64,000 nucleotides of DNA from Halorussus salinus. GTDB lineage: Archaea > Halobacteriota > Halobacteria > Halobacteriales > Haladaptataceae. Below the pieces are notes generated by a model, which saw only the letters and a program-made list of their open reading frames with translations, made no database searches and was not told where the DNA came from. A program made the translations under genes and the position numbers. Numbering within the stretch: the first letter of the stretch is position 1; each line of letters begins with the position of its first letter. Of the stretch, positions 1 through 64,000 are shown in pieces. The DNA is taken from NCBI RefSeq assembly GCF_004765815.2, contig NZ_ML974129.1:124001-188000 (forward strand), written 5' to 3'.

Positions 1-317
1 TGCTGAAGGTCGCCGACGCGTTCGGCTGGGAGGAGGCCGCCCTCTACGACGAGGCGGCGGGGACGCTGGTCGTCGCCGAGAGCGTCGGCAACGCGCCCTA
101 CTTCACGACGCCGGGCGAGCGCATCGGCGTCCACCCGATGATGCGACTCACGCCGCCGTCGGCCCTGAAGGGGCTTCGACCGGAGCGCGTGCTGGTCGGG
201 CACGGCCGGGGCGCGATGGACGACGCGACTCGCGCGTTGGACGACGCGCTCGGCGGCGCGCGACGACAGACGCCGAAGCTCTACGCCGAGAATCTGCGGA
301 TGATACTGCGTCGGTGA
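1..317 (+). CDS. C-terminal part of an MBL-fold-type hydrolase (5' truncated by window)
   Basis: An open frame runs in from the left edge (first full codon at 3) and stops with TGA at 315-317, giving about 104 residues. It includes a segment like the C-terminal part of haloarchaeal metallo-beta-lactamase-fold hydrolases: an 'ERVLVGHGRG' stretch containing a late metal-type His, followed by a helical Ala/Leu/Arg-rich tail. The N-terminal HxHxDH metal site is outside the window, so catalysis cannot be verified. Substrate unknown. It reads toward the first CHAT gene but is separated from it by a promoter-like AT-rich stretch, so it is probably not in the same operon. Confidence 0.5.
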   Translation, partial: LKVADAFGWEEAALYDEAAGTLVVAESVGNAPYFTTPGERIGVHPMMRLTPPSALKGLRPERVLVGHGRGAMDDATRALDDALGGARRQTPKLYAENLRMILRR

Positions 318-349
318 CCGAACGGTTCGAAACTGACGAAACTCACCAG

Positions 350-441
350 TAAATTTTTGCAATTCCAGCACTAGGGTAGAAAACATGCGTTCCCTCCAAG
401 GGGTACCGACGCGTGAGAAACGACTGGGGGTGTGGCAGTGA
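350..441 (+). promoter_or_regulatory. Promoter and short upstream ORF before CHAT gene 1
   Basis: A TATA-like AAATTTTTGC lies at about 352-361. The first ATG in the expected leaderless position is at 385, about 30 nt downstream. That ATG opens an 18-codon ORF ending with TGA at 439-441, in a different frame from the CHAT gene, and it overlaps the CHAT GTG start at 432. It may be a small coupling or attenuating uORF, or the mRNA may simply have a longer leader. Inference from spacing only. Confidence 0.3.
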
Positions 442-2528
442 CACTGTCGTTCGAGGCCGCGACGGAGCCGACCGGCCTCGAAATCCGGGACCGAATCGAG
501 CGGCGCACGTACACTATCGGAACGTCGGGGTCGGTCTCCCCGACGCCGACCGACGCCGACGAGTTTCGGTTCCCGGTAGACGACGCGGTCGCCGTCACGA
601 CCGACACGCTCGCGCTTCCGACGTTCGTCGCGTCGTACGTCCGCGACGCGACTGGTGGGATGCTCCTCGAAGTCGGGAGCGAGACCGACCGACGCCTTCC
701 GGCGGGGTGCTACGGCGTCGAGTTGTGCGCGCCGATGAAACTCTATCTCGCCGTCGAGGGACCGATGAGAGTGACGGGGGCCGACGACGGGATTCGGTTC
801 GGGTTCGAGTCGGCGACGACGGTTCGCGTCGGCGCGCGGTCCCACCACGAACGCCCGGCGGCGACGGTCACGACGACCGACGACCCCCGCGACGTGATGG
901 CCGCGCTCTCGACGCTCGGGTCGGCGCTCAAGACGACCAGTCCCGAGCGGAGCTTTCCGACGTTGCGGGGCCACCCGCCCCTCGTGGAGTTGGGCGACGA
1001 GCTGTCGATTCCCGACGAACTCGCTCGCCCCGATACCGGCGTCCGCATCGAGTTGCCGCCCGAGCGCGGCCGGGCCTACGTCGCCGCACCGCTGGCGTTC
1101 TACCTCGGCGCGGAGTTAGTTCCCGTGACCGACGCGAGCGCGCCCCGCATCGTCACCGACGGGACTGCTCGTGCGGACGGGTTCGCCTACGACCTCGACG
1201 GGCCGAAGGGGTTCGAAGAGGAAGTGGCCAGAGTCCTCAAGCAGACGTTCCTGCTCGACTGCGTGACCCGAACGGAGGGCTACTACCCGGTGGCGCTCCA
1301 CGAGCGCGAGGCGCTCGACCCCGACGTGGGGCTGGACTTTGCGGCCCTCTACGACCGGTCGCTGGCCGAACGACTGGCCGCGTACCTCTCGGTCCCCTTC
1401 GAGGTGGTCGAGGACCAGATTCCGACGTGGAAGCTGACGACCCACGTCGAACCGACGCCCGAGAACGTCGCTACCGTGCCGTTTCTGGTGGACGACCTCG
1501 CGGTCGTCCGGACGCCCGCGTCCCGACGACCGACCCGGCGTACGACTACTTCGTCCGGCGAACTCGTGCGGGACGGCGACTTCACGCGAAGCTCCTCGGA
1601 GTCGGAGGACACGCGCCCGGTGGTCGAACCCGAGGGCAGCGACTCGGTCGAACAGGCGTGGATCGGCGACCACGCGCCGGTGGACGCCAGCAAGGCGACC
1701 CCGACCGCGTTCCGGAATCGGTTGGAACAGCGGTCGGAAGCCGAGGAGATCGAGATTTCGGTCGTCTGCAACGACACCGAAATGGACGAGGAGCGCGACA
1801 TCGCCGCCGAGGTGTACGGTTCTCGCGAGAGTTTACCGTTCGACGTGACGGTCCACCGCAACCTGCGGACCGACGAACTCCGCGCGGTGCTGGCCGACGA
1901 GACGGCGTTCCTCCACTACATCGGCCACATCGACGGGGCGGGCTTCGAATGTGCGGACGGCCACCTCGACGCCGGAGACGTGGACTCGGTGGGCGCGGAA
2001 GCGTTCGTGTTGAACGCCTGCCAGTCATACGAGCAAGGGATGGAACTCATCGACGCCGGGAGCGTCGGCGGCGTCGTGACGTTGAGCGACGTGATAAACA
2101 GCGGCGCGGTCCGGGTCGGCAAGACGATGGTCCGCCTGCTAAACCGCGGGTTCCCGCTCCGGGCCGCGCTCTCCATCGCCCGCGGGCGGAGCATCGTCGG
2201 CGACCAGTACATCGTCGTCGGCGACGGGAACGTCGACATCGTCCAGACCGAGAGCAACATGGCGATGCTCTGTGTCGTAGAGACTGGCGACGACGACAGC
2301 GTTTTCGAGGTGTCGGTCGAAAGCTACGTCTCCGGAGACGGTGGAATTGGCGGGTTCTTCAGGCCACGGTTCGGCGACCCCGAACGCTACCATCTCACTT
2401 CGGGACGACACGGACCGTACTCGATGACTCGCGAGGAACTTCGGACGACGCTGGCGATGGAGAACGTTCCGATGAAAGTAGACGGCGAGTTCACGTGGAG
2501 CCACGACCTTGAGGTGAACGAGTTTTAG
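432..2528 (+). CDS. CHAT-domain caspase-like protease 1 (module A)
   Basis: A 698-residue protein from a GTG start. This start aligns with the ATG start of its paralogue at 4275-6404. The C-terminal third has CHAT (caspase/HetF-type) hallmarks: His495/His499 in 'LHYIGHIDG' after a beta strand, and Cys530 in 'LNACQSY', the expected His-Cys dyad. The long N-terminal region (about 1-420) is shared with the paralogue, including the block 'TTSPERSFPTLRGHPPLVEL' near residue 160. It is not a TPR array and is probably a sensor or assembly region. No signal peptide or membrane segment is evident, so it is probably cytoplasmic. The gene ends 2 nt from the stop codon of a convergent 44-residue membrane-peptide gene, an arrangement repeated in module B. 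Protease activity is inferred from the dyad; the substrate is unknown, and the peptide is the natural candidate. Confidence 0.8.
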   Translation: MAVTLSFEAATEPTGLEIRDRIERRTYTIGTSGSVSPTPTDADEFRFPVDDAVAVTTDTLALPTFVASYVRDATGGMLLEVGSETDRRLPAGCYGVELCAPMKLYLAVEGPMRVTGADDGIRFGFESATTVRVGARSHHERPAATVTTTDDPRDVMAALSTLGSALKTTSPERSFPTLRGHPPLVELGDELSIPDELARPDTGVRIELPPERGRAYVAAPLAFYLGAELVPVTDASAPRIVTDGTARADGFAYDLDGPKGFEEEVARVLKQTFLLDCVTRTEGYYPVALHEREALDPDVGLDFAALYDRSLAERLAAYLSVPFEVVEDQIPTWKLTTHVEPTPENVATVPFLVDDLAVVRTPASRRPTRRTTTSSGELVRDGDFTRSSSESEDTRPVVEPEGSDSVEQAWIGDHAPVDASKATPTAFRNRLEQRSEAEEIEISVVCNDTEMDEERDIAAEVYGSRESLPFDVTVHRNLRTDELRAVLADETAFLHYIGHIDGAGFECADGHLDAGDVDSVGAEAFVLNACQSYEQGMELIDAGSVGGVVTLSDVINSGAVRVGKTMVRLLNRGFPLRAALSIARGRSIVGDQYIVVGDGNVDIVQTESNMAMLCVVETGDDDSVFEVSVESYVSGDGGIGGFFRPRFGDPERYHLTSGRHGPYSMTREELRTTLAMENVPMKVDGEFTWSHDLEVNEF

Positions 2529-2530
2529 GT

Positions 2531-2665
2531 TTACGGTCCGTAACAGGCCACTGCCATTCCGGCCGACGCGTTTCCGGCCTGCGTGAGTAGCAGTAGCATC
2601 GTGAACAGGACGCCCATCTTCCGGGGATTCTCTGCGAGATACGTGGTGAGGTCGGATTCGGACAT
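2531..2665 (-). CDS. 44-aa membrane micropeptide, partner of CHAT protease 1
   Basis: ATG at 2665-2663, TAA at 2533-2531. The peptide has a charged N-terminus ending 'ENPRKMG', one hydrophobic segment 'VLFTMLLLLTQAGN' (about residues 19-32), and a short polar tail ending Tyr-Gly-Pro. It aligns with the 48-aa peptide at 4127-4273: shared PRxMGxLFTxxLLLxQAGN core and C-terminal GP. It resembles a single-pass membrane peptide or a very short signal-anchor with a potential Ala-x-Ala processing zone. From memory, such peptides form a haloarchaeal family (possibly DUF7503). Its 3' end faces that of the CHAT gene with a 2-nt gap. The conserved sequence in two copies argues that it is a real gene. 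Confidence 0.75.
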   Translation of the reverse strand: MSESDLTTYLAENPRKMGVLFTMLLLLTQAGNASAGMAVACYGP

Positions 2666-2683
2666 TGCAAATACCAGTAATAG

Positions 2684-2704
2684 CTATTATATTATGAAAT
2701 ATTC
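2684..2704 (-). promoter_or_regulatory. TATA-like promoter of micropeptide gene A
   Basis: On the minus strand, an AT-only run around 2686-2697 lies about 25-30 nt upstream of the ATG at 2665. This is the spacing of a leaderless or near-leaderless haloarchaeal transcript. The local base composition contrasts sharply with the GC-rich surroundings. Confidence 0.45.
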
Positions 2705-2890
2705 TATATTTTTCGAGACACGAACGTGTCCGACGTAAGTCAGACACTCGACGCACTCGTTGAAATACGTTTTCACTCGTCGCGTCGGTCGGCGGCAAGC
2801 GCCACCGTCGGAGGAGGTCCCCGTATCGAGAATCGCGGTCGCTGTCGCGGGCAGTATGGTTATACGCGGACGGGCCAAAAGAGAGGTGTG

Positions 2891-3301
2891 GTGTACGTAA
2901 CTCGGGGGCTGGTGGACGTGTTACTGGACTTCGCGGCGGAGGCCGAACCCGACGAGTTGACCGTCTCGCTCGCGGTCACGCCCGCTGGCGAACTGGACGG
3001 CACCGAGGAGCTACCGCCCGACGCGCCGGTGTTCACGCACTTCTATCCGCCGGACGCGGGGAAGTCCATCACGGCGGTCTTCGGTGTGGACCTCTCGGTC
3101 CCGGCGGGTCAGACCCAAGGCCGGTTCATCGCCCACCCCAAGGGGAACTTGGAAGTGAACAAGACCGACGACCTCCACGAGGCGATTCTGGTCGCGGTGC
3201 CGCCGTGGGACGAGTCGTCGCTCGGAGCGTTCGACCGCTCGGGCCGCAGACAGCCGCTGGAGGTCGTGGACGCCGAACCCCCGACCGAATCGCTGTCGTA
3301 G
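2891..3301 (+). CDS. Conserved haloarchaeal protein of unknown function
   Basis: An open frame of 136 codons from GTG 2891 to TAG 3299-3301; the GTG at 2888 is an equally possible start. The product begins 'VYVTRGLVDVLLDFAAEAEP' and contains a His-bearing 'FTHFYPPDAGKS' and a 'GRFIAHPKGNL' block with a second His. The spaced His/Asp residues faintly recall JAB/MPN-type folds, but I cannot show a metal site. The frame stays open further upstream to 2726, but that part looks non-coding. It sits between the two CHAT modules with no evident operon partner. Function unknown. Confidence 0.6.
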   Translation: MYVTRGLVDVLLDFAAEAEPDELTVSLAVTPAGELDGTEELPPDAPVFTHFYPPDAGKSITAVFGVDLSVPAGQTQGRFIAHPKGNLEVNKTDDLHEAILVAVPPWDESSLGAFDRSGRRQPLEVVDAEPPTESLS

Positions 3302-3338
3302 TCGCTGTGGCAGTCGCTGTCGTCGCCGCCAACCGACG

Positions 3339-3548
3339 CTATTCGAGGTAGCCGAGTTCCCTGAGCTGGCCGGTTATCTCCTCGAACTCCGACTCGGTGA
3401 GTTCGCCCTCCTTCTGGTGCTGGATGACGATACTCCGGAGGAGGAAGCGCACGAGGTCGCTGGTGCTGGAGAAACTGGTGCCTTCGATGGTCTCCTCGAC
3501 GCGGTCCGCGAGGTCCTTCGGAATCGAGACGGTGGTGTACTCGGTCAT
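3339..3548 (-). CDS. Ribbon-helix-helix (CopG-like) DNA-binding protein
   Basis: A 69-residue protein starting 'MTEYTTVSIPKDLADRVEE'. The first beta strand ('YTTVSIP') followed by two helices, the second in 'SSTSDLVRFLLRSIV', is the RHH/MetJ-Arc fold, which dimerises and inserts the ribbon into the major groove. A short acidic tail follows. It is common in haloarchaea as a stand-alone regulator. No toxin gene lies beside it, so an antitoxin role is not supported. The target operator is unknown; it lies upstream of, and convergent with, the unknown gene at 2891. Confidence 0.8.
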   Translation of the reverse strand: MTEYTTVSIPKDLADRVEETIEGTSFSSTSDLVRFLLRSIVIQHQKEGELTESEFEEITGQLRELGYLE

Positions 3549-3662
3549 AGGGGCTACTGGGGCCGCGCGCGGGAAAACCGTTGTCCTCTCGGCGGTCGCC
3601 GCTCTGCCGACGCCTCCGCGCCCCGGCGGATTCCCGGTCCGGCGATTACGACGAGGAGTCGC

Positions 3663-3968
3663 TCACAGCCGCTCGGTGTCCACGCTCACGTCGTCGGGCG
3701 TCACGATGAGAAACTCCCGGAAGTGAATCAGGTTGCCGCCGCGCTCTTTGACCCGCGGCGCGAGGTCGGCCGCCAACTCGGGGAGGTCGCCCTCGACCGC
3801 CAACACGAGGACGTTGCCGCGGTCCACGACCTCGAACCACTCGCGCTCGTCGGTCGTCCCGTCTAACTCGCCGAGGACGATGCGCCGGTCGGTCCCGTCG
3901 GTGCCCTCCTCGTCGTCCGCTATCTCCTGCTCGACCGTCTGGAGGTCGAGGTCGAAACCACTGCCCAT
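3663..3968 (-). CDS. Haloarchaeal DUF5779-like protein
   Basis: 101 residues when started at 'MGSGFDLDLQTVEQEI' (ATG at 3968); an upstream in-frame ATG at 3995 would add nine residues without family resemblance. The body alternates strands and helices: 'RRIVLGELDG', 'NVLVLAVEGDLPELA', 'GNLIHFREFLIVTP'. This matches my memory of DUF5779, a haloarchaeal family of unknown function that may resemble SepF- or roadblock-like small folds. No catalytic residues stand out. The gene is divergent from the promoter region of micropeptide B. Confidence 0.65.
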   Translation of the reverse strand: MGSGFDLDLQTVEQEIADDEEGTDGTDRRIVLGELDGTTDEREWFEVVDRGNVLVLAVEGDLPELAADLAPRVKERGGNLIHFREFLIVTPDDVSVDTERL

Positions 3969-4081
3969 ACGCGCTCGCTCACACTCCCCCGCCAAAATCC
4001 TTGCCCCCTGAGGGACGTTCGGAAATCGAACATTTTAAATAAATGTTGGCAATCTATTTTAAGAATATTTCTATTGCCATC

Positions 4082-4101
4082 TTTTAAACAGATTGAATTA
4101 G
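4082..4101 (+). promoter_or_regulatory. AT-rich promoter region of micropeptide gene B
   Basis: Two TATA-like stretches (TTTTAAACA at 4082-4090 and GATTGAATTA at 4091-4100) lie 26-45 nt before the ATG at 4127. A further AT-rich tract occupies 4030-4075. They direct transcription toward the peptide gene and, if read through, antisense into the CHAT gene. Confidence 0.4.
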
Positions 4102-4126
4102 CTCGTCGTCCTTGCCAAAAGTGGTC

Positions 4127-4273
4127 ATGGCACAACCCACGACGCACGCACGGATGGCGGAGTTTCTCGAATCACACCCCCGAGCGATGGGCGCGCTGTT
4201 CACGATATGCCTGCTGTTGATGCAGGCCGGGAACGTGGCTGCGAACGGTGCAAGCGCCTACAGTGGACCGTAA
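4127..4273 (+). CDS. 48-aa membrane micropeptide, partner of CHAT protease 2
   Basis: ATG 4127-4129 to TAA 4271-4273. The peptide reads N-terminal polar residues, then 'HPRAMGALFTICLLLMQAGN', then a short tail ending Ser-Gly-Pro. The PRxMGxLFT, LLLxQAGN and C-terminal GP positions match the peptide at 2531-2665. One hydrophobic segment (about residues 22-36) would span the membrane or act as a signal-anchor. Its stop is 1 nt from the stop codon of the opposing CHAT gene. The gene is far too short for default gene callers. It is a likely substrate, effector or secreted signal of the CHAT protease, by inference only. Confidence 0.75.
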   Translation: MAQPTTHARMAEFLESHPRAMGALFTICLLLMQAGNVAANGASAYSGP

Positions 4274-4274
4274 G

Positions 4275-6404
4275 TCACAGGTCCTCTACGGATAGTTCGT
4301 CGCTCCAGTAGAGATTCCCCTCGTAACTAACCGGCATGACTTCACGGTCGAAGTAGTCGTTTAGTTCGGATTTCGTAATCCGGAACGAGTTGTCCCCCGC
4401 AGAGACGAGTTGATGAACCGAGTTCTGCCCGATAATCGGGAGATATATCGAACCGAGTTCGTACCCCGGAGACGAGTACGCGCGCACGTTGGCCTCGAAC
4501 TCGTCTTCGCCGACCCGTTCGATTTTGAGGTGGAGCGGACAACCGCTCTCGCTCTGACAGAGAGTCACGCTTCCATCGCCGACCGTCGTGTACTGGTAGG
4601 CCGGACCGATGGCGTCTTTCACGACCGAGAGCGCGACCCGGAGCGGGAACCCGCAGTTGAGGAGTCGCGCGAGCGTCCGGCCGATGTCGGTGGCGACGCT
4701 GTTGGCGATTTCCGCGAGGGTGACGACGCCGCCGTAGCTTCCGGCCTCCACGAGTGCTTCGCCCTGCGCGTACGACCGGCAGGCGTTGAGGACGAACGCT
4801 TTCACGTTCACTTCCGAGAGCGTCCGGGCGTCCAAGTGACCGTCGGGACACCGCATCCCGTCGCCGTCCACGTGGCCGATGTAGTGCAGGAAGTCGGCGG
4901 GTTGGGCCAGCAGGTCCCGGAGTTCGTCGGTCGTCAGTTCGTCGTGAACCGACACGTCGAACCGGAGGAGGTCCCGAAGCCCGTAGAACTCCTCGACGAC
5001 GCCCTCCTCGTTCATGCGCTCGTCGTTGCAGACGACGTGGACCTCGATGCTAGTCTCGTCGGGGGCCGACCGCCGGGCGCGCCGCCGGTAGGACTCGACG
5101 GTCGCCTTGTTCGCGCCGACCGGGAACCCCTCGCCGACCCACGCGTGTTCGACCGTCTCGACCGGTTCGGGGTTGAAAATCTCGCTCTGCTGGACGGTCG
5201 AGGAGTTCCCGTCGGTCGTGCTTCTGGTGAACTCCTCGGCCGCGTCGTCGGCGGTGCGGGCGTCGGCCGCACCGTCCGGGCCGCTCCGGAAGAACTCGCC
5301 GAGGGGTTCGGGCGTCGGACTCACCGACGCGCCGGTCGGGTCGCCCGGACACCGAACCAGCGCGAGGTCGTCGGCGACGAACGGCAGCACTTCGACGTTG
5401 TCCGGAGTCGCCATCACGTCGGTCGTCAGGCTCCAGTCGGGCACGTGGTCGGCGACTGACTCGAAGGGGACCGAGAGGTACGCGGCCAGTCGTTCGGCCA
5501 GCGACCGGTCGTAGAGGTCAGCGAAGTCCAGCCCCACGTCGGGGTCGAGCGCCTCGCGCTCGTGGAGGTCCACGTCGTAGTAGCCTTCCGTCCGGGTCAC
5601 ACAGTCGAAGAAGAACGTCTGGCGGAGGACGCGCCCGACGGTGGTCTCGTAGCCCCGCGGGCCGTCGAGGTCGTACGCGAAGCCAGCGTCCGTGACGAGT
5701 CGAGGATGGTCGGCCGGGACGACTTCCGCGCCGAGGTAGTACGCCAGCGACGCCGCGGGGTAGACGTACTGGTAGTCCGCGGGGAGTTCGAGTCGGACCC
5801 CCGTGTCGGGGCGAGCCACACCCTCGGGGGCGTCGAACTCGTCGCCTAGTTCCACGAGCGGCGGATGACCCCGGAGCGTCGGAAAACTCCGCTCGGGACT
5901 GGTCGTCTTGAGCGCCGACCCGAGGAGCGAAATCGCGTCCATCGCACCCACGGGGTCGGGCGTGGTCGTGACGGTGCCAGCGGGCCGGTCGTGGAACGAG
6001 CGCGCGCCGACCGCGACTTCGGTCGGGCCGCCGAAATCGACGGTGACGGTCGCCTCGTCGTGGCGGACCTCGATGGCGCTCTCGACGGAGAGGTAGAGTT
6101 TCATCGGCGCGGTGCTGAGTTCGAGAGTGTACGCGCCGGGGTCGAGCGACCGGTCAACGTGGTCGGCGTTGTCGGCGACGAGGTCGCCCGACTGGGTGCG
6201 GACGAGGACGTTGGCGAGTTTCGGGACGCCGACGCTACTCGTCTCGAAGGCGATGGCGGAATCGACGGGGAAGTAGAACTCGTCGGTCGGGGCGGGCGAG
6301 GGGGAGACGGGCGAGGCGGTGTCGAGTTCGAAGCGGGCGTTCTCGACGGGGTCTGTTATCTCGACGGTCGTGCAGTCGGTGTGTGCCGTGAACGTCGGGT
6401 CCAT
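4275..6404 (-). CDS. CHAT-domain caspase-like protease 2 (module B)
   Basis: A 709-residue paralogue of the protein at 432-2528, alignable along almost its whole length. The catalytic candidates are His507/His511 in 'LHYIGHVDG' and Cys542 in 'LNACRSY'. The N-terminal region has the same 'SERSFPTLRGH'-type block, and a poorly conserved Asp/Ser-rich linker (about 370-430) separates it from the protease part. The upstream gene at 6413-7117 ends only 8 nt before this ATG, so the two are probably co-transcribed. The 3' end faces a micropeptide gene across 1 nt. No membrane segment is evident. It probably acts as a cytoplasmic cysteine protease triggered by a partner; the substrate is not shown by the sequence. 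Confidence 0.8.
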   Translation of the reverse strand: MDPTFTAHTDCTTVEITDPVENARFELDTASPVSPSPAPTDEFYFPVDSAIAFETSSVGVPKLANVLVRTQSGDLVADNADHVDRSLDPGAYTLELSTAPMKLYLSVESAIEVRHDEATVTVDFGGPTEVAVGARSFHDRPAGTVTTTPDPVGAMDAISLLGSALKTTSPERSFPTLRGHPPLVELGDEFDAPEGVARPDTGVRLELPADYQYVYPAASLAYYLGAEVVPADHPRLVTDAGFAYDLDGPRGYETTVGRVLRQTFFFDCVTRTEGYYDVDLHEREALDPDVGLDFADLYDRSLAERLAAYLSVPFESVADHVPDWSLTTDVMATPDNVEVLPFVADDLALVRCPGDPTGASVSPTPEPLGEFFRSGPDGAADARTADDAAEEFTRSTTDGNSSTVQQSEIFNPEPVETVEHAWVGEGFPVGANKATVESYRRRARRSAPDETSIEVHVVCNDERMNEEGVVEEFYGLRDLLRFDVSVHDELTTDELRDLLAQPADFLHYIGHVDGDGMRCPDGHLDARTLSEVNVKAFVLNACRSYAQGEALVEAGSYGGVVTLAEIANSVATDIGRTLARLLNCGFPLRVALSVVKDAIGPAYQYTTVGDGSVTLCQSESGCPLHLKIERVGEDEFEANVRAYSSPGYELGSIYLPIIGQNSVHQLVSAGDNSFRITKSELNDYFDREVMPVSYEGNLYWSDELSVEDL

Positions 6405-6412
6405 GAATCACC

Positions 6413-7117
6413 TCACAGGCGCACCCAGTCGGTCCGCTGGTCGCACTCGGGGACGTGCCACCGCTGTTCGGTCGGCAGTCCGTCGCGTTTCCGGAGTTCG
6501 ATGCGGGCGTCGAACAGCGGGGAGAGACGGTCTACCACCTCGTCGTCGTCCGGTCGCGGGAGGTGGTAGTGGGCCATCCCGCGGACCCCCTTGACCATCG
6601 CCGAGACCGAGCGCACGAATCGCGCGACGCGGTCGGGGTCGTACTCGTGGGCCATCCGGCCGAGCGACGAGACCGACAGGCGGAGTTCCGAGGAGTCGAG
6701 TCCGCTGTCGGCGTCCGCGAAGAAGTCGATGGCGACGACGACCTCCTCGCGGAGTCGGCCGAGCGCGCTCCGGTCGGTCTCGTCGGTGGGAAGCGACACC
6801 CCGCCGCTCTCGGCGGCCTTCGGGACCGACCGCTGGCAGGCGTCTTGGTCGATTATCCACACGTCCGAGTCGTCCGAATCGACGCCCGGCGGGAGCCGTT
6901 CGTAGACGTTCCCGGCGCTGGGGTCGGCCAGTGCGACGACTCGTTTGCGCTCGGCGTTCGGCGCGCCCAGTAGCGTCCGCGTCGCCTCGACCGTCACGTC
7001 CTCGGAGACGGCACCGGTGACGAGAAGGTTGCAACCGTCGTGTTTGAGCCGTTTCAACACCTCCTGAAACTCGTGGGTCGAAGGGTCCCCGCGAAAGCGT
7101 GCCCGCTGGAGTGACAT
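6413..7117 (-). CDS. Degenerate RecA/KaiC-like protein (DUF7504-like), CHAT 2 partner
   Basis: 234 residues. A strand 'GCNLLVTGAV' near residue 28 sits where a Walker A loop would be, but GxxxxGKS/T is absent. Later come 'VWIIDQD' and 'SELRLSVSSLGRMAHEYD', followed by 'FVRSVSAMVKGVRGMAHYHL', the layout of the haloarchaeal family I remember as DUF7504: RecA-like proteins that lost nucleotide binding. The product of 61341-61919 has the same ending layout. It lies first in an operon with CHAT protease 2. A regulatory or sensor role for the protease is inferred from position. Its own AT-rich promoter (about 7143-7160) precedes the ATG. Confidence 0.6.
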   Translation of the reverse strand: MSLQRARFRGDPSTHEFQEVLKRLKHDGCNLLVTGAVSEDVTVEATRTLLGAPNAERKRVVALADPSAGNVYERLPPGVDSDDSDVWIIDQDACQRSVPKAAESGGVSLPTDETDRSALGRLREEVVVAIDFFADADSGLDSSELRLSVSSLGRMAHEYDPDRVARFVRSVSAMVKGVRGMAHYHLPRPDDDEVVDRLSPLFDARIELRKRDGLPTEQRWHVPECDQRTDWVRL

Positions 7118-7334
7118 CTCGTCTCATACCACAGAGGGGGTGAAAATAAAATTTTGTATTCTTTCGGACGCGAATAGATGTCTCACTCGAAATACGTGTG
7201 GAAATAGTCGCCAACGTAGCGACGTTTCGGGAGGCATAGTATGCGAACAGGTAACAATAAAGTAAAGCGTGGCGGTTAGTCACGAGAACGGAGGGCGGTC
7301 CGGCGTCGCGCTCGGCGGCCGCGGTCCGGCGTCG

Positions 7335-7784
7335 CTACTCGTCGTACTCGCGCTTGAACCCGCGGAACTCCGTCCGGTGGGCCTCCTCGTCGGCGAGGAT
7401 GGTGACCGCGATGTCCTCGGTCACGGGGTCGTCGTCGCCCGCCGCCTTGATGAGCGCACGGTAGGTTTCGATGGCGTCCTCCTCGGCGTCGAGGACGCCC
7501 TCGATGACCGACAGCACGTCGGTGCTGTCTTCCGGCGGCTGGAGGCTCTCCTGACGGGCCTCGAAGTCGTAGGAAGCGGGCGGGCGCTCGTCGAGTTGCT
7601 TGAGCCGCTGGCCGAGCATCTCGGCGTGGTTTAACTCCTCTTGGATGTCGGTTTCGAGGCTCTCCTTGACCTCCTCGGCGCTCACGCCGTCGAGGACGAT
7701 AGAGTTGGTGAGGTAGTTCATCACGGTCTCGATTTCGTCGCTGTACGCCTTCTTGAGTAAGTCCGTAACCTCTTGAGTCGTCAT
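7335..7784 (-). CDS. Ferritin-like/rubrerythrin-type protein
   Basis: 149 residues in a four-helix pattern. Helix 1 'LLKKAYSDEIETVMNYL', helix 2 'DIQEELNHAEMLGQRL' with an ExxH pair, helix 3 'GVLDAEEDAIETYRAL', and helix 4 'TILADEEAHRTEFRGF' with a second ExxH give the ligand set of a carboxylate-bridged di-iron site. Likely roles are iron handling or peroxide protection in the cytoplasm. There is no rubredoxin domain. It is a single gene, divergent from leuA. Confidence 0.8.
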   Translation of the reverse strand: MTTQEVTDLLKKAYSDEIETVMNYLTNSIVLDGVSAEEVKESLETDIQEELNHAEMLGQRLKQLDERPPASYDFEARQESLQPPEDSTDVLSVIEGVLDAEEDAIETYRALIKAAGDDDPVTEDIAVTILADEEAHRTEFRGFKREYDE

Positions 7785-8105
7785 CGAACGGAACTACGGT
7801 CGCCAGCCTTCTTACTGTTCCGGCGGTGACAACCCGTGCGTGCGCGACTCACGCGCGACTCTGCGTGGTTTCGGCCCCCGACCGAGGAGTTCCCGTCCGA
7901 CGACCGAACCGCGCCCGAGAATATCTCGGCCGTATATTTTGAAAACCAACTGTTCAGGAACCGCACCAAAGTATGGTTACCGAAGTGAATATAAGGTCGA
8001 ATAAGGACATTCGAATAGTTACAGGACGTTTCAGTCGGGCGATTTTGCTCTCGGTGCCCCGATGAGAGTCGTGTCAGACGGAACATCCGACCTGTCGCAG
8101 CGGTA
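7785..8105. other. Intergenic region between ferritin-like gene and leuA
   Basis: About 320 bp without a convincing gene. The middle (about 7915-8025) is unusually AT-rich and contains two near-identical TCGAATA elements around 7997 and 8011, which could be regulator half-sites for either divergent gene. Open frames here have no protein-like composition. Confidence 0.4.
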
Positions 8106-8106
8106 C

Positions 8107-8117
8107 GCTTAAATAGG
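8107..8117 (+). promoter_or_regulatory. TATA box of leuA
   Basis: GCTTAAATAGG is centred about 30 nt upstream of the ATG at 8142-8144. That places the transcription start at this ATG, the normal leaderless arrangement. The spacing makes 8142 the expected start of leuA, which matters because that ATG is out of frame with the main leuA reading frame. Confidence 0.6.
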
Positions 8118-8205
8118 AGAAAGTGGCCATCACCGAGTACGATGTCTGACAACGACATGCACTCGTCCGATACCAGTCGGGCGGGTCGAGTTCTTCGACG
8201 GCACG

Positions 8206-9369
8206 TTGAAAACTAACGGCGAATTCGAGTCCGCGCGGGTCTTCGACACGACCCTGCGCGACGGTGAACAGGCACCCCGTACGTCCTTCTCCTACGACGA
8301 GAAGCGAACTATCGCGGCCGCGCTGGACGAGATGGGCACCCACGTCATCGAGGCAGGGTTCCCGGTCAACTCCGACGCCGAGTTCGAGGCGGTCAGCGAC
8401 ATCGCCGCGAACACCTCGGCGACCACCTGCGGACTCGCTCGCGTGGTGGACAAGGACGTGGAGGCCGCCATCGACTCCGGCGTCGAGATGGTCCACGTCT
8501 TCGCTTCGACCAGCGACGTGCAGCTAGAGGATTCGATGCACGCCACTCGCGAGGAGGTCGTGGACCGCTCGGTGAACGCAGTCGAGCGAGTGAAAGAGGC
8601 GGGCGCGACGGCGATGTTCTCCCCGATGGACGCCACCCGGACCGACGAGGAGTACCTGCGGGAGGTCGTCTCCGCGGTCTCGGAGGTCGGCGTCGATTGG
8701 ATAAACATCCCCGACACCTGTGGCGTGGCGACGCCGACGCGGTTCGCCGACCTCGTCTCGGCGGTCGATAGCTGGACCGACGCCAGAATCGACGTTCACA
8801 CCCACGACGACTTCGGGATGGCCGCGGCCAACGCGGTCGCCGGATTCGAGGCCGGTGCGGACCAAGCGCAGGTCTCCATCAACGGCATCGGCGAGCGCGC
8901 CGGAAACGCCGCCTACGAGGAGGTAGTAATGACGGTCGAATCGGTGTACGGCGTCGAGACCGGTATCGACACGACCGGCATCGTCGAAGCTTCCCGGACG
9001 GTCGAGGAGTACAGCGACGTTCCGGTCCCGGCGAACAAGCCCATCACGGGCGACAACGCCTTCGCCCACGAGTCGGGCATCCACGCCGCGGGCGTCATCG
9101 AGAACTCCGACACCTTCGAGCCGGGGGTCATGACGCCCGAGATGGTCGGTGCCGAACGCGAGTTCGTACTGGGCAAGCACACCGGCGCGAACTCGGTCCG
9201 CAAGCGACTGGAGGACCGCGGCTTCGCGCCGACCGACGGCGAGGTCCGGCAGGTGACCCGCCGGGTCAAAGACTACGGCGCGGAGAAGAACCGCGTCACG
9301 GTCGCCGACTTGGAGCGGTTCGCCCGCGAGGTCGGCGTCGCCGAGGAGGAACGGGAGGTCCGAGCCTGA
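8206..9369 (+). CDS. leuA: 2-isopropylmalate/citramalate synthase family protein LeuA (start disturbed)
   Basis: Condenses acetyl-CoA with 2-oxoisovalerate (leucine entry step); the related citramalate and homocitrate synthases cannot be excluded. The HMGL-like TIM barrel has 'VFDTTLRDGEQ' (metal-binding Asp) and 'IDVHTHDDFGMAAAN' (His-x-His metal ligands). At 387 residues it lacks the C-terminal LeuA allosteric domain. The only usable in-frame start is TTG 8206, but the reading frame is open upstream and encodes 'VEFFDGTL', typical of haloarchaeal LeuA. The promoter points to ATG 8142, which is one base out of frame. Removing one G from the GGG at 8183-8185 would join them (...RAVEFFDGTL). 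So there is a natural N-terminal frameshift, a sequencing error, or a true TTG start. Confidence 0.85.
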   Translation: MKTNGEFESARVFDTTLRDGEQAPRTSFSYDEKRTIAAALDEMGTHVIEAGFPVNSDAEFEAVSDIAANTSATTCGLARVVDKDVEAAIDSGVEMVHVFASTSDVQLEDSMHATREEVVDRSVNAVERVKEAGATAMFSPMDATRTDEEYLREVVSAVSEVGVDWINIPDTCGVATPTRFADLVSAVDSWTDARIDVHTHDDFGMAAANAVAGFEAGADQAQVSINGIGERAGNAAYEEVVMTVESVYGVETGIDTTGIVEASRTVEEYSDVPVPANKPITGDNAFAHESGIHAAGVIENSDTFEPGVMTPEMVGAEREFVLGKHTGANSVRKRLEDRGFAPTDGEVRQVTRRVKDYGAEKNRVTVADLERFAREVGVAEEEREVRA

Positions 9370-9552
9370 TGGCGACGCCCGGATTCGCCCCGCCTCGCCA
9401 GCCGCGCGCGGCGGGTCCGGTCGCTCGCCCGGTGCCCGCGTCGCCGCCGGGACGGAGGCGCTCGTCGGGTGTGACAGTCTCCCGAACTTCGCGCAATGGT
9501 TGCAGTTCGCGAAAAGGTTTTGAACGTCGGCGTCGGTACGTTCCCAGTAACG

Positions 9553-9681
9553 ATGCGACAGTCACCGACTGCCACCGGCACGAGACGCCTCGCGTCTCGA
9601 CGCGCGCTCGCGGCGGACGCCGCGGGCGCACCGGCCGCCAGCAGTGCGACTGTCGAGCGCGCGATTATCGTAGGGGCCTGA
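9553..9681 (+). CDS. Candidate ilv leader peptide (42 aa) ending in Ile-Ile-Val codons
   Basis: ATG 9553 (an in-frame ATG also at 9496) to TGA 9679-9681. The peptide is Arg/Ala/Thr-rich and ends '...VERAIIVGA'. Consecutive Ile, Ile and Val codons stand at 9664-9672, and the Val-Gly-Ala codons lie inside the 5' arm of the perfect hairpin at 9670-9689. A TATA-like AAAAGGTTTTGAAC (about 9513-9524) is 30-35 nt upstream. Position and codons are what a translational attenuation leader for the downstream acetolactate synthase would need. It has no other protein features. Inference; the archaeal mechanism is not established. Confidence 0.45.
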   Translation: MRQSPTATGTRRLASRRALAADAAGAPAASSATVERAIIVGA

Positions 9682-9689
9682 GCCCCTAC
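9670..9689 (+). promoter_or_regulatory. Perfect 8-bp hairpin over leader stop codon, upstream of ilvB
   Basis: GTAGGGGC (9670-9677), loop CTGA containing the leader TGA, GCCCCTAC (9682-9689). The stem is very GC-rich. There is no following T-run, so it is not a simple intrinsic terminator. A ribosome stalled on the preceding Ile-Ile-Val codons would hold the stem open. Confidence 0.55.
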
Positions 9690-9824
9690 AACACCACTTC
9701 TCCGACCCGACGTTCCGCATCGTTCTCTAATCGACCAGCACGCGCTCGACGACCAGTGACACCGAATCGCACGCCACCGACGACGACAGCACCGACAGCG
9801 AACCATCGTCCGCCAGCATCACCA

Positions 9825-9840
9825 GCGAGCAATCGCTCGC
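9825..9840 (+). repeat. Second inverted repeat in the ilvB leader region
   Basis: GCGAGC (9825-9830), AATC, GCTCGC (9835-9840), about 50 nt before the ilvB GTG. It could be an alternative hairpin or a dyad operator. The flanks repeat the phrase CCAGCATC. Confidence 0.35.
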
Positions 9841-9888
9841 CAGCATCGACGGAAGGGTATCGACCGCCAGCACCGGAGGACGGTTGGC

Positions 9889-11640
9889 GTGAGTGAACAC
9901 GCTCCTCCCGAGTCCGACGCGGCCGACGAGAGCGTCGGGACGACCGAAACCGGCGTCGAAACCGGCGCAGAGGCCGTCGTCGCCGCGCTCGAAAACGCCG
10001 GAGCCGAGACGCTGTTCGGCGTGCAGGGCGGTGCCATCATGCCCGTTTACGACGCGCTGTACGACTCGGACCTCGCGCACGTCACGATGGCCCACGAGCA
10101 GGGCGCGGCCCACGCGGCCGACGCCTACGGCGTGGTCTCGGGCGACCCCGGCGTCTGTCTCGCCACGTCCGGTCCCGGCGCGACGAATCTGGTCACGGGC
10201 ATCGCGGACGCCGACATGGACTCGGACGCGATGCTCGCGCTGACCGGACAGGTCCCCTCGCACATGGTCGGCTCCGACGCGTTCCAAGAGACCGACACGA
10301 CCGGCGTCACCGCGCCCATCACGAAGCACAACTACTTCGCGGGCGACGCCGACACGGTGGGCGACACCGTGGGCGAGGCGTTCGCGCTGTCGGCGGAGGG
10401 CCGACCCGGCCCGACGCTCGTGGACCTGCCGAAGGACACGACGCTCGCCGAGACCGACCGCGAACCCGGCCCCGCCGAGACGCCCGAGACCTATCAGGTC
10501 GAGGAGACCCCCGACGACGCCGAGGTCGAAGCCGCGGCCCGCGCCGTCGAGCGCGCGGAGAAACCCCTCCTCCTGTTCGGCGGCGGCGTCGTCAAGAGCG
10601 ACGCCTGCGAGGTGGCCCGCGGCTTCGCGATGGAACACGGCATCCCCGTGGCGACGACGATGCCCGCCATCGGCTCGATGCCCGAGGACCACGACCTCTG
10701 TCTGTCGTGGGCCGGGATGCACGGCACCGGCTACGCCAACATGGCCATCACGCACACCGACTGTCTCGTCGCCGTCGGCACCCGGTTCGACGACCGACTC
10801 ACGGGCGGCGTCGAGACGTTCGCGCCCGAGGCCGAGGTCGTCCACGTGGACATCGACCCCGCGGAAATCTCGAAGAACGTCCACGCCGACTACCCGGTCG
10901 TCGGCGACGCGGGCACCGCAATCGAACGCATCGACGCCGAGATGGACCGCTCACCCCAAGCCCGCGAGTGGCGCGACCAGTGCCAGTCGTGGCAAGACGA
11001 GTACCCGATGGCCTACGCCACGCCCGACGACGAACCGCTCAAGCCGCAGTTCGTCGTGGAGGCGTTCGACGAGGCCACCGACGACGACGCCATCGTCACC
11101 ACCGGCGTCGGCCAGCACCAGATGTGGGCCGCCCAGTTCTGGACCTACAGGAGTCCCCGAACATGGGTCTCCTCGCACGGACTGGGCACGATGGGGTACG
11201 GCGTCCCGGCCGCCGTCGGCGCGCGAATCGCGGCCGAGGACGACCAGCAGGTCGTCTGTTTCGACGGCGACGGCTCGTTTTTGATGACGATGCAGGAGAT
11301 TTCGGTCGCGGTCCGCGAGAATCTGGACATCACGGTGGCGGTGCTGAACAACCGCTACATCGGGATGGTCCGCCAGTGGCAGGACGCCTTCTTCGAGGGT
11401 CGCCAGATGGCGGCCGACTACGACTGGTGTCCGGAGTTCGACAAGCTCGCGGAGGCGTTCGGCGCGAAGGGCCTGCGCGTGGACGACTACGACGAGGTCG
11501 CCGACGCCATCGAGGAGGCACTCGACTACGACGGGCCGTCGGTCATCGACTTCCACATCGACCCCGCAGAGAACGTCTATCCGATGGTGCCCAGCGGCGG
11601 AGCCAACGGGAAGTTCGCGCTCTCGGAGGACCAGCTATGA
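9889..11640 (+). CDS. ilvB: Acetolactate synthase large subunit
   Basis: 583 residues from GTG 9889. Makes 2-acetolactate or 2-aceto-2-hydroxybutyrate from pyruvate (Val/Leu and Ile branches) using ThDP, Mg and FAD. The N-terminal PYR domain has the catalytic Glu in 'TMAHEQGAAHAADAYG'; the FAD/central domain has 'GTRFDDRLTGG'; the C-terminal PP domain has the ThDP-metal motif 'CFDGDGSFLMTMQEI...NNRYIGMV'. Full length for the family. Its TGA overlaps the ilvN ATG (ATGA), so the two subunits are translationally coupled. An approximately 500-bp region with leader ORF and hairpins separates it from leuA. Confidence 0.95.
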   Translation: MSEHAPPESDAADESVGTTETGVETGAEAVVAALENAGAETLFGVQGGAIMPVYDALYDSDLAHVTMAHEQGAAHAADAYGVVSGDPGVCLATSGPGATNLVTGIADADMDSDAMLALTGQVPSHMVGSDAFQETDTTGVTAPITKHNYFAGDADTVGDTVGEAFALSAEGRPGPTLVDLPKDTTLAETDREPGPAETPETYQVEETPDDAEVEAAARAVERAEKPLLLFGGGVVKSDACEVARGFAMEHGIPVATTMPAIGSMPEDHDLCLSWAGMHGTGYANMAITHTDCLVAVGTRFDDRLTGGVETFAPEAEVVHVDIDPAEISKNVHADYPVVGDAGTAIERIDAEMDRSPQAREWRDQCQSWQDEYPMAYATPDDEPLKPQFVVEAFDEATDDDAIVTTGVGQHQMWAAQFWTYRSPRTWVSSHGLGTMGYGVPAAVGARIAAEDDQQVVCFDGDGSFLMTMQEISVAVRENLDITVAVLNNRYIGMVRQWQDAFFEGRQMAADYDWCPEFDKLAEAFGAKGLRVDDYDEVADAIEEALDYDGPSVIDFHIDPAENVYPMVPSGGANGKFALSEDQL

Positions 11641-12374
11641 GTAGCGACGAGACGCCCGACCAGCAGACCGACGCCCGTTCGGACGCCGAACCGCACCCCG
11701 AGATTCCGCGCAACGGACTGCCGGGACCGTCGCCCGACGAGCGACCGCATCCGTCCGGGCGGCGAAACGCGAAGGGCATCCGTATCGACCCCGAGGCCGA
11801 GGCCGAACCCGAGCATCGGACCGCGGTGGTCTCGGCGCTGGTCGAACACGAACCCGGCGTCCTCTCGCGGGTCTCCGGGCTGTTCTCCCGGCGGCAGTTC
11901 AACATCGAGAGCCTGACCGTGGGGCCGACCACGGTGGAGGGTCACGCGCGCATCACGCTGGTCGTCGAGGAGACCGACCCCGGCATCGACCAAGTGAAGA
12001 AGCAACTGGCGAAGCTCAAGCCCGTAATTCAGGTCGGCGAGTTAGACGACGACGCGGTGCGGGCCGAACTCGTCGTGCTGAAAGTCCGGGGCGAGGAGCC
12101 GGACAAGGTCCAAGCCATCACCGAGATGTACGAGGGCCGGACGCTGGACGCCGGACCGCGGACCATCACGGTCCAGATTACGGGCGACCAGCAGAAGATA
12201 GACGACGCCATCGACGCGTTCCGGCAGTTCGGCATCATCGAGATCGCCCGGACCGGCCAGACCGCGCTGGCGCGGGGCGACACCCCGACGACGCCCGGCG
12301 AGGAGCCGGGCCACGCGAAGGAATCGGACGACGACCAATCAGACGAAATCCAGACAGGAACCTACGATGACTGA
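11637..12374 (+). CDS. ilvN: Acetolactate synthase small (regulatory) subunit
   Basis: 245 residues. After an acidic extension of about 60 residues comes an ACT domain ('[20 protein letters not shown]...[11 protein letters not shown]', about 62-130). The second half ('[20 protein letters not shown]...[19 protein letters not shown]') is the typical IlvN C-terminal domain. It confers feedback control by branched-chain amino acids on IlvB. It is longer than bacterial IlvN because of acidic N- and C-terminal tails, usual in haloarchaea. The ATGA overlap with ilvB and an 8-nt overlap with ilvC place it in one operon. Confidence 0.93.
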
Positions 12375-13434
12375 GGCATTCGACGCGGAAATCTACTACG
12401 ACGACGACGCGGACAGTTCGCACATTGACGACGAGACGGTAGCCGTCCTCGGCTACGGGAGTCAGGGCCACGCCCACGCCCAGAACCTCGCCGACAGCGG
12501 GGTGGACGTGATTGTCGGCCTTCGGGAGGACTCGTCGTCGCGCAAGGCCGCCGAGGAGGACGGCCTGCGCGTCGCCACCCCGGTCGAGGCCGCCAGCGAG
12601 GCGTCCATCGTCTCGGTGCTGGTACCCGACACGGTGCAACCGAGCGTCTACGCCGACATCGAGGAGGAACTGGACGCGGGCGACACGCTCCAGTTCGCCC
12701 ACGGGTTCAACGTCCACTACGGCCAGATCGAACCGGCCGAGGACGTTGACGTGACGATGATAGCGCCCAAGTCGCCGGGCCACCTCGTCCGGCGCAACTA
12801 CCAGAGCGGCGAGGGCACGCCGGGCCTGCTGGCGGTCTATCAGGACGCGACCGGCAACGCCGAGGAGCAGGCCCTCGCCTACGGGAAGGCAATCGGTTGC
12901 ACCCGTGCTGGCGTGGTCGAGACCACGTTCCGCGAGGAGACCGAGACCGACCTGTTCGGCGAGCAGGCCGTCCTCTGTGGCGGCGTCGCGGAACTCATCA
13001 AGGCCGGATACGAGACCCTCGTGGACGCCGGGTACAGCCCCGAGATGGCCTACTTCGAGTGTCTGAACGAGATGAAGCTCATCGTGGACCTGATGTACGA
13101 GGGCGGACTCGGCGCGATGTGGGATTCGGTCTCCGATACCGCCGAGTACGGCGGCCTGACCCGCGGCGAGGCGGTCGTGGACGACCACGCCCGCGAGAAC
13201 ATGGAGGAAGTATTGGAGCAGGTCCAGAACGGCGAGTTCGCCCGCGAGTGGGTCACGGAGAATCAGGCGGGCCGACCGTCCTACCGCCAGCGCCGCATCG
13301 CCGAGAAGAACCACGAAATCGAGGACGTGGGCGAACGCCTGCGCGACCTGTTCGCGTGGGCAGAGGAGTCCGAAGCGGCCGAGGAATCGAGCGAGAACGA
13401 CAGCGAATCCGAGAAAGTGCGAGCCGACGACTGA
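12367..13434 (+). CDS. ilvC: Ketol-acid reductoisomerase
   Basis: 355 residues. Isomerises and reduces 2-acetolactate to 2,3-dihydroxyisovalerate with NAD(P)H and Mg. The N-terminal Rossmann domain shows '[17 protein letters not shown]' (GxGxxGxxxA). The C-terminal knotted helical domain carries the metal-binding Asp/Glu residues in '[12 protein letters not shown]' and the later '[18 protein letters not shown]'. This is the short class I form plus an acidic Ser/Glu-rich tail. It overlaps ilvN by 8 nt and is followed after 2 nt by the unknown 112-aa gene. Confidence 0.95.
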
Positions 13435-13436
13435 CA

Positions 13437-13775
13437 ATGAACCGACACACCCAGAGCCGAGACGACCCGACAGGAACCGACCAGAACACCGACGACGGCA
13501 ACTCGACCCCAATGGGAGACGTGAGCCACACCCATCCCCACGCCGACCGCGGCACGGTCAACCGACCGTTCCAGCGCGGGCCGGTCGTGGCCGCCGACGG
13601 CGGACGCCGAGAGGCGCGCGACGCCGAGGCCGACGCCGACGCCCGCGAGGAGGACGACGAGCGAACCGACGAGGACCGGATGAAAGACGTGGCCCACACG
13701 CCGCCCCACGGCGAGGGCGCGGACCGCGTCTTCGAGCGCGGCGGCGAGCGCGACCCCGTCGAATCCGAAGAATAG
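13437..13775 (+). CDS. Small acidic protein in the ilv-leu cluster with a duplicated motif
   Basis: 112 residues starting 2 nt after ilvC. The sequence is hydrophilic and probably partly disordered. It contains two related blocks: residues 26-48 'MGDVSHTHPHADRG...FQRG' and 82-102 'MKDVAHTPPHGEGADRVFERG', i.e. an MxDVxHTxPH...FxRG motif twice. The His clusters could bind metal, but that is unproven. I recall similar small proteins at this operon position in other haloarchaea but know no function. Tight spacing suggests co-translation with ilvC. Confidence 0.6.
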   Translation: MNRHTQSRDDPTGTDQNTDDGNSTPMGDVSHTHPHADRGTVNRPFQRGPVVAADGGRREARDAEADADAREEDDERTDEDRMKDVAHTPPHGEGADRVFERGGERDPVESEE

Positions 13776-13847
13776 CGATGGACGAGCGTACGGATTTTTC
13801 CGGCGGCGAACCGCGTAGCGGGCGGTCCGGAGTGCCGTCTTCGACCA

Positions 13848-13857
13848 TCTATAGAAT
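13848..13857 (+). promoter_or_regulatory. TATA-like element before the leuC leader ORF
   Basis: TCTATAGAAT lies about 25 nt upstream of the ATG at 13877. It suggests a second internal promoter in the cluster that yields a leaderless transcript beginning with the small leader ORF. Confidence 0.4.
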
Positions 13858-13876
13858 CACCAAAGAAAGATACGCA

Positions 13877-13999
13877 ATGTCTAAAGAAATCCAGCGAACC
13901 GCGAGAACTCCGAGCGGCGTACCGTACCCGACCACTGTCACCGTGACCACTGTCACCGCGACCACTGCCACCGCGACCGCAGGGAGGAGGTCCGCGTGA
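13877..13999 (+). CDS. Candidate leuC leader peptide (40 aa), Thr/Val-rich
   Basis: ATG 13877 to TGA 13997-13999; the stop overlaps the leuC GTG (GTGA). After '[18 protein letters not shown]' the peptide becomes an alternation of Thr, Val and Ala encoded by three tandem 15-bp repeats (13931-13975). Translational coupling to leuC is obvious from the overlap. It may act as a leader that senses Val or Thr charging, or merely bring ribosomes to the GTG start. No homologous protein is recognised. Confidence 0.4.
13931..13975 (+). repeat. Three tandem 15-bp repeats in the leuC leader
   Basis: Units ACCACTGTCACCGTG, ACCACTGTCACCGCG and ACCACTGCCACCGCG follow each other without gaps. A partial fourth unit continues. 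Each keeps the reading frame and encodes [10 protein letters not shown] and TTATA. Confidence 0.8.
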
Positions 14000-15462
14000 G
14001 CGAGCGCACCCTCTACGACAAGGTGTGGGACCGCCACAGCGTGACCGAACTTCCGACCGGCCAGACCCAGTTGTTCGTGGGTCTCCACCTCGTCCACGAG
14101 GTCACGAGTCCCCAAGCGTTCGGGATGCTCCGCGAGCGGGACCTCGACGTGGCCTACCCCGAGCGGACCCACGCCACCGTGGACCACATCGTCCCGACCG
14201 CCGACCGCGACCGGCCCTACGAGGGCGCGGCCGAGGAGATGATGGCCGAGTTGGAGGAGAACGTCCGCGAGGCGGGAATCGACTTCTCCAGCCCCGACAC
14301 CGGCGACCAAGGCATCGTCCACGTCATCGGCCCGGAGCAGGGCCTGACCCAACCCGGCATGACGGTGGTCTGTGGCGACAGCCACACCTCGACCCACGGA
14401 GCCTTCGGCGCGCTCGCCTTTGGCATCGGCACCTCTCAGATTCGGGACGTGCTGGCGACCGGCACCGTCGCGATGGAGAAGAAGAAGGTCCGACGCATCC
14501 GCGTCACGGGCGAACTGGGCGACTGCGTAGAGGCCAAGGATGTTATCCTCCAAATCATCCGGAAGTTGGGCACCGACGGCGGCGTCGGCTACGTCTACGA
14601 GTACGCGGGCGAGGCCATCGAGAATCTGGACGTGGAGGGCCGGATGTCCATCTGCAACATGTCCATCGAAGGCGGCGCTCGCGCGGGCTACGTCAACCCC
14701 GATGAGACCACCTACGAGTGGCTGCGAGACACCGACGCCTTCCGCGACGACCCCGAGGAGTTCGCGCGACTGAAGCCCTACTGGGAGTCCATCGCGTCGG
14801 ACGACGACGCCCAGTACGACGACGAGGTGGTCATTGACGGCGACGCGCTCGAACCGATGGTCACGTGGGGCACCACGCCCGGACAGGGCGTCGGCATCAC
14901 CGAGCCGATTCCGGACCCCGAGGAGCTACCCGAGGACAAGCGCGAGACCGCCCGCGACGCGCAGGAACACATGGGCGTCGAACCGGGCGACACGATGGAA
15001 GGCTACCCCATCGACGTGGCCTTCCTCGGCTCGTGTACGAACGCCCGCCTGCCCGACCTCCGGCGCGCGGCGCGACTCGTCGCCGGACGAGAGGTCCACG
15101 ACGACGTGCGCGCGATGGTGGTCCCCGGCAGTCAGCGCGTCGCCACCGCCGCCGAGGAGGAAGGTCTGGACCGAATCTTCGAGAAGGCTGGCTTCGACTG
15201 GCGCGAGGCCGGATGCTCGATGTGCCTCGGCATGAACGACGACCAACTGGAGGGCGACGAGGCCAGCGCCTCCTCGTCGAACCGCAACTTCGTCGGGCGA
15301 CAGGGGAGCAAGGACGGCAAGACCGTGTTGATGAACCCCCGGATGGTCGCGGCGGCCGCAATCGAGGGTGAAGTCACCGACGCCCGCGAGTTCGACGAGA
15401 CCGACCTGCCGGAGGCCGACCGACCGCAATCCGACGCCGCGGACTCGGAGGTGCAAGCATGA
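13996..15462 (+). CDS. leuC: 3-isopropylmalate dehydratase large subunit
   Basis: 488 residues from GTG 13996. It forms the 4Fe-4S isopropylmalate isomerase with LeuD. Aconitase-fold signatures include '[21 protein letters not shown]' in the N-terminal third and the cluster cysteines in '[13 protein letters not shown]' and '[11 protein letters not shown]'. Length is normal for the type I enzyme. The downstream leuD begins in a 4-nt ATGA overlap. A small Thr/Val-rich leader ORF overlaps its start. Confidence 0.95.
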
Positions 15463-16151
15463 GCGGCGAGGCGGGCGCAGGCGGCGAGGCGGACGCGACC
15501 CGCGAGACGGACATCGAGACGGTCGAACACGTCTCGGGGACCGGGATTCCGGTCCGCGGCAACGACATCGACACCGACCAGATAATCCCCGCGCGGTTCA
15601 TGAAGGTCGTGACCTTCGACGGTCTCGGCCAGTTCGCGTTCCACGACCAGCGGTTCACCGACGAGGACGAACCCAAGGACCACCCGTTCAACGAGGACGA
15701 ATACCGAGACGCCTCGGTCATGGTCGTGAACGCGAACTTCGGGTGTGGCTCCTCGCGCGAACACGCTCCGCAGGCGCTCGTGCGCTGGGGCATCGACGCC
15801 GTCGTCGGCGAGAGCTTCGCCGAAATCTTCGCGGGTAACTGCCTCGCGTTGGGCGTGCCGACCGTCACGGCGAGTCAGGACGACATCGAAGCCCTCCAGA
15901 ACTACGTCGAGGAGAACCCCGACGCCGAAATCGAGGTGAACGTCGCCGAGGAGACGGTTCGCTACGACGACAACCGAATCGACGCGACGGTGGACGACGC
16001 CCAGCGCAAGGCGCTGGTCGAGGGCGTCTGGGACACTACGGCGCTCCTCAAATCGAACGCCGACGCGGTCGCCCGGACCGCCGCGGACCTGCCCTACGCC
16101 GAAGCCGAGACCGCCGAAGACGCCGCCAGCGACGGGGAGGAAGCCGAATGA
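15459..16151 (+). CDS. leuD: 3-isopropylmalate dehydratase small subunit
   Basis: 230 residues. The swivel domain has '[18 protein letters not shown]' near the N-terminus and the substrate loop '[19 protein letters not shown]'. An acidic tail extends the C-terminus. It pairs with LeuC; the genes overlap by 4 nt at both ends (leuC-leuD and leuD-leuB), a strict translationally coupled string. Confidence 0.95.
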
Positions 16152-17137
16152 CTGCGGACGACCCCGAAGAAATCGTCGTCATCCCCGGCGACGGCATCGG
16201 CCGGGAGGTCGTCCCGGCGGCCCGCGAAGTCCTCGAAGCGGTCGGCCCGGAGTTCGAGTTCACCGAGGCCGAGGCCGGTGACGCCGTGAAGGACGAGACC
16301 GGCGAGGCCTTGCCCGACGAGACCCGCGACCTCGCCGCGAACGCCGACGCCACGCTGTTCGGCGCGGCGGGCGACACCGCGGCCGACGTTATCATCCCGC
16401 TCCGGCGCGCCGTCGAGTCGTTCGCCAACGTCCGGCCCGCGCGGGCCTACCCCGGCGTGGACGCGGCCAAGCCCGAGACTGACCTCGTGTTCGTCCGCGA
16501 GAACACCGAAGGCGTCTACGCTGGCCACGAGACCGAGGTTGCGCCCGGCGTAACGACGCTGACACGGGTCGTTACTGAAGAGGCCTCCGAGGAAATCGCG
16601 CGTTACGCCTTCGAGTACGCCGAAAACCGTGGGAGCGATGTGACAATTGCTCACAAGGCCAACGTGATGCGGACCACCGACGGCCTCTTCTTGGAGACAG
16701 CCAAGGCGGTCGCCGACGAGTTCGACGTGGCTTACGACGACGCGCTGATGGACGCGCTGGCGATGCACCTCGTCGCCCGTCCCGAGGAGTACGACGTGGT
16801 CGTCTGCCCGAACCTCGCTGGCGACGTGTTGTCGGACCTCGCGGCCGGACTGGTCGGCGGACTGGGACTCCTCCCGAGCGCGAACGTCGGCGACGAGCGC
16901 GCGCTGTTCGAGCCGGTCCACGGTACCGCACCCGACATCGCGGGCGAGGGCGTCGCCAACCCGAGCGCGACGATGCTGTCGGCCGCGATGCTGTTGGAGT
17001 ATCTGGGCCACGACGACGCTGGCGAGCGCGTGCGCACCGCCGTCACGGAGACGTTGGCGTCCGGTCCCCACACGCCGGACCTCGGCGGCGACGCGACGAC
17101 GAGAGACGTGACCGACGCGGTGCTGTCGAAGCTCTGA
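16148..17137 (+). CDS. leuB: 3-isopropylmalate dehydrogenase
   Basis: 329 residues. NAD-dependent oxidative decarboxylation of 3-isopropylmalate to 2-oxoisocaproate. It begins '[17 protein letters not shown]'. It carries '[13 protein letters not shown]' and the metal-binding Asp in '[19 protein letters not shown]', followed by '[19 protein letters not shown]', the cofactor loop. A relation to isocitrate dehydrogenase is excluded by the leu context and short length. Last gene of the cluster. Confidence 0.93.
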
Positions 17138-17285
17138 GTCGGAGAACTCCGTTTCGCACGCGGAGCGACGCGAGCGTCACCGACCGTAGCGACCGACGCG
17201 GACGTTATCGACGCAGAAGTGACGGACGCAACGCTGTCGAGTCGGGTTTCGTAGAACGCTACGATTCAGGATTCGTCCCGAACGA

Positions 17286-17519
17286 TTACCGGAGCGGGTC
17301 GCGGCCGCCGATGAGGTTGGTCGTGTCCACCTCGTCCGCTCGCGCGCCGCCTTTCTTGACCTCTGTCGCGGTCATGCACTCTAGACAGCCGAAGACTTCG
17401 TTGTGGTTGTTCCCGAAGACGCGGGCGAAGTCCCGCGTGACGAAGGAGCCACAGGACTGGCAGCGGTTCTCGGCCATCGTGTCGTCGCCGTTGGTGAGTC
17501 TGTTGTCGGTGGTGGTCAT
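17286..17519 (-). CDS. Small zinc-finger-like protein (two CxxC)
   Basis: 77 residues from ATG 17519; the internal ATG at 17477 ('MAENRCQSCG') is an alternative start. The core has 'CQSCGSFVTRDFARVFGNN' and 'GCLECM', i.e. a CxxC-x(n)-CxxC pair separated by about 25 residues, as in a treble-clef or ribbon. From memory, such short proteins are widespread in haloarchaea (DUF7563-like) with unknown function. It is likely a DNA/RNA or protein adaptor. Confidence 0.65.
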   Translation of the reverse strand: MTTTDNRLTNGDDTMAENRCQSCGSFVTRDFARVFGNNHNEVFGCLECMTATEVKKGGARADEVDTTNLIGGRDPLR

Positions 17520-17792
17520 GGCTGCGCGATAGATACACACAATCCTATCCACTTTGTTATCCAGTACCTACACCCCCGTAATCAACCATTAGGCACCGCA
17601 GTAACCGACTGTTACGCTCGGTATTGGAATCCCGTTAATTCGGAAACCGCCCCGCTAATTTAAGCGACCGGGGTGTCAAAGCCGCGGGTCGTCGGTCGAT
17701 TCCGCGGTCGCCCCGCCGTCCGCTCGGGTCGGTCGTCGGTCACCTCCGTCGTCCCCGTCGCTTATGAGGTTCGGCCGCGTATTCGAGGGGCG

Positions 17793-17936
17793 ATGCCCAA
17801 GATTCAACTCGACGACGAGACCATCGAGCGCCTCGACGGGCTTCGGGTGGACGACGAGTCCTACGACGAGATCGTCAACGAACTCATCAACATCTACGAG
17901 GCCGAGGAGATGACGCTGTTCCACAGCGGCGACTGA
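17793..17936 (+). CDS. 47-aa RHH/antitoxin-like conserved protein
   Basis: ATG 17793. 'MPKIQLDDETIERLDGLRVD' and 'SYDEIVNELINIYEAEEM' give a short strand and two helices, as in a truncated ribbon-helix-helix or VapB-like antitoxin fold. I recall it as a haloarchaeal family (DUF7557). There is no toxin gene beside it. The GC-rich upstream 120 bp contains no other gene. Confidence 0.65.
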   Translation: MPKIQLDDETIERLDGLRVDDESYDEIVNELINIYEAEEMTLFHSGD

Positions 17937-17960
17937 TACTCGACAGGTCTCGCCGCGGCG

Positions 17961-18713
17961 CTACCGGACGAGTTTCGTCTCGCCCGCCCGGACCGTCTGG
18001 CCGCGCTCGACTGCAACGTCGGCGAGGTCCACCTCGGGCGGCAGGAGAACGTCCGCGCGACTCCCGAACGAGATGTGGCCGAGTCGGTCGCCGCGGTCGA
18101 GTTCGTCGCCCGGTTCGACGTAGGGGTGGATTCGTCGGGCGAACGCACCCGCGATGAGCGTCACGTCGTGGTCGGCGAACCGGACGTGGACTTTCTCGTT
18201 GTTGTCCGACTCCTTGGAGAAGGCGGGCCGGTGTTTGCCGGGTTCGTGTTCGACGGTCTCGACCCGACCGCCGAGCGGTGCCCGGTTGACGTGTACGTCC
18301 GTGACGTTCATGAAGACGCCGACCCGGACGCGAGTGTCGGCGGTCTCCTCGGCGGACTCGTCGCGTCCGGCGTTCGATTCGTCGCGTCCGGCGCTCGACT
18401 CGTCGCGTCTCTCGTTCGACTCGTGTTCCTCCTCCCGAATCACCGACACTCGTCCGTCGGCGGGCGCGACAGGCCCCGACTCGGGCGGACTCCGGTCGGG
18501 GTCGCGGTGAAAGACGAGAGCGCCCACGCTCAGGAGCGGCCCCGCCAGTCCCAACCGCCGGGTCCACCGCTTCGACCGCGCGAGGAGCGCGGCGGGAACC
18601 GCCAGCGCGAGCGCCAGCAGGGCGTAGCGCCACGCGCCCGGCGCGAACCGCGAGGAGCCGCGCGACCGCGTGGCTCCGGACCCGCCGGACTCCTCGGTAT
18701 CTCCGCCCGTCAC
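17961..18713 (-). CDS. asd: Archaetidylserine/phosphatidylserine decarboxylase family protein
   Basis: 250 residues from a GTG start that overlaps the TGA of the upstream gene (GTGA). N-terminal hydrophobic segments ('YALLALALAVPAALLA' and 'LGLAGPLLSVGALVF') anchor it. The decarboxylase core has 'APADGRVSVI', 'GVFMNVTDVHVNRAPLGGRV', 'HIHPYVEPGDE'-like and 'LGHISFGSRADV', where Gly-Ser is the self-cleavage site that creates the pyruvoyl cofactor. A repetitive Arg-Asp-Glu-Ser insert around residues 85-115 looks like an unstable low-complexity loop. It makes the ethanolamine headgroup of archaeal lipids at the membrane. Confidence 0.85.
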   Translation of the reverse strand: MTGGDTEESGGSGATRSRGSSRFAPGAWRYALLALALAVPAALLARSKRWTRRLGLAGPLLSVGALVFHRDPDRSPPESGPVAPADGRVSVIREEEHESNERRDESSAGRDESNAGRDESAEETADTRVRVGVFMNVTDVHVNRAPLGGRVETVEHEPGKHRPAFSKESDNNEKVHVRFADHDVTLIAGAFARRIHPYVEPGDELDRGDRLGHISFGSRADVLLPPEVDLADVAVERGQTVRAGETKLVR

Positions 18714-19174
18714 TCGCTGGCGGCCTCGCGGACGCGGTTCCACTTGCCCTGCGATTCGAGGCGCTGTTGGAGTTCGCTGGCGTACTCCTGCGCGAGTCGG
18801 CTGGCCGCTTCGAGCCGGTCGTCGTCCACGCCGTCGCCGCCACCGCCGAGGCCGAGCGCGTCCTTCACGGAGTCGAAGACGCCGCCACCGCCGCCTGCGC
18901 CGCCGCCTCCCGCGCCGCCACCGCCGCCCGCGACCGAGTTCATCTGGTTGCGGATGTTCTCTAGCTCGGGCATCACCTGCTCTATCTTCGCGGTGTCGGC
19001 GACGATGCGGGCCCGTTCGGCGTCGTCGGGGTTCTCGATTTCGAACTCGACGGCGGTCATGATGAGTCCCCACTCTTGGCGGGAGAACTGCGAGTCCGTC
19101 ACCTGTTGGGAGAACTCTTGGTCTACCGCCATCCGGTCGCCGACGATGAGGTCCTGCCACGCGCGTTCGGTCAT
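18710..19174 (-). CDS. DUF5799-like haloarchaeal protein
   Basis: 154 residues. It begins 'MTERAWQDLIVGDRMAVDQE' and continues 'QEWGLIMTAVEFEIENPDD', which I remember as the DUF5799 family. A Gly-rich linker (about 82-115) separates an N-terminal alpha/beta part from a C-terminal helix 'RLAQEYASELQQRLESQGKW'. It is translationally coupled to the lipid decarboxylase gene through a 4-nt overlap, a neighbourhood that may hint at a membrane role. Function unknown. Confidence 0.7.
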   Translation of the reverse strand: MTERAWQDLIVGDRMAVDQEFSQQVTDSQFSRQEWGLIMTAVEFEIENPDDAERARIVADTAKIEQVMPELENIRNQMNSVAGGGGGAGGGGAGGGGGVFDSVKDALGLGGGGDGVDDDRLEAASRLAQEYASELQQRLESQGKWNRVREAASE

Positions 19175-19379
19175 GTCCGTAGCGTTGGGTTCCGGGGAGT
19201 ATGAGGGTTTTCCTACTCCTCTGTCTTCGAGGTGCGGTGGTCGTCTAATTGCTGATAGTCGCCACCACTCGAACTGTAGGCGAGAGGTCTCAGAAAGCCT
19301 CGCCCGCTCGCGGGTCGGTCGTCTGCCGCGTCCTCGATTCGAAGAAAAGGAATGCTCCGTCGCGGTCCGGCGAGTCGCC

Positions 19380-19775
19380 TCAGAACGCGCCGCTCTCGAC
19401 GGTCACGCTGGCTTCGAGGTCGGTCTTCAGCGCGTCGTGGACCTTGCAGAGTTCGTCGGCGCGCTCGACGACCTTCTCGGCCTCGTCGTCGTCCATCTCG
19501 GCCTCGGTCTTGACGGTGAACTGGACCGCCGCGAGTTTGTCGTCGTCGTTGAGGTCGCCGCTCACGTCGATTTCGATGCGACCGAGGTCGCCTACGTCGC
19601 GCTGTTCGCCGCCGACGCGGAGCGCCGGAACGTAACAGGAACCGTAGGCCGCCAGCAGGGATTCGAGCGTGTCGGGGGCCTCCTCGCCCGTCGCGTCGAT
19701 GGTGACCTCGAAGTCTCGAATCTGGTTCTCGGCCGTGTATCCCTCCTCGGAGACAGTTGTGACTTCTTTCGTCAT
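19380..19775 (-). CDS. OsmC-family peroxide-reducing protein
   Basis: 131 residues. OsmC/Ohr proteins reduce organic hydroperoxides through two cysteines: here Cys in 'YGSCYVPALRVGG' and Cys in 'ELCKVHDALKTDLEASVTV'. The N-terminal beta part 'GYTAENQIRDFEVTIDATGEEAPDT' fits the fold. Single gene with its own promoter; cytoplasmic. Confidence 0.85.
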   Translation of the reverse strand: MTKEVTTVSEEGYTAENQIRDFEVTIDATGEEAPDTLESLLAAYGSCYVPALRVGGEQRDVGDLGRIEIDVSGDLNDDDKLAAVQFTVKTEAEMDDDEAEKVVERADELCKVHDALKTDLEASVTVESGAF

Positions 19776-19867
19776 GCGTCCGGGACGACGCCCGCCAGAC
19801 CCCTAAGGCTTGCTCATGTCGGGGATTACCACGCGAATCGGTCGCACTCGCGGAGTCGGCGTCTGAC

Positions 19868-20875
19868 TCACGCCCGAGGAGACCACCCGCGCAGGAACGC
19901 GACCGAGAGGCCGCCCGCCGAGAGGCCGAACGGCAGGCTGACGGTCCGGACGACCAGCACCGCGGCGGCGGCCGCCGAGGCCGGTGCGCCGGTGACGACG
20001 ACGAGCGCGCCGCCGAGAAGCACGTCGTACGCGCCGATGCTCGCCGGGACCGGCACGACGCTGGCGACCTGCGGGAGTGGCATCAGCGCGACGATGGGGA
20101 GGAGGGCGACCGGCGTCCCGGTTCCGGCGAGCGCGACCCAGAGCGCGCTCGCGGTCAGCAGTTGTTCGAAGACGCCCCCGACACCGACCAGCGCGAGCAG
20201 TCGCGGCGCGTCCCGGAACTGGACGACCCGCGACCAGAACCGGTCGAGGGCCTCCTCGACCGCCGACCGGTCGTGGGGTGTCTCGCGGTAGAGCGACGAA
20301 ATCAGGCGGACGACCGGCCCGACGAGTGCGACCAGTGCGCCCGACAACTGCTCGCGCAACCGGACGACGAGGCCGCCGACCGCGACGAGACCGACCAGCG
20401 ACCCGCCCAACGTGACGACGACGAACCGCGCGTCGGGCGTGCCCAGCAGGAGAAGGACCGCGAGGAGGGTCGAGACGAGGATTTGGCTCCCCGATTTGAC
20501 GTACTTGGCGACGCCCCGGACCCCGAGCGCCTCGCTGTAGGTCGTCCCGGTCGTGACGCCGATGAAGCGCGCCATGATGGGTTCGGAACTGACCGGTCCG
20601 GCGGGACTCAGCGTGTCGAAGAAGTCACCCGCGAGCGCGAACTGGACGGCCTGCCGAGGAGAGAGTCCCCGACCGAGCGGCTTCACCGAGGCCCAGACGC
20701 CGATGCCGTCGGCCAGTCCCTCCGCGACGACGAGCGCGACCACGACGGGAATCGCCCACGGCGCGATGGCGGTCGCTCGCTCGACGACGCTGTCCACGCC
20801 GACGAACCAGAGGTACGCCGCGAACGCGCCGCCGCCGAGCGCGACCCCGACGAGAAAGCGGGCTACTCGACGCAT
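19868..20875 (-). CDS. Lysylphosphatidylglycerol synthase TM-like/UPF0104 (AglD-type) membrane protein
   Basis: 335 residues from 'MRRVARFLVG'; an upstream in-frame ATG at 20902 would add nine residues. Eight or so hydrophobic segments are visible, with the family block 'LAGDFFDTLSPAGPVSSEPI' in the first third and 'PLPQVASVVPVPASIGAYDVLLGGALV' near the end. The family includes lipid-linked flippase-like and glycosyltransferase-associated proteins. No soluble catalytic domain is attached, so the transported or modified substrate is unknown. Confidence 0.8.
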   Translation of the reverse strand: MRRVARFLVGVALGGGAFAAYLWFVGVDSVVERATAIAPWAIPVVVALVVAEGLADGIGVWASVKPLGRGLSPRQAVQFALAGDFFDTLSPAGPVSSEPIMARFIGVTTGTTYSEALGVRGVAKYVKSGSQILVSTLLAVLLLLGTPDARFVVVTLGGSLVGLVAVGGLVVRLREQLSGALVALVGPVVRLISSLYRETPHDRSAVEEALDRFWSRVVQFRDAPRLLALVGVGGVFEQLLTASALWVALAGTGTPVALLPIVALMPLPQVASVVPVPASIGAYDVLLGGALVVVTGAPASAAAAAVLVVRTVSLPFGLSAGGLSVAFLRGWSPRA

Positions 20876-20983
20876 CGTCGCTCCATGCCCGAGAAGCGAC
20901 ACGACGGCCGGTTTACGGTTTCTATGATTGCTATATATGTCTAAATATGTTCACTGGAAAGGAACGCAGAACGCGGTCGGCCG

Positions 20984-21721
20984 TCAGTAGTCCAGTTCGT
21001 CGGCGAGGTCGAACGCCTCCTCGCCCTCTAGAATCCGGACCTCGGCGTCGCTACCGGTGCCCTTGACTTCGTTCCGGAAGTCCTCGGGGTCCTGCTCGAT
21101 GGGCGGGAACGTGTCGTAGTGCATCGGGAAGGCGTAGTCGGCGTCCACCCAATCGACCGCGATGGCGGCCTGCATCGGTCCCATCGTGAAGTGGTCGCCG
21201 ATGGGCACCGCGGCGGCGTCGGGTTCGAGGTACGGGCCGATTACGTCGCGCATCTCCGTCTGGAGCGAGGTGTCCCCAGCGTGGTAGAAGGTCCGGCTCT
21301 CCTCGTCGCTGACCTGCGTCGGCTTGGTGTCACTGATGACGAAGCCACCGGGCATGCCCCCGGAGGTGCCGTAGCTGGTGTCCATCCCGTTGGTGTGGTC
21401 GGCCCGGACCATCGTGACGAAGGCGTCGTCGCACTCGACGGTCCCGCCGAGGTTCATCCCCATCCCGCCGACCGCCTCGAAGTCGCCGAACTCGTCGCGG
21501 CAGTACTCCACGACTTCGGGCGTGGCGACCAGTTTCGTGCCCTCGTAGCGGTCCACGTCGCCGATGTGGTCGGCGTGGCCGTGCGTGAGCAGGAGGTAGT
21601 CCGGGTCTAGCTCCTCGGGGTCGGTCTCCGTTTTCGGGTTGTCGAAGAAGGGGTCGATGAGCAACTCGGTGTCGTCTACCTCGACGTGCCACGTCGAATG
21701 GCCGTACCAAGTGAGATTCAT
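20984..21721 (-). CDS. UPF0173-type metal-dependent (MBL-fold) hydrolase
   Basis: 245 residues from ATG 21721 ('[14 protein letters not shown]'); translation upstream of it would be non-homologous. The beta-lactamase fold metal site is clear: '[14 protein letters not shown]' (HxHxDH), a later Asp/His in '[15 protein letters not shown]' and the final His in '[16 protein letters not shown]'. The UPF0173 group typically has such a compact form. Substrate unknown. Single gene. Confidence 0.85.
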
Positions 21722-21785
21722 TTGCGGGCGAAGATACGCCCGGTTTACACTTAAAGGGTGTTGGCGTCGAGCGCGACGGGAGCCG

Positions 21786-22067
21786 TCAACCGCGGTCGCG
21801 CTTGCGCTCGCGTTCACGGTTCGACGCCAGCAGATTCCACCCGGTCGCCCGGCGGACCACCCAGTCGAGGACGAGACCGACGCCGACGACCGCCAGCGAG
21901 AAGCCGACGAACAGGCCGCCCAACTGGGCGCTCTCGGTCGCCGTCGGGGTCAACACGAGACTGAGGCCGAACAGCATCGAGGCCATGAACAGTATCGGGA
22001 CGACGAACCACTTCAGCACCCAGTGGTCGTCCAGAAACCGACTGGCCGACCGGAGGAGTTCGTACAT
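21786..22067 (-). CDS. Small two-helix membrane protein
   Basis: 93 residues from ATG 22067 (GTG 22073 also possible). Two or three hydrophobic segments: '[20 protein letters not shown]' and '[20 protein letters not shown]'. A strongly basic C-terminal tail ([10 protein letters not shown]) should face the cytoplasm. No family recognised. It lies upstream of, and divergent from, the dehydrogenase operon. Confidence 0.55.
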
Positions 22068-22170
22068 GTTCACTCGTTGAGTAGCGATTCGCGGTCGGTC
22101 GTGGTAAATGTTTCTCCTCTCACAAGTTGCCGTCGGCGGAGTCCGGACGCACCGACTCGACATGGCAACC

Positions 22171-22192
22171 CCTAAGTTTTAGGCTGGCCTAA
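22171..22192 (+). promoter_or_regulatory. Candidate DtxR/SirR-type operator before the GMC dehydrogenase operon
   Basis: Three alternating half-sites: CCTAA (22171-22175), TTAGG (22179-22183) and CCTAA (22188-22192). The right pair forms the perfect dyad TTAGGC-TG-GCCTAA. The last base is 11 nt before the ATG at 22203, so a bound repressor would cover the transcription start. TTAGG-type half-sites are the known signature of DtxR/IdeR-like metalloregulators. Confidence 0.5.
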
Positions 22193-22202
22193 CTTCGCTC
22201 GA

Positions 22203-22763
22203 ATGGAACTGACTCGCCGGGACGCGCTGGCCGCGCTGGCCGCTGGCGGCGTCGCGGTCGGCACCGGGGCGCTGTTGGAGGGCAACCCCTTCGCCGACGG
22301 CCGAGGAGCCTCCTCGACCGACGCCGCTCCCGAGGAGCGCATGGCGTCGCTCCTCGCGGTCGCCGAGGTGGTCTACCCCACCGAACTCTCGGGCGTCGAG
22401 GAGTTCGTCCGGACGTACGCGCTCGGTCGGGTCGAGGAGCGCCCGGACTACCGCGAGGGGATGGTCGAGGCGCTCGACACGCTCGACGAGTACTCGAAGT
22501 CGTGGTTCGACGACGACTTCCGAGCGTTGGACGCCGAGACGCGCGCGACGCTCCTCGACCAGATGGGCGTCGATACGGCGAGTCCGGCCCCCGAGGGCGC
22601 GGACGCCGACCGCGTGCGCTACTATCTGGTCAACGAACTGCTGTACGCGCTGTACTCCTCGCCGACCGGCGGAAAGCTGGTCGGCATCGAGAACCCGCAG
22701 GGCCACCCCGGCGGCGCTACGAGCTATCAGCGCGGCCCGAGAGAAGGTGGGGATTCGAGATGA
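22203..22763 (+). CDS. Gluconate 2-dehydrogenase subunit 3-like, Tat-exported
   Basis: 186 residues. The N-terminus 'MELTRRDALAALAAGGVAVG' is a twin-arginine signal. Downstream blocks 'LLAVAEVVYPTELSGVEEFV', 'WFDDDFRALDAETRATLLDQMG' and 'LYSSPTGGKLVGIENPQGHPGG' are typical of the small subunit of membrane GMC dehydrogenases (gluconate 2-DH subunit 3), which escorts the flavoprotein through Tat. The TGA overlaps the ATG of the flavoprotein gene. Confidence 0.85.
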   Translation: MELTRRDALAALAAGGVAVGTGALLEGNPFADGRGASSTDAAPEERMASLLAVAEVVYPTELSGVEEFVRTYALGRVEERPDYREGMVEALDTLDEYSKSWFDDDFRALDAETRATLLDQMGVDTASPAPEGADADRVRYYLVNELLYALYSSPTGGKLVGIENPQGHPGGATSYQRGPREGGDSR

Positions 22764-24382
22764 CGGACCGAACGCCTTCCGAAGGCGCAGACGTGTGCAT
22801 CGTCGGCGCTGGCCCGGCGGGCGCGCTCGCGGCCCACCGCCTCGCCGAGGAGGGCCACGACGTGGTGATTCTAGAAGCCGGGGAACGCTTCGACTTCGAG
22901 GACCGACAACGCCGGATGGAACGCGCGATTCGCCCGGCCCACGGCCCGCTGTCGGTCTGGGAGATGGGCGGGGAACGCGACCGGTTCTCGTCGGCGGGCG
23001 AGTGGTTCTACCCGCTGAACGCCGCCCGCGTCAAGGGCGTCGGGGGGACGACGCTCCACTGGCAGGGGATGGTGATGCGCTTTCACGAGGAGGACTTCGC
23101 GTCGTGGCCCATCGACTACGACGACCTCCGGCCCTACTACGCCGAGGCCGAGCGAGCCTTGGGGGTCGCTGGCGCGGCCGACAACCCCTACGCGCCGCCC
23201 CGCGACGAGCCGTATCCCCTCCCGGCCTTTCCGCCCTCCTACAGCGACTCCATCTTCGCGGAGGCCTGCGAACGACTCGGCGTCACGATGCACTCGGTGC
23301 CCAACGCGCGCAACTCGGAGGGCTACGACGACCGGAGCGCGTGCGTCGGCTACGGCACCTGCAAGCCGGTCTGTCCCTCCGGCGCGAAGTACTCCGCGGA
23401 CCACCACGTCGAGAAGGCCGAGGAGTCCGGCGTCCGCGTCGTCACCCGCGCGCCGGTCCAACGTCTCGAACACGACGACGCGGGCGAGCGCGTCACCGCG
23501 GCGGTCTACGCCACGCCCGACGGCGAGACCCACCGACAGGCGGCCCGCGAGTTCGTCCTCGCGGCGGGCGGCGTCGAGATTCCGCGCCTCCTGCTCCTGT
23601 CGAAGTCCGAGGAGTACCCCGACGGACTGGCGAACTCCTCGGGCGCGGTCGGCCGGTACTTCATGGACCACCTGTTCGCGGGGTCCGGCGGCACGCTCGA
23701 CACGGAAACGCGCCAGAACCACGTCGGATTCATCACCAGCGAGTGCCACCAGTTCTACGACGACCCGACGCGCGGGACCGAGGGGAGCGCGGGCGGCGTG
23801 CCCGAGTGGTCGGGAGAAAAGGAGGAACCGAAGCCAGACAGCATCAAACTGGAGTTCCTGAACTACGCCGGACCCTCGCCGGTCGAGATGGCGCTCACCG
23901 GCGAGGAGTTCGGCGACGACCTCCTCGACACCCTGCGCGAGGGCTACGGCAACTCCATCGCGATGGGCGGACTGGTCGGCCAGCGCCCCCGGAAGGAGAA
24001 CCGGATTACACTGGACTCCTCCACGACCGACGACCACGGGAATCCGGTGCCCGAGATTCACTGGCGCGTGGACGCCCGGACGAAATCGTCGCTCCGGCGC
24101 GCCAACGAGATTCAGCACCGGATTCTGGACGAGTTGGGCGTGGACGTGTCGTGGACCGTGGGACCGGAGAGTACGGGTCCGGCGTTTCACCACATGGGCA
24201 CGACCCGGATGGGTTCGAATTCCGAGGAGAGCGTGGTGAACGCGCAACTGCGGACGCACGATTTGGCGAATTTGTCGGTGGCGTCTTCGAGCGTCTTCCG
24301 GACCAGCGGGGCGCTGAACCCGACGCTGACCATCGCGGCTTTATCTCTGAAGATGGCAGACCACGTGGATGAACGGTTGTGA
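22760..24382 (+). CDS. GMC-family FAD oxidoreductase (gluconate/sugar dehydrogenase-like)
   Basis: 540 residues. The FAD-binding Rossmann motif 'VCIVGAGPAGALAAHRLAEEG' begins near residue 12; 'KGVGGTTLHWQGMVMRF' is the GMC signature. A Cys cluster 'CVGYGTCKPVCPSG' near residue 195 and a C-terminal 'FHHMGTTRMG' with the catalytic His follow, as in the flavoprotein subunit of membrane-bound gluconate/sorbitol-type dehydrogenases. It is exported with the Tat partner encoded just upstream. No cytochrome c subunit is present, so the electron acceptor is unknown. Operon possibly under a metal-dependent repressor. Confidence 0.85.
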   Translation: MTDRTPSEGADVCIVGAGPAGALAAHRLAEEGHDVVILEAGERFDFEDRQRRMERAIRPAHGPLSVWEMGGERDRFSSAGEWFYPLNAARVKGVGGTTLHWQGMVMRFHEEDFASWPIDYDDLRPYYAEAERALGVAGAADNPYAPPRDEPYPLPAFPPSYSDSIFAEACERLGVTMHSVPNARNSEGYDDRSACVGYGTCKPVCPSGAKYSADHHVEKAEESGVRVVTRAPVQRLEHDDAGERVTAAVYATPDGETHRQAAREFVLAAGGVEIPRLLLLSKSEEYPDGLANSSGAVGRYFMDHLFAGSGGTLDTETRQNHVGFITSECHQFYDDPTRGTEGSAGGVPEWSGEKEEPKPDSIKLEFLNYAGPSPVEMALTGEEFGDDLLDTLREGYGNSIAMGGLVGQRPRKENRITLDSSTTDDHGNPVPEIHWRVDARTKSSLRRANEIQHRILDELGVDVSWTVGPESTGPAFHHMGTTRMGSNSEESVVNAQLRTHDLANLSVASSSVFRTSGALNPTLTIAALSLKMADHVDERL

Positions 24383-24496
24383 TTTGACGCCGTTTTCTGC
24401 AATTCGGTGAACTTGACGAAGCTAGCTACTGTTGTCGCCGCACGATACGAGGTGGTTTGTCGAGGGAAGTTAGCTACTGCCGACAAAAAGGAGTTA

Positions 24497-24622
24497 CCGC
24501 GACTGCACAGCACCGCACCACGTCCTCCCCAACCGATTGCGTTGCTCACTCCGTTGCGCTACTCATCCCTCGCGCGTGTAGGCGCGACGCCTACGGGCGT
24601 CGCGCCAGCACGCGCCGGGTCG
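24497..24622. repeat. Dispersed intergenic repeat, copy 1
   Basis: The core CGTCCTCCCCAACCGATTGC (24521-24540) continues into a CTCACTCCGTTGCG segment, then CTCATCCCTCGCGCG and GC-rich inverted pieces ending near CGCGCCAGCACGCGCCG. The same order of blocks recurs at 52955-53145. There is no gene here. It includes the hairpin GTAGGCGcgaCGCCTAC (24578-24593). Confidence 0.6.
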
Positions 24623-24658
24623 AAAAATGAAGATACTCGTTTCTCGCCAGCGTCGTTA

Positions 24659-25426
24659 CTACCCGTCGATTCGCGTGCCGGGGTCCTCGCCCGCGAGGAA
24701 CTCCCGGAGGGCGTCGGGACCGAAGACGGTCGCGGGCGCGCCGAGATCCAGTAAGGCCCGGACCTTCCCGGCCATCCCGCCGGTCACGTCGGTCGCGTCG
24801 CTCTCGCCGAGGAATCGGACGACCTCCTCGTAGGACCGGATTTCCGGAATCACGTCGTCTTCGTCGTCCAGCACGCCCGGCACGGTCGAGCAGAAGCCCA
24901 CGCGCTCGGCGTCGATGCCCTCGGCGACGGCCGTGACCACCTCGTCGCCCGAGAGGATGGTCACGCCCTCGCCCGCGTGGGCCACCACGTCGCCGTGGAG
25001 GACCGGGACGAACTCCTCGCCGAGCATGGTCTCGACTTGCTCTGTCATGACGGTGAGTTCGGCCGCCTCGTCCCGCGAGGCCGCCGAGAAGGGGTGGACC
25101 GGCACCGCGGGCACGTCGCGGTCGTGGAGGCGCGCCAGCACGAAGTCGTTCAGGGTCTTCATCGCGCCGTGAATCTCGACCGCCGCGGCGGCGTCGCCCG
25201 ACCCCTCGGTCTTCGAGACGCCGTGGTCGCTGGCGTGGTGGTGGCCGAAGCTCCCGCCGCCGTGGACGACCACGAGGTCCGACACGTCGCCGCTCGCGAG
25301 CGCGTCGGCGATGGCGTCCGCCGCGCGGTCCAGCGCGGGACCGTCGAGTGCTTCCGGTCGGTCCTTGTCCGTAATTACGCTCCCGCCGAGTTTGACGACG
25401 GTCGTCCCGGACTCGCGTCCCGCCAT
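24659..25426 (-). CDS. ipk: Isopentenyl phosphate kinase
   Basis: 255 residues of the amino-acid-kinase fold. It phosphorylates isopentenyl phosphate to IPP in the archaeal alternative mevalonate pathway. Motifs: 'VVKLGGSVITDKD' (ATP/phosphate loop), 'VVVHGGGSFGHHHASDHG' with the IPK-specific His, 'PVLHGDVVAH' and 'ILSGDEV'. A late 'DVTGGMAGKVRALLDLG' block binds nucleotide. It starts 1 nt after the mevalonate kinase stop, so both enzymes are made from one mRNA. Confidence 0.92.
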   Translation of the reverse strand: MAGRESGTTVVKLGGSVITDKDRPEALDGPALDRAADAIADALASGDVSDLVVVHGGGSFGHHHASDHGVSKTEGSGDAAAAVEIHGAMKTLNDFVLARLHDRDVPAVPVHPFSAASRDEAAELTVMTEQVETMLGEEFVPVLHGDVVAHAGEGVTILSGDEVVTAVAEGIDAERVGFCSTVPGVLDDEDDVIPEIRSYEEVVRFLGESDATDVTGGMAGKVRALLDLGAPATVFGPDALREFLAGEDPGTRIDG

Positions 25427-25427
25427 C

Positions 25428-26417
25428 TCAGGCCTCCTCCACGCGAACGCCGTCGGTGTCCAGTTCCGCCCGGAAGGCGTCCTCGCAACCGGGCGTGTAC
25501 CGGAGCGCGGTCTCGGTGCTGTCAGTCGGATCGAGCGCGACGATACAGCCGCCGCCGCCCGCGCCGGTCAGCTTGGCACCGTGAGCGCCCGCGTCCCTCG
25601 CGGCCCAGACCATCTGGTCGAGCGACCGCGAGGAGACCCCGAGGGCCTCCAGCAGGCCGTGGTTGAAGTTCATCAGTTCGCCCAACTCCGCCACGTCGCC
25701 CGCGGCGAGGGCCTCCTCGCCCGAGCGCACGATGTCGCCGATGCTCTCGACGGTATCCGCCGCGAACTCGTACTCCTCGCGGAGCGCCCGGACGCCCGCC
25801 ACGAGCTGTCCGGTGTCGCCCGCGCCGCCGTCGAACCCGATGACGAACGGCAGGTCCGGGGCCTCGATGGCCCGGCAGTCGTCGCCCTCGACGCGGACCG
25901 CGCCGCCCGTCGCCGAGCAGAAGGTGTCCGCGCGCGACGCCTCGCCGTTCTGGACCTCCAGTTCCGCCTGATAGGCCCGCTCGGCGACCTCTTTTGCCGA
26001 GAGTTCGACGCCCAACTCGCGGGTCCCGGCGTCGATGCCCGCGGCCGTGACCGCGGCCGACGAACCCAGTCCCGCGCCGAGGGGAATCTCGCTCTCGACG
26101 GTGATGTCGAAACCGGCCTCGGGGCGGCCCGCGGCGTCGCGCGCCTGCTCGACCGCGGCGTCGATGTACCCGATTCCGGCCTGCACCAGCGACTCGGTCA
26201 CGTCCACGTCGGGGCCGCCGTCGCTGCCGTCGCTGTACTCGACCGTGAACCCGTTGAGACTCAGGTCCTCGGCGTGGACTCGGATGCGGTCGTCGTCGCG
26301 CGCTTCGACGGAGACCCGCGCTCGGCGCTCGATGGCGCAGGGGACCGCCGGTTCGCCGTAGACGACCGCGTGTTCTCCGAACAGGTAGACCTTGCCCGGA
26401 GCGCTCGAAACGACCAT
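25428..26417 (-). CDS. mvk: Mevalonate kinase
   Basis: 329 residues from ATG 26417. GHMP-kinase fold: N-terminal 'SSAPGKVYLFGEHAVVYGEPA', the ATP loop 'EIPLGAGLGSSAAVTAAG' (about 108-125) and the C-terminal 'GAKLTGAGGGGCIVAL'. Makes 5-phosphomevalonate for isoprenoid ether lipids. First gene of a two-gene operon with isopentenyl phosphate kinase. Confidence 0.93.
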   Translation of the reverse strand: MVVSSAPGKVYLFGEHAVVYGEPAVPCAIERRARVSVEARDDDRIRVHAEDLSLNGFTVEYSDGSDGGPDVDVTESLVQAGIGYIDAAVEQARDAAGRPEAGFDITVESEIPLGAGLGSSAAVTAAGIDAGTRELGVELSAKEVAERAYQAELEVQNGEASRADTFCSATGGAVRVEGDDCRAIEAPDLPFVIGFDGGAGDTGQLVAGVRALREEYEFAADTVESIGDIVRSGEEALAAGDVAELGELMNFNHGLLEALGVSSRSLDQMVWAARDAGAHGAKLTGAGGGGCIVALDPTDSTETALRYTPGCEDAFRAELDTDGVRVEEA

Positions 26418-26566
26418 GTAGAGGGGTTTCTGACGGGAGGTTAATTCGTTTGCGAAGCCGACCGGTCGCCGACGGGAGTCGTCCGAGGCTTTGGCGATGC
26501 GGATTCTCGTCGTCCGGTTTGCCCGTGCCCCGAAGTTTATGTACGAAGGCCGAACCAATCACGTCC

Positions 26567-28759
26567 ATGTCCGACCCGCCCGAGAGCGAGCGCCGCGAAG
26601 TCGTCGAGGAGCTACACGGCGAGGAGATACGCGACCCCTACCGCTGGCTGGAAGAGGACACTGATGAGGTCCGGGCGTGGGTCGAGCGCCAGAACGACTA
26701 CGCCGACGACCACCTCCGGGGGCCGGTCCGCGACGACCTCGCGCCGCGGTTCGAGGCCCGCGCCGAAGTCCGAGCGTACGGCGTCGTCACGCCCCGCGAG
26801 CGAGGGTATTTCCAACGCGTCGAGGCCGCCGACGAGGACCACCCGAAGCTCTGTTTCCGACCCGATTTGGACGCCGAGCCGACCGTCCTCGCGGACCCGA
26901 ACGAGTGGCCCGAGACCGACTCGCTGGACTGGTTCGTGCCCTCCCCCGACGGTGCGCGAGTCGCCTACGGACGGGCCGAGGGCGGTCGAGAGCAGTACGA
27001 CGTGGTTCTCCTCGACGCCGAAACCGGCGAGACCGTGGAAGTCGTCCGCAACTGCGGCCGGACCGGACCCGACGGGTTCGCGTGGACCGACGAGGGATTC
27101 TACTACGTGACTACCGGGTCCGCCGACGATGGCACCCAGTTGGACAAGCAGATTCGGTACCACGAGGTCGCGGGCGAGGGGACCGGTGATAGCGGCGGGG
27201 AGACTCCCGAGTCCGACGCCGACTCGGACCCGGTTCTGACCGACGACGTGGGCGAACACGTCTGGCCGCAACTCGGCTACACCGACGGGACGCTCGTCGT
27301 CGCCTACCACGAGGGCTGGACGCACTCGGACGTGTACCGTTGGGAGCGCGACGACTCGGCCCCCGACGAGGGCGAGTTAGTCCGACTCGTCGCCGAGACC
27401 GACGCGTCGTTCCGGTTTGCGGTCGCCGACGGGACGGCGTACTTCCGGACGGACTACGACGCCCCGAACTCGCGGCTCCTCGCCTGCGACGCGGACTCGT
27501 CGGCGGCCGACCCCGACGACCTCGCCGAAGTCGTCCCCGAGTGCGAGGAGACCCTGACCGACTTCGCCGTCGCGGGCGACGCGCTGGTCGTCCATCGACA
27601 GCGCGACGCCTCGTCGTCGCTGTCGGTCTACGACCGCGACCAGCGGCCGACCGAGGACTCCGCGGCGGTCCACCGACACGACGTTTCCCTGCCGGACCAC
27701 GCCGCGGTCAGCCGCGGCGGCTTGACCGGGAATCCCGACGCGCCAGAGTTCTGTTTCCACGCCCAGACGTTCGACCGCCCGCCGTGGGTCGCTCTCGGCC
27801 GGACCGACACCGCCGAGACGACGGTCGTGAGCGAGCGCGACCCCGAAGCGGACTTCGGTTCCCGCCTCGACTCGACCCCCGAGTCCGGGACCGACTCGGA
27901 GTCGGCGGGCGACTCGGGTCTCGACCTCGTGGTCGAACAGCAGTTCTTCGAGTCGGCGGACGGCACCGAGGTTCCGGCGTTCGTCGTCCACCGCGAGGGC
28001 CTCGAACGCGACGGCGACAACCCGACGGTCCTCTACGGCTACGGCGGGTTCCGCCTCAGCCTCACGCCGAGTTACGACCGGTTTCGCGTCCCCTTCCTCG
28101 AAGACGGCGGCGTCTACGTGCAGGCGAACCTCCGAGGAGGCACGGAGTACGGCGAGGAGTGGCACCGCGCCGGAACGCACGAGCGCAAGCAGAACGTCTT
28201 CGACGACTTCTACGCGGTCGCCGAGGGGTTGATAGACCGGGAGTACACCCGCCCCGAACGACTCGCCGCGATGGGCCGGTCGAACGGCGGCCTGCTGGTC
28301 GGTGCGGCGATTACCCAGCGCCCGGACCTCTTCGGCGCGGCGTCCTGCGGGGTCCCGCTTCTGGACATGCTCCGATTCCACGAGTTCCTGCTCGGCGAGT
28401 CGTGGACCAACGAGTACGGGTCGCCCGACGACCCCGACGACTTTCGGTACCTCCGGGAGTACTCGCCGTACCACAACGTCTCCGAGCGCGCGTATCCGGC
28501 CGTCTACTTCGAGACCGCCGCGGGCGACACTCGCGTCCACCCCGGTCACGCCCGGAAGATGACCGCCCGGATGCAGGCCGCGAACACGGGCGAGAACCCG
28601 GTTCTCCTCCGGACCGAGACCGACACGGGCCACGGCGCTGGCAAGTCCACCTCGATGGTGGTCGCCGAGCAACTGGACCGCTGGGCGTTCCTCTACGAGC
28701 AGTTAGGCGTGGCGACGGACGCGAACGCGAGCGACGAATCGAACGGGAACAGCGAATAG
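26567..28759 (+). CDS. Prolyl oligopeptidase family serine peptidase (S9A)
   Basis: 730 residues from ATG 26567, with a TATA-like GAAGTTTATG about 30 nt upstream. The N-terminal part ('DPYRWLEEDTDEVRAWVERQN') and a seven-bladed propeller region precede the alpha/beta-hydrolase domain (about from residue 470). The catalytic Ser is in 'MGRSNGGLLVGAAI', Asp in 'AAGDTRVHPGHARKM' and His in 'DTGHGAGKST'. Cleaves short proline-containing peptides in the cytoplasm. Acidic Asp/Ser/Glu-rich linkers around residues 205-225 and 430-450 are haloarchaeal insertions. The nearest neighbour downstream is another alpha/beta hydrolase. Confidence 0.9.
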   Translation: MSDPPESERREVVEELHGEEIRDPYRWLEEDTDEVRAWVERQNDYADDHLRGPVRDDLAPRFEARAEVRAYGVVTPRERGYFQRVEAADEDHPKLCFRPDLDAEPTVLADPNEWPETDSLDWFVPSPDGARVAYGRAEGGREQYDVVLLDAETGETVEVVRNCGRTGPDGFAWTDEGFYYVTTGSADDGTQLDKQIRYHEVAGEGTGDSGGETPESDADSDPVLTDDVGEHVWPQLGYTDGTLVVAYHEGWTHSDVYRWERDDSAPDEGELVRLVAETDASFRFAVADGTAYFRTDYDAPNSRLLACDADSSAADPDDLAEVVPECEETLTDFAVAGDALVVHRQRDASSSLSVYDRDQRPTEDSAAVHRHDVSLPDHAAVSRGGLTGNPDAPEFCFHAQTFDRPPWVALGRTDTAETTVVSERDPEADFGSRLDSTPESGTDSESAGDSGLDLVVEQQFFESADGTEVPAFVVHREGLERDGDNPTVLYGYGGFRLSLTPSYDRFRVPFLEDGGVYVQANLRGGTEYGEEWHRAGTHERKQNVFDDFYAVAEGLIDREYTRPERLAAMGRSNGGLLVGAAITQRPDLFGAASCGVPLLDMLRFHEFLLGESWTNEYGSPDDPDDFRYLREYSPYHNVSERAYPAVYFETAAGDTRVHPGHARKMTARMQAANTGENPVLLRTETDTGHGAGKSTSMVVAEQLDRWAFLYEQLGVATDANASDESNGNSE

Positions 28760-28840
28760 GACGCGAGCGACGAATCTGACCCGGCGGAGTGACCGACCTG
28801 CGGCACAACGGCTAACTTTCCCGACAGCGAAGATTCGGGT

Positions 28841-29803
28841 ATGAAGCTACGAAAGCTCGCGGCCGGAGTCGCCGGTGGCCTCGGAGCCGCCGCGCTCGGC
28901 AACAGACTGCTCTCGTGGAAAACGGGCGAGTTAGACCCCGCCTTGGAGGGCGAACAGGGCACCTACCGCTGGCGGGGCTTCGACGTGGCCTACACCGAGG
29001 CTGGCGACCCCGACGACCCCGACGTACTCCTCTTGCACGGGGTCCACGCCGCCGCCTCGAACAAGGAGTTCGACCAGATTTTCGACAAACTCGCCAAGAC
29101 CCACCACGTAATCGCGCCCGACCTGCCGGGCTTCGGGCGCTCGGACCGCCCGCCGCTGACCTACTCCGCGGCGCTCTACACCGCCTTCGTCACGGACTTC
29201 GCGGAGGACATGACCGACGACGCGGCCTGCGTCGCCACCTCGCTGTCGGGGGCCTACGCGACGCTGGCCCAACACCAGTCGAGTCCGTTCACGCGCCTCG
29301 TGTTGGTCGCGCCGACCGGCGACACCGGCCCGCGCCGGACGTGGCTCCGGTCGCTGTTCCGGTCGCCGCTGGTCGGGCAAGGGCTGTTCAACCTCCTCAC
29401 GAGCAAGCGGTCGCTGCACTTCTTCGACAATCGGGAGGCGTACTCGACGGAGGCGTCCTACACCGAGCGGGACGTGGACTACCAGTGGGAGACCGCCCAC
29501 CAACCCGGCGCGCGATTCGCGCCCGCTTCGTTCGTCTCGGGCTACCTCGACCCCGACGTTGACCTCGGGGACGAACTCGCGCGACTCGACATCCCCGTCA
29601 CCATCGTCTGGGGCCGCGACGCGACGGTCTCGCCGCTGGAGGAGGGCGAGGAGCTAGCCGAGCGAGCGGACGCGAAACTCGTCGTGTTCGACGAGGCGAA
29701 ACTCCTGCCCCACGCCGAGCATCCCGGTCCGTTCCTCGAAGTCCTGCTGGACGAACTGACTGAAGAACAACGCGAGACCGGAAGTAGCGTCACGACGCAG
29801 TAG
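28841..29803 (+). CDS. Alpha/beta-fold hydrolase
   Basis: 320 residues. An N-terminal hydrophobic segment ('LAAGVAGGLGAAALGNRLL') may anchor it. 'DVLLLHGVHAAASNKEFDQ' forms the oxyanion strand, 'VIAPDLPGFGRSDRPP' follows, the nucleophile elbow is 'VATSLSGAYA' (Ser in a SxSxA setting), the acid is in 'VTIVWGRDATVSPLEE' and the His near 'KLLPHAEHPGPF'. Substrate unknown; such proteins are often esterases or perhydrolase-like enzymes. 80 nt downstream of the peptidase gene with its own start region. Confidence 0.8.
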   Translation: MKLRKLAAGVAGGLGAAALGNRLLSWKTGELDPALEGEQGTYRWRGFDVAYTEAGDPDDPDVLLLHGVHAAASNKEFDQIFDKLAKTHHVIAPDLPGFGRSDRPPLTYSAALYTAFVTDFAEDMTDDAACVATSLSGAYATLAQHQSSPFTRLVLVAPTGDTGPRRTWLRSLFRSPLVGQGLFNLLTSKRSLHFFDNREAYSTEASYTERDVDYQWETAHQPGARFAPASFVSGYLDPDVDLGDELARLDIPVTIVWGRDATVSPLEEGEELAERADAKLVVFDEAKLLPHAEHPGPFLEVLLDELTEEQRETGSSVTTQ

Positions 29804-29827
29804 CGCGAAGACTGCGAGAACGCGGCG

Positions 29828-30232
29828 TCAGGCGGGTCGGAACACCAGCACGCGCTCGTCGGTCGTCGCGCTCTCGCCGACGCCGACCGCGACCGCGGTG
29901 CCGACCTCGATTTCTTCGGCCTCGCTACCGCGAAGTTGCCCCGTCAGCCGAACGCCGCCGAAGTCCGCGACCGCCGTCACGTAGGGCGCGTCGTCGGCAA
30001 ACGAGGGCGCGGGGACGTGGACCTCGGTGTACGTCTCGATGTCGCCGGTTTCGGGGAGCGCGACTTCTTCGAGGTCCGTCGCGCCGCAGTGGGGACAGAC
30101 CCGTCGGGGCGGGAGCGAGCCGTGACCCTCCGGGCATTCGAGATAGTAGCCCTCGCCCGACTCGATGGCGTCCAGCAGGTCGTCGTACCCCTCGTCGCGG
30201 ACGCGCTCGTCCTCGCCAGTCTGGTCGCTCAT
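29828..30232 (-). CDS. Zn-ribbon OB-fold protein (DUF35), thiolase partner
   Basis: 134 residues. A rubredoxin-like zinc ribbon ('YYLECPEGHGSLPPRRVCPHCGATDLEEV', three Cys plus His) is followed by an OB-fold ('TYTEVHVPAPSF', 'GQLRGSEAEEIEVGTAV'). These proteins form a complex with archaeal acetyl-CoA acetyltransferase and help pass the CoA intermediate. Its ATG overlaps the thiolase stop by 4 nt. Confidence 0.88.
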   Translation of the reverse strand: MSDQTGEDERVRDEGYDDLLDAIESGEGYYLECPEGHGSLPPRRVCPHCGATDLEEVALPETGDIETYTEVHVPAPSFADDAPYVTAVADFGGVRLTGQLRGSEAEEIEVGTAVAVGVGESATTDERVLVFRPA

Positions 30233-31392
30233 TCGTCCACCTCCAAGACGTGAACCGTGGTACTCGCCACCGTGCCACCCGCGTTGTGGGTCACGCCGAT
30301 GTCGCCGGGCACGGCGTCGCTGTTGGGGTGGTCTCCTCGGAGCAGTCGGGTCATCTCGACGATTTGGCTCCCGCCGGTCGCGCCGACCGGGTGGCCCTTG
30401 GCCTTGAGGCCGCCCGAGAGGTTCACCGGCCGGTCGCCGTCGCGGGTCGTCTCGCCGCGGGCCGCCGCGCCGATGCCCTCGCCCGGCGCGTAGAAGTCCA
30501 GCGCCTCGATGGCGAGGACTTCCGCGATGGTGAAACAGTCGTGGACCTCGGCGACCGACACGTCCTGCGGGCCGACTCCGGCGTCGTCGTAGGCCTCTGC
30601 GGCGGCGTACTCGGCGGCAGGGGTCCGGGCGAGATAGCGCCGGTCCTGCAACGCCATCTTGTCGCCGCCCTGTCCCGTGCCGGTGATGGCGACGGGCGCG
30701 TCGAGGTCGTGTTCGTCGGCGTACTCGTCGCTGACGAGGACCGCGGCGCTCGCCCCGTCGGTGATGGGGCAGGCGTCGTAGAGGCCGAGCGGGTCGGCGA
30801 TGGTCGGCGCGTCGAGGGCCTGCTCGACCGAGATGGACTTCTGGAACTGGGCGAACTCGTTTTCGAGGGCGTTGTCGTGGTTCTTCACCGCGATTTCCGC
30901 GAGGTCCTCCTTACTGCCGCCGTACTGCTCGAAGTACGCGCGGGCCATCAGCGCGTAGGCCGCCGGGAAGGTCATCCCCGCCCGGACCTCGTAGAGGTCG
31001 TCGGCCGCGATGGCGAGGGCTTCGGTCGTGCCCGTGGTGCCGAGGTTGTTCATCCGCTCGGCCCCGCCGACCAGCACCACGTCGGCCTCGCCGTTTCGCA
31101 CGTCTTTGACGGCCTCGCGGACCGCGACGCCCGAGGAGGCACACGCGCTCTCGTAGCGGGTCGCCGGAGCGGTCAGGCCAGCGGCCTCGGCCATCAGCGG
31201 GCCTTGGTGGCCCTGATGCTCGCTCAGTTCGCCCATGAAGTTGCCGTAGTTCAACTGCGCCACGTCGGTCCGGTCCACGCCCGCGTCGGCGAACGCGCGC
31301 TCGCTCGCCTCGGCGAAGAGATCCCGGCCGGTTCGCTCGGGGTGTGACCCGAAGTGGGTGAGTCCGACCCCTGCGACTCGTACGCCTGTCAT
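30229..31392 (-). CDS. Thiolase/acetyl-CoA acetyltransferase-type protein
   Basis: 387 residues from ATG 31392. 'RYESACASSGVAVREAV' holds the acyl-accepting Cys, 'HDCFTIAEVLAIEAL' the active-site His-Asp region and 'GGLKAKGHPVGATGGSQI' the His of the thiolase C-terminal motif. It matches SCP2-thiolase-like archaeal enzymes that work with a Zn-ribbon/OB partner, encoded immediately downstream. Likely makes acetoacetyl-CoA for the mevalonate pathway or degrades acyl-CoA; direction unknown. Confidence 0.88.
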   Translation of the reverse strand: MTGVRVAGVGLTHFGSHPERTGRDLFAEASERAFADAGVDRTDVAQLNYGNFMGELSEHQGHQGPLMAEAAGLTAPATRYESACASSGVAVREAVKDVRNGEADVVLVGGAERMNNLGTTGTTEALAIAADDLYEVRAGMTFPAAYALMARAYFEQYGGSKEDLAEIAVKNHDNALENEFAQFQKSISVEQALDAPTIADPLGLYDACPITDGASAAVLVSDEYADEHDLDAPVAITGTGQGGDKMALQDRRYLARTPAAEYAAAEAYDDAGVGPQDVSVAEVHDCFTIAEVLAIEALDFYAPGEGIGAAARGETTRDGDRPVNLSGGLKAKGHPVGATGGSQIVEMTRLLRGDHPNSDAVPGDIGVTHNAGGTVASTTVHVLEVDE

Positions 31393-31535
31393 GCGTCTGT
31401 CTTCGTGATGGATGGGTAAGAAAGGCATCGGTCTTGCGTTCGACCGAGTTCCCGAAAGAAAGACTCGACGCCGCCGAGCGTCGGCGTCCGTCGGCGAGCG
31501 TCGGCGAGACGAGAAATATTTACTCGACTTCGAAT

Positions 31536-31973
31536 TTACATTCGGTCGCTGTAGTCCCAACTGTAGATTCGGCGCGGACGCACCCGGATGCGGACCTCCT
31601 CGCGGTCGGGCGAGAGGAGCCACTCGGCCAGTTCCGAGTCGGTGCCCCCGAGGTAGCGTTCGAGCAGGTCCCGGAGGAGGCCCTTGTCCTCGTCCTCCGA
31701 GAGACCGGTCGAACCGTTCCCCCGGACGCCGCGGTACGGCGGTTGGTTCTCCGACACCTCGAAGGCGACCTCGGCGTCGTTGCGGAGATAGGACACCACG
31801 TCGGCCTCGGCCCACGTCGAACACTCGAAGTAGCCCTCACGGTAGCGGTACCAGAGCGCCACCATCCACAGCGACTCGTCGGGGCGATGGCAGGCGATTC
31901 GGATGGGAACCGTGGTCGATTGGAGGTAGGACTCTACTTCCTCCTCGGTCCACGCGCCGGTGAACTTGGTCAT
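31536..31973 (-). CDS. Pyridoxamine 5'-phosphate oxidase-like flavin-binding protein
   Basis: 145 residues from 'MTKFTGAWTEEEVESYLQ'. The split-barrel pattern is seen in 'PIRIACHRPDESLWMVALWYRYREGYFECST', 'VSYLRNDAEVAFEVSENQPPYRGVRGNG' and 'EEVRIRVRPRRIYSWDYSDRM'. This is the small FMN/F420-dependent oxidoreductase group of the PPOX superfamily; the cofactor cannot be decided here. Single gene. Confidence 0.75.
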   Translation of the reverse strand: MTKFTGAWTEEEVESYLQSTTVPIRIACHRPDESLWMVALWYRYREGYFECSTWAEADVVSYLRNDAEVAFEVSENQPPYRGVRGNGSTGLSEDEDKGLLRDLLERYLGGTDSELAEWLLSPDREEVRIRVRPRRIYSWDYSDRM

Positions 31974-32124
31974 GGATGGACCCATCACGCGACGGTAGAT
32001 AGTTCTTCACGACGACGGCGGCCGATTCGGCGTCCGGCGAACGCGCCCTGAACGGCGGGGTCGGTCGCGGGGCCGACCCCGGCCAGATAGATTGATACTC
32101 TCGGAGGCCCTATTAGAACCGTTT

Positions 32125-32565
32125 ATGACCGAAACGAACGTCTCAGAATCTCTCAGCGACAGCCTCGTAAGCAGTTCCCGGACCGCGCTCGGCGACACGC
32201 TCCGGACGGTGGTCTACTTCACTCCGGACGCGTTCGACGTACTCTACACGCGCTCGGACCTCTACGGCGGGGACCCCGAGCGCGTCCGTGAAGTCAAGAG
32301 TCGGTTCGTGGACAGCGAGCGCGTCGGTTTCGACGCCCAAGAGACCTACCGGGACCTCGCAGGGGTCCCCGACGCCGAACCCGACATCGGCGAGTACGAG
32401 TTCACCATCCGGGTGTTTTCCGACGGGTTCGTGAGCCGCGTCATCGTGGGCGACCACGGCGTCCTCCTGACGACCGACAGCATGGACATCGACAGCTTCG
32501 AGGAGTTGGCCGTCTCGCTCCGGAAGCTACTGGCCGACGAGAGCGGGTACGCTCCTCGGAATTAG
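32125..32565 (+). CDS. Haloarchaeal DUF7522-like protein
   Basis: 146 residues. Begins 'MTETNVSESLSDSLVSSSRT' with a TATA-like CCTATTAGAA upstream. The core 'TVVYFTPDAFDVLYTRSDLYGG', 'YEFTIRVFSDGFVSRVIVGDHGVLLTTDSMDIDSFEELAVSL' recalls a haloarchaeal family I remember as DUF7522. It looks like a roadblock- or profilin-like sensory fold. Function unknown; neighbours purD independently. Confidence 0.6.
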   Translation: MTETNVSESLSDSLVSSSRTALGDTLRTVVYFTPDAFDVLYTRSDLYGGDPERVREVKSRFVDSERVGFDAQETYRDLAGVPDAEPDIGEYEFTIRVFSDGFVSRVIVGDHGVLLTTDSMDIDSFEELAVSLRKLLADESGYAPRN

Positions 32566-32633
32566 CACATCCTTGCATACTTCAGACGGCGATAAGAGCA
32601 ACCTTTACACTCCCTTGCCTACACCGTCCGGGT

Positions 32634-33926
32634 ATGAGCGAGACAGTCCTGCTGGTCGGCGGCGGCGGGCGCGAACACGCCATCGCCCGCGCGCTCGGCG
32701 ACAGTGACGCAGACCTCTACGCCTGCGCGGGCAACCGCAACCCCGGCATCGCCGCGCTCGCCGAGGAGTTCGAGACGCTGGAGACGACCAACCCGAAGGC
32801 GGTCGTCGCCTACGCCGAGGAGGTCGGCGCGACGCTCGCGGTCGTCGGTCCCGAAGGCCCGCTCGCGGCGGGGGTCGCCGACGCGCTGGAGGGTGCCGGA
32901 GTGTACGCCTTCGGCCCGAACGAGGCCGAGGCCCGTATCGAGACCGACAAGGCCTACCAGCGCCGGTTCATGCGCGAACACGACGTGCCGGGCTGTCCGG
33001 ACTTCGAGACGTTCGACGACATGGAAGCGGCCTGCGAGTACATCGACGAGTACGACGGCGACCTCGCGGTCAAGCCCGCGGGCCTGACCGGCGGGAAGGG
33101 CGTCCGTGTCACCGGCGACCAAGTGACGAAGGAGGAAGCCAAAGAGTACCTGCGCGACTCCGAGTACGACCGCGTGGTCCTCGAAGAGCGACTCGTCGGC
33201 GAGGAGTTCACGGTCCAAGGGTTCGTCGCCAACGGCGACCTGCGCGTGACCCCCGCGGTGCAGGACCACAAGCGCGCCTACGAGGGCGACGAGGGACCGA
33301 ACACCGGCGGGATGGGAAGCTACAGCGACGCGGGCCTCGCGCTCCCGTTCATGACCGACGAGGACTACCGCGAGGCCGTCGAGGTGCTGAAAGCCACCGT
33401 CGGTGCCTTGGACGACTACAAGGGCGTCCTCTACGGCCAGTTCATGCTCACCGCCGAGGGCGTGAAGGTCGTGGAGTTCAACGCTCGCTTCGGCGACCCC
33501 GAGGCGATGAACACCCTGCCCGTCCTCAACACCGACTTCTTGGACGTGCTGGTCGCGGCCCGCGAGGGCGAGGCCCTGCCCGAACTCTCGTTCGCGCCGA
33601 AAGCGACCGTCTGCAAGTACGCCGTGCCCGAGGGCTACCCGACCGACCCCGAGGCTGGCGCGAAGGTCGAAATCTCTGCAGACAACGCCGGGGACGCACT
33701 CCTGTTCTACGCCAGCGTGGACGAGCGCGAGGACGGCATCTACACGACCACCTCGCGGGCGTTCGCGGTGGTCGGCGTCGCCGACACCATCACCGACGCC
33801 GAGGAGATAGCCGAGGACGCCCTCGCGGTCGCTGGCGACGAGGGGTTGGACGTGCGCCACGACATCGGGAAACCCGACCTCGTGCAACAGCGTATCGACC
33901 ACGTGGCGAGTCTGCGCGGCGAATAA
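32634..33926 (+). CDS. purD: Phosphoribosylamine-glycine ligase
   Basis: 430 residues. Second step of purine synthesis: phosphoribosylamine + glycine + ATP to GAR. N-terminal 'VLLVGGGGREHAIARAL', 'VVGPEGPLAAGVADAL', ATP-grasp region 'LAVKPAGLTGGKGVRVTGD', signature 'FNARFGDPEAMNTLPVL'. Full length. The TATA-like CAACCTTTACAC is about 25-30 nt before the ATG. Confidence 0.95.
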   Translation: MSETVLLVGGGGREHAIARALGDSDADLYACAGNRNPGIAALAEEFETLETTNPKAVVAYAEEVGATLAVVGPEGPLAAGVADALEGAGVYAFGPNEAEARIETDKAYQRRFMREHDVPGCPDFETFDDMEAACEYIDEYDGDLAVKPAGLTGGKGVRVTGDQVTKEEAKEYLRDSEYDRVVLEERLVGEEFTVQGFVANGDLRVTPAVQDHKRAYEGDEGPNTGGMGSYSDAGLALPFMTDEDYREAVEVLKATVGALDDYKGVLYGQFMLTAEGVKVVEFNARFGDPEAMNTLPVLNTDFLDVLVAAREGEALPELSFAPKATVCKYAVPEGYPTDPEAGAKVEISADNAGDALLFYASVDEREDGIYTTTSRAFAVVGVADTITDAEEIAEDALAVAGDEGLDVRHDIGKPDLVQQRIDHVASLRGE

Positions 33927-34008
33927 ACACTCTCTGCTCGCATTTAGACGCCGCCTGCGAGGCCACAGGCAACCCATAACAAAACTGCTTCTGTCCGTCT
34001 CGTCGTCC

Positions 34009-34389
34009 ATGTCCCTGTCCGACGAAGGCGACTCTCGATTGACGACCGACCAAGCCTTCGACCTGCTGGGCGACGCCGAGCGACGGCGCGCGCTTTCGGC
34101 CCTCCGGGAGTTCGAGGAGGCCGTGAGCCTCGACCGACTGGCGACGGCGACCGCGGCCCGACTCGAAGACGCGACCCCCGACGAGGTGACGCCCGACCAG
34201 CGCGAGCGCGTCGCGGCGATGCTCCACCACGCTCACCTCCCGCGGTTCGAAGACGCCGGAGTGGCGAGCTACGACCCGATGGCGGGCGAGGTCGAACTGA
34301 CCGAAATCGCCGACGAGCTAGACCCGTACTTCGAGGTGATGGAGCAGTACCGCGAGACCGCCCGGTCCGAGTCCACGCGGTCCGACTAG
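34009..34389 (+). CDS. Winged-helix DUF7344-like transcriptional regulator
   Basis: 126 residues. '[21 protein letters not shown]', followed by a helix-turn-helix region and '[28 protein letters not shown]', is the haloarchaeal wHTH family with a wing ending 'LPRLxxxGVVxYD'. Probable DNA-binding regulator; the target is unknown. It lies upstream of the acyltransferase gene by 35 nt. Confidence 0.75.
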
Positions 34390-34424
34390 CTACTTTCAAG
34401 GCCGAACCGAACCAACCTCGGTCC

Positions 34425-34973
34425 GTGCCCGACGACACCGACCAGCCGGACGAGCGAGACGCCGACCCTACCCGACGCCACGACCGAATCGCCCGCCACG
34501 CCACGCCGGGACCGGGCAACTCCCTCCGGTCGTGGACGAGGGCCAAGAGTCCGCTCCGGGTCGCGCTGAACTACGTCGTCATCGTCCTCGCGCGCATCTC
34601 GCCGAGCCTGAAACTGAAGAGTCTCCTCCTGCGCTCCATCGGCGTCACCGTCGGCGAGGGCGTCTCGTGGGGGTTGGAATCGACGCCCGACGTGTTCTGG
34701 CCCGAACTCGTCACGGTCGAGGACCACGCCATCGTGGGCTACGACGCGACGATTCTCTGCCACGAGTTCCTGCAGGACGAGTACCGAACCGGCGAGGTCC
34801 GCATCGGCGAGCGCGCGATGATCGGCGCGGGAGCGGTCATCCTGCCGGGCGTCGAAATCGGCGAGGGGGCCAGCGTGGCCGCCAACTCGCTGGTCACCCA
34901 AGACGTGCCGCCCGGCGCGACCGTGGCCGGAGTCCCGGCCGAACCGATGGGGAGCGACGAGTCGCCGGACTGA
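34425..34973 (+). CDS. Left-handed beta-helix acyltransferase (hexapeptide family)
   Basis: 182 residues from GTG 34425. After a polar region come a helix '[15 protein letters not shown]' and hexapeptide turns: '[18 protein letters not shown]', '[52 protein letters not shown]'. This is the sugar O-acetyltransferase type. The catalytic His may be in 'CHEFLQD'. Substrate unknown, possibly surface glycans. The upstream regulator is 35 nt away. Confidence 0.75.
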
Positions 34974-34976
34974 GGT

Positions 34977-35483
34977 TCAGACGCGACCGAGCGCGACTCT
35001 TCTGACGGCGTACTCCCCGAGCGCGACGAGACCGGTCAGACCGACCAACAGCGGACCAAAGAGGAGGACGTACAAGCCGAGGGGGTCGGACTCGCCTCGG
35101 ACGCTCAGAAACGGCGGGAGAATCAGCACCGTCACGGCGAACAGCGCCGCGAGCGGCGCGACGAGTCGCCAGCGAGCGACGCAGTAGTACGGAATCGCGG
35201 CCTGCGCGCCGAGGACGACGAGCGCGGCCACCGTCCAAGCGAGGAAGGTACCCGCGTCTGCGGCCATCCCCGCGACGAAGGCGTCGGTGGCGACTCTGGC
35301 ACCGGCCCACGCCGCGAAACAGGTAATCGCGTAGGCGAGGCCGCCGCCCAGTGCGAACGCTCGCCGTTCGGTGAGACGGTCTCTGAAGAGGTACGGGAGC
35401 GCGACGAAGAGACCCGCAACGAGCGTCGAGACGCCGATGTTCAGCGCGTCGCTTCCCAACACGGGGTCGGGGGAACCGGGCAT
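34977..35483 (-). CDS. Membrane protein of unknown function
   Basis: 168 residues with five hydrophobic segments, e.g. 'IGVSTLVAGLFVALPYLF', 'FALGGGLAYAITCFAAWAGA', 'FLAWTVAALVVLGAQAAIPYY', 'LAALFAVTVLILPPFL' and 'GLYVLLFGPLLVGLTGLVAL'. No family recognised. It follows the MscS gene by 4 nt, so it may belong to the dacZ-mscS operon. Confidence 0.6.
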   Translation of the reverse strand: MPGSPDPVLGSDALNIGVSTLVAGLFVALPYLFRDRLTERRAFALGGGLAYAITCFAAWAGARVATDAFVAGMAADAGTFLAWTVAALVVLGAQAAIPYYCVARWRLVAPLAALFAVTVLILPPFLSVRGESDPLGLYVLLFGPLLVGLTGLVALGEYAVRRVALGRV

Positions 35484-35487
35484 CGAC

Positions 35488-36273
35488 TCACTCCCTGATG
35501 CGGACGATGCCCTGCTCGAAGACCCGGCTGTTCGGGATGATGTACTCCTCGCCGTCGTTCTCGATGCGCGTGACGAACACGTCCACCTCTTGGACGATGC
35601 CGCGGTCGTCGCCGACCCGAACTTCGTCGCCGATGCCGTAGGGCTGGTTCAACAGGAGGTAGACCCCTGCCGCCGACGAGCGCAGGAGGTCCCAGAACGC
35701 CACCGCGCCGAAGAGGATGACCGCGAAGACGTAGGCCGCCAGCAGGATGAGCAACGCCCCGATGGCGACGCGCAGTTGCCCCAGCGCGACCAGCGCGGCC
35801 AGATAGACGATGGTGTACTTGACCAGTCGCGGGAGGAGACCGACCTCGGGGAGTTTGACCGACCGCAGGCGCTCGCCGACGACGAGTTCGGCCTTGTCGG
35901 CCACGACGAACCCGACGATAAAGACGAGGATGGCGATGAACAGGTCGGGGATGAAGCTCAGCGCCCCGGCCCAGAACAGTTGGGCGTTCAGGAGTTCGGC
36001 GAAGTTGAGCGCGATGAGGACCGCGACGCCGTAGATGAACCACGAACTCAGCCGCGAGACCAGCGCCACGGTGTCGGTCCCGAGACTCTGGGCGGTTCGC
36101 TCAAAGGGAGTGCGCGCCACCGCCTCGGGCACCCCTGCGGCGGTCAGGAGACGCTGGTTCAGTCGCCCGACGACGTAGCCGACTACGAGACCGACGGCGA
36201 GGATGAGCAGGGCCAGCACGTACTGGAACTCGTCTCTGAGAAGCGTCTCCAACTGGACCTGCAACACCACCAT
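35488..36273 (-). CDS. MscS-family mechanosensitive channel
   Basis: 261 residues. N-terminal helix 'FQYVLALLILAVGLVVGYVVG', further TM helices and a pore-like TM 'VYLAALVALGQLRVAIGALLILLAAYVFAVIL' precede the beta domain 'NQPYGIGDEVRVGDDRGIVQEVDVFVTRIENDGEEYIIPNSRVFEQGI'. The cytosolic cage C-terminus is missing, so this is the short form. It opens on membrane tension to release solutes. The ATG overlaps the dacZ TGA by 1 nt (TGATG). Confidence 0.85.
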   Translation of the reverse strand: MVVLQVQLETLLRDEFQYVLALLILAVGLVVGYVVGRLNQRLLTAAGVPEAVARTPFERTAQSLGTDTVALVSRLSSWFIYGVAVLIALNFAELLNAQLFWAGALSFIPDLFIAILVFIVGFVVADKAELVVGERLRSVKLPEVGLLPRLVKYTIVYLAALVALGQLRVAIGALLILLAAYVFAVILFGAVAFWDLLRSSAAGVYLLLNQPYGIGDEVRVGDDRGIVQEVDVFVTRIENDGEEYIIPNSRVFEQGIVRIRE

Positions 36274-37088
36274 CAGTACTCCTCCGGGTCGAGTTCGAGG
36301 ACCAGTTCACCGCCCTTGAACGCCCGTACGAGGCCGTCGCTCTCCGAGAGGACGATGGCCGTCGCGTTGGTCTCGCGGGTGACGGCACCGGCGGCCATGT
36401 GTCGCGCGCCGAGGCCCTTGGGGATGTCCACGCCTTCGGCGGAGGGTTCGAGATAGCGATAGGCGGAGACGATTTTGCCCGCGTCGGAGATGACGAACGC
36501 GCCGTCGAGGCGGGAGAACTCCTTGAGCATCACGTTCACGATGGGGTCGCCGACGTGGACGTGGGACTTCTCGAAGGGGTTGTAACTGAGCGGCCGGGAC
36601 TTGTTCATCACCTTCCCGGCGTCGCCGACGACGAACAGCGCGCCGACGGGTTTGCCCTTCTGGCCCTTCTTGCCGAGTTCGATGGCGACCTCGAACACGT
36701 CGCGGATGACGCCGGGGTCGCCCCGCGAGTTGGCGAACAGGTCGTAGACGCCCGAGTGGATGGAGTCGCTGGCCCGTGCGCGGGTCACCGTGTCGGTGCC
36801 CTCGTCGAACATGCTGACCGCACAGACTACCACGTCGCCGTCCTCGACGACGCCCTGCTCCATTCCGCCTTCGATACCGAACCGGATGCGCTCGCGCACG
36901 TCGTCGAACTCCAAGGGCAACTCCACGAACGAGTCGGCCCCGACCGAGTTCTCCGGACCGACGACGACGAGTTCCACCTCCTCGTTCAACTCCGCGTACC
37001 GGTCGTAGTAGGACCCGCTGGGCGAAAACAGAAAGACGGCGTCGGCGTCCTCCGTCACGTCCCCCAAGAGTTCGTTCAGGTCAGCCAT
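36273..37088 (-). CDS. dacZ: Diadenylate cyclase (c-di-AMP synthase)
   Basis: 271 residues from ATG 37088. The C-terminal DAC domain has the catalytic 'LDGAFVISDAGKI' (DGA) and the 'GLGARHMAAGAVTRET' block (RHM in place of the bacterial RHR, as remembered for archaeal DacZ). The N-terminal domain resembles pyruvate-kinase-like regulatory parts of archaeal DacZ. Makes c-di-AMP from 2 ATP. Upstream of mscS with a TGATG overlap, so the osmotic second messenger and the channel are co-produced. Confidence 0.9.
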   Translation of the reverse strand: MADLNELLGDVTEDADAVFLFSPSGSYYDRYAELNEEVELVVVGPENSVGADSFVELPLEFDDVRERIRFGIEGGMEQGVVEDGDVVVCAVSMFDEGTDTVTRARASDSIHSGVYDLFANSRGDPGVIRDVFEVAIELGKKGQKGKPVGALFVVGDAGKVMNKSRPLSYNPFEKSHVHVGDPIVNVMLKEFSRLDGAFVISDAGKIVSAYRYLEPSAEGVDIPKGLGARHMAAGAVTRETNATAIVLSESDGLVRAFKGGELVLELDPEEY

Positions 37089-37229
37089 TACCCGAAACGA
37101 CTCAGTGACCGGAGAAAAGGTTTGTGGGGGGATACGTACGTCGAGTGAAACGTCGCCGTCGGTCGCGGTCCCGACGACGACCCCGAATCGGCGCGACCGA
37201 CGCCCGACTGATGCCAACGGTCGGAGGAG

Positions 37230-37769
37230 TCACCGCGTCTCGGTCTCGTCGTCCGACCGTCTCTCGTCGCCGTCGCCGGACGCCCGCTCGGGGTCCGCCG
37301 CGGTCACGACCGACTCGACGCTCCCCCCGAACGCGTCGGACTCGCGACGGTCCGAGTCGTCGTCGCTCGGCGAAGTCCGGAATCCGGCACCGAACAGCGC
37401 CAGCACGCCGAGCGCGTAGGTTCCCATCGCGACCGGCGGTAACTGGCCGACGTGGCCGGTCCACTCCGCGGTCCAGAACAGCACGACGCCCACGCCCGCG
37501 ACGGCGGTACCAACGCCCGCGAGCGGTCTCGACCGGGCCGCGTCGGGACACCGGCCGAACAGCACGAGAAAGCCAGCGAGCAGCGAGAGGCCCCCGAGGA
37601 GAACCCCGAGTCGGAGCGCGGCCGACTTCGCGACCCCGAACCCCGCGACGAGACTGGCGGTCACGGCGACGAACCCGACGACCGCGACCAGACTCCCGAC
37701 GAGGAGGGCGCTCGCACGAGCGACTGCTCGCCAGTAGTCCTCCTCGTGTTCTCCCCCGTCGGCCGACAT
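37230..37769 (-). CDS. Four-helix membrane protein with acidic tail
   Basis: 179 residues. Four hydrophobic segments in the first 130 residues ('ALLVGSLVAVVGFVAVTASL', 'LGVLLGGLSLLAGFLVLFG', 'VGTAVAGVGVVLFWTAEW', 'MGTYALGVLALFGAG') and a polar Asp/Ser/Arg-rich C-terminus. The TM layout is faintly reminiscent of the N-terminal domain of the haloarchaeal division protein CdpA, but this is not established. Function unknown. Confidence 0.55.
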   Translation of the reverse strand: MSADGGEHEEDYWRAVARASALLVGSLVAVVGFVAVTASLVAGFGVAKSAALRLGVLLGGLSLLAGFLVLFGRCPDAARSRPLAGVGTAVAGVGVVLFWTAEWTGHVGQLPPVAMGTYALGVLALFGAGFRTSPSDDDSDRRESDAFGGSVESVVTAADPERASGDGDERRSDDETETR

Positions 37770-37937
37770 ATCTGGTTTGATATGTACGGATATGGGAAAA
37801 GTATGTCGGAGAGTTTCAGCGTTGATACTCTCGCTCCTCGGGTGTCGGTCCAGCTATTATTTCTGAGATTTAACTGCGGAATTAGTGAATGATAGACAAT
37901 CACGCACAGTCGGTGGCGAGCGGGCGAACTCCTCGTC

Positions 37938-38043
37938 GTCGTGTTCATGGGAAAATGTGCGGGACCGGATTTGAACCGAAGTAAGACGGTCCGGGCGTGC
38001 GGCGCTTCGCGCCGTTCCGGGCGTGCGACTTGCAGGATTCAAA
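37938..38043 (-). repeat. 106-bp direct repeat, copy A, with tRNA 3'-end-like sequence
   Basis: Same orientation and 101 of 106 positions identical with copy B (38100-38205), by reading. Read on the minus strand, it ends with a T-arm plus acceptor strand (complement of 37956-37978), sharing nearly all of 23 nt with the 3' end of the tRNA-Leu at 38239. Internally a GGCGCGAAGCGCC hairpin lies between two CGCACGCCCGGA copies. No tRNA 5' half is present. Confidence 0.7.
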
Positions 38044-38099
38044 CCTTTATCGAAGCCATGTTTCCGCTCACGAGTTGACGAGCAGACGAACTGCCCGTG

Positions 38100-38205
38100 G
38101 TCGTGTTCGCGGGAAAATGTGCGGGACCGGATTTGAACCGAAGCAAGACGGTCCGGGCGTGCGGCGCGTCGCGCCGTTCCGGGCGTGCGACTTGCAGGGT
38201 TCAAA
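38100..38205 (-). repeat. 106-bp direct repeat, copy B, with tRNA 3'-end-like sequence
   Basis: Second copy of the element at 37938-38043, five mismatches. The tRNA 3'-end-like part is the complement of 38118-38140. The right-hand end (plus strand) also looks like a T-arm ('CAGGGTTCAAATC'). Located 34 nt from the end of the intact tRNA-Leu. Confidence 0.7.
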
Positions 38206-38238
38206 TCGGTCCTGCTCTTCGCTCACTTCGTTCGCTCA

Positions 38239-38323
38239 TGCGCGGGACCGGATTTGAACCGGCGGACCCCTACGGGATAGCGTCCTAAGCGCTACGCCGT
38301 TGGCCTGGCTTGGCAACCCGCGC
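38239..38323 (-). tRNA. tRNA-Leu (anticodon UAG)
   Basis: 85 nt on the minus strand. The acceptor stem GCGCGGG pairs with CCCGCGC plus discriminator A. The D-arm follows GGGTTGCCAAGCCAGG, the anticodon loop is in CGCTTAGGAC (TAG), a long class II variable arm reads GCTATCCCGTAGGGGTCCGC, and the T-arm is GGTTCAAATCC. CCA is not encoded. No intron. Confidence 0.93.
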
Positions 38324-38419
38324 GCAGTTGGACGTTCCGGCGAGGGCGACAAGAACCTGTCGTTCTCTCGGGACCGCCCCGCTCGCGGCGAGACGCTTAT
38401 GTGAGTCCGGTCGCAAGCC

Positions 38420-38755
38420 GTGGTCGTGTATCGGGCACGCGACCACGTGGAAAACGAGCGGTGGCTGGCCGAAATCGAGGAGTGCGCCGACCGACTCGGC
38501 CTCGACACGGCGGCGCGCTCGCGGGCGACCGACCTCTTTCTCTCGACGGTCTCGGAGTGGGACGCGCCGAGCGACCGGGACGCCGACTCCCGGCGCGCGG
38601 TCGTCGCGGCCAGCCTCTACGCCGGGTCGCTCATCGAGGGCGACCAGCGTTCGCAAGGCGAGGTCGCCGAGGCCGTCGGAGTCGCCCGACTGACTATCCA
38701 GCAACGCTGGAAGGACCTGCTGGAGGCGGCGGGTCTGCAACCGCCGTCGTGGTGA
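38420..38755 (+). CDS. Mini TFIIB-like cyclin-fold protein
   Basis: 111 residues from GTG 38420. The whole protein resembles one cyclin repeat of TFB: 'LAEIEECADRLGLDTAARSRATDLFLSTVSEWDAP' and 'RRAVVAASLYAGSLIEGDQRSQGEVAEAVGVARLTIQQRWKDLLEAAGL'. The last segment is the recognition helix region that contacts the BRE in full TFBs. The zinc ribbon, B-finger and second repeat are missing. It could be a DNA-binding regulator or TFB competitor; haloarchaea carry several such small TFIIB-related proteins. Its stop codon lies on the boundary of the repeat element at 38755. Confidence 0.7.
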   Translation: MVVYRARDHVENERWLAEIEECADRLGLDTAARSRATDLFLSTVSEWDAPSDRDADSRRAVVAASLYAGSLIEGDQRSQGEVAEAVGVARLTIQQRWKDLLEAAGLQPPSW

Positions 38756-38865
38756 TAGGGATTATCGTAGAACTGCGGAGATTTATCGGCCAGAATGCAG
38801 GTGCTGTCTCTCGATTACGCTGAACTCTGTAGCGAGACTCTATGACTTGCTACGATAATCCCTAT
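38755..38865. mobile_element. MITE-like element with perfect 16-bp terminal inverted repeats
   Basis: ATAGGGATTATCGTAG (38755-38770) is repeated inverted at 38850-38865. The 111-bp interior has no gene and is more AT-rich than its surroundings. The size and ends fit a non-autonomous insertion element. No clear target-site duplication was found. The left end supplies the final A of the TGA of the mini TFIIB gene. Confidence 0.65.
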
Positions 38866-39021
38866 GAGTTCTCGTCGGACGAGCCACGGTCCCGACCGTT
38901 CCGCGACAATTCGGCGATTACGCGCTTTCAGTCCGGACCTAGGGCCGAGTATCCCCGCGTTCGCCGCTTGAACGATTGACACGCTCTTCCCGCCGAGGAG
39001 CGTCCGTCCGAGCGGAGATTC

Positions 39022-39678
39022 ATGACACGCAAGACAACAGTCCTCGCTATCGCCGCGCTGATGGTCGTCGGCTCCTCGGCCGCACTCGCGGTCGGGGCCA
39101 GTCCGGCCGCGACCGACGAGAGACCGCTCGCACAGGAGACTGAGACGACGACAGGCAACGAGACGGGCGAGACGACGACCGCCGACGAGACGATGGGCGA
39201 GACGACGACCGCGGCGGGACAACTCGGGGCGGGGGTACAGGTCACGTTCCTCAACCAGAGCGCGGGAGTCACGTTCACCGACATGGAGCCGAACAAGACG
39301 ACGGTGACTATCGAGCGCGTCGTCGTCCCCGAGGGCGGCTTCCTCGTCGTCCACGAAGCTCAGAACGTGACCGGCGAGTACGCCACCGAAGGTGAGGTTG
39401 AGGTCGGTGCAGTGGTCGGCAACTCGACGTACCTCGAACCCGGTGCCCACAGTAACGTGGTCGTCGAGTTGAACGAGAGCATCGACACCACCCAGACGCT
39501 CGTCGCGATGCCCCACCGCGACACGAACGACAACCAGCAGTACGAGTTCCCCGAGGCGGACGCGCCCTACACGATGGACGGTTCGGCGGTCATCGACAAC
39601 GCGCTCGTCATCGTGGACTACGACGTTATCGACGCGACGTTCGGTGACGAGGAGAACCGGACGACGACCGAAGCCTGA
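39022..39678 (+). CDS. Secreted DUF7282-type protein
   Basis: 218 residues. The N-terminal segment 'VLAIAALMVVGSSAALAVGA' is a Sec-type signal peptide, followed by a Thr/Glu-rich spacer (about 35-70, likely O-glycosylated). The globular part 'VTFLNQSAGVTFTDMEPNKTTVTIERVVVPEGGFLVVHE', continuing through 'YLEPGAHSNVVVELNES' and 'ALVIVDYDVIDATFG', matches my memory of the haloarchaeal DUF7282 domain, a beta-sandwich on cell-surface proteins. Role unknown. Confidence 0.75.
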   Translation: MTRKTTVLAIAALMVVGSSAALAVGASPAATDERPLAQETETTTGNETGETTTADETMGETTTAAGQLGAGVQVTFLNQSAGVTFTDMEPNKTTVTIERVVVPEGGFLVVHEAQNVTGEYATEGEVEVGAVVGNSTYLEPGAHSNVVVELNESIDTTQTLVAMPHRDTNDNQQYEFPEADAPYTMDGSAVIDNALVIVDYDVIDATFGDEENRTTTEA

Positions 39679-39726
39679 ACGCGGTTCGATTCGGACCGAC
39701 TCTTTTTCGGCGCGGCGCTCCGGGAG

Positions 39727-39990
39727 TCAGCCCAACAGGTCGAGCGCGACGCCGAGGACCGCGAAGATCGCTCCCGAGACGATGGCGATGGCGGCCCACG
39801 CCGGTATCGAGAAGTCGTCCGGTTCGCCCGTGAGAAGGGTGTACATCGAGGCGACTGCCATCAGGCCGCCAGCGAGGAGCGGTACGACCGAAAGGCCCAC
39901 GCCCTCGGCGCTCACGGACGCGAGTCCGTCCGCGACGAACGCGACGCCCATGACCGCCAGCGACCCGTGATAGACTGTGAATCGTCGCAC
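39727..39990 (-). CDS. Small membrane protein, three TM segments
   Basis: 87 residues from GTG 39990; longer frames upstream look non-coding. Segments 'GSLAVMGVAFVADGLASV', 'LSVVPLLAGGLMAVASMYTLL' and 'AWAAIAIVSGAIFAVLGVALDLLG'. No family recognised. Confidence 0.5.
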   Translation of the reverse strand: MRRFTVYHGSLAVMGVAFVADGLASVSAEGVGLSVVPLLAGGLMAVASMYTLLTGEPDDFSIPAWAAIAIVSGAIFAVLGVALDLLG

Positions 39991-40084
39991 GATTGTCTCC
40001 AATGACGAACGGCGAGAAAAAACCGCTTTCGGTGACACCTCGCGGCGCCTCAAGGTTTAATCGTTCGCCGAACGGGGATTCGGT

Positions 40085-41017
40085 ATGGCAATCGAGGAGC
40101 GCGAGCGAACGCGGAGCGACGCCGACCGACCGTGGAGCCACGAGCAGGCCGTCGTCGGCGACGTGCGCCTGCACTACGTCGCCGCGGGCGACGACGAGGA
40201 CCCGCTCGTCGTCCTGCTCCACGGCTTCCCCGAGTTCTGGTACTCGTGGCGCGAGCAGATTCCCGCGCTCGCCGACGCGGGCTACCGGGTCGTCGCGCCA
40301 GACATGCGGGGGTACAACCTGTCGGAGAAACCGCCGGGACTCGACAGCTACCGGATGGAGGAGTTGGTCGGTGACGTAGTGAACCTCATCGACCACTTCG
40401 GCCGCGACGAGGCCACCGTGGTCGGCCACGACTGGGGCGGCGCGATAGCGTGGGAGACCGCGATTCGCCGCCCCGAGCGCGTCGCCCGCCTCGCGGTCCT
40501 CAACGCGCCCCATCCAGAGCGGTTCCGCGAGGAACTCCGGTCCAACCCCGAGCAGTGGCGGCGCTCGTGGTACATGCTCTGGTTTCAGGTGCCCGCGCTC
40601 CCGGAGAAACTCCTCGGCGCGCGAAACGCCTTCGGCGTGGGGCGACTCCTCGAAGAGAGCGCGAACCCCGGCACGTTCGGCGACGACGACCTCCGGCGCT
40701 ATCGGGAGGCCGCCGCCAGACCCGGCGCGCTCGGGGCGGCGATACACTACTACCGGGCGCTGTTCCGCCAGCAGTTGGGCGAGCAAGCGCGCCGACTTGT
40801 CGGCCGGGCCGAACCCCAGCGCCGCCTCCGGGTGCCGACCCTGCTCATCTGGGGCGAGGAGGACGTGGCGCTCGGCACCGAACTGACCGAGGGACTGAAC
40901 GACTACGTCTCGGACGTGCGCGTAGAGCGCCTGCCCGGCGCGAGCCACTGGGTCCAGAACGACCGTCCGGAGCGCGTCAACGACCTGCTGGTCGAGTTCT
41001 GCGGGGAGACGGAGTAA
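40085..41017 (+). CDS. Epoxide hydrolase-like alpha/beta hydrolase
   Basis: 310 residues. The epoxide hydrolase pattern is clear: 'LHGFPEFWYSWREQIPALADAGYRV' (HGFPEF, 46-51), nucleophile Asp116 in 'VVGHDWGGAIAWE' rather than Ser, cap-domain Tyr in 'HYYRALF', acid in 'LLIWGEEDVAL' and His in 'GASHWVQNDRPE'. It could also be a haloalkane dehalogenase, but HGFPEF favours epoxide hydrolase. Substrate unknown; cytoplasmic. Confidence 0.85.
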   Translation: MAIEERERTRSDADRPWSHEQAVVGDVRLHYVAAGDDEDPLVVLLHGFPEFWYSWREQIPALADAGYRVVAPDMRGYNLSEKPPGLDSYRMEELVGDVVNLIDHFGRDEATVVGHDWGGAIAWETAIRRPERVARLAVLNAPHPERFREELRSNPEQWRRSWYMLWFQVPALPEKLLGARNAFGVGRLLEESANPGTFGDDDLRRYREAAARPGALGAAIHYYRALFRQQLGEQARRLVGRAEPQRRLRVPTLLIWGEEDVALGTELTEGLNDYVSDVRVERLPGASHWVQNDRPERVNDLLVEFCGETE

Positions 41018-41020
41018 CAG

Positions 41021-41566
41021 TCACTCGCGCTCCTCGTTCGGCAGGCGGACCAACTCCTCGGGGTTCTGGAAGGCGTAGAGGACGAGAGACCCCTCCAGTC
41101 GCTGGTTCTTCAGGAGGCCCTTGGCCTCGCCGCGGTCCATCTCGCCGATTATCTCGACGGCGGTCAGCAGGTCGGCCTGCGAGACCCCGAGGTCGCTCCG
41201 GTCTACTTCGACGCCATCGGGCGCTTTCACGCTTTCGAGCATCACGTCCACGTAGTCCGCGAGGTCCCTCGTCTCGGCGAGTCGCTCGTGCCACGAGGGC
41301 GGGTAGACGCTGACGTTCCCGCCGATTCGATAGAGTCGGTCGCCGGGTTGCCACGACCGGGCGTCGGTGAGGCGGTCGTCCAGCGAGGTGTCGAACCGCT
41401 CGCGGTCGTACTCCAGTTCGTCGGCGTACGCCTCCACGAGGTCCCGTGGCACGCCCGGTCCCTCGACCGGGTGGTGGCGTTCGAGGTACTCCACGAGTTC
41501 CCGCGCGGTAAAGTACTCGTCGTGGTGGGACAACTCGTTAGCGAGGTCCGTATCGACCGATACCAT
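41021..41566 (-). CDS. Conserved hypothetical protein
   Basis: 181 residues from ATG 41566. The mostly helical protein starts 'MVSVDTDLANELSHHDEYFTARE', with a wHTH-like 'TARELVEYLERHHPVEGPGVPRDLVEAYADEL', 'DRLYRIGGNVSVYPPSWHERL', and a C-terminal helix 'SQADLLTAVEIIGEMDRGEAKGLL'. No family recognised; it may be a DNA-binding adaptor. The plus-strand gene at 40085 converges on it with 3 nt between stops. Confidence 0.55.
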   Translation of the reverse strand: MVSVDTDLANELSHHDEYFTARELVEYLERHHPVEGPGVPRDLVEAYADELEYDRERFDTSLDDRLTDARSWQPGDRLYRIGGNVSVYPPSWHERLAETRDLADYVDVMLESVKAPDGVEVDRSDLGVSQADLLTAVEIIGEMDRGEAKGLLKNQRLEGSLVLYAFQNPEELVRLPNEERE

Positions 41567-41696
41567 GGATGGACTGGGACAGCGACGAGGAAAAACGCCG
41601 CGTAAGATTTCCGAACGTCGGGTCTGGAAACCAACTGCTCTCGTCGCTCCCGCGGGCCGACCTCTCCTCGACGAGGTGCGGGCGGCACCCCCGACC

Positions 41697-42641
41697 TCAC
41701 TCCTCGCCGAGATGCGGACGGTACGGCCGGACCCACGCGGGGAGTTCACAGTCCAGCATCTCGGCCCGGCGCTCTATCGACGGGTGGGTCGCGAACGCGG
41801 CGAACCACCGCGACCGGTCGGCGGTCCACGGAATCGGCCCGGTCACGTCCTCGTCGTTGTCGCCGGTCGCCACCGCCGCGATGCGGTAGAGGGCTTCGGT
41901 CAGGTCGGCCGAGGAGACGAGTTCGGCGGCGTAGGCGTCCGCGCGATGCTCCTCCAGACGGTTGGCGTAGCGGCTCGCGGCCAGCGCCAGCGGTTCCGCG
42001 CCGAGACCGAGCGCGTACCGGACCGCCGCGGCCCGCCGGTCCGAGGAGTACGCCAACGCCAGAAACAGCGCGCTCCCGGCGGTGGCGACGGTCGGCCCGC
42101 GCCCCGCCAACGCGAGGGTCCAGAACGCGCCGAAGCCGACGACGTGAGGCAGGTAGAGCCGAATCGCGTCGGTCGAGAGGTCCCGCCCGAGGTGGCCGAG
42201 TTCGTGGGCGAAGACGGCCGCCATCCCGGTCGGGCCGACGACGGTCGGCAGGCGCGGGTCCACCGCCAGCAGGGGGTCGCCGTCGTCGTAACCGACCTTC
42301 GCGCCCGGCGCGTCCATCCGGACGACGACCACCTTCGGAACCGGCCGCCCCGCCCGCTCGCAGACCGCCAACAGCGCGCGCTGGATTTCCGGCGCGTCGC
42401 TCAGCCGAGGGTGGCCCGACGCTCGCAGGTTCTCCTCGATTTCGAACCGCCCGCCAGAGCGCCACGCCTGCAGGGAGACGTAGCAGAGAAAGAACGCGCC
42501 CGCCGCGACGTAGAGCGGGGGTGCGCCGGTCCGGACGAGTTGGAAGATGGCGACCCCGGCCGCGACGACGAGCGCCAGCGTGACCGCCCACACGCGGAGC
42601 GCGAGGGAGAACTCCGACACTCCATCCGGCGAGGGCTTCAT
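41697..42641 (-). CDS. M48-family membrane metalloprotease (HtpX-like)
   Basis: 314 residues. Two N-terminal hydrophobic segments ('LRVWAVTLALVVAAGVAIFQLV', 'PPLYVAAGAFFLCYVSL'), zinc motif HELGH at 146-150 in 'MAAVFAHELGHLGRD', a TM pair 'LYLPHVVGFGAFWTLALAG' and 'TAGSALFLALAYSSDRRA', then 'EEHRADAYAAELV', the third zinc ligand region. Membrane protein quality control. Confidence 0.88.
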   Translation of the reverse strand: MKPSPDGVSEFSLALRVWAVTLALVVAAGVAIFQLVRTGAPPLYVAAGAFFLCYVSLQAWRSGGRFEIEENLRASGHPRLSDAPEIQRALLAVCERAGRPVPKVVVVRMDAPGAKVGYDDGDPLLAVDPRLPTVVGPTGMAAVFAHELGHLGRDLSTDAIRLYLPHVVGFGAFWTLALAGRGPTVATAGSALFLALAYSSDRRAAAVRYALGLGAEPLALAASRYANRLEEHRADAYAAELVSSADLTEALYRIAAVATGDNDEDVTGPIPWTADRSRWFAAFATHPSIERRAEMLDCELPAWVRPYRPHLGEE

Positions 42642-42711
42642 GCCGACGAGCGCGAACGCCGCGAGGAAAAGCGTTGCTCTCGCTCGCGGCCGGGTTACGT
42701 CGCGGGCGGTC

Positions 42712-43893
42712 TCACTTCGCGGTACTCACTATCTTCACCACGTCGCCCTCCTCTAACTCGTACTGGTCGCTGATTTCGCGGTTCGTCTTCCCGTTGACGG
42801 CGTGGAGGTAGCCGTCGCCGATGTCGCTGTGGACCGCGTAGGCCAAGTCCTTTGGCGTCGAACCGCGCGGCAAGAGGAAGGCGTCGGGCAGGACGTTGCC
42901 CTTCGCGTCGGTCCACTTGGTCTCGTTCTGGACCGGGAAGGCGGTGATCTGGTCCAGCAGGTCGTAGACCGCGTGGTCGAGGGCGTCTTGCACGCCCGTC
43001 CCGCCCCACTCGGCCATGACCTCCCGAATCTGGTCGAGTCCGGCCTGCTGGTCGTCGCTCAGGTCGCCCAGAATCTCGAAGTCCTCGTCGCCGGGGTCGT
43101 AGGCGACGGCTCCGGCCTGCTCGGCCTGTCGGAGCGCCAGTTCGCCCTCGGCGGTCGCGGGAATCACGGGCTTGCCGGTCTCTTTGAGGCGCTCGATGTT
43201 CTCGGCCGGAGCCACGTCGGCTTTGTTCGCAACGAGAATGATGGGCTTCGTCCGCGCACGCACGTCGCGGGCGAGGGCCTCCCGATGCTCGTCGGTCCAC
43301 TGAATCGGGTCCTCGGGGTAGTCCAACTCCCGCAGGCTGGCGGCCACGTCGGCCTCGCTCGCGCCGAATCCCGTCAACATGTCCGCGAGGGCTTCGTCCA
43401 CATCGAAGTCGGGCGACCGGGACTTGCGCTCGACGCTCTCCCAGTTGCGCTCGACGATGCTGGCGAGCCACTGGTCTAACTGCTCTTCGATGAAATCGAC
43501 CTCCTCCACCGGGTCGTAGGTGCCGATTTCGACCGGTTCGCCCTCCTCGTTGGTGCCGCCGGAGGCGTCCACGACGTTGACGATGGCGTCGGCATTCGTC
43601 AACTCGTCCAGAAACTGATTGCCGAGTCCGCGGCCCTCGTGTGCGCCCGGCACGAGTCCGGCCACGTCCAGCAGTTCGATGGGGACGTATCGTTTGCCGT
43701 CGTGACAGTCCTCGTCGCCGCATCGCTCGTCGCGTTCGAGGCAGGGACAGTCGGTCCGGACGTGGCTGACGCCGCGGTTCGCGTCGATGGTCGTGAACGG
43801 GTAGTTCGCCACGTCCACGTCGGCCATCGTCGCGGCCTTGTAGAAGGTGGACTTGCCCGCGTTGGGCTTGCCCGCGAGTGCGATGGAAATCAT
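42712..43893 (-). CDS. ychF: YchF/OBG-family GTPase (ATPase)
   Basis: 393 residues from ATG 43893. Walker A 'GKPNAGKST' at 8-16, switch 'NYPFTTID', 'LLDVAGLVPGAHEGRGLGNQFLDEL' (G3 region), 'ILVANKADVAP' (NKxD), a Cys-rich insert 'CPCLERDERCGDEDC' near residue 50, and the C-terminal TGS domain 'LPRGSTPKDLAYAVHSDIGDGYLHAVNGKTNREISDQYELEEGDVVKIVS'. Binds ribosomes. The stop is 70 nt from the M48 gene start, same strand. Confidence 0.92.
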   Translation of the reverse strand: MISIALAGKPNAGKSTFYKAATMADVDVANYPFTTIDANRGVSHVRTDCPCLERDERCGDEDCHDGKRYVPIELLDVAGLVPGAHEGRGLGNQFLDELTNADAIVNVVDASGGTNEEGEPVEIGTYDPVEEVDFIEEQLDQWLASIVERNWESVERKSRSPDFDVDEALADMLTGFGASEADVAASLRELDYPEDPIQWTDEHREALARDVRARTKPIILVANKADVAPAENIERLKETGKPVIPATAEGELALRQAEQAGAVAYDPGDEDFEILGDLSDDQQAGLDQIREVMAEWGGTGVQDALDHAVYDLLDQITAFPVQNETKWTDAKGNVLPDAFLLPRGSTPKDLAYAVHSDIGDGYLHAVNGKTNREISDQYELEEGDVVKIVSTAK

Positions 43894-43964
43894 GAGGGAA
43901 GCTACCGGCGTCCGGGAAAAGCCCCTTTCGGTTCCGCGAGTCTCGAGGAGTCCCCTGCGACTCC

Positions 43965-44789
43965 TCAGAACGCGCCGAGACTCGACTGGAGCTGTCGCTC
44001 GCTCTCGTCGTCGCCGACCTCGTAGCCGACCAGATTCCGCAGGTCCACCGCGTAGGTCGTCCCGCCCCGAGCGAGGACCAGCACGCGGCCCTGCACGCCG
44101 ACGATTTCGCCGGTGGCCATCGTCTCGGCGACCGGTCGGGCCGAGAGGTCCAGTCCGTAGTCGAACTCGAACGTCTCGGCCGGGTCGAACTCCGCGAGGG
44201 CGTCGCGCCACGCCGCCTCGTCCACCGCCCTGTGAAGCCCCGAAATCTTGTCGGGGACGCGCACGCGGTCGGTGAACTCGTCGGCCAACTGGGACTCGAT
44301 TTCGCGGGCGATGCGGCCGTTTTCGACGGTCCGGAGGAGTGCCGCGCGGTCGGCACCCTGCTCGCGCAGACGCGTGGGGAGTCGCCACGCCTTGGTCACG
44401 CCGACCTTGAACGTCGCGGGCGCGAACGCCGCCAGATAGATGGCGTGGTCGTCGTAGCAGTCCATCTCGTCTTTGAGACAGCTTCCGGTACACCGCGCGC
44501 AGACCCACGTGCTGGTGTGCTGGTCGCAGTAGGGCGCGGCCGCGTTCGCACAGTCGTAGTGGGTCGAACCGTCGAGCGCGCCCGCACACCGACGGTCGCC
44601 GAGCGCGTAGCCGAGTTCGCGGCCGGGGTCGAGTCGCTCGCGGTGAACGCCGTCGGCGTCGGCGAGGAGCAACGCGGCGCGCGTGGGCCGTTCGTCCGCT
44701 CCGGTCTCGCCGCTCGCGGTGGAGGAGTCGGCCTCGTCGCTCTCGCCTGCACTCGCCGCGCGCTCCGTGTCGTAACCGACGATTTGCAC
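43965..44789 (-). CDS. DUF2797-family zinc-finger protein
   Basis: 274 residues. The centre has 'CAGALDGSTHYDCANAAAPYCDQHTSTWVCARCTGSCLKDEMDC', a dense Cys/His cluster that surely binds zinc, followed by 'HAIYLAAFAPATFKVGVTKAWRLPTRLREQGAD', the family core. The C-terminal half is a beta-rich region. DUF2797 is archaeal/actinobacterial; function unknown, perhaps nucleic-acid related. A low-complexity Ser/Glu segment (about 10-35) precedes. Confidence 0.8.
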   Translation of the reverse strand: MQIVGYDTERAASAGESDEADSSTASGETGADERPTRAALLLADADGVHRERLDPGRELGYALGDRRCAGALDGSTHYDCANAAAPYCDQHTSTWVCARCTGSCLKDEMDCYDDHAIYLAAFAPATFKVGVTKAWRLPTRLREQGADRAALLRTVENGRIAREIESQLADEFTDRVRVPDKISGLHRAVDEAAWRDALAEFDPAETFEFDYGLDLSARPVAETMATGEIVGVQGRVLVLARGGTTYAVDLRNLVGYEVGDDESERQLQSSLGAF

Positions 44790-44894
44790 GTCGCCAGCTA
44801 CGAGTTCAGTTCCTAAAGACGTGCGGATCGGTCGCCTCTACTTCGTTGCTCGACCTACTTATTAAGATAGGGAACTATTGGGTGGTGAAATTAC

Positions 44895-44900
44895 TCTAGA
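44895..44900 (+). promoter_or_regulatory. TCTAGA motif upstream of subtilase 1
   Basis: TCTAGA, 51 nt before the ATG at 44946, inside an AT-rich promoter. The same motif, or ACTAGA, stands at nearly the same distance before the other four subtilase genes. Confidence 0.45.
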
Positions 44901-44945
44901 ATCCTAAGAAAAATTCATTAACTATGGCAGTTATTTACACATTTA

Positions 44946-46142
44946 ATGGTAGCAAATGACAATGGTATGTCTCGGCGTAACGTATTGAAAGGTGTCGGTG
45001 CGTCCGTCGCGACTGCTGGCGTAGCGAGCGGTCTCGCGGCGGCCGACCCGACCGAAAAAGTCGAAGTCAACGTCGGCTTCGCGTCCGAGCGCGGCCGGAA
45101 GGCGGCGCTCAGCCAATCCGACGAGACGGTCCGGAAGTTCGACTCCATCGACGTGCTGACGCTCCGACTGCCCAAGCGGGCGGCGACGGCGCTGGAGAAG
45201 AACCCGAACATCCGGTACGTCGAGGAGAACGGCACGATGGAGGCGCTGGCCCAGACCCTGCCGTGGGGCGTCGACCGCGTGGACGCGGAGGTCGCACACG
45301 CGAACGGCGAGACGGGCAGTGGTGCCGACATCGCTATCATCGACACGGGCATCGACGACGACCACCCCGACCTGCAGGGCAACCTCGGAACCGGGAAGGC
45401 GTTCGTCTCCTGTGGCAACGGCGGCTACTTTGGTAACTGCGGGTATTCGGGCAACAGCAACGCCTGTAACGACCCGTGGTCCGACGACAACGACCACGGC
45501 ACCCACTGTGCCGGTATCGCCGACGCCGTGAACAACAGCGAGGGCGTCAAGGGCGTCTCGACCGAGGCGACGCTCCACGCGGTCAAGGTGCTGGACTGTT
45601 CGGGGAGCGGGTCGTTCTCGGACATCGCGGCGGGTATCGAGTACGTCGCCAACCAAGGCTGGGATGTCGCTTCCCTGAGCCTCGGCGGGAGTTCCGGTTC
45701 GTCGGCGCTCAAGGACGCGGTGGAGTACGCGCAGGGACAGGGCGTCTTGCTGGTCGCGGCCGCGGGCAACGACGGCTCCTGTACCGACTGTGTCGGCTAC
45801 CCCGCCGCCTACGACGAAGTGATGGCGGTCAGTTCGACCAACAGCAACGACGAACTGTCGAGTTTCTCCTCGCAGGGTCCGCAAGTGGAAATCGCCGCGC
45901 CCGGTTCCGACATCTACTCGACGGTGCCCGGCGGCTACGACACGTTCTCGGGCACGTCGATGGCCTGCCCGCACGTCTCGGGCGCTGGCGGACAGCTCAT
46001 GGCCAACGGCGCGAGCAACGGCAACGCTCGCAGTCAGCTGAAGTCCACCGCCGAGAACATCAATCTGGGAAGCAACGAGTCGGGGTCGGGCCTCCTCGAC
46101 GTGGCCGCCGCGCTCGGTCTCGACTCCAGCGACAGCACGTAG
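44946..46142 (+). CDS. Halolysin-like Tat-secreted subtilase 1 (S8)
   Basis: 398 residues. Twin-arginine signal 'MSRRNVLKGVGASVATAGVA', an I9-type propeptide (about 38-110, 'KVEVNVGFASERGRKAALSQ') and the catalytic domain. The triad is Asp133 ('IIDTG'), His184 ('DHGTHCAG') and Ser338 ('GTSMACPH'); oxyanion Asn275 ('AAAGNDG'). Unlike classical halolysins such as R4, there is no C-terminal extension; the protein stops after 'LLDVAAALG'. Five Cys between the Asp and His and a conserved 'CTDCVGYPAAY' suggest disulfides. First of five tandem paralogues, each with its own promoter. Confidence 0.9.
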   Translation: MVANDNGMSRRNVLKGVGASVATAGVASGLAAADPTEKVEVNVGFASERGRKAALSQSDETVRKFDSIDVLTLRLPKRAATALEKNPNIRYVEENGTMEALAQTLPWGVDRVDAEVAHANGETGSGADIAIIDTGIDDDHPDLQGNLGTGKAFVSCGNGGYFGNCGYSGNSNACNDPWSDDNDHGTHCAGIADAVNNSEGVKGVSTEATLHAVKVLDCSGSGSFSDIAAGIEYVANQGWDVASLSLGGSSGSSALKDAVEYAQGQGVLLVAAAGNDGSCTDCVGYPAAYDEVMAVSSTNSNDELSSFSSQGPQVEIAAPGSDIYSTVPGGYDTFSGTSMACPHVSGAGGQLMANGASNGNARSQLKSTAENINLGSNESGSGLLDVAAALGLDSSDST

Positions 46143-46382
46143 CGACTCGGCGACCGTCACGGCTCCTTGTTTTTTCGTACTCGTCCGGTAGCGTCACCGA
46201 GAGTGGAACGCGTCCCGCGTTCGAGGCCGCCCTCCTCGCCTCCGGCGAGACGAGAACTCCCGGCCGGAATCGGCGGGTCGGTCGTCGGTTTCGGTGTTTC
46301 GACGGGCGATCCGGTATTCTGCCGGACGAAAACGCCATAACCGCCGTAATCATATATTTTAGAATTTATTTCTTATTTGAGT

Positions 46383-46388
46383 TCTAGA
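46383..46388 (+). promoter_or_regulatory. TCTAGA motif upstream of subtilase 2
   Basis: Within TTCTAGAA, 42 nt before the ATG at 46425, followed at once by the TATA-like ACTTTATTACC (46390-46400). Confidence 0.5.
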
Positions 46389-46424
46389 AACTTTATTACC
46401 TGCTGTGTGTATTTTACACATGCC

Positions 46425-47618
46425 ATGCGAGGTAAAGACAATGGTATTTCGAGGCGGAACGTCCTCAAGATGGCCGGTGCGTCCGTCGCAACGGCGGCAG
46501 GAAGCGGACTCGCGGCGGCGAAACCCGACGACACCGTCGAGGTCAACGTCGGCTTCGCGTCCGAGAAGGGCCGACAGGTGGCCCTCGGAAAGGCAGACGA
46601 GACGGTCCGGAAGTTCGACTCCATCGACGTGCTGACGCTCCGACTGCCCAAGCGGGCGGCGACGGCGCTGGAGAAGAACCCGAACGTCCGCTACGTCGAG
46701 GAGAACGGCACGATGGAGGCGCTCGCCGAGACCCTGCCGTGGGGCCAACAGCGTATCGACTCCGACGTGGTCTACAGCAACGGCGAACTGGGCGCTGGCG
46801 CGGACGTGGCCATCCTCGACACGGGCATCGACGACGACCACCCCGACCTGACCGACCGGCTCGGTACGGGGAAGGCGTTCGTCAGCTGTAACACCCAAGG
46901 CGGCTGTCGCTTCGGTGCCAAGCCCGCGGACAACACGTGCAACTACTCGTGGACCGACGACAACAACCACGGTACCCACTGCGCCGGAATCGCGGCAGGC
47001 GACGACAACAGTCAGGGCATCGTCGGTGCCGCGCCCGACGCGACGCTCCACGCGGTGAAGGTGCTGGGTAAGTGTGGCAGCGGTTCGTTCTCGGACATCG
47101 CGGCCGGTGTCGAGTACGTCGCCGACCAAGGCTGGGACGTGGCTTCGATGAGCCTCGGGGCCAGTTCCGGTTCGTCGGCGCTCCGCGACGCGGTGCAGTA
47201 CGCGACGAACAACGGCGTCTTCGTCGTCGCGGCCGCGGGTAACGACGGACCGTGTTCCGACTGCGTGGGCTACCCCGCCGCCTACCCCGAAGTCATGGCT
47301 GTGGGTTCGACCGCGAGCGACGACACGCTCTCGGACTTCTCCAGCACGGGGCCGGAAGTCGATATCGCCGCGCCCGGTAGCGACATCTACTCGACGGTCG
47401 CCAACGGCGGGTACGACACCTACTCCGGCACGTCGATGGCGACACCGCACGTCGCGGGCGTCGCGGGTCAACTCGCCGCGAACGGCACGACCGGCAGCGA
47501 CATCCGTTCGACGCTGGCCAACTCCGCGGAGAACATCGGTCTCGCCAGCAACGAGTCGGGTGCCGGTCTGCTCGACGCCGCGGCCGCGCTCGGCTACGAC
47601 TCCAGCGACGACACCTGA
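46425..47618 (+). CDS. Halolysin-like Tat-secreted subtilase 2 (S8)
   Basis: 397 residues from ATG 46425; in-frame sequence further upstream lies in the promoter. Tat signal 'ISRRNVLKMAGASVATAAG'. The propeptide resembles subtilase 1 very closely ('KFDSIDVLTLRLPKRAATAL'). Triad Asp132, His182 ('NHGTHCAG'), Ser337 ('GTSMATPH'); oxyanion Asn273 ('AAAGNDG'). The Cys-rich insertion 'SCNTQGGCRFGAKPADNTC' lies between the Asp and His. It ends after the catalytic domain without PPC or other C-terminal domain. Its closest relative is subtilase 1; tandem duplication is likely. Confidence 0.9.
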   Translation: MRGKDNGISRRNVLKMAGASVATAAGSGLAAAKPDDTVEVNVGFASEKGRQVALGKADETVRKFDSIDVLTLRLPKRAATALEKNPNVRYVEENGTMEALAETLPWGQQRIDSDVVYSNGELGAGADVAILDTGIDDDHPDLTDRLGTGKAFVSCNTQGGCRFGAKPADNTCNYSWTDDNNHGTHCAGIAAGDDNSQGIVGAAPDATLHAVKVLGKCGSGSFSDIAAGVEYVADQGWDVASMSLGASSGSSALRDAVQYATNNGVFVVAAAGNDGPCSDCVGYPAAYPEVMAVGSTASDDTLSDFSSTGPEVDIAAPGSDIYSTVANGGYDTYSGTSMATPHVAGVAGQLAANGTTGSDIRSTLANSAENIGLASNESGAGLLDAAAALGYDSSDDT

Positions 47619-47816
47619 GGGACGGCTCCTCGCGGGCTCGCTTCGAGGAACCGTTCGATTCCTTCTTTCGACTCGGGCCGTCGATTCTTCCGTCCGAGTC
47701 CCGAGTTTCCCACGGACCGACAGGAGACGGCGAGGAGGTCCGAGAAGTGCCGAAGCCCAGTCTGAACTCGTCTCCTTCCGGCTCGCTGGCGCGCCATCGC
47801 CATTATATTTACAGTA

Positions 47817-47828
47817 TCTAGAACTAGA
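47817..47828 (+). promoter_or_regulatory. Double TCTAGA/ACTAGA motif upstream of subtilase 3
   Basis: TCTAGA (47817-47822) directly followed by ACTAGA (47823-47828), 46-52 nt before the ATG at 47869. The TATA-like AACTTTATTAC (about 47833-47843) is nearly identical to that of subtilase 2. Confidence 0.5.
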
Positions 47829-47868
47829 ATAAAACTTTATTACGAGATAGCACCACTAACAAATTGCA

Positions 47869-48999
47869 ATGCTTGGTAACGACAATGGCGTTTCGCGACG
47901 TAGCGTACTGAAAACGGCGGGCGGTTCGCTCGCGGCGATGGGCGCGACCGGCCTCGCGGCGGCCAAGCCCGACGACAAGGTCGAAATCAACGTCGGCTTC
48001 AAGTCCGAGAAGGGCAAGCAGATGGCCCTCTCGCAGGCCAACGATGTCGTCCGGAAGTTCGACTCCCTCGACATCGTGACCATTCAGGCCCCGAAGAAGG
48101 CCGCGACGGCGCTCGACCAGAGCCCGAACATCCGCTTCGTCGAGGAGAACGGCCGGATGCAGGCGCTGGCCCAGACCCTGCCGTGGGGCATCGACCGCGT
48201 GGACGCCGACAACGTGGCCGCCAGCGGTAGCGGTGCCGACGTGGCCATCATCGACACTGGTATCGACGGCAACCACCCCGACCTCGAAGCCAACCTCGGC
48301 GCTGGCGCGCAAGCGGTCGCGTGTAGCTCCTACTCCGCGGAGTGTACCTACAGTTGGGGCGACGACAACGGCCACGGGACCCACTGTGCCGGTACCGCGG
48401 GTGCAGTTGACAACTACGAGGGCGTCGTCGGCGTCGGCGACGGAATCACGCTCCACGCCGTGAAGGTCCTCGGTTCCAGCGGCGGTGGCTCCTACTCGGA
48501 CATCGCGGCGGGTATCGAGTACGTCGCCGACCAAGGCTGGGAGGTCGGTTCGCTCTCGCTCGGTGGCAGCGCGTCCAGTACGGTCCGCAGTGCCGTGCAG
48601 TACGCCGACGACCGCGGCGTCACGCTCGTCGCGGCCGCCGGGAACTCCGGTCCGTGTACCGACTGTGTCGGCTACCCCGCCGCCTACCCCGAGACCATCG
48701 CGGTCTCCTCGACCAACGACTACGACGGCCTGTCGAGTTTCTCCTCGACCGGTCCCGAGGTGGACATCGCCGCGCCCGGTTCCGACATCTACTCGACGTA
48801 CGTCGGCGGCGGCTACCAGACCCTCTCGGGAACCTCGATGGCCTGCCCGCACGTCGCCGGTGCCGCGGGCATCCTGCGCTCGCAGGGCCTCTCGAACGCC
48901 CAGACGAAGAGCCGACTCCTGAACACCGCCGAGAACATCGGTCTGGGCTCCAACGAGTCCGGTGCGGGTCTCCTCGACGTGGAAGCCGCGGTTCAGTAA
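47869..48999 (+). CDS. Halolysin-like Tat-secreted subtilase 3 (S8)
   Basis: 376 residues. Tat signal 'VSRRSVLKTAGGSLAAMG', propeptide 'KVEINVGFKSEKGKQMALSQ'. Triad Asp129, His169 ('GHGTHCAG'), Ser323 ('GTSMACPH'); oxyanion Asn259 ('AAAGNSG'). The Asp-His insertion 'CSSYSAECTYSWGDDNG' is almost identical to that of subtilase 5, so 3 and 5 form one subgroup and 1 and 2 another. No C-terminal extension. Likely degrades proteins outside the cell. Confidence 0.9.
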   Translation: MLGNDNGVSRRSVLKTAGGSLAAMGATGLAAAKPDDKVEINVGFKSEKGKQMALSQANDVVRKFDSLDIVTIQAPKKAATALDQSPNIRFVEENGRMQALAQTLPWGIDRVDADNVAASGSGADVAIIDTGIDGNHPDLEANLGAGAQAVACSSYSAECTYSWGDDNGHGTHCAGTAGAVDNYEGVVGVGDGITLHAVKVLGSSGGGSYSDIAAGIEYVADQGWEVGSLSLGGSASSTVRSAVQYADDRGVTLVAAAGNSGPCTDCVGYPAAYPETIAVSSTNDYDGLSSFSSTGPEVDIAAPGSDIYSTYVGGGYQTLSGTSMACPHVAGAAGILRSQGLSNAQTKSRLLNTAENIGLGSNESGAGLLDVEAAVQ

Positions 49000-49320
49000 A
49001 CCGTCGGGTTCGACGTAGGGACTGCTTCGCCGCGTCGCAGCGAACGCGAGCCACCCTATCGCGTCTCGTCACCCACCCACCCGCTTCCGGTGGCTCGTCA
49101 CCCGCGACCGACTTGCGTTTCGTCATCGGGTTTTCCTCCCGAAGTCGAGCGGTCCCCCGTCGCGGACTCGGATTCTCGCCGGTCTCGGACCACCGGTTCC
49201 GGACCACCACCGTTCCCCGTCCGCCGCGGGTTCCGCTTTGGCGAGTCCGCCCGCCCCGCTTCTTTCGAGTGAGCGACCGAACAGTCGTGGGGTTCGTCCC
49301 AAGGATTTTATTTCATAGAT
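49000..49320. other. Intergenic region between subtilases 3 and 4
   Basis: About 320 bp before the promoter elements of subtilase 4. No convincing gene: open frames are low-complexity Arg/Ser/Pro-rich and lack start signals. The last 30 bp turn AT-rich into the promoter. Direct CTCGTCACCC repeats occur near 49067 and 49094. Confidence 0.5.
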
Positions 49321-49326
49321 TCTAGA
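49321..49326 (+). promoter_or_regulatory. TCTAGA motif upstream of subtilase 4
   Basis: 43 nt before the ATG at 49364, followed by AT-rich ACAAATTTTTGTG (49328-49340), itself a short palindrome. Confidence 0.45.
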
Positions 49327-49363
49327 TACAAATTTTTGTGCTTTAGGCCTGTACTTGCTGACG

Positions 49364-50497
49364 ATGTTCGACGAAGAGACCATCACGCGACGCACCGTTC
49401 TCAAGACGACCGGCGGGTCGCTCCTCGCCGTCGGCGCTGGCGGCCTCGCGGGGGCGTCCCCCGACGAGGAGGTCCGGGTCAACGTCGGGTTCGACTCCGG
49501 CCGCGGTCGGTCGGCGGCGCTCGACGCGGCCGACGAGGTGGTTCGGGAGTTCACCTTCGACGCCGCGACGCTCCGGCTACCCAAGCGGGCGGCCACCGCG
49601 CTCGCCGAACGCGATAGCGTGCGCTACGTCGAGCGCGACGGCACCGCGCGGGCGCTCTCGACCACGTGGGGCTACGACCGCATCGACGCCGACGTGGCAA
49701 ACATCAACGGCTACACCGGTGCGGGTGCCGACGTGGCCGTCATCGACACGGGCCTGCCCTGCGACGACCCCTGCCTGCCGAACGTGGGCAGTGGCAAGGC
49801 GTTCGTGGACTGTTCGAGCGACTGCTGTGCGCCGTGGGACGACGACAACGGCCACGGAACCCAAGTCGCGGGCGTCATCGGTGCCGACGAGTCCTGTAGC
49901 TGTACGACCGGCATCGCACCCGACGCGACGCTCCACGCGGTCAAAGTGCTGAACGACTACGGCGCGGGGTCGTACTCCGACATCGCGGCGGGCGTCGAGT
50001 ACGTCGCCCGGCAGGGCTGGGACGTGGGCAACCTCAGCCTCGGCGGGAGTTCGGGCTCCTCGGTCCTGAAAGACGCCGTGGAGTACGCGACGAACAACGG
50101 CGTCCTGCTGGTCGGCGCGGCGGGCGGGTCGGGTCCCTGCACGAGTTGCGTGGGTTACCCCGCGGCGTATCCGGAAGTCGTCGCGGTCAGCGCGACCAAC
50201 CGGAACGACGAACTCGCCTCCTTCTCCAGTCGCGGCCCCGAAATCGAACTCGCCGCGCCCGGTTCCGACATCACGACCGTCGGCTCGGGCGGATGTGCAA
50301 CTCTCTCGGGCACGTCGTACGCCACGGCCCACGCGTCGGGGGTCGCCGCGCTCGTGATGGCGCAAGGCTACACCAACTCCGGCGCTCGCACCCGACTCCA
50401 GAATACCGCCGAGGACCTCGGTCTGCCGAGCGACGAACAGGGCTCCGGTCTCGTGGACGCCGCGGCCGCGGTCGGACTGAATTCGAGCGACGACTGA
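49364..50497 (+). CDS. Halolysin-like Tat-secreted subtilase 4, oxyanion Asn replaced by Gly
   Basis: 377 residues. Tat signal 'ITRRTVLKTTGGSLLAVGAG'. Triad Asp128 ('VIDTGLP'), His164 ('GHGTQVAG') and Ser318 ('GTSYATAH') are present. The oxyanion-hole Asn of the 'AAAGN' strand is Gly255 here ('GAAGGSGPC'). The segment after the Asp is Cys-rich ('PCDDPC', 'CSSDCC', 'CSCTTG') and diverges from the paralogues. It is therefore the most deviant member: possibly weakly active, inhibitor-like or specialised. It has its own promoter with the shared motif. No C-terminal extension. Confidence 0.88.
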   Translation: MFDEETITRRTVLKTTGGSLLAVGAGGLAGASPDEEVRVNVGFDSGRGRSAALDAADEVVREFTFDAATLRLPKRAATALAERDSVRYVERDGTARALSTTWGYDRIDADVANINGYTGAGADVAVIDTGLPCDDPCLPNVGSGKAFVDCSSDCCAPWDDDNGHGTQVAGVIGADESCSCTTGIAPDATLHAVKVLNDYGAGSYSDIAAGVEYVARQGWDVGNLSLGGSSGSSVLKDAVEYATNNGVLLVGAAGGSGPCTSCVGYPAAYPEVVAVSATNRNDELASFSSRGPEIELAAPGSDITTVGSGGCATLSGTSYATAHASGVAALVMAQGYTNSGARTRLQNTAEDLGLPSDEQGSGLVDAAAAVGLNSSDD

Positions 50498-50528
50498 CGG
50501 CGCTCTATTCAATTTATTAATTAAAATA

Positions 50529-50534
50529 ACTAGA
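50529..50534 (+). promoter_or_regulatory. ACTAGA motif upstream of subtilase 5
   Basis: 43 nt before the ATG at 50572, followed by the TATA-like TTTTTAATAAATA (50540-50552). Confidence 0.45.
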
Positions 50535-50571
50535 TTACATTTTTAATAAATATAGTGTCGAAGATATATCC

Positions 50572-51714
50572 ATGCCATTCGATAACGGCGTTTCCAGACG
50601 AAGCGTGCTTCGAGTGACCGGCGGTTCGCTGGCGGGTCTCGGGGCGAGCGGTCCCGCCGCGGGCGACGCTCCCCAGCGCGTCGAAGTGAACGTCGGGTTC
50701 GCGGGTCAGAGCGGTCGGTCTGCCGCGCTCGGTGCCGCCGACCGTGTGGTCCGGAAGTTCGACTCGCTCGACATCGTGACCGTCGAGGTGCCCGAGCGCG
50801 CCGCCGAGGAGCTAGCCGACCGACCCGACGTGCGCTACGTCGAGGAGAACGGTCGGATGGAGGCGCTCGCTCAGAGCCTGTCGTGGGGCCACGACCGAAT
50901 CGACGCCGAGCGCGCGCACGGTTGCGCGCAGGGCGCTGGCGCGGACGTGGCCATCCTCGACACGGGTATCGACGGCAATCACCCCGACCTCGAAGCCAAC
51001 CTCGGTGCTGGCGGGTACGCCGTCCAGTGTAGCTCCTACTCCGCGGAGTGTACCTACGACTGGGGCGACGACAACGGCCACGGGACCCACTGCGCTGGCA
51101 TCGTCGGCGCGGTGGACAACGGTCGGGGCATCCTCGGCGTCGCGCCGAAGGCGACGCTCCACTCGGTGAAGGTCCTCGGAGCGAACGGCGGCGGGTCGTA
51201 CTCCGACATCGCCTCGGGCATCGAGTACGTCGCCGACCAAGGCTGGGACGTGGCGAACCTGAGCCTCGGCGGGAGCGCGTCCAGCGCGGTCGAAGACGCC
51301 TGCCGATACGCCTACGACAACGGCGTCCTGCTCGTCGCGGCCGCCGGGAACTCCGGCCCCTGTTCGGACTGCGTGGGCTACCCCGCCGCTTACGACGAGT
51401 GCGTCGCGGTGTCGGCGACCACGAGGAGCGACAGTCTGTCGACGTTCTCCTCGACTGGACCGGAGATCGAAATCGCCGCACCGGGGAGCGACATCTACTC
51501 GACGTACGTCGGCGGCGGCTACCGCTCGCTGTCGGGGACTTCGATGGCGGCCCCGCTCGTCAGCGGCGTCGGGGCGCTCCTGATGGGCGACCCGAACAAC
51601 TACTCGAACACGAAGGCCCGGAACATCCTCTGTCAGACGGCCCAGCCCATCGGGCTCTCCGGCAACCAGTCGGGCTGTGGCCTCGTGGACGCCGAAGCGG
51701 CGGCCTGCTACTAG
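50572..51714 (+). CDS. Halolysin-like Tat-secreted subtilase 5 (S8)
   Basis: 380 residues. Tat signal 'VSRRSVLRVTGGSLAGLG', propeptide 'RVEVNVGFAGQSGRSAALGA'. Triad Asp130, His170 ('GHGTHCAG'), Ser324 ('GTSMAAPL'); oxyanion Asn260. The Cys-containing insertion 'CSSYSAECTYDWGDDNG' matches subtilase 3. C-terminal Cys residues ('ILCQTA', 'SGCGLVDAEAAACY') are unique within the array. Followed after 39 nt by the inhibitor-like gene, which has its own TATA-like element. Confidence 0.9.
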   Translation: MPFDNGVSRRSVLRVTGGSLAGLGASGPAAGDAPQRVEVNVGFAGQSGRSAALGAADRVVRKFDSLDIVTVEVPERAAEELADRPDVRYVEENGRMEALAQSLSWGHDRIDAERAHGCAQGAGADVAILDTGIDGNHPDLEANLGAGGYAVQCSSYSAECTYDWGDDNGHGTHCAGIVGAVDNGRGILGVAPKATLHSVKVLGANGGGSYSDIASGIEYVADQGWDVANLSLGGSASSAVEDACRYAYDNGVLLVAAAGNSGPCSDCVGYPAAYDECVAVSATTRSDSLSTFSSTGPEIEIAAPGSDIYSTYVGGGYRSLSGTSMAAPLVSGVGALLMGDPNNYSNTKARNILCQTAQPIGLSGNQSGCGLVDAEAAACY

Positions 51715-51753
51715 CACGAAAAGTTTTCACCACTCCGCGACGCAGTAGAAAGT

Positions 51754-52086
51754 ATGACGCTCCAGAGTTCCGTGGACACGACCGTCGAGTCCGACCGCGT
51801 GGTCTTCGAGTACACCGTCGAGAACGCGAGCGACGCGCCCGAGGAGGTCCAGTTCCGGAGTTCCCTGCTCGCGGACTTCGCCCTCCTCGACGGCGACGAC
51901 GAGGTCTGGCGGGCCAGCGACGGCCAGATGTTCGCCCAGATGATTCAAAACGAGACGTTCGGCGCGGGCGAGACCCGGACGTTCACCGACGAGTGGGACG
52001 ACCCCGACCCCGGCGACTACACCGTCGTCGCCACACTGAACGCGATGGGCGACGACGCCGAGGCCCGGACCGACTTCTCGGTGTGA
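51754..52086 (+). CDS. BsuPI-type intracellular proteinase inhibitor-like protein
   Basis: 110 residues without signal peptide, so cytoplasmic. 'VDTTVESDRVVFEYTVENASDAPEEVQFRSS', 'DGDDEVWRASDGQMFAQMIQNETFGAGETRTFTDEWDDPDPGDYTVVATLNAM' is a single Ig-like beta sandwich as in BsuPI, the inhibitor of the Bacillus intracellular subtilisin ISP-1. A TATA-like AAAAGTTTTC (51719-51728) is 26-35 nt before the ATG. Position right behind five subtilase genes suggests protection against prematurely folded protease, an inference. Confidence 0.75.
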   Translation: MTLQSSVDTTVESDRVVFEYTVENASDAPEEVQFRSSLLADFALLDGDDEVWRASDGQMFAQMIQNETFGAGETRTFTDEWDDPDPGDYTVVATLNAMGDDAEARTDFSV

Positions 52087-52175
52087 GCGGGGTTTTCGCC
52101 GCTCGGTCGCGGACTCGACTGCCGTCCGAGCGTAATTCCGAAACCCCCTAACCCGCCGACCGCCCACGCCCTGAC

Positions 52176-52754
52176 ATGCAAGGCGAACCCGAAGTGGCGG
52201 TCCTCCGCCTCGGTCACCGGCCGGGCCGCGACGAGCGCATGACGACCCACGTCGGCCTGACCGCGCGGGCGCTGGGGGCCGACCGCGCGATTCTGGCGGG
52301 CGACGCGAGCAAGTCGCAAGGGACCGTCGAGGACATCACCGACCGCTTCGGCGGCCCATTCGACGTGGAGTTGACCGACAGTCCGAAGGCGGTCATCCGC
52401 GACTGGCCGGGGCAGGTCGTTCACCTGACGATGTACGGCGAGCGCGTCCAAGACGTGGAAGACGAGATTCGGGCGGCGCACCGCGGCGCGGACGACGACA
52501 CCGAGGAGGACGCCAGCGAAGGCGACCCGATTCTGGCGGTCGTCGGCTCGCAGAAGGTCTCGTTCGACGTGTACGAGGAGGCCGACTACAACGTCGGCGT
52601 GACCAACCAACCCCACTCGGAGGTCGCCGGACTCGCGGTGTTCTTGGACCGCCTGTTCGAGGGCCGGGAACTGGAACGGGAGTGGAGCGACGCGGACCAG
52701 ACCGTCGTGCCGAAAGCGACCGGGAAGAAAGTGGTTCCGGCGGACGAGGAGTAA
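52176..52754 (+). CDS. trm56: tRNA (cytidine(56)-2'-O)-methyltransferase aTrm56
   Basis: 192 residues. SPOUT methyltransferase that methylates the ribose of C56 in the T-loop of archaeal tRNAs. Begins 'EPEVAVLRLGHRPGRDERMTTHVGLTARALGAD' and has 'VHLTMYGERVQDV' and the knot segment 'DPILAVVGSQKVSFDVYEEADYNVGVTNQPHSEVAGLAVFLDRLFEG'. Full length with an acidic insert near 110. Confidence 0.9.
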   Translation: MQGEPEVAVLRLGHRPGRDERMTTHVGLTARALGADRAILAGDASKSQGTVEDITDRFGGPFDVELTDSPKAVIRDWPGQVVHLTMYGERVQDVEDEIRAAHRGADDDTEEDASEGDPILAVVGSQKVSFDVYEEADYNVGVTNQPHSEVAGLAVFLDRLFEGRELEREWSDADQTVVPKATGKKVVPADEE

Positions 52755-52954
52755 GACCACGCTGAGGCTCCTCCATATTTGTTTGAGGTGCCTCTAGCGT
52801 TCTTTGAAGCAGGTATATATTTCTTTTCATGGGGGAAAGAAACGGGGCGGTAACGGCAGGTTCGAGCGATGGCGTCGCCCGCACCGCGACCACGACCGCA
52901 CAGCACCGTAACCGCACTGCGACCGCACAGCGGACTCTCGCCGACACACAGGAG

Positions 52955-53145
52955 TCTGCCGCACAGCGCCGCGACCGCCCCGCACCGCGACCGCACCTCG
53001 TCCTCCCCAACCGATTGCGCTTCTCACTCCGTTGCGATGTCTGCGAACGCGGTTCGCAGATCAGCGAGACGCTTCGCGTCTCGCAAGCCTCATCCCTCGC
53101 GCGGACGGGCGCGCCACGGAGGGCGCGCCAGCGCGCGCCGAGGAG
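52955..53145. repeat. Dispersed intergenic repeat, copy 2
   Basis: Shares the blocks CGTCCTCCCCAACCGATTGC (52999-53018), CTCACTCCGTTGCG (53023-53036), CATCCCTCGCGCG (53090-53102) and CGCGCCAGC...CGCGCCG (about 53124-53140) with the copy at 24497-24622. An extra block (about 53037-53088) contains two hairpins, TGCGAACGCGGTTCGCA and GCGAGACGCTTCGCGTCTCGC-like. Confidence 0.6.
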
Positions 53146-53345
53146 GTGGTCGAGTCATGCGCGCACGCTCCCGGCGTATCGAGAAGCGACTCCGACCTGA
53201 CTGCCGAATCGACCGCCCGGACGACGAAATGATGGCCAGTGGGAACGTTCGCGCCGTAGCGGCCTCGACGCTCGCCAACCGCCGGACGCCCCGAGACTGC
53301 GAGACGGCACCGGACCGCGGTTCGGGGCCGAACGGTCGCTCCGAT

Positions 53346-53356
53346 GGTTTTAAACG
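53346..53356 (+). promoter_or_regulatory. TATA box of tfe
   Basis: GGTTTTAAACG about 25-34 nt before the ATG at 53380; standard leaderless spacing. Confidence 0.55.
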
Positions 53357-53379
53357 CTCCAACGCCCCAGTACACCATA

Positions 53380-53916
53380 ATGGCTTTTGAGGACTTACTG
53401 GAGGACCCAGTAATTCAGAAATATCTTCACGAGTTGGTCGGTCCGAAGGGAATGCCCGTCGCCGCGGCCCCGCCGGACGGCGAGGTCACCGACGAGGAGC
53501 TAGCCGAGGAGCTAGACCTCGAACTCAACGACGTTCGGCGCGCGCTGTTCATCCTCTACGAGAACGACCTCGCCACCTATCGCCGCCTGCGTGACGAGGA
53601 CTCGGGATGGCTCACCTACCTCTGGACGTTCCAGTACGACAACATCCCGGACAACCTCGAAGAGGAGATGCACCGCCTGCTCGACGCGCTCGAACAGCGC
53701 GAGGACTACGAGCGCCAACACGAGTTCTACCTGTGTGAGGTCTGTTCGATTCGCTTCGAGTTCGGCGAGGCGATGGACTTCGGCTTCGAGTGTCCCGAGT
53801 GCGGCTCGCCGCTCGAATCCATGGAGAACAGCCGGCTCATCGACTCGATGGAGCAGCGACTCGAAGACCTCCGCGAGGAACTCAACGTCGAGAAACTCGA
53901 AGAGGCCGAGGCATAG
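53380..53916 (+). CDS. tfe: Transcription factor E (TFE/TFIIE-alpha)
   Basis: 178 residues from ATG 53380. The N-terminal extended winged helix ('DPVIQKYLHELVGPKGMPVA', 'DEELAEELDLELNDVRRALFILYENDLATYRR', 'GWLTYLWTF') binds the RNAP clamp and helps open the promoter; the C-terminal zinc ribbon is 'YLCEVCSIRFEFGEAMDFGFECPECGSPLE' (four Cys). The TAG stop abuts the next ATG directly, so DUF2110 is co-translated. Confidence 0.93.
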   Translation: MAFEDLLEDPVIQKYLHELVGPKGMPVAAAPPDGEVTDEELAEELDLELNDVRRALFILYENDLATYRRLRDEDSGWLTYLWTFQYDNIPDNLEEEMHRLLDALEQREDYERQHEFYLCEVCSIRFEFGEAMDFGFECPECGSPLESMENSRLIDSMEQRLEDLREELNVEKLEEAEA

Positions 53917-54666
53917 ATGGTCGTACTCGCCACCAAGGTGTACGTCGAGGGCGACGCCCGCGAGCGGTCGCTCGACGCGCTCCGGTCGCTGGTCGCCAAC
54001 GAAGTCGAAGACTTGGACGTGGAGTACACCGTGGGCGTGCGCCACGACGACTTCGCGGTCGTCACCATCGAGGGCGACGACGAAGTGGTCGCGCGCAACC
54101 TCCTCCGGGAGGCCTACGGCGAGGTCACGCCGAACTTCGAGCCGGGCGAGACCTACGTCGGCACGCTCGAAGGGTGGGACGACGAAGGCTGGCTCCTCGA
54201 CGCTGGCGAGGAGATTCGTATCCCCGCCAGCGAACTCGGACTCGGACAGGGGACGCCGGTCCAAATCGTCGAGCGGTTCGGTCTCGTCCAGCACACGCCC
54301 CTGAAGTTCGTCTACGGCGGCGACGCGGACGGCTCCGGAGCGAACGCCGACGGTGACGGCTCCGAAGCGAGCGGCGACGGGGACGATGCCGACGCCGAAC
54401 CGAAACCCCACCGCCTCGCCGACGAGGAGCGCGACCGCCTCTACGACTGGACGCGGGGCGCGGGGCGAGTCAACGTCAACAGCGCGACCCGCGGGGAGGT
54501 CCGTGCGACGGTCAACCGCGCGGGCCACGCCCGCGACATCGTGACCGTCGAACGCCTCGGCCTGTTGGAACAGAGCATCGTCTGCAAGGACGAGACCGAC
54601 CCGCCGGGGTTACTGGCGGCCATCGGGAGCTATCTGCCCGCGGAGATTCGGTGCGTCATCCCCTGA
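53917..54666 (+). CDS. DUF2110-family protein
   Basis: 249 residues starting on the base after the tfe stop. 'VVLATKVYVEGDARERSLDALRSLVANEV', 'YTVGVRHDDFAVVTIEGDDEVVARNLLREAYGEV', 'LEGWDDEGWLLDAGEEIRIPASELGLG' and 'LYDWTRGAGRVNVNSATRGEVRATVNRAGHARDIVTVERLGLLEQSIVCKDETDPPGLLAAIG' are typical of this archaeal family, usually next to tfe. Function unknown; likely information-related. An acidic Asp/Gly-rich linker at about 138-165 splits it. Confidence 0.85.
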   Translation: MVVLATKVYVEGDARERSLDALRSLVANEVEDLDVEYTVGVRHDDFAVVTIEGDDEVVARNLLREAYGEVTPNFEPGETYVGTLEGWDDEGWLLDAGEEIRIPASELGLGQGTPVQIVERFGLVQHTPLKFVYGGDADGSGANADGDGSEASGDGDDADAEPKPHRLADEERDRLYDWTRGAGRVNVNSATRGEVRATVNRAGHARDIVTVERLGLLEQSIVCKDETDPPGLLAAIGSYLPAEIRCVIP

Positions 54667-54670
54667 CAGC

Positions 54671-55441
54671 ATGAATCGGCGACTGCTACTCGCGGCCGGG
54701 ACGCTGGCGCTCCTCGCCGCGACCGCCGGGTGCGCCGGGGTCTTCGGCAACGACCAGTTCAGCGAGAAGCGCCTCGAAGGCGACGCCAACGCGACCTACG
54801 AGTGGAACACCACCGCGGACGTGACGCTCAACATCACCAGCGGACAGTATCAGGCCATCTACGACTTCTCGAACCGGTCGCAACTAAAAATATACCAGCG
54901 CGAGTCGCTGGGCGAGGAGGGCCCGGTGCAGGTCGAGACCGTGCGGTTCCGGTACCCGAACGGCACGGTCGTCACGCTGAACCAGTCGCAGGTCCGGCGC
55001 ACCGACTCCCGGACCGTCTTCGCGCTCCCCTCCCGCGAGGGCAAACTCGCCTACACCGCGCCCCACCGCGGGAAGTCCTTTAGCACGCCGACCTACGTCG
55101 AAGGCTCCTACGAGGTCGTCCTGCCGACGGGGATGCGGGTCGGCACGCCGATTCTGAGTCAGGTCAGACCCAACGCGGACACCAAAGACCAGATCGCCGG
55201 TCGGGTCCACCTCCACTGGGGCGAGGTGACAGCCAACAACCTCACCGTCCGGTACTATCTGGCGCGCGACCTCCTCATCTTCGGCGGCATCATCGCCGCC
55301 GGAGTCGTCATCGCCCTGCTGGGGCTGGCCTACTTCCGACTCCAGATTCGGCAACTCGAACGCGAGCGCGAGGAGATGGGCCTGAACGTCGATACCGACG
55401 GCGACGAGTTCGACCAAGGGCCGCCGCCGGGGATGGGCTAG
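54671..55441 (+). CDS. Lipoprotein with C-terminal TM (DUF5803-like)
   Basis: 256 residues, 4 nt after the DUF2110 gene. Lipobox 'LLAATAGCAGVFG' with Cys21 to be lipidated. The extracellular beta-rich part is followed by TM 'LLIFGGIIAAGVVIALLGLAYF' and a charged cytoplasmic tail 'RLQIRQLEREREEMG'. So it has a lipid anchor at one end and a TM at the other, as I recall for DUF5803. Function unknown; probably in the tfe operon. Confidence 0.75.
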   Translation: MNRRLLLAAGTLALLAATAGCAGVFGNDQFSEKRLEGDANATYEWNTTADVTLNITSGQYQAIYDFSNRSQLKIYQRESLGEEGPVQVETVRFRYPNGTVVTLNQSQVRRTDSRTVFALPSREGKLAYTAPHRGKSFSTPTYVEGSYEVVLPTGMRVGTPILSQVRPNADTKDQIAGRVHLHWGEVTANNLTVRYYLARDLLIFGGIIAAGVVIALLGLAYFRLQIRQLEREREEMGLNVDTDGDEFDQGPPPGMG

Positions 55442-55482
55442 AGAACGTCTGCTTTTTACTCGCGGGACGCCAAGCGGTTTCC

Positions 55483-56175
55483 ATGCAGGTAGCCCTCGTC
55501 ACCGTCGGCGACGAACTGCTGGCGGGCGACACCGTGAACACCAACGCCGCGTGGCTCGGCGAGCGACTCGGCGAGCGCGGCGCGAGCGTCGAGCGCGTCG
55601 TCGTGGTCCCCGACCGGGAGCGCGACATCGCGCGCGTCGTCAATGAGTTGCGCGCCGACTACGACGCCGTAATCGTCACGGGCGGCCTCGGTCCGACCCA
55701 CGACGACCTGACGATGGAGGGCGTCGCGGCCGCGGTCGGAGTCCCCGTCGAGGAGCATCCCGACGCCGTGGCGTGGATTACCGACCGGACCGACTACGAA
55801 CGCGGCGACCTCGTGGAGGGGACGACCCACCTCCCGAAAGGCTCCCGGATGCTTCCCAACGAGGAGGGCGTCGCACCCGGTTGCGAAATCGAGAGCATCT
55901 ACGTCCTGCCGGGCGTCCCCGACGAGATGAAGGCGATGTTCGAGTCGGTGGCCGACGAGTTCGCTGGCGAGACGCGCCACGCCGTCGTCGTGGAGGCCGA
56001 CGAACCCGAGAGCGCGCTGGTCGAGCGATTCGCGACGCTCCGCGAGAAGTTCGACGTGACCGTCGGGAGCTATCCCGGCGACCACGTGCGGGTCAAGTTA
56101 CAGAGTACCGACGAGGAGGAACTCGAACGCGCGGCGGCGTGGCTCCGCGAACGCGTCGAGGGCGTTCAGCGATAG
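55483..56175 (+). CDS. cinA: CinA-type molybdopterin-binding domain protein
   Basis: 230 residues, only the N-terminal MoCF-like domain of CinA: 'VALVTVGDELLAGDTVNTNAAWLGERLGERGASVERVVVVPD', 'DAVIVTGGLGPTHDDLTMEGVAAAVG', 'VLPGVPDEMKAMFES'. In bacteria the full CinA is a nicotinamide-nucleotide deamidase with ADP-ribose pyrophosphatase activity; the deamidase domain is absent here. Its 3' end overlaps a small convergent gene by 10 nt. Confidence 0.85.
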   Translation: MQVALVTVGDELLAGDTVNTNAAWLGERLGERGASVERVVVVPDRERDIARVVNELRADYDAVIVTGGLGPTHDDLTMEGVAAAVGVPVEEHPDAVAWITDRTDYERGDLVEGTTHLPKGSRMLPNEEGVAPGCEIESIYVLPGVPDEMKAMFESVADEFAGETRHAVVVEADEPESALVERFATLREKFDVTVGSYPGDHVRVKLQSTDEEELERAAAWLRERVEGVQR

Positions 56176-56276
56176 AGGTACGCCAGCCATGCCGCGGTGA
56201 TGGCGAGTCCGACGACCGTCGTCACGATACCTGCGGCGTTGGCCGGAATCGACGCCGATTCTGCGAGTACGAACAT
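56166..56276 (-). CDS. 36-aa single-TM membrane protein
   Basis: ATG 56276, stop at 56168-56166. Sequence 'MFVLAESASIPANAAGIVTT' followed by 'VVGLAITAAWLAYLYR': one hydrophobic segment and a basic end. Haloarchaea have similar tiny proteins beside cinA, as I recall. The 3' end overlaps cinA by 10 nt on the opposite strand. Confidence 0.5.
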   Translation of the reverse strand: MFVLAESASIPANAAGIVTTVVGLAITAAWLAYLYR

Positions 56277-56518
56277 AGTAGTCGGTTCCGCGGGCGGTCC
56301 CTTAATCCTTGTCAAGCCCGACGGCGGGACCGGATTCTCCGGTCGAAACGCGGCGTTGAATCGGCGAACGGTCCGGAAAGGTGAGCGTAACCCGACCTTT
56401 CTTTCCCCGGAAGAATCGGTTTTTTCGACCCGGTACGGCAGGAAATACACCGTTGTCCGGTTGAACAATCGCTAACGGTCGCGTCGGTTTATCTGCGAAT
56501 CGGGTGAAGTCCCGGTCG

Positions 56519-56560
56519 CCTGCGACGTGGCGTCTCGGCGTTAGGAGACGCCTACGCAGG
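56519..56560 (+). promoter_or_regulatory. Structured 5' leader (two-part hairpin) before the Q-rich gene
   Basis: Outer stem CCTGCG (56519-56524) with CGCAGG (56555-56560); inner stem GGCGTCTC (56529-56536) with GAGACGCC (56545-56552); loop GGCGTTAG; asymmetric internal loop (ACGT against TA). GGAG (56561-56564) directly follows as Shine-Dalgarno, 9 nt before the ATG at 56574. Such a leader is unusual in an organism with mostly leaderless genes. Confidence 0.6.
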
Positions 56561-56573
56561 GGAGTGATAAACC

Positions 56574-57302
56574 ATGTCAGAACAGTATCAACAGTCCACG
56601 GGAACCACGAGTCAACAGACGTACGGCGGGCCGGTCGGCCAGCAGAGCCAACGCCAGCCCACACAGTCGCAAGGAATCGGCCAGCAGACAGGACAGATGG
56701 GCCAGATGGGGACCCAACAGTCGGGCCAGAGCCACCAGATGACCCACCAGAACGTCGGCCACCAGTTCGAGTCGGAGATGACCAACGAGCTGAATCAGGC
56801 GCTCGAATCCTTCGACCGCGTGGTCGAAATCGCCGAGTGGTGCGCCGACAAGTGCATCGAGAGTGGCCCGCAGATGGCCGAGTGCGCTCGGCTCTGCGAG
56901 GACCTCTCGGACCTCGCGTCGCTGAATGAGAAGCTCATCGCGCGCGACTCCATCAACGGGCCGGAGGTCGCCGAAGCGTTCCTGCGAGTCGCCCAGCAGG
57001 GACTCCCGATTCTCCAGCAGCACCAGCAGTCGCCCCACGTGCAGGAGACGTATCAGGCGGTCCAGCAGGCGCTGGACGCGACGAACAAGCTGCTGGACTC
57101 CATCAGCGGCGGCCAGCAGAGTCCCACGACGGGCATCCGCGAGCAGGTCCAACAGCAGTCCGGCCAGATGGGCCAGCAGTCCGGACAGATGGGACAGCAG
57201 TCCCGCCAAACCGGTCAGTCCGGCCAGATGGGCCAGCAGCCACAGGGTCAGTCGTTCCAGCAACCGCAGGGCCAGTCGTTCCAAGGGTCCCAGCAGTACT
57301 GA
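56574..57302 (+). CDS. Q/G-rich low-complexity protein with helical Cys-bearing core
   Basis: 242 residues. Residues 1-62 and about 180-242 are Gln/Gly/Ser/Met-rich, with repeats QQSGQMG (three times) and QPQGQSFQ (twice). The core (about 63-178) is helical with Cys90, Cys94, Cys104 and Cys108 in 'CADKCIESGPQMAECARLC', recalling the Cys-lined four-helix copper storage proteins (DUF326/Csp), but later cysteines are lost. It may bind metal or serve as a scaffold that condenses through its prion-like tails. It is made from a leadered mRNA with a hairpin and SD. Codon content differs strongly from its neighbours because of Gln. Confidence 0.75.
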   Translation: MSEQYQQSTGTTSQQTYGGPVGQQSQRQPTQSQGIGQQTGQMGQMGTQQSGQSHQMTHQNVGHQFESEMTNELNQALESFDRVVEIAEWCADKCIESGPQMAECARLCEDLSDLASLNEKLIARDSINGPEVAEAFLRVAQQGLPILQQHQQSPHVQETYQAVQQALDATNKLLDSISGGQQSPTTGIREQVQQQSGQMGQQSGQMGQQSRQTGQSGQMGQQPQGQSFQQPQGQSFQGSQQY

Positions 57303-57433
57303 GACCCGACGCCGGGACCTCGACGCCGAGACTCGTCTGACCACTGCACTGCGCCGGTGGCAGTCTACTTTCGCGGTGCGGTTTTTCGCGACGACGCTTC
57401 GCCCCGAGCCGTCTGCTCGGGCGTCCGACCGAC

Positions 57434-57467
57434 GGTCCGGAATCGGACCGACTGTCCGGCATCGGAC
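57434..57467 (+). repeat. Two tandem near-identical hairpins
   Basis: GGTCCG-GAAT-CGGACC (57434-57449) and GTCCG-GCAT-CGGAC (57454-57467), then CGCTTTTG. They lie between the Q-rich gene and the kinase gene and could end the former transcript or bind a regulator at the latter's promoter. Confidence 0.5.
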
Positions 57468-57499
57468 CGCTTTTGCGCTCGACGCGCGTAGCCACGGCC

Positions 57500-58585
57500 A
57501 TGCGAACCATCGGCGTCGTGGTCAACCCCATCGCGGGGATGGGCGGCCGAGTAGGGCTGAAAGGCACCGACGGAAAGGTAGCGGAGGCCCGCGAACGCGG
57601 CGCGGCCCCGCGGGCACCCGACCGGGCGGTCGCGGCGCTGCGCGCGCTCGGCGAGCGCACTCGCGTCGCCGATTCGGACATCGAGATACTGACCTACGGC
57701 GGCGAGATGGGCGAGCGCGAGGCCCGCGAGGCGGGGTTCGACCCGCGAGTCGTGGGCGGACCGGCGGCCGAGGAGACCGCTGCCGCCGACACCCGCGAGG
57801 CCGTCCGGCGGTTCGTCGCCGAGGAGGCCGACCTGATTCTGTTCGTCGGCGGCGACGGAACCGCGGTGGACGTGGCCGAGACGCTGGACGAGGCGGACGC
57901 CGAAATCCCGATTCTCGGCGTCCCGGCGGGCGTCAAGGTCTACTCGGCGGTCTTCGCGGTGACGCCCGAGGCCGCGGGCCGGGTCGCCGCGGAGTTCGAC
58001 CGGACCGAGCGCCGCGAGGTCAACGACATCGACGAGGAGGCCTACCGCGACGGCGAGGTCCGCGCCGAGTTGAAGGCCGTCGCCGCGGTGCCAGTCGCCG
58101 AGGACCTCCAGTCGAGCAAGCAGGTCGGGGGCGGCACCGTCGAGAGCCTCGCGGCCGGAGTGGCGGCCGACGCCCGGAGCGACGCGGGGACGACCTACCT
58201 CCTCGGGCCGGGAAGCACCGTGGGCGCGGTCAAGGAGGCGTTGGGCTTCGAGGGGTCTCCGCTGGGCGTGGACGTGTGGCACGATGGCGAGGTGCTGGCC
58301 GCGGACGCGAACGCCGACGAGATTCTGGAACTGCTGGGCGACCGGAACGTCGTCGTGGTCTCGCCCATCGGCGGGCAGGGGTTCGTCTTCGGTCGGGGCA
58401 ACGACCAGATTTCGCCCGCGGTTATTCGCCGCTCGGAGGTGGAAGTCGTCGCCTCGAAGGACAAGCTAGACGGGGTGGGCGTCCTCCGGGTCGATACCGG
58501 CGACGACGAGGTGGACGACGACCTGCGGGGGTGGCGGAAGGTCCGCGTCGGCCGGTTCGAGCGCCGGATGATGAAGGTCGTCTGA
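57500..58585 (+). CDS. ATP-NAD kinase family protein
   Basis: 361 residues from ATG 57500. 'TIGVVVNPIAGMGGRVGLKGTDG' at the N-terminus, the kinase motif 'LILFVGGDGTAVDVAET' (GGDGT), 'ILGVPAGVKVYSAVFAVTPEAAGRV' and 'YLLGPGSTVGAVKEALGFEGSPLGVDVWHDGE' match the archaeal/bacterial AcoX-like ATP-NAD kinase family rather than canonical NAD kinase. Substrate unverified. Confidence 0.85.
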   Translation: MRTIGVVVNPIAGMGGRVGLKGTDGKVAEARERGAAPRAPDRAVAALRALGERTRVADSDIEILTYGGEMGEREAREAGFDPRVVGGPAAEETAAADTREAVRRFVAEEADLILFVGGDGTAVDVAETLDEADAEIPILGVPAGVKVYSAVFAVTPEAAGRVAAEFDRTERREVNDIDEEAYRDGEVRAELKAVAAVPVAEDLQSSKQVGGGTVESLAAGVAADARSDAGTTYLLGPGSTVGAVKEALGFEGSPLGVDVWHDGEVLAADANADEILELLGDRNVVVVSPIGGQGFVFGRGNDQISPAVIRRSEVEVVASKDKLDGVGVLRVDTGDDEVDDDLRGWRKVRVGRFERRMMKVV

Positions 58586-58675
58586 CGAATTTCGAGACGT
58601 GATGAAGGCCATTTAAGGCACAATAATTGTCCCCTAGTGAAGCTTAAGGTCGTCGGGTGCCGTAACCACACGTAC

Positions 58676-59704
58676 ATGGAAACTCGTAAGGTACAGCGAT
58701 TGGGTCCCTCGACGCTGGCGATGACGCTACCAGCCGAGTGGGCCAAGGAGAACAACGTCGAGAAGGGCGACGAAGTGTCGTTGCGGATGGGCGGGAAGGG
58801 GACGCTGACGGTCCTGCCGGAGTCGGCCCACACCGAGGAGTCCGAGGCGGTCATCCACGCCGAGAATCTGGACGCCGACGCGGTCGAGCGCGCCATCGTC
58901 GCACAGTACGTCCTCGGTCGTCGGGTCATCCACGTCGAGAGCGAGGAGACCCTCGACAGCGCACACATCAACGCCGTCTACAAGGCCGAGACCCAACTGA
59001 TGGGACTCGGCGTGGTCGAGGAGACCCCCGACAGCATCGCCATCCGGTGTTCGGTGGACCCCGAGGACTTCAGCCTCGACAACCTCTTGGAGCGACTGGA
59101 GAACACCGGTTCGACCATGCGCGGCGAGGCGGTCAAGGCGCTGGCCCACGGCAACCCGGACCTCGCACAGCGCGCGCTCAACCGCGAGCGACAGGCGAAC
59201 AAGATTTTCGTCCTCCTGCTCAGGCTCATCTTCACGGCCTACCAGAACCCGACGCTGGCCCGCGCGGTCGATTTGGACTCCGGGTTCCCGCTCATCGGCT
59301 ACCGCTCCATCGCCAAGAACCTCGAACTCATCGCGGACAACGCCGAGGACATCGCCGAAATCACCCTCGAAGCAGAGGGCCACACCTTGGACGTGGACGG
59401 CCAGACGATGCGCCGCATCCGGGAGTTCACCGACCAAGTGGACGAGATTACCGCGAAGGCAGTGCAGGCCGCGGTCGAGCGCGACTACGACAAGACGCTG
59501 GAAGTCCGCGCGCTGTTCCACGAGATCGGCGACCGTGAGAGCGAGATTCTGTCGGACCTGCCCGAGATGGACAACGACTCGCTGCTGGCGGTCCGGGAGG
59601 TGCTGGTCAGCCTCCAGCAGACCGCCCAGTACGCCATGCGGAACGCCGAAATCGCGGCGAACCTCGCGCTCAACGAGGAGAGCGAACACACGACCATCAA
59701 CTGA
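58676..59704 (+). CDS. phoU: AbrB/PhoU-domain phosphate-response regulator
   Basis: 342 residues from ATG 58676, with a TATA-like AGCTTAAGG about 30 nt upstream. N-terminal SpoVT/AbrB-like DNA-binding hairpin 'METRKVQRLGPSTLAMTLPAEWAKENNVEKGDEVSL'. Then two PhoU helical bundles (about 120-215 and 225-330, 'IADNAEDIAEITLEAEGHTLD', 'YAMRNAEIAANLALN'). Archaeal PhoU-like regulators of this type control phosphate uptake genes. No pst genes are adjacent. Confidence 0.88.
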   Translation: METRKVQRLGPSTLAMTLPAEWAKENNVEKGDEVSLRMGGKGTLTVLPESAHTEESEAVIHAENLDADAVERAIVAQYVLGRRVIHVESEETLDSAHINAVYKAETQLMGLGVVEETPDSIAIRCSVDPEDFSLDNLLERLENTGSTMRGEAVKALAHGNPDLAQRALNRERQANKIFVLLLRLIFTAYQNPTLARAVDLDSGFPLIGYRSIAKNLELIADNAEDIAEITLEAEGHTLDVDGQTMRRIREFTDQVDEITAKAVQAAVERDYDKTLEVRALFHEIGDRESEILSDLPEMDNDSLLAVREVLVSLQQTAQYAMRNAEIAANLALNEESEHTTIN

Positions 59705-59832
59705 CAACAGTTCGAGACGCCCGTCGCGGCCACAGACGCTCTTTCGCGGTGCGTTCGCGTTGTCTCGCGGACGCCGCGGCAGCTCGTGTCGAGTTCCTCG
59801 GTTTTATGTTCGCGTAGTCCAACCACGTTCTA

Positions 59833-61344
59833 ATGGTTGACTCGACTGGCAGTACCGTCCTCGATAGGGCACTCGACGGTGGCCTCCCCGAAAACCGGAC
59901 GATTCTAGTCACGGGCGGGCCGGGCACCGGCAAGTCCACCCTCGGAATGCAGTTCCTCCAGACCGGCCTCGAAAACGGCGAGAACTGTCTGTTCGTCAGC
60001 ACCGAGCAGACCGGCGACGAGATTCGCGCCTCCTTCGAACCGTTCTCGTTCGACTTGGACCACGACGCGCTGACGATAACTTCGGTCCACGCCCGGCGGG
60101 GCAAGACGCTCGAAGACGACGAACCCGTCCTGACGCTGCAGACGTTCGACGACGGACCGACGCTGGACGACGAGTACGCCGCGCCCTTCGAACCGCAGTA
60201 CATCGTGGAAGAGCTATCTTCCTACGGTCCCGTGGACCGCGTGGTCCTCGACAGCGTGTCGGGCCTGTCGGCGATGGGCGAGGATTACGACACCTACCGG
60301 CGCGCCGTCTTCGACCTCGTGCGCCTGTTCAACGACGAGTTCGGCGCGACCGCGATACTGACCGCCGAGCAGAGCGAGGCGACCGGCTCCGTCGAGGGCG
60401 AGCAGTCCATCGCGGCCTCCGACGCGGTGCAGTTCAACACCCACGGCGTGATTCGGCTCTGGCGCGAGAACGTCGAGGGCGACTACCACCGGTTCGTGGA
60501 GGTGATGAAGATGCGCGGCGTGAACCACGACACCCGCGTCTTCGAGTTGGACTTCGGCGACGACGGACTCCGGACTTACCCCCGGATGCGGACCCACCCC
60601 GGTGAGTTCCGACCCGAGGAGTTCTTCGGGACGGGCATCGACGGTCTCGACGCGCTGATGGGCGGCGGGGTCGCGCTCGGGGGGAACCTCCTGCTCCAAC
60701 ACGACGGGCAGGCCAGTCCCCACTCGGTGTTGACGAACCTCCTCGTCCGAGCCATCGAAGACGACATGGCGGTACTCCTCGTGCCGCCGGTCGAGTTGCC
60801 GCCCAAGCGCCTCCGGAGCATCATCGACGACCGGGTGGGCGACATGGACGGACTCCTGAACGACGACCGACTCTTTTTGCTGGATTTCACCAACATCTGG
60901 GAGAACACCCGCCGGAACGTCTTCAAGCCCGTCGCCCACGAGGACGAGACCACCGAGAGCGTCTTCCGGACAATCGACGAGCGACGGGGCGACCGGTCGC
61001 TCCTGAGTCTCGTCAACGTCGAGGCCCAAGTCCCGGTCTTGGACGCCGACGAACTCCGGCAGGTCCGATTCTGGGAAGAGGAGAACTTCTTCCGACACGA
61101 GGACACCTCGGTCTACTTCTTCAATCCCAAGACCATCGGCGAGCAACTGTCGATGTTCTACAAGAACGGGGCGTGGCAGGTCCTCCGGACGTGGATAGAC
61201 GCCAACGGTCTCCAGTACGTCAAACTGGAGAAGTCCCCGAGCGGCTACATGGGTTCGACCCGACTCGTGGAGTACAGCGACGACGAACCGTACATGAACG
61301 TCCAGCGCCCGCCGCGGCCGCCCCGAGGAGGCGACGAGTCGTGA
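59833..61344 (+). CDS. KaiC/RAD55-like ATPase with degenerate second domain
   Basis: 503 residues. First RecA-like domain: 'TVLDRALDGGLPENRTILVT', Walker A GGPGTGKST (28-36), Walker B-like 'DRVVLDSVSGLS', and 'ATAILTAEQSEATG'. Second domain (from about 263, 'GTGIDGLDALMGGGVALGGNLLLQHDGQ') lacks Walker A. Haloarchaeal 'HTR-like' signal ATPases have this layout. Its stop overlaps the next gene's GTG (GTGA), so a partner is translated together. Confidence 0.8.
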   Translation: MVDSTGSTVLDRALDGGLPENRTILVTGGPGTGKSTLGMQFLQTGLENGENCLFVSTEQTGDEIRASFEPFSFDLDHDALTITSVHARRGKTLEDDEPVLTLQTFDDGPTLDDEYAAPFEPQYIVEELSSYGPVDRVVLDSVSGLSAMGEDYDTYRRAVFDLVRLFNDEFGATAILTAEQSEATGSVEGEQSIAASDAVQFNTHGVIRLWRENVEGDYHRFVEVMKMRGVNHDTRVFELDFGDDGLRTYPRMRTHPGEFRPEEFFGTGIDGLDALMGGGVALGGNLLLQHDGQASPHSVLTNLLVRAIEDDMAVLLVPPVELPPKRLRSIIDDRVGDMDGLLNDDRLFLLDFTNIWENTRRNVFKPVAHEDETTESVFRTIDERRGDRSLLSLVNVEAQVPVLDADELRQVRFWEEENFFRHEDTSVYFFNPKTIGEQLSMFYKNGAWQVLRTWIDANGLQYVKLEKSPSGYMGSTRLVEYSDDEPYMNVQRPPRPPRGGDES

Positions 61345-61919
61345 GCGGAGCAGTCGAGTCCCGACTCGCGCCGGGGAGCAACGTCCTCGTGCTGGCCGAC
61401 CGGTCGGACCCGGAGGCGACCGCGACGTGCTATCGACTCCTGACCGCGCCCGACGCCGACCCCGCGACCCTCAACGTCGTGCAGGTGTCGTGTACCCGGT
61501 CGCCCGACCAACTCGTGAGCGAGTGGAACGACCACGTCGGGACTCCTCCGGGGAGTTTCCACGTCGTGTCGGCGCTCGGCGGGCCGTCGCTCGGCGACGA
61601 GACGCCGAGTGGCCCCGAGGGCGTCTCGGTCGTCTCGGCTCACCCGAGCGACCTGACCGGTCTCGCCATGCGGATGCGCGACTCCGTCGAGCAGGGGATG
61701 GCTCACGACGGCCCGCTCACGGTCGGCGTGGACGCGCTGACGCCCCTGCTTGAGTACAACAGCGTCCAATCGACGTACAAGTTCCTCCACATGTTCTCGG
61801 GCCGACTCGCCGAGGTGAGCGCGTCTACTCACTTCCTCCTCGACCCGAACGCCTGCGACGAACAGACCGTCCACAAACTGAAGACGCTCGTGGACGACGT
61901 GGTGACCCTCGACGGGTAG
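61341..61919 (+). CDS. DUF7504-like degenerate RecA-type partner of KaiC-like protein
   Basis: 192 residues from GTG 61341. 'APGSNVLVLADRSDPEATATCYRLL' occupies the Walker A position without GKT; 'SDLTGLAMRMRDSVEQGMAHDGPLTVGVDALTPLLEYNSVQSTYKFLHMFSGRLAEVSASTHFLLDPNACDEQTVHKLKTLVDDVVTLDG' matches my memory of DUF7504. It shares layout with the CHAT 2 partner at 6413-7117. Likely a signalling subunit that binds the ATPase encoded by the overlapping gene. Confidence 0.7.
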   Translation: MSGAVESRLAPGSNVLVLADRSDPEATATCYRLLTAPDADPATLNVVQVSCTRSPDQLVSEWNDHVGTPPGSFHVVSALGGPSLGDETPSGPEGVSVVSAHPSDLTGLAMRMRDSVEQGMAHDGPLTVGVDALTPLLEYNSVQSTYKFLHMFSGRLAEVSASTHFLLDPNACDEQTVHKLKTLVDDVVTLDG

Positions 61920-62079
61920 CCGGTCGATTCTCGCCGTCACTCCTCGTCGCTCTCGATTCGACTGTCTACCGTTCTCGAAGCGTCGCTCGTATCGTCAAAA
62001 GATGGCATCGGTCGTTCCGTCTCGGCTCGTCTCCGGGTCGGTCGCTTCCGGACCGCTGGCTCGGCCTGCGAGGTGGCGG

Positions 62080-62577
62080 TCAGTCCGCGTTGACCACCTC
62101 GCTCTCGGCGCTTCCGCCGGGTTGCTCGGGAGGCGATTCAACGGTCTTTTCGGCGGTCAGCGGGTTGCGCCGCGTTATCGTACAGTCGAAGTTGGGATGC
62201 TCCGCGAAGTGGCGCACCAGCATGTGGCGACGCGACCCCGTGATGCCGGTCCGGCCCACGTCGTCGGCCGAGAACTCGGCGGGCAGTCGGTCGAACATCC
62301 GGCGCAGTTGGCCGAACTCCTCGAACACCTTCGAGTTGCCCGCCGAGTCGGCCCCGCGCCGGACGACCTCGTAGGTGCCGTCCTCGCGGTGGACGCCCGC
62401 GGTCCGGAAGAACTCCCGGCGCTGGGTCAGGGCGTCCCCAACCGCGTCCTGCAGGTCCGCGGCCTCGTCTCTGGACAGTTCGTAGGCGTCGCCATCGACC
62501 GCCAGTACTATCGACTCGCCGTCGCTCCGTATCGAAACGTCACTCTCGTCACACGAGAAGAACTCGATCAGGAGCGT
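62080..62577 (-). CDS. Haloarchaeal DUF7528-like protein, start unresolved
   Basis: The frame is open from 62577 (after a TAG at 62580-62578) to TGA 62082-62080, about 165 codons. It has 'GESIVLAVDGDAYELSRDEA', 'FFRTAGVHREDGTYEVV', 'KVFEEFGQLRRMFDRLPAEFSADDVGRTGITGSRRHMLVRHFAEHPNFDC', a pattern I recall as DUF7528. No ATG or GTG stands near the N-terminal end of this frame; the first GTG (62328) would remove half the conserved part. The ATG at 62593 is one base out of frame. A 1-nt indel, sequencing error or unusual start is implied. Function unknown. Confidence 0.55.
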   Translation of the reverse strand, partial: TLLIEFFSCDESDVSIRSDGESIVLAVDGDAYELSRDEAADLQDAVGDALTQRREFFRTAGVHREDGTYEVVRRGADSAGNSKVFEEFGQLRRMFDRLPAEFSADDVGRTGITGSRRHMLVRHFAEHPNFDCTITRRNPLTAEKTVESPPEQPGGSAESEVVNAD

Positions 62578-62682
62578 CTACACTCCGTGTCATGCGTTGG
62601 TACGTCTCTCGCCCTCGGGTATAACTCTACCGGCGAGCGCAAATATGCGCGAGGCCTCCTCGGACGAAGCGGCTTCGGTCGC

Positions 62683-63885
62683 TCAGACGACCGAGGAGAC
62701 CGCGAGAAGTCCGTCGTCGGTGGTCGTCGTCTCGCCGTCGGACGCGTCCGTGGTCGTTTCGTCGGTCGTCGTTTCGTCTTCCGCGGTGGGAGTGTCCCCC
62801 GCGGCGGTCGTCTCGTCCGCCGCGGTCGTCGCGTCGGTCACCGAGTCGTCGCCGGTCGTCGTCGCGTCGCCGGACTCGGACCCGTCTTCGGCGGCAGACT
62901 CGTCCGTGGCTTTCGACCCGGCCTCCTCGGTCTTGCTACCGAAGAGGTCCGTCTCGATGGTTTTGCGGTAGGTCAACTCGTCCAAGGGCACACGGAACGT
63001 CTCGCCGCCGAGTTCCAACTCGGCGTAGAAGTCGATGCGGAGTTGGGTCACTTGGTCGTTTTCGAGGTGCGAGACCCACCACTGGTCGAGTTTCCCGTTC
63101 CTGATGGCGGTTTGGGTCTCGATAGTTTCCGTGCTGTGACCCTCGATGACGTGGCCGGTCTCGCTCGACCCGTTACCGACCGTGACGTTGTTCATTGTGA
63201 TGGTGTATCCGATTTCGGTGACTGCCATCGGGAGCGACTTGGCGTTGTAGACCGTGAACCGCATGTCGATTGGCGTCTCGGCGGCCGTCACTTCGCCCCA
63301 CCGCGCGCTGGTCTCGTTGACGTAGCCCACGGGGTCCGAGACCAGCGGGAGATCGCCGTCGATGGGTCGCGGCTCGGTGGTGTTGAACTGCGAGACGACA
63401 TCGGTCGAAATCTCGCGCTCGACCGGCGGGGCCGCGACGCTCCGCCCGAGCGTCGCGGAGCGGACCGTGGCGTCCACCCGGAGGTCGGTCTCCTCGTCGT
63501 TTCGGACGTGACTGACCCACCACGTCGGAATCTTGTCGTTGTCCATCCGCGTGCTGAACGCGACGGTGCTGTTGCCCGTGCCGACCGAGACGCCCTCCTT
63601 GCTCCCGTTGGCCATCGCCACGTCGTTCATCCGCACGTCGTAGGACACCGACACGCCGCCGAGGTTGATACCGATGGGATTGGGGTTCCGGACGACGAGT
63701 TCGGTCCGAATCTCGGTCTCCTCGTCGGTCACGTCGCCGAAACTGTTGTGGACGCCGCCCACGCTCGGCGCACCGAGGAGTCCGAGCGAGAGACCACCAC
63801 CGACGACGACCCCGAGCGCCAACAGTAGCGTCCCCAGTACACGAACCTTACTCCCGAGTAACGCCGACTTGACCGTCCCGAGCAT
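62683..63885 (-). CDS. LEA type 2 (WHy-domain) membrane-anchored protein
   Basis: 400 residues from ATG 63885. N-terminal TM/signal anchor 'VLGTLLLALGVVVGGGLSLGLL'; two LEA14-like domains: 'ELVVRNPNPIGINLGGVSVSYDVRMNDVAMANG' (about 60-160) and 'FTVYNAKSLPMAVTEIGYTITMNNVTVGNG' (about 200-300); and a Thr/Glu/Asp-rich tail (about 330-400) that may be glycosylated or cell-wall spanning. Haloarchaeal LEA2 proteins are thought to protect proteins or membranes under stress; role here unproven. Confidence 0.85.
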   Translation of the reverse strand: MLGTVKSALLGSKVRVLGTLLLALGVVVGGGLSLGLLGAPSVGGVHNSFGDVTDEETEIRTELVVRNPNPIGINLGGVSVSYDVRMNDVAMANGSKEGVSVGTGNSTVAFSTRMDNDKIPTWWVSHVRNDEETDLRVDATVRSATLGRSVAAPPVEREISTDVVSQFNTTEPRPIDGDLPLVSDPVGYVNETSARWGEVTAAETPIDMRFTVYNAKSLPMAVTEIGYTITMNNVTVGNGSSETGHVIEGHSTETIETQTAIRNGKLDQWWVSHLENDQVTQLRIDFYAELELGGETFRVPLDELTYRKTIETDLFGSKTEEAGSKATDESAAEDGSESGDATTTGDDSVTDATTAADETTAAGDTPTAEDETTTDETTTDASDGETTTTDDGLLAVSSVV

Positions 63886-63972
63886 ATCTCGTGACCCACA
63901 CTCCACCCCGTAAAACCTACCGGCGGACGACGAGTAGAATGAACTAAGTTCCGTCCGCCGGAAACGCCGGGC

Positions 63973-64000
63973 ATGGCCGAACACGAGACTGTCGCGAGCG
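63973..64000 (+). CDS. Start of a gene cut by the window end
   Basis: ATG 63973 opens 'MAEHETVAS' to the edge. An AT-richer stretch (GAATGAACTAAG around 63938) upstream could hold its promoter. Nothing more can be said. Confidence 0.3.

Follow-up and report, generated by a model that had tools for sequence, protein, structure and literature searches.

In the window, a stretch of 64,000 nucleotides from a Halorussus salinus genome of 4.75 Mb (contig C3), five genes for subtilases and a single one for BsuPI were identified, all on the + strand. They lie between a divergent DUF2797 gene (43965..44789, - strand), which forms the left edge of the locus in most families, and the gene of Trm56, a tRNA 2'-O-methyltransferase (52176..52754, + strand), the right neighbour that is kept at many BsuPI loci. 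Trm56 of the window was 87.5 percent identical to that of Halorussus ruber YC25, and TFE and BsuPI were also closest to Halorussus ruber and the same genus group.

Subtilase 1 (44946..46142, + strand, 398 aa) is composed of a Tat signal (SRRNVLK), a prodomain and an S8 catalytic domain. Subtilase 2 (46425..47618, + strand, 397 aa) has the same Tat signal, SRRNVLK. Subtilase 3 (47869..48999, + strand, 376 aa, SRRSVLK), subtilase 4 (49364..50497, + strand, 377 aa, TRRTVLK) and subtilase 5 (50572..51714, + strand, 380 aa, SRRSVLR) complete the array. The start codons of copies 2 and 4 were set at ATG 46425 and ATG 49364, and starts one codon later gave the same results. An array of five Tat-signal subtilases had been claimed in the initial annotation, and it was borne out by five uninterrupted ORFs within 7 kb, each with a twin-arginine signal at the N-terminus and a match to the Peptidase_S8 profile (E 1e-45 to 1e-60). 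The proposed division into subgroups 1,2 and 3,5 with a divergent copy 4 was likewise recovered in the tree, where subtilases 1 and 2 and subtilases 3 and 5 were grouped and copy 4 formed a separate lineage. The catalytic triad D/H/S (Asp/His/Ser) was kept in 5/5 subtilases, and the C-terminal extension was absent from all five, with 0-1 aa beyond the S8 profile. The prodomain was weakly detected by profile in copies 1, 2, 3 and 5 (the match in copy 3 being weak), and none was detected by profile in copy 4. In the NCBIfam search of the subtilases, the generic Tat signal was the sole model above cut-off and no subtilase model was matched. A sixth subtilase of the short clade (580 bits) was found elsewhere in the same genome (G000:C1:342101-343210), distant from the sole BsuPI gene.

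The oxyanion-hole Asn was present in copies 1, 2, 3 and 5 and replaced by Gly in copy 4, which contains GTSYATAH instead of GTSMAxPH with the triad intact. Since the Asn to Gly exchange recurs in related copies of three other genomes (G172, G176 and G274), and Halorussus ruber carries it in its last subtilase (L222 15007-16131), the sequences suggest that the copy 4 type is a conserved lineage of reduced activity, which is probably impaired.

An AT-rich upstream region with a TATA-like sequence was observed at each subtilase, so that an own promoter for each of them is plausible. Within 41-51 nt before the ATG, a CTAGA element, single or double, was present in 5/5 subtilases. It occurred as TCTAGA 50 nt 5' of the ATG of subtilase 1 (44895..44900, CTAGA from 44896), 41 nt 5' of subtilase 2 (46383..46388, CTAGA from 46384) and 42 nt 5' of subtilase 4 (49321..49326, CTAGA from 49322), as the double element TCTAGAACTAGA 45-51 nt 5' of subtilase 3 (47817..47828, CTAGA at 47818 and 47824), and as CTAGA 42 nt 5' of subtilase 5 (50530..50534). 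The window has 29 CTAG sites, about sevenfold fewer than the 195 that its base composition predicts, and neither CTAGA nor TCTAG was found in the other AT-rich stretches of the window. A regulator common to the five subtilases is likely. The promoter elements SPS1-3 of SptA were considered as a counterpart of the CTAGA element and rejected, the sequences being different.

The array is followed by the BsuPI gene (51754..52086, + strand), whose ATG lies 39 nt after the stop of subtilase 5 and which encodes a protein of 110 aa. The initial annotation had placed a cytoplasmic BsuPI-like protein next in line, in agreement with this gap, with the match to PF12690 (E 1.9e-25, 89.2 bits against a curated cut-off of 22.9) and with the signal peptide, of which none was found in the window protein. 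The N-terminus of every haloarchaeal BsuPI inspected was consistent with a cytosolic location. The protein also matched the solved structure of B. subtilis IPI (3isy, E 7.8e-11), and an NCBIfam search with it gave no match. In IPI, residues 62-68 have been proposed as a loop that reaches into the subtilisin cleft, with Gln66 as P1 (PMC3901451). This loop aligned with residues 58-64 of the window protein, where M59, F60 and Q62 of the candidate reactive loop M59-F-A-Q-M-I-Q65 align with M63, F64 and Q66 of IPI. The proposed reactive-loop residues are among the most conserved of the family, F60 being kept in 133/135 and Q62 in 124/135 haloarchaeal BsuPI proteins, while the remaining 11 have Met at the Q62 position. 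Among linked pairs, this Met was seen in six BsuPI proteins, and their partner subtilases make up one S8 clade, to which no other linked BsuPI is paired and which joins genomes of the Haloferax family and Halobacterium; the match is consistent with the two genes having been transferred together, but support in the BsuPI tree is weak at the point that bears on it.

Two fusions of a subtilase with BsuPI were modelled with AlphaFold, and in both the single domains were good, but with a pTM of 0.69 and 0.67 for the fusions no confident dock was obtained. In the first, the TAG stop of subtilase 5, which is in frame with BsuPI and 13 codons apart from it, was read through as a computing device only. 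The second used Halobacterium proteins, a longer linker and 52 sequences, and had the same outcome. The BsuPI part of the models was predicted to consist of strands only.

PF12690 was present in 152/292 haloarchaeal genomes, almost always as a single copy. About 8 kb per side was inspected for 140 BsuPI-containing genomes, in 134 of which BsuPI could be detected with the window protein. A Tat-S8 gene was adjacent or nearly so in 29/134 neighbourhoods, the window being additional, and these belonged to 17 genera and six families. Thus an objection that the initial annotation had allowed for, no linkage elsewhere, fails, and the linkage is more than a chance feature of this one locus. There were 45 S8 genes within 3 kb of BsuPI, all of them (45/45) on the same strand, with 42 upstream and 3 downstream, the latter in G234. 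One to five linked subtilases were counted per locus, and six in Halorussus ruber. The distance from the S8 stop to the BsuPI start was mostly 9-222 nt, with starts estimated.

The usual home of BsuPI consists of DUF2797 and BsuPI, then often Trm56 and TFE, and most linked pairs sit at this single DUF2797-Trm56 locus. Outside this context the pair was found in Halobacterium (G012 and G023; G023 is Halobacterium sp. TGN-42-S1), in Halapricum (G258, Halapricum hydrolyticum) and in two further genomes (G268 and G033), with no other gene in common; in three of these five, BsuPI comes directly after an S8 gene with a long C-terminal extension. Two other genomes of the set are Haloferax marinum (G245), which has a single linked subtilase and a single BsuPI, and Halobium salinum (G259). 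Altogether at least five unrelated genomic contexts of the pair were recognized. By a rough estimate, an S8 gene would be the immediate same-strand upstream neighbour by chance at a rate of 6e-4 per genome. The kinship of the genomes makes formal p-values too small, but even so five contexts are far beyond chance. The reading of a recurrent unit is therefore upheld as regards same-strand linkage, which spans six families and no fewer than five contexts, and it does not hold as a strict pairing, BsuPI being often without a linked subtilase.

In a survey of 2013, the IPI gene was near a subtilisin gene in no completely sequenced species (PMC3901451), a statement that no longer holds. The initial annotation had also called the combination undescribed as a unit, which agrees with the same paper; as far as found in a limited search of the open literature, the linkage is recurrent and undescribed. 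In Tumebacillus lacus, with two BsuPI genes, and Halobacillus sp. A5, with one, no S8 gene of this profile was present within 1.5 kb (L301, L302 and L303). A search of plasmids revealed one BsuPI match, in Natronorubrum bangense, which was already annotated as BsuPI-related.

The short subtilases were distributed according to the presence of BsuPI. At a threshold of at least 550 bits, the S8 subclade occurred in 30/80 BsuPI-containing genomes (21 genera) versus 0/80 BsuPI-lacking genomes with S8 (Fisher 6e-11), a comparison in which the profile was built from 27 linked subtilases, all of BsuPI-containing genomes, and the scores are thus biased toward such genomes. The comparison covered 80 of 87 BsuPI-lacking genomes. 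The top match in a BsuPI-lacking genome reached 526 bits and belonged to an S8 protein with a C-terminal extension. Short subtilases of lower score did exist in BsuPI-lacking genomes, namely in G057 (388 bits, 12 residues past the domain) and G213 (443 bits). BsuPI was absent from 10/12 Haloferax genomes sampled; the pair was present in both genomes that contain BsuPI, and neither gene type was present in the ten that lack it. The same kind of contrast was seen in the genus of G109 and G223 and in Halobacterium. The reverse dependence fails, since many BsuPI-containing genomes are without S8 of the subclade.

We consider the array and BsuPI to be a module of proteases and a cytosolic inhibitor, in which the Tat-exported subtilases would be held in check before export. 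This is the best-supported reading of the sequence comparisons, with a probability of about 0.6. Tat substrates fold before export, and therefore the cell must keep active proteases quiet inside. The short halolysin-like subtilases would fold with their prodomain in the cytoplasm, and part of the pool may mature early, chiefly in late growth or when export is slowed. The 110-aa BsuPI encoded at the end of the array would then plug the active-site cleft of the matured subtilase with its conserved loop (M-F-A/T-Q) and block the cytosolic enzyme reversibly, while the enzyme outside the cell would be free of BsuPI. We infer the binding, the inhibition, the protection of the cell and the identity of the target copies among the five. 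A cytosolic inhibitor would be useful because the halolysin SptA self-activates in the cell, and cells died when its Tat signal was mutated or its export from Haloferax volcanii was blocked (PMC6085418). The recurrent pairing suggests that cells need BsuPI as a catch to make such enzymes. As a counterpoint, the prodomain could already be sufficient as an inhibitor. A further proposal is that one BsuPI disarms several Tat subtilases, that the matched pair moves between families with loop residue and enzyme clade changing together, and that the Halorussus paralogue without the oxyanion Asn would be a non-catalytic control; taken as a whole, this proposal is tentative and somewhat doubtful.

Alternatively, BsuPI may be a general cytosolic inhibitor or quality-control binder, with its main targets elsewhere, such as intracellular S8 proteases or halolysins with a C-terminal extension, and the short subtilases would have spread to genomes or loci that were already protected. 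In accordance with this, most families keep BsuPI at a fixed place flanked by DUF2797 and Trm56, as a rule with no S8 beside it, and more S8 genes were counted in BsuPI-containing genomes (mean 4.5 per genome versus 1.3 in those without BsuPI). Against an exclusive link of BsuPI with the short subtilases, no S8 gene lay within 3 kb of 105/134 BsuPI genes, and at such loci its targets or roles must be different ones. S8 at E<=1e-20 was absent from seven BsuPI-containing genomes (G036, G027, G039, G150, G200, G220 and G249), one of which had no S8 candidate whatever, and some other role or target of BsuPI has to be assumed there. However, the pair recurs outside the home context, which is unexplained by insertion of subtilases beside a fixed gene, and as an account of the pairing a general inhibitor appears unlikely.

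It is less probable still that BsuPI is an Ig-like chaperone or export partner, aiding the folding or Tat delivery of the subtilases without being an inhibitor. Adjacency would suit a secretion helper equally, the domains structurally closest to IPI mediate protein interactions, and the question was left undecided in PMC3901451. The inhibition ascribed to BsuPI, on which the main reading depends, is itself disputed: family I22 was taken out of MEROPS, and the effect is repressed in the presence of casein (PMC3901451). But no exposed stretch of the protein is more conserved than the loop docked into the subtilisin cleft, and nanomolar Ki values have been reported for B. subtilis IPI as an inhibitor of subtilisins (PMC3901451). 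Moreover, BsuPI would not be required for export in general, because related S8 proteins with a C-terminal extension occur in BsuPI-lacking genomes. That the adjacency reflects common ancestry of one locus with tandem duplication of subtilases and no functional link is very improbable: the linked cases are not independent events, because most of them are at the DUF2797-Trm56 locus, but the pair occurs in at least five contexts and always on the same strand, both genes are gained or lost together at genus level, and the short subclade is absent from BsuPI-lacking genomes.

The proposed module of subtilases and inhibitor could be compared with three known systems. Halolysins (SptA, Nep and HlyR4) are, like the array enzymes, haloarchaeal Tat-exported subtilases with a prodomain and an S8 domain, whereas the C-terminal extension of halolysins is absent in the array; an inhibitor partner of halolysins was undescribed in a limited search of the open literature. 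If Haloferax volcanii is among the Haloferax species without BsuPI, it would be a clean host. NSI of the haloarchaeon Natrialba magadii (Gimenez et al. 2003, cited in PMC3403918) similarly inhibits subtilisin-type proteases and is intracellular, and its gene was still without assignment in 2012. BsuPI is a candidate family for NSI, the likeness being one of function; in Natrialba hulunbeirensis a BsuPI gene was present beside DUF2797 (L304). B. subtilis IPI (PF12690, PDB 3ISY) and its target Isp1 resemble the pair in family, in similar length and in the target class S8, and the short form without signal peptide and the loop residues are also shared. In contrast, Isp1 is intracellular and the array subtilases are Tat-exported, and in complete genomes the IPI gene is not near a subtilisin gene (PMC3901451), whereas the two are adjacent here. 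The pairing would be the first known genomic evidence of BsuPI acting on specific subtilases, and it names candidate partners.
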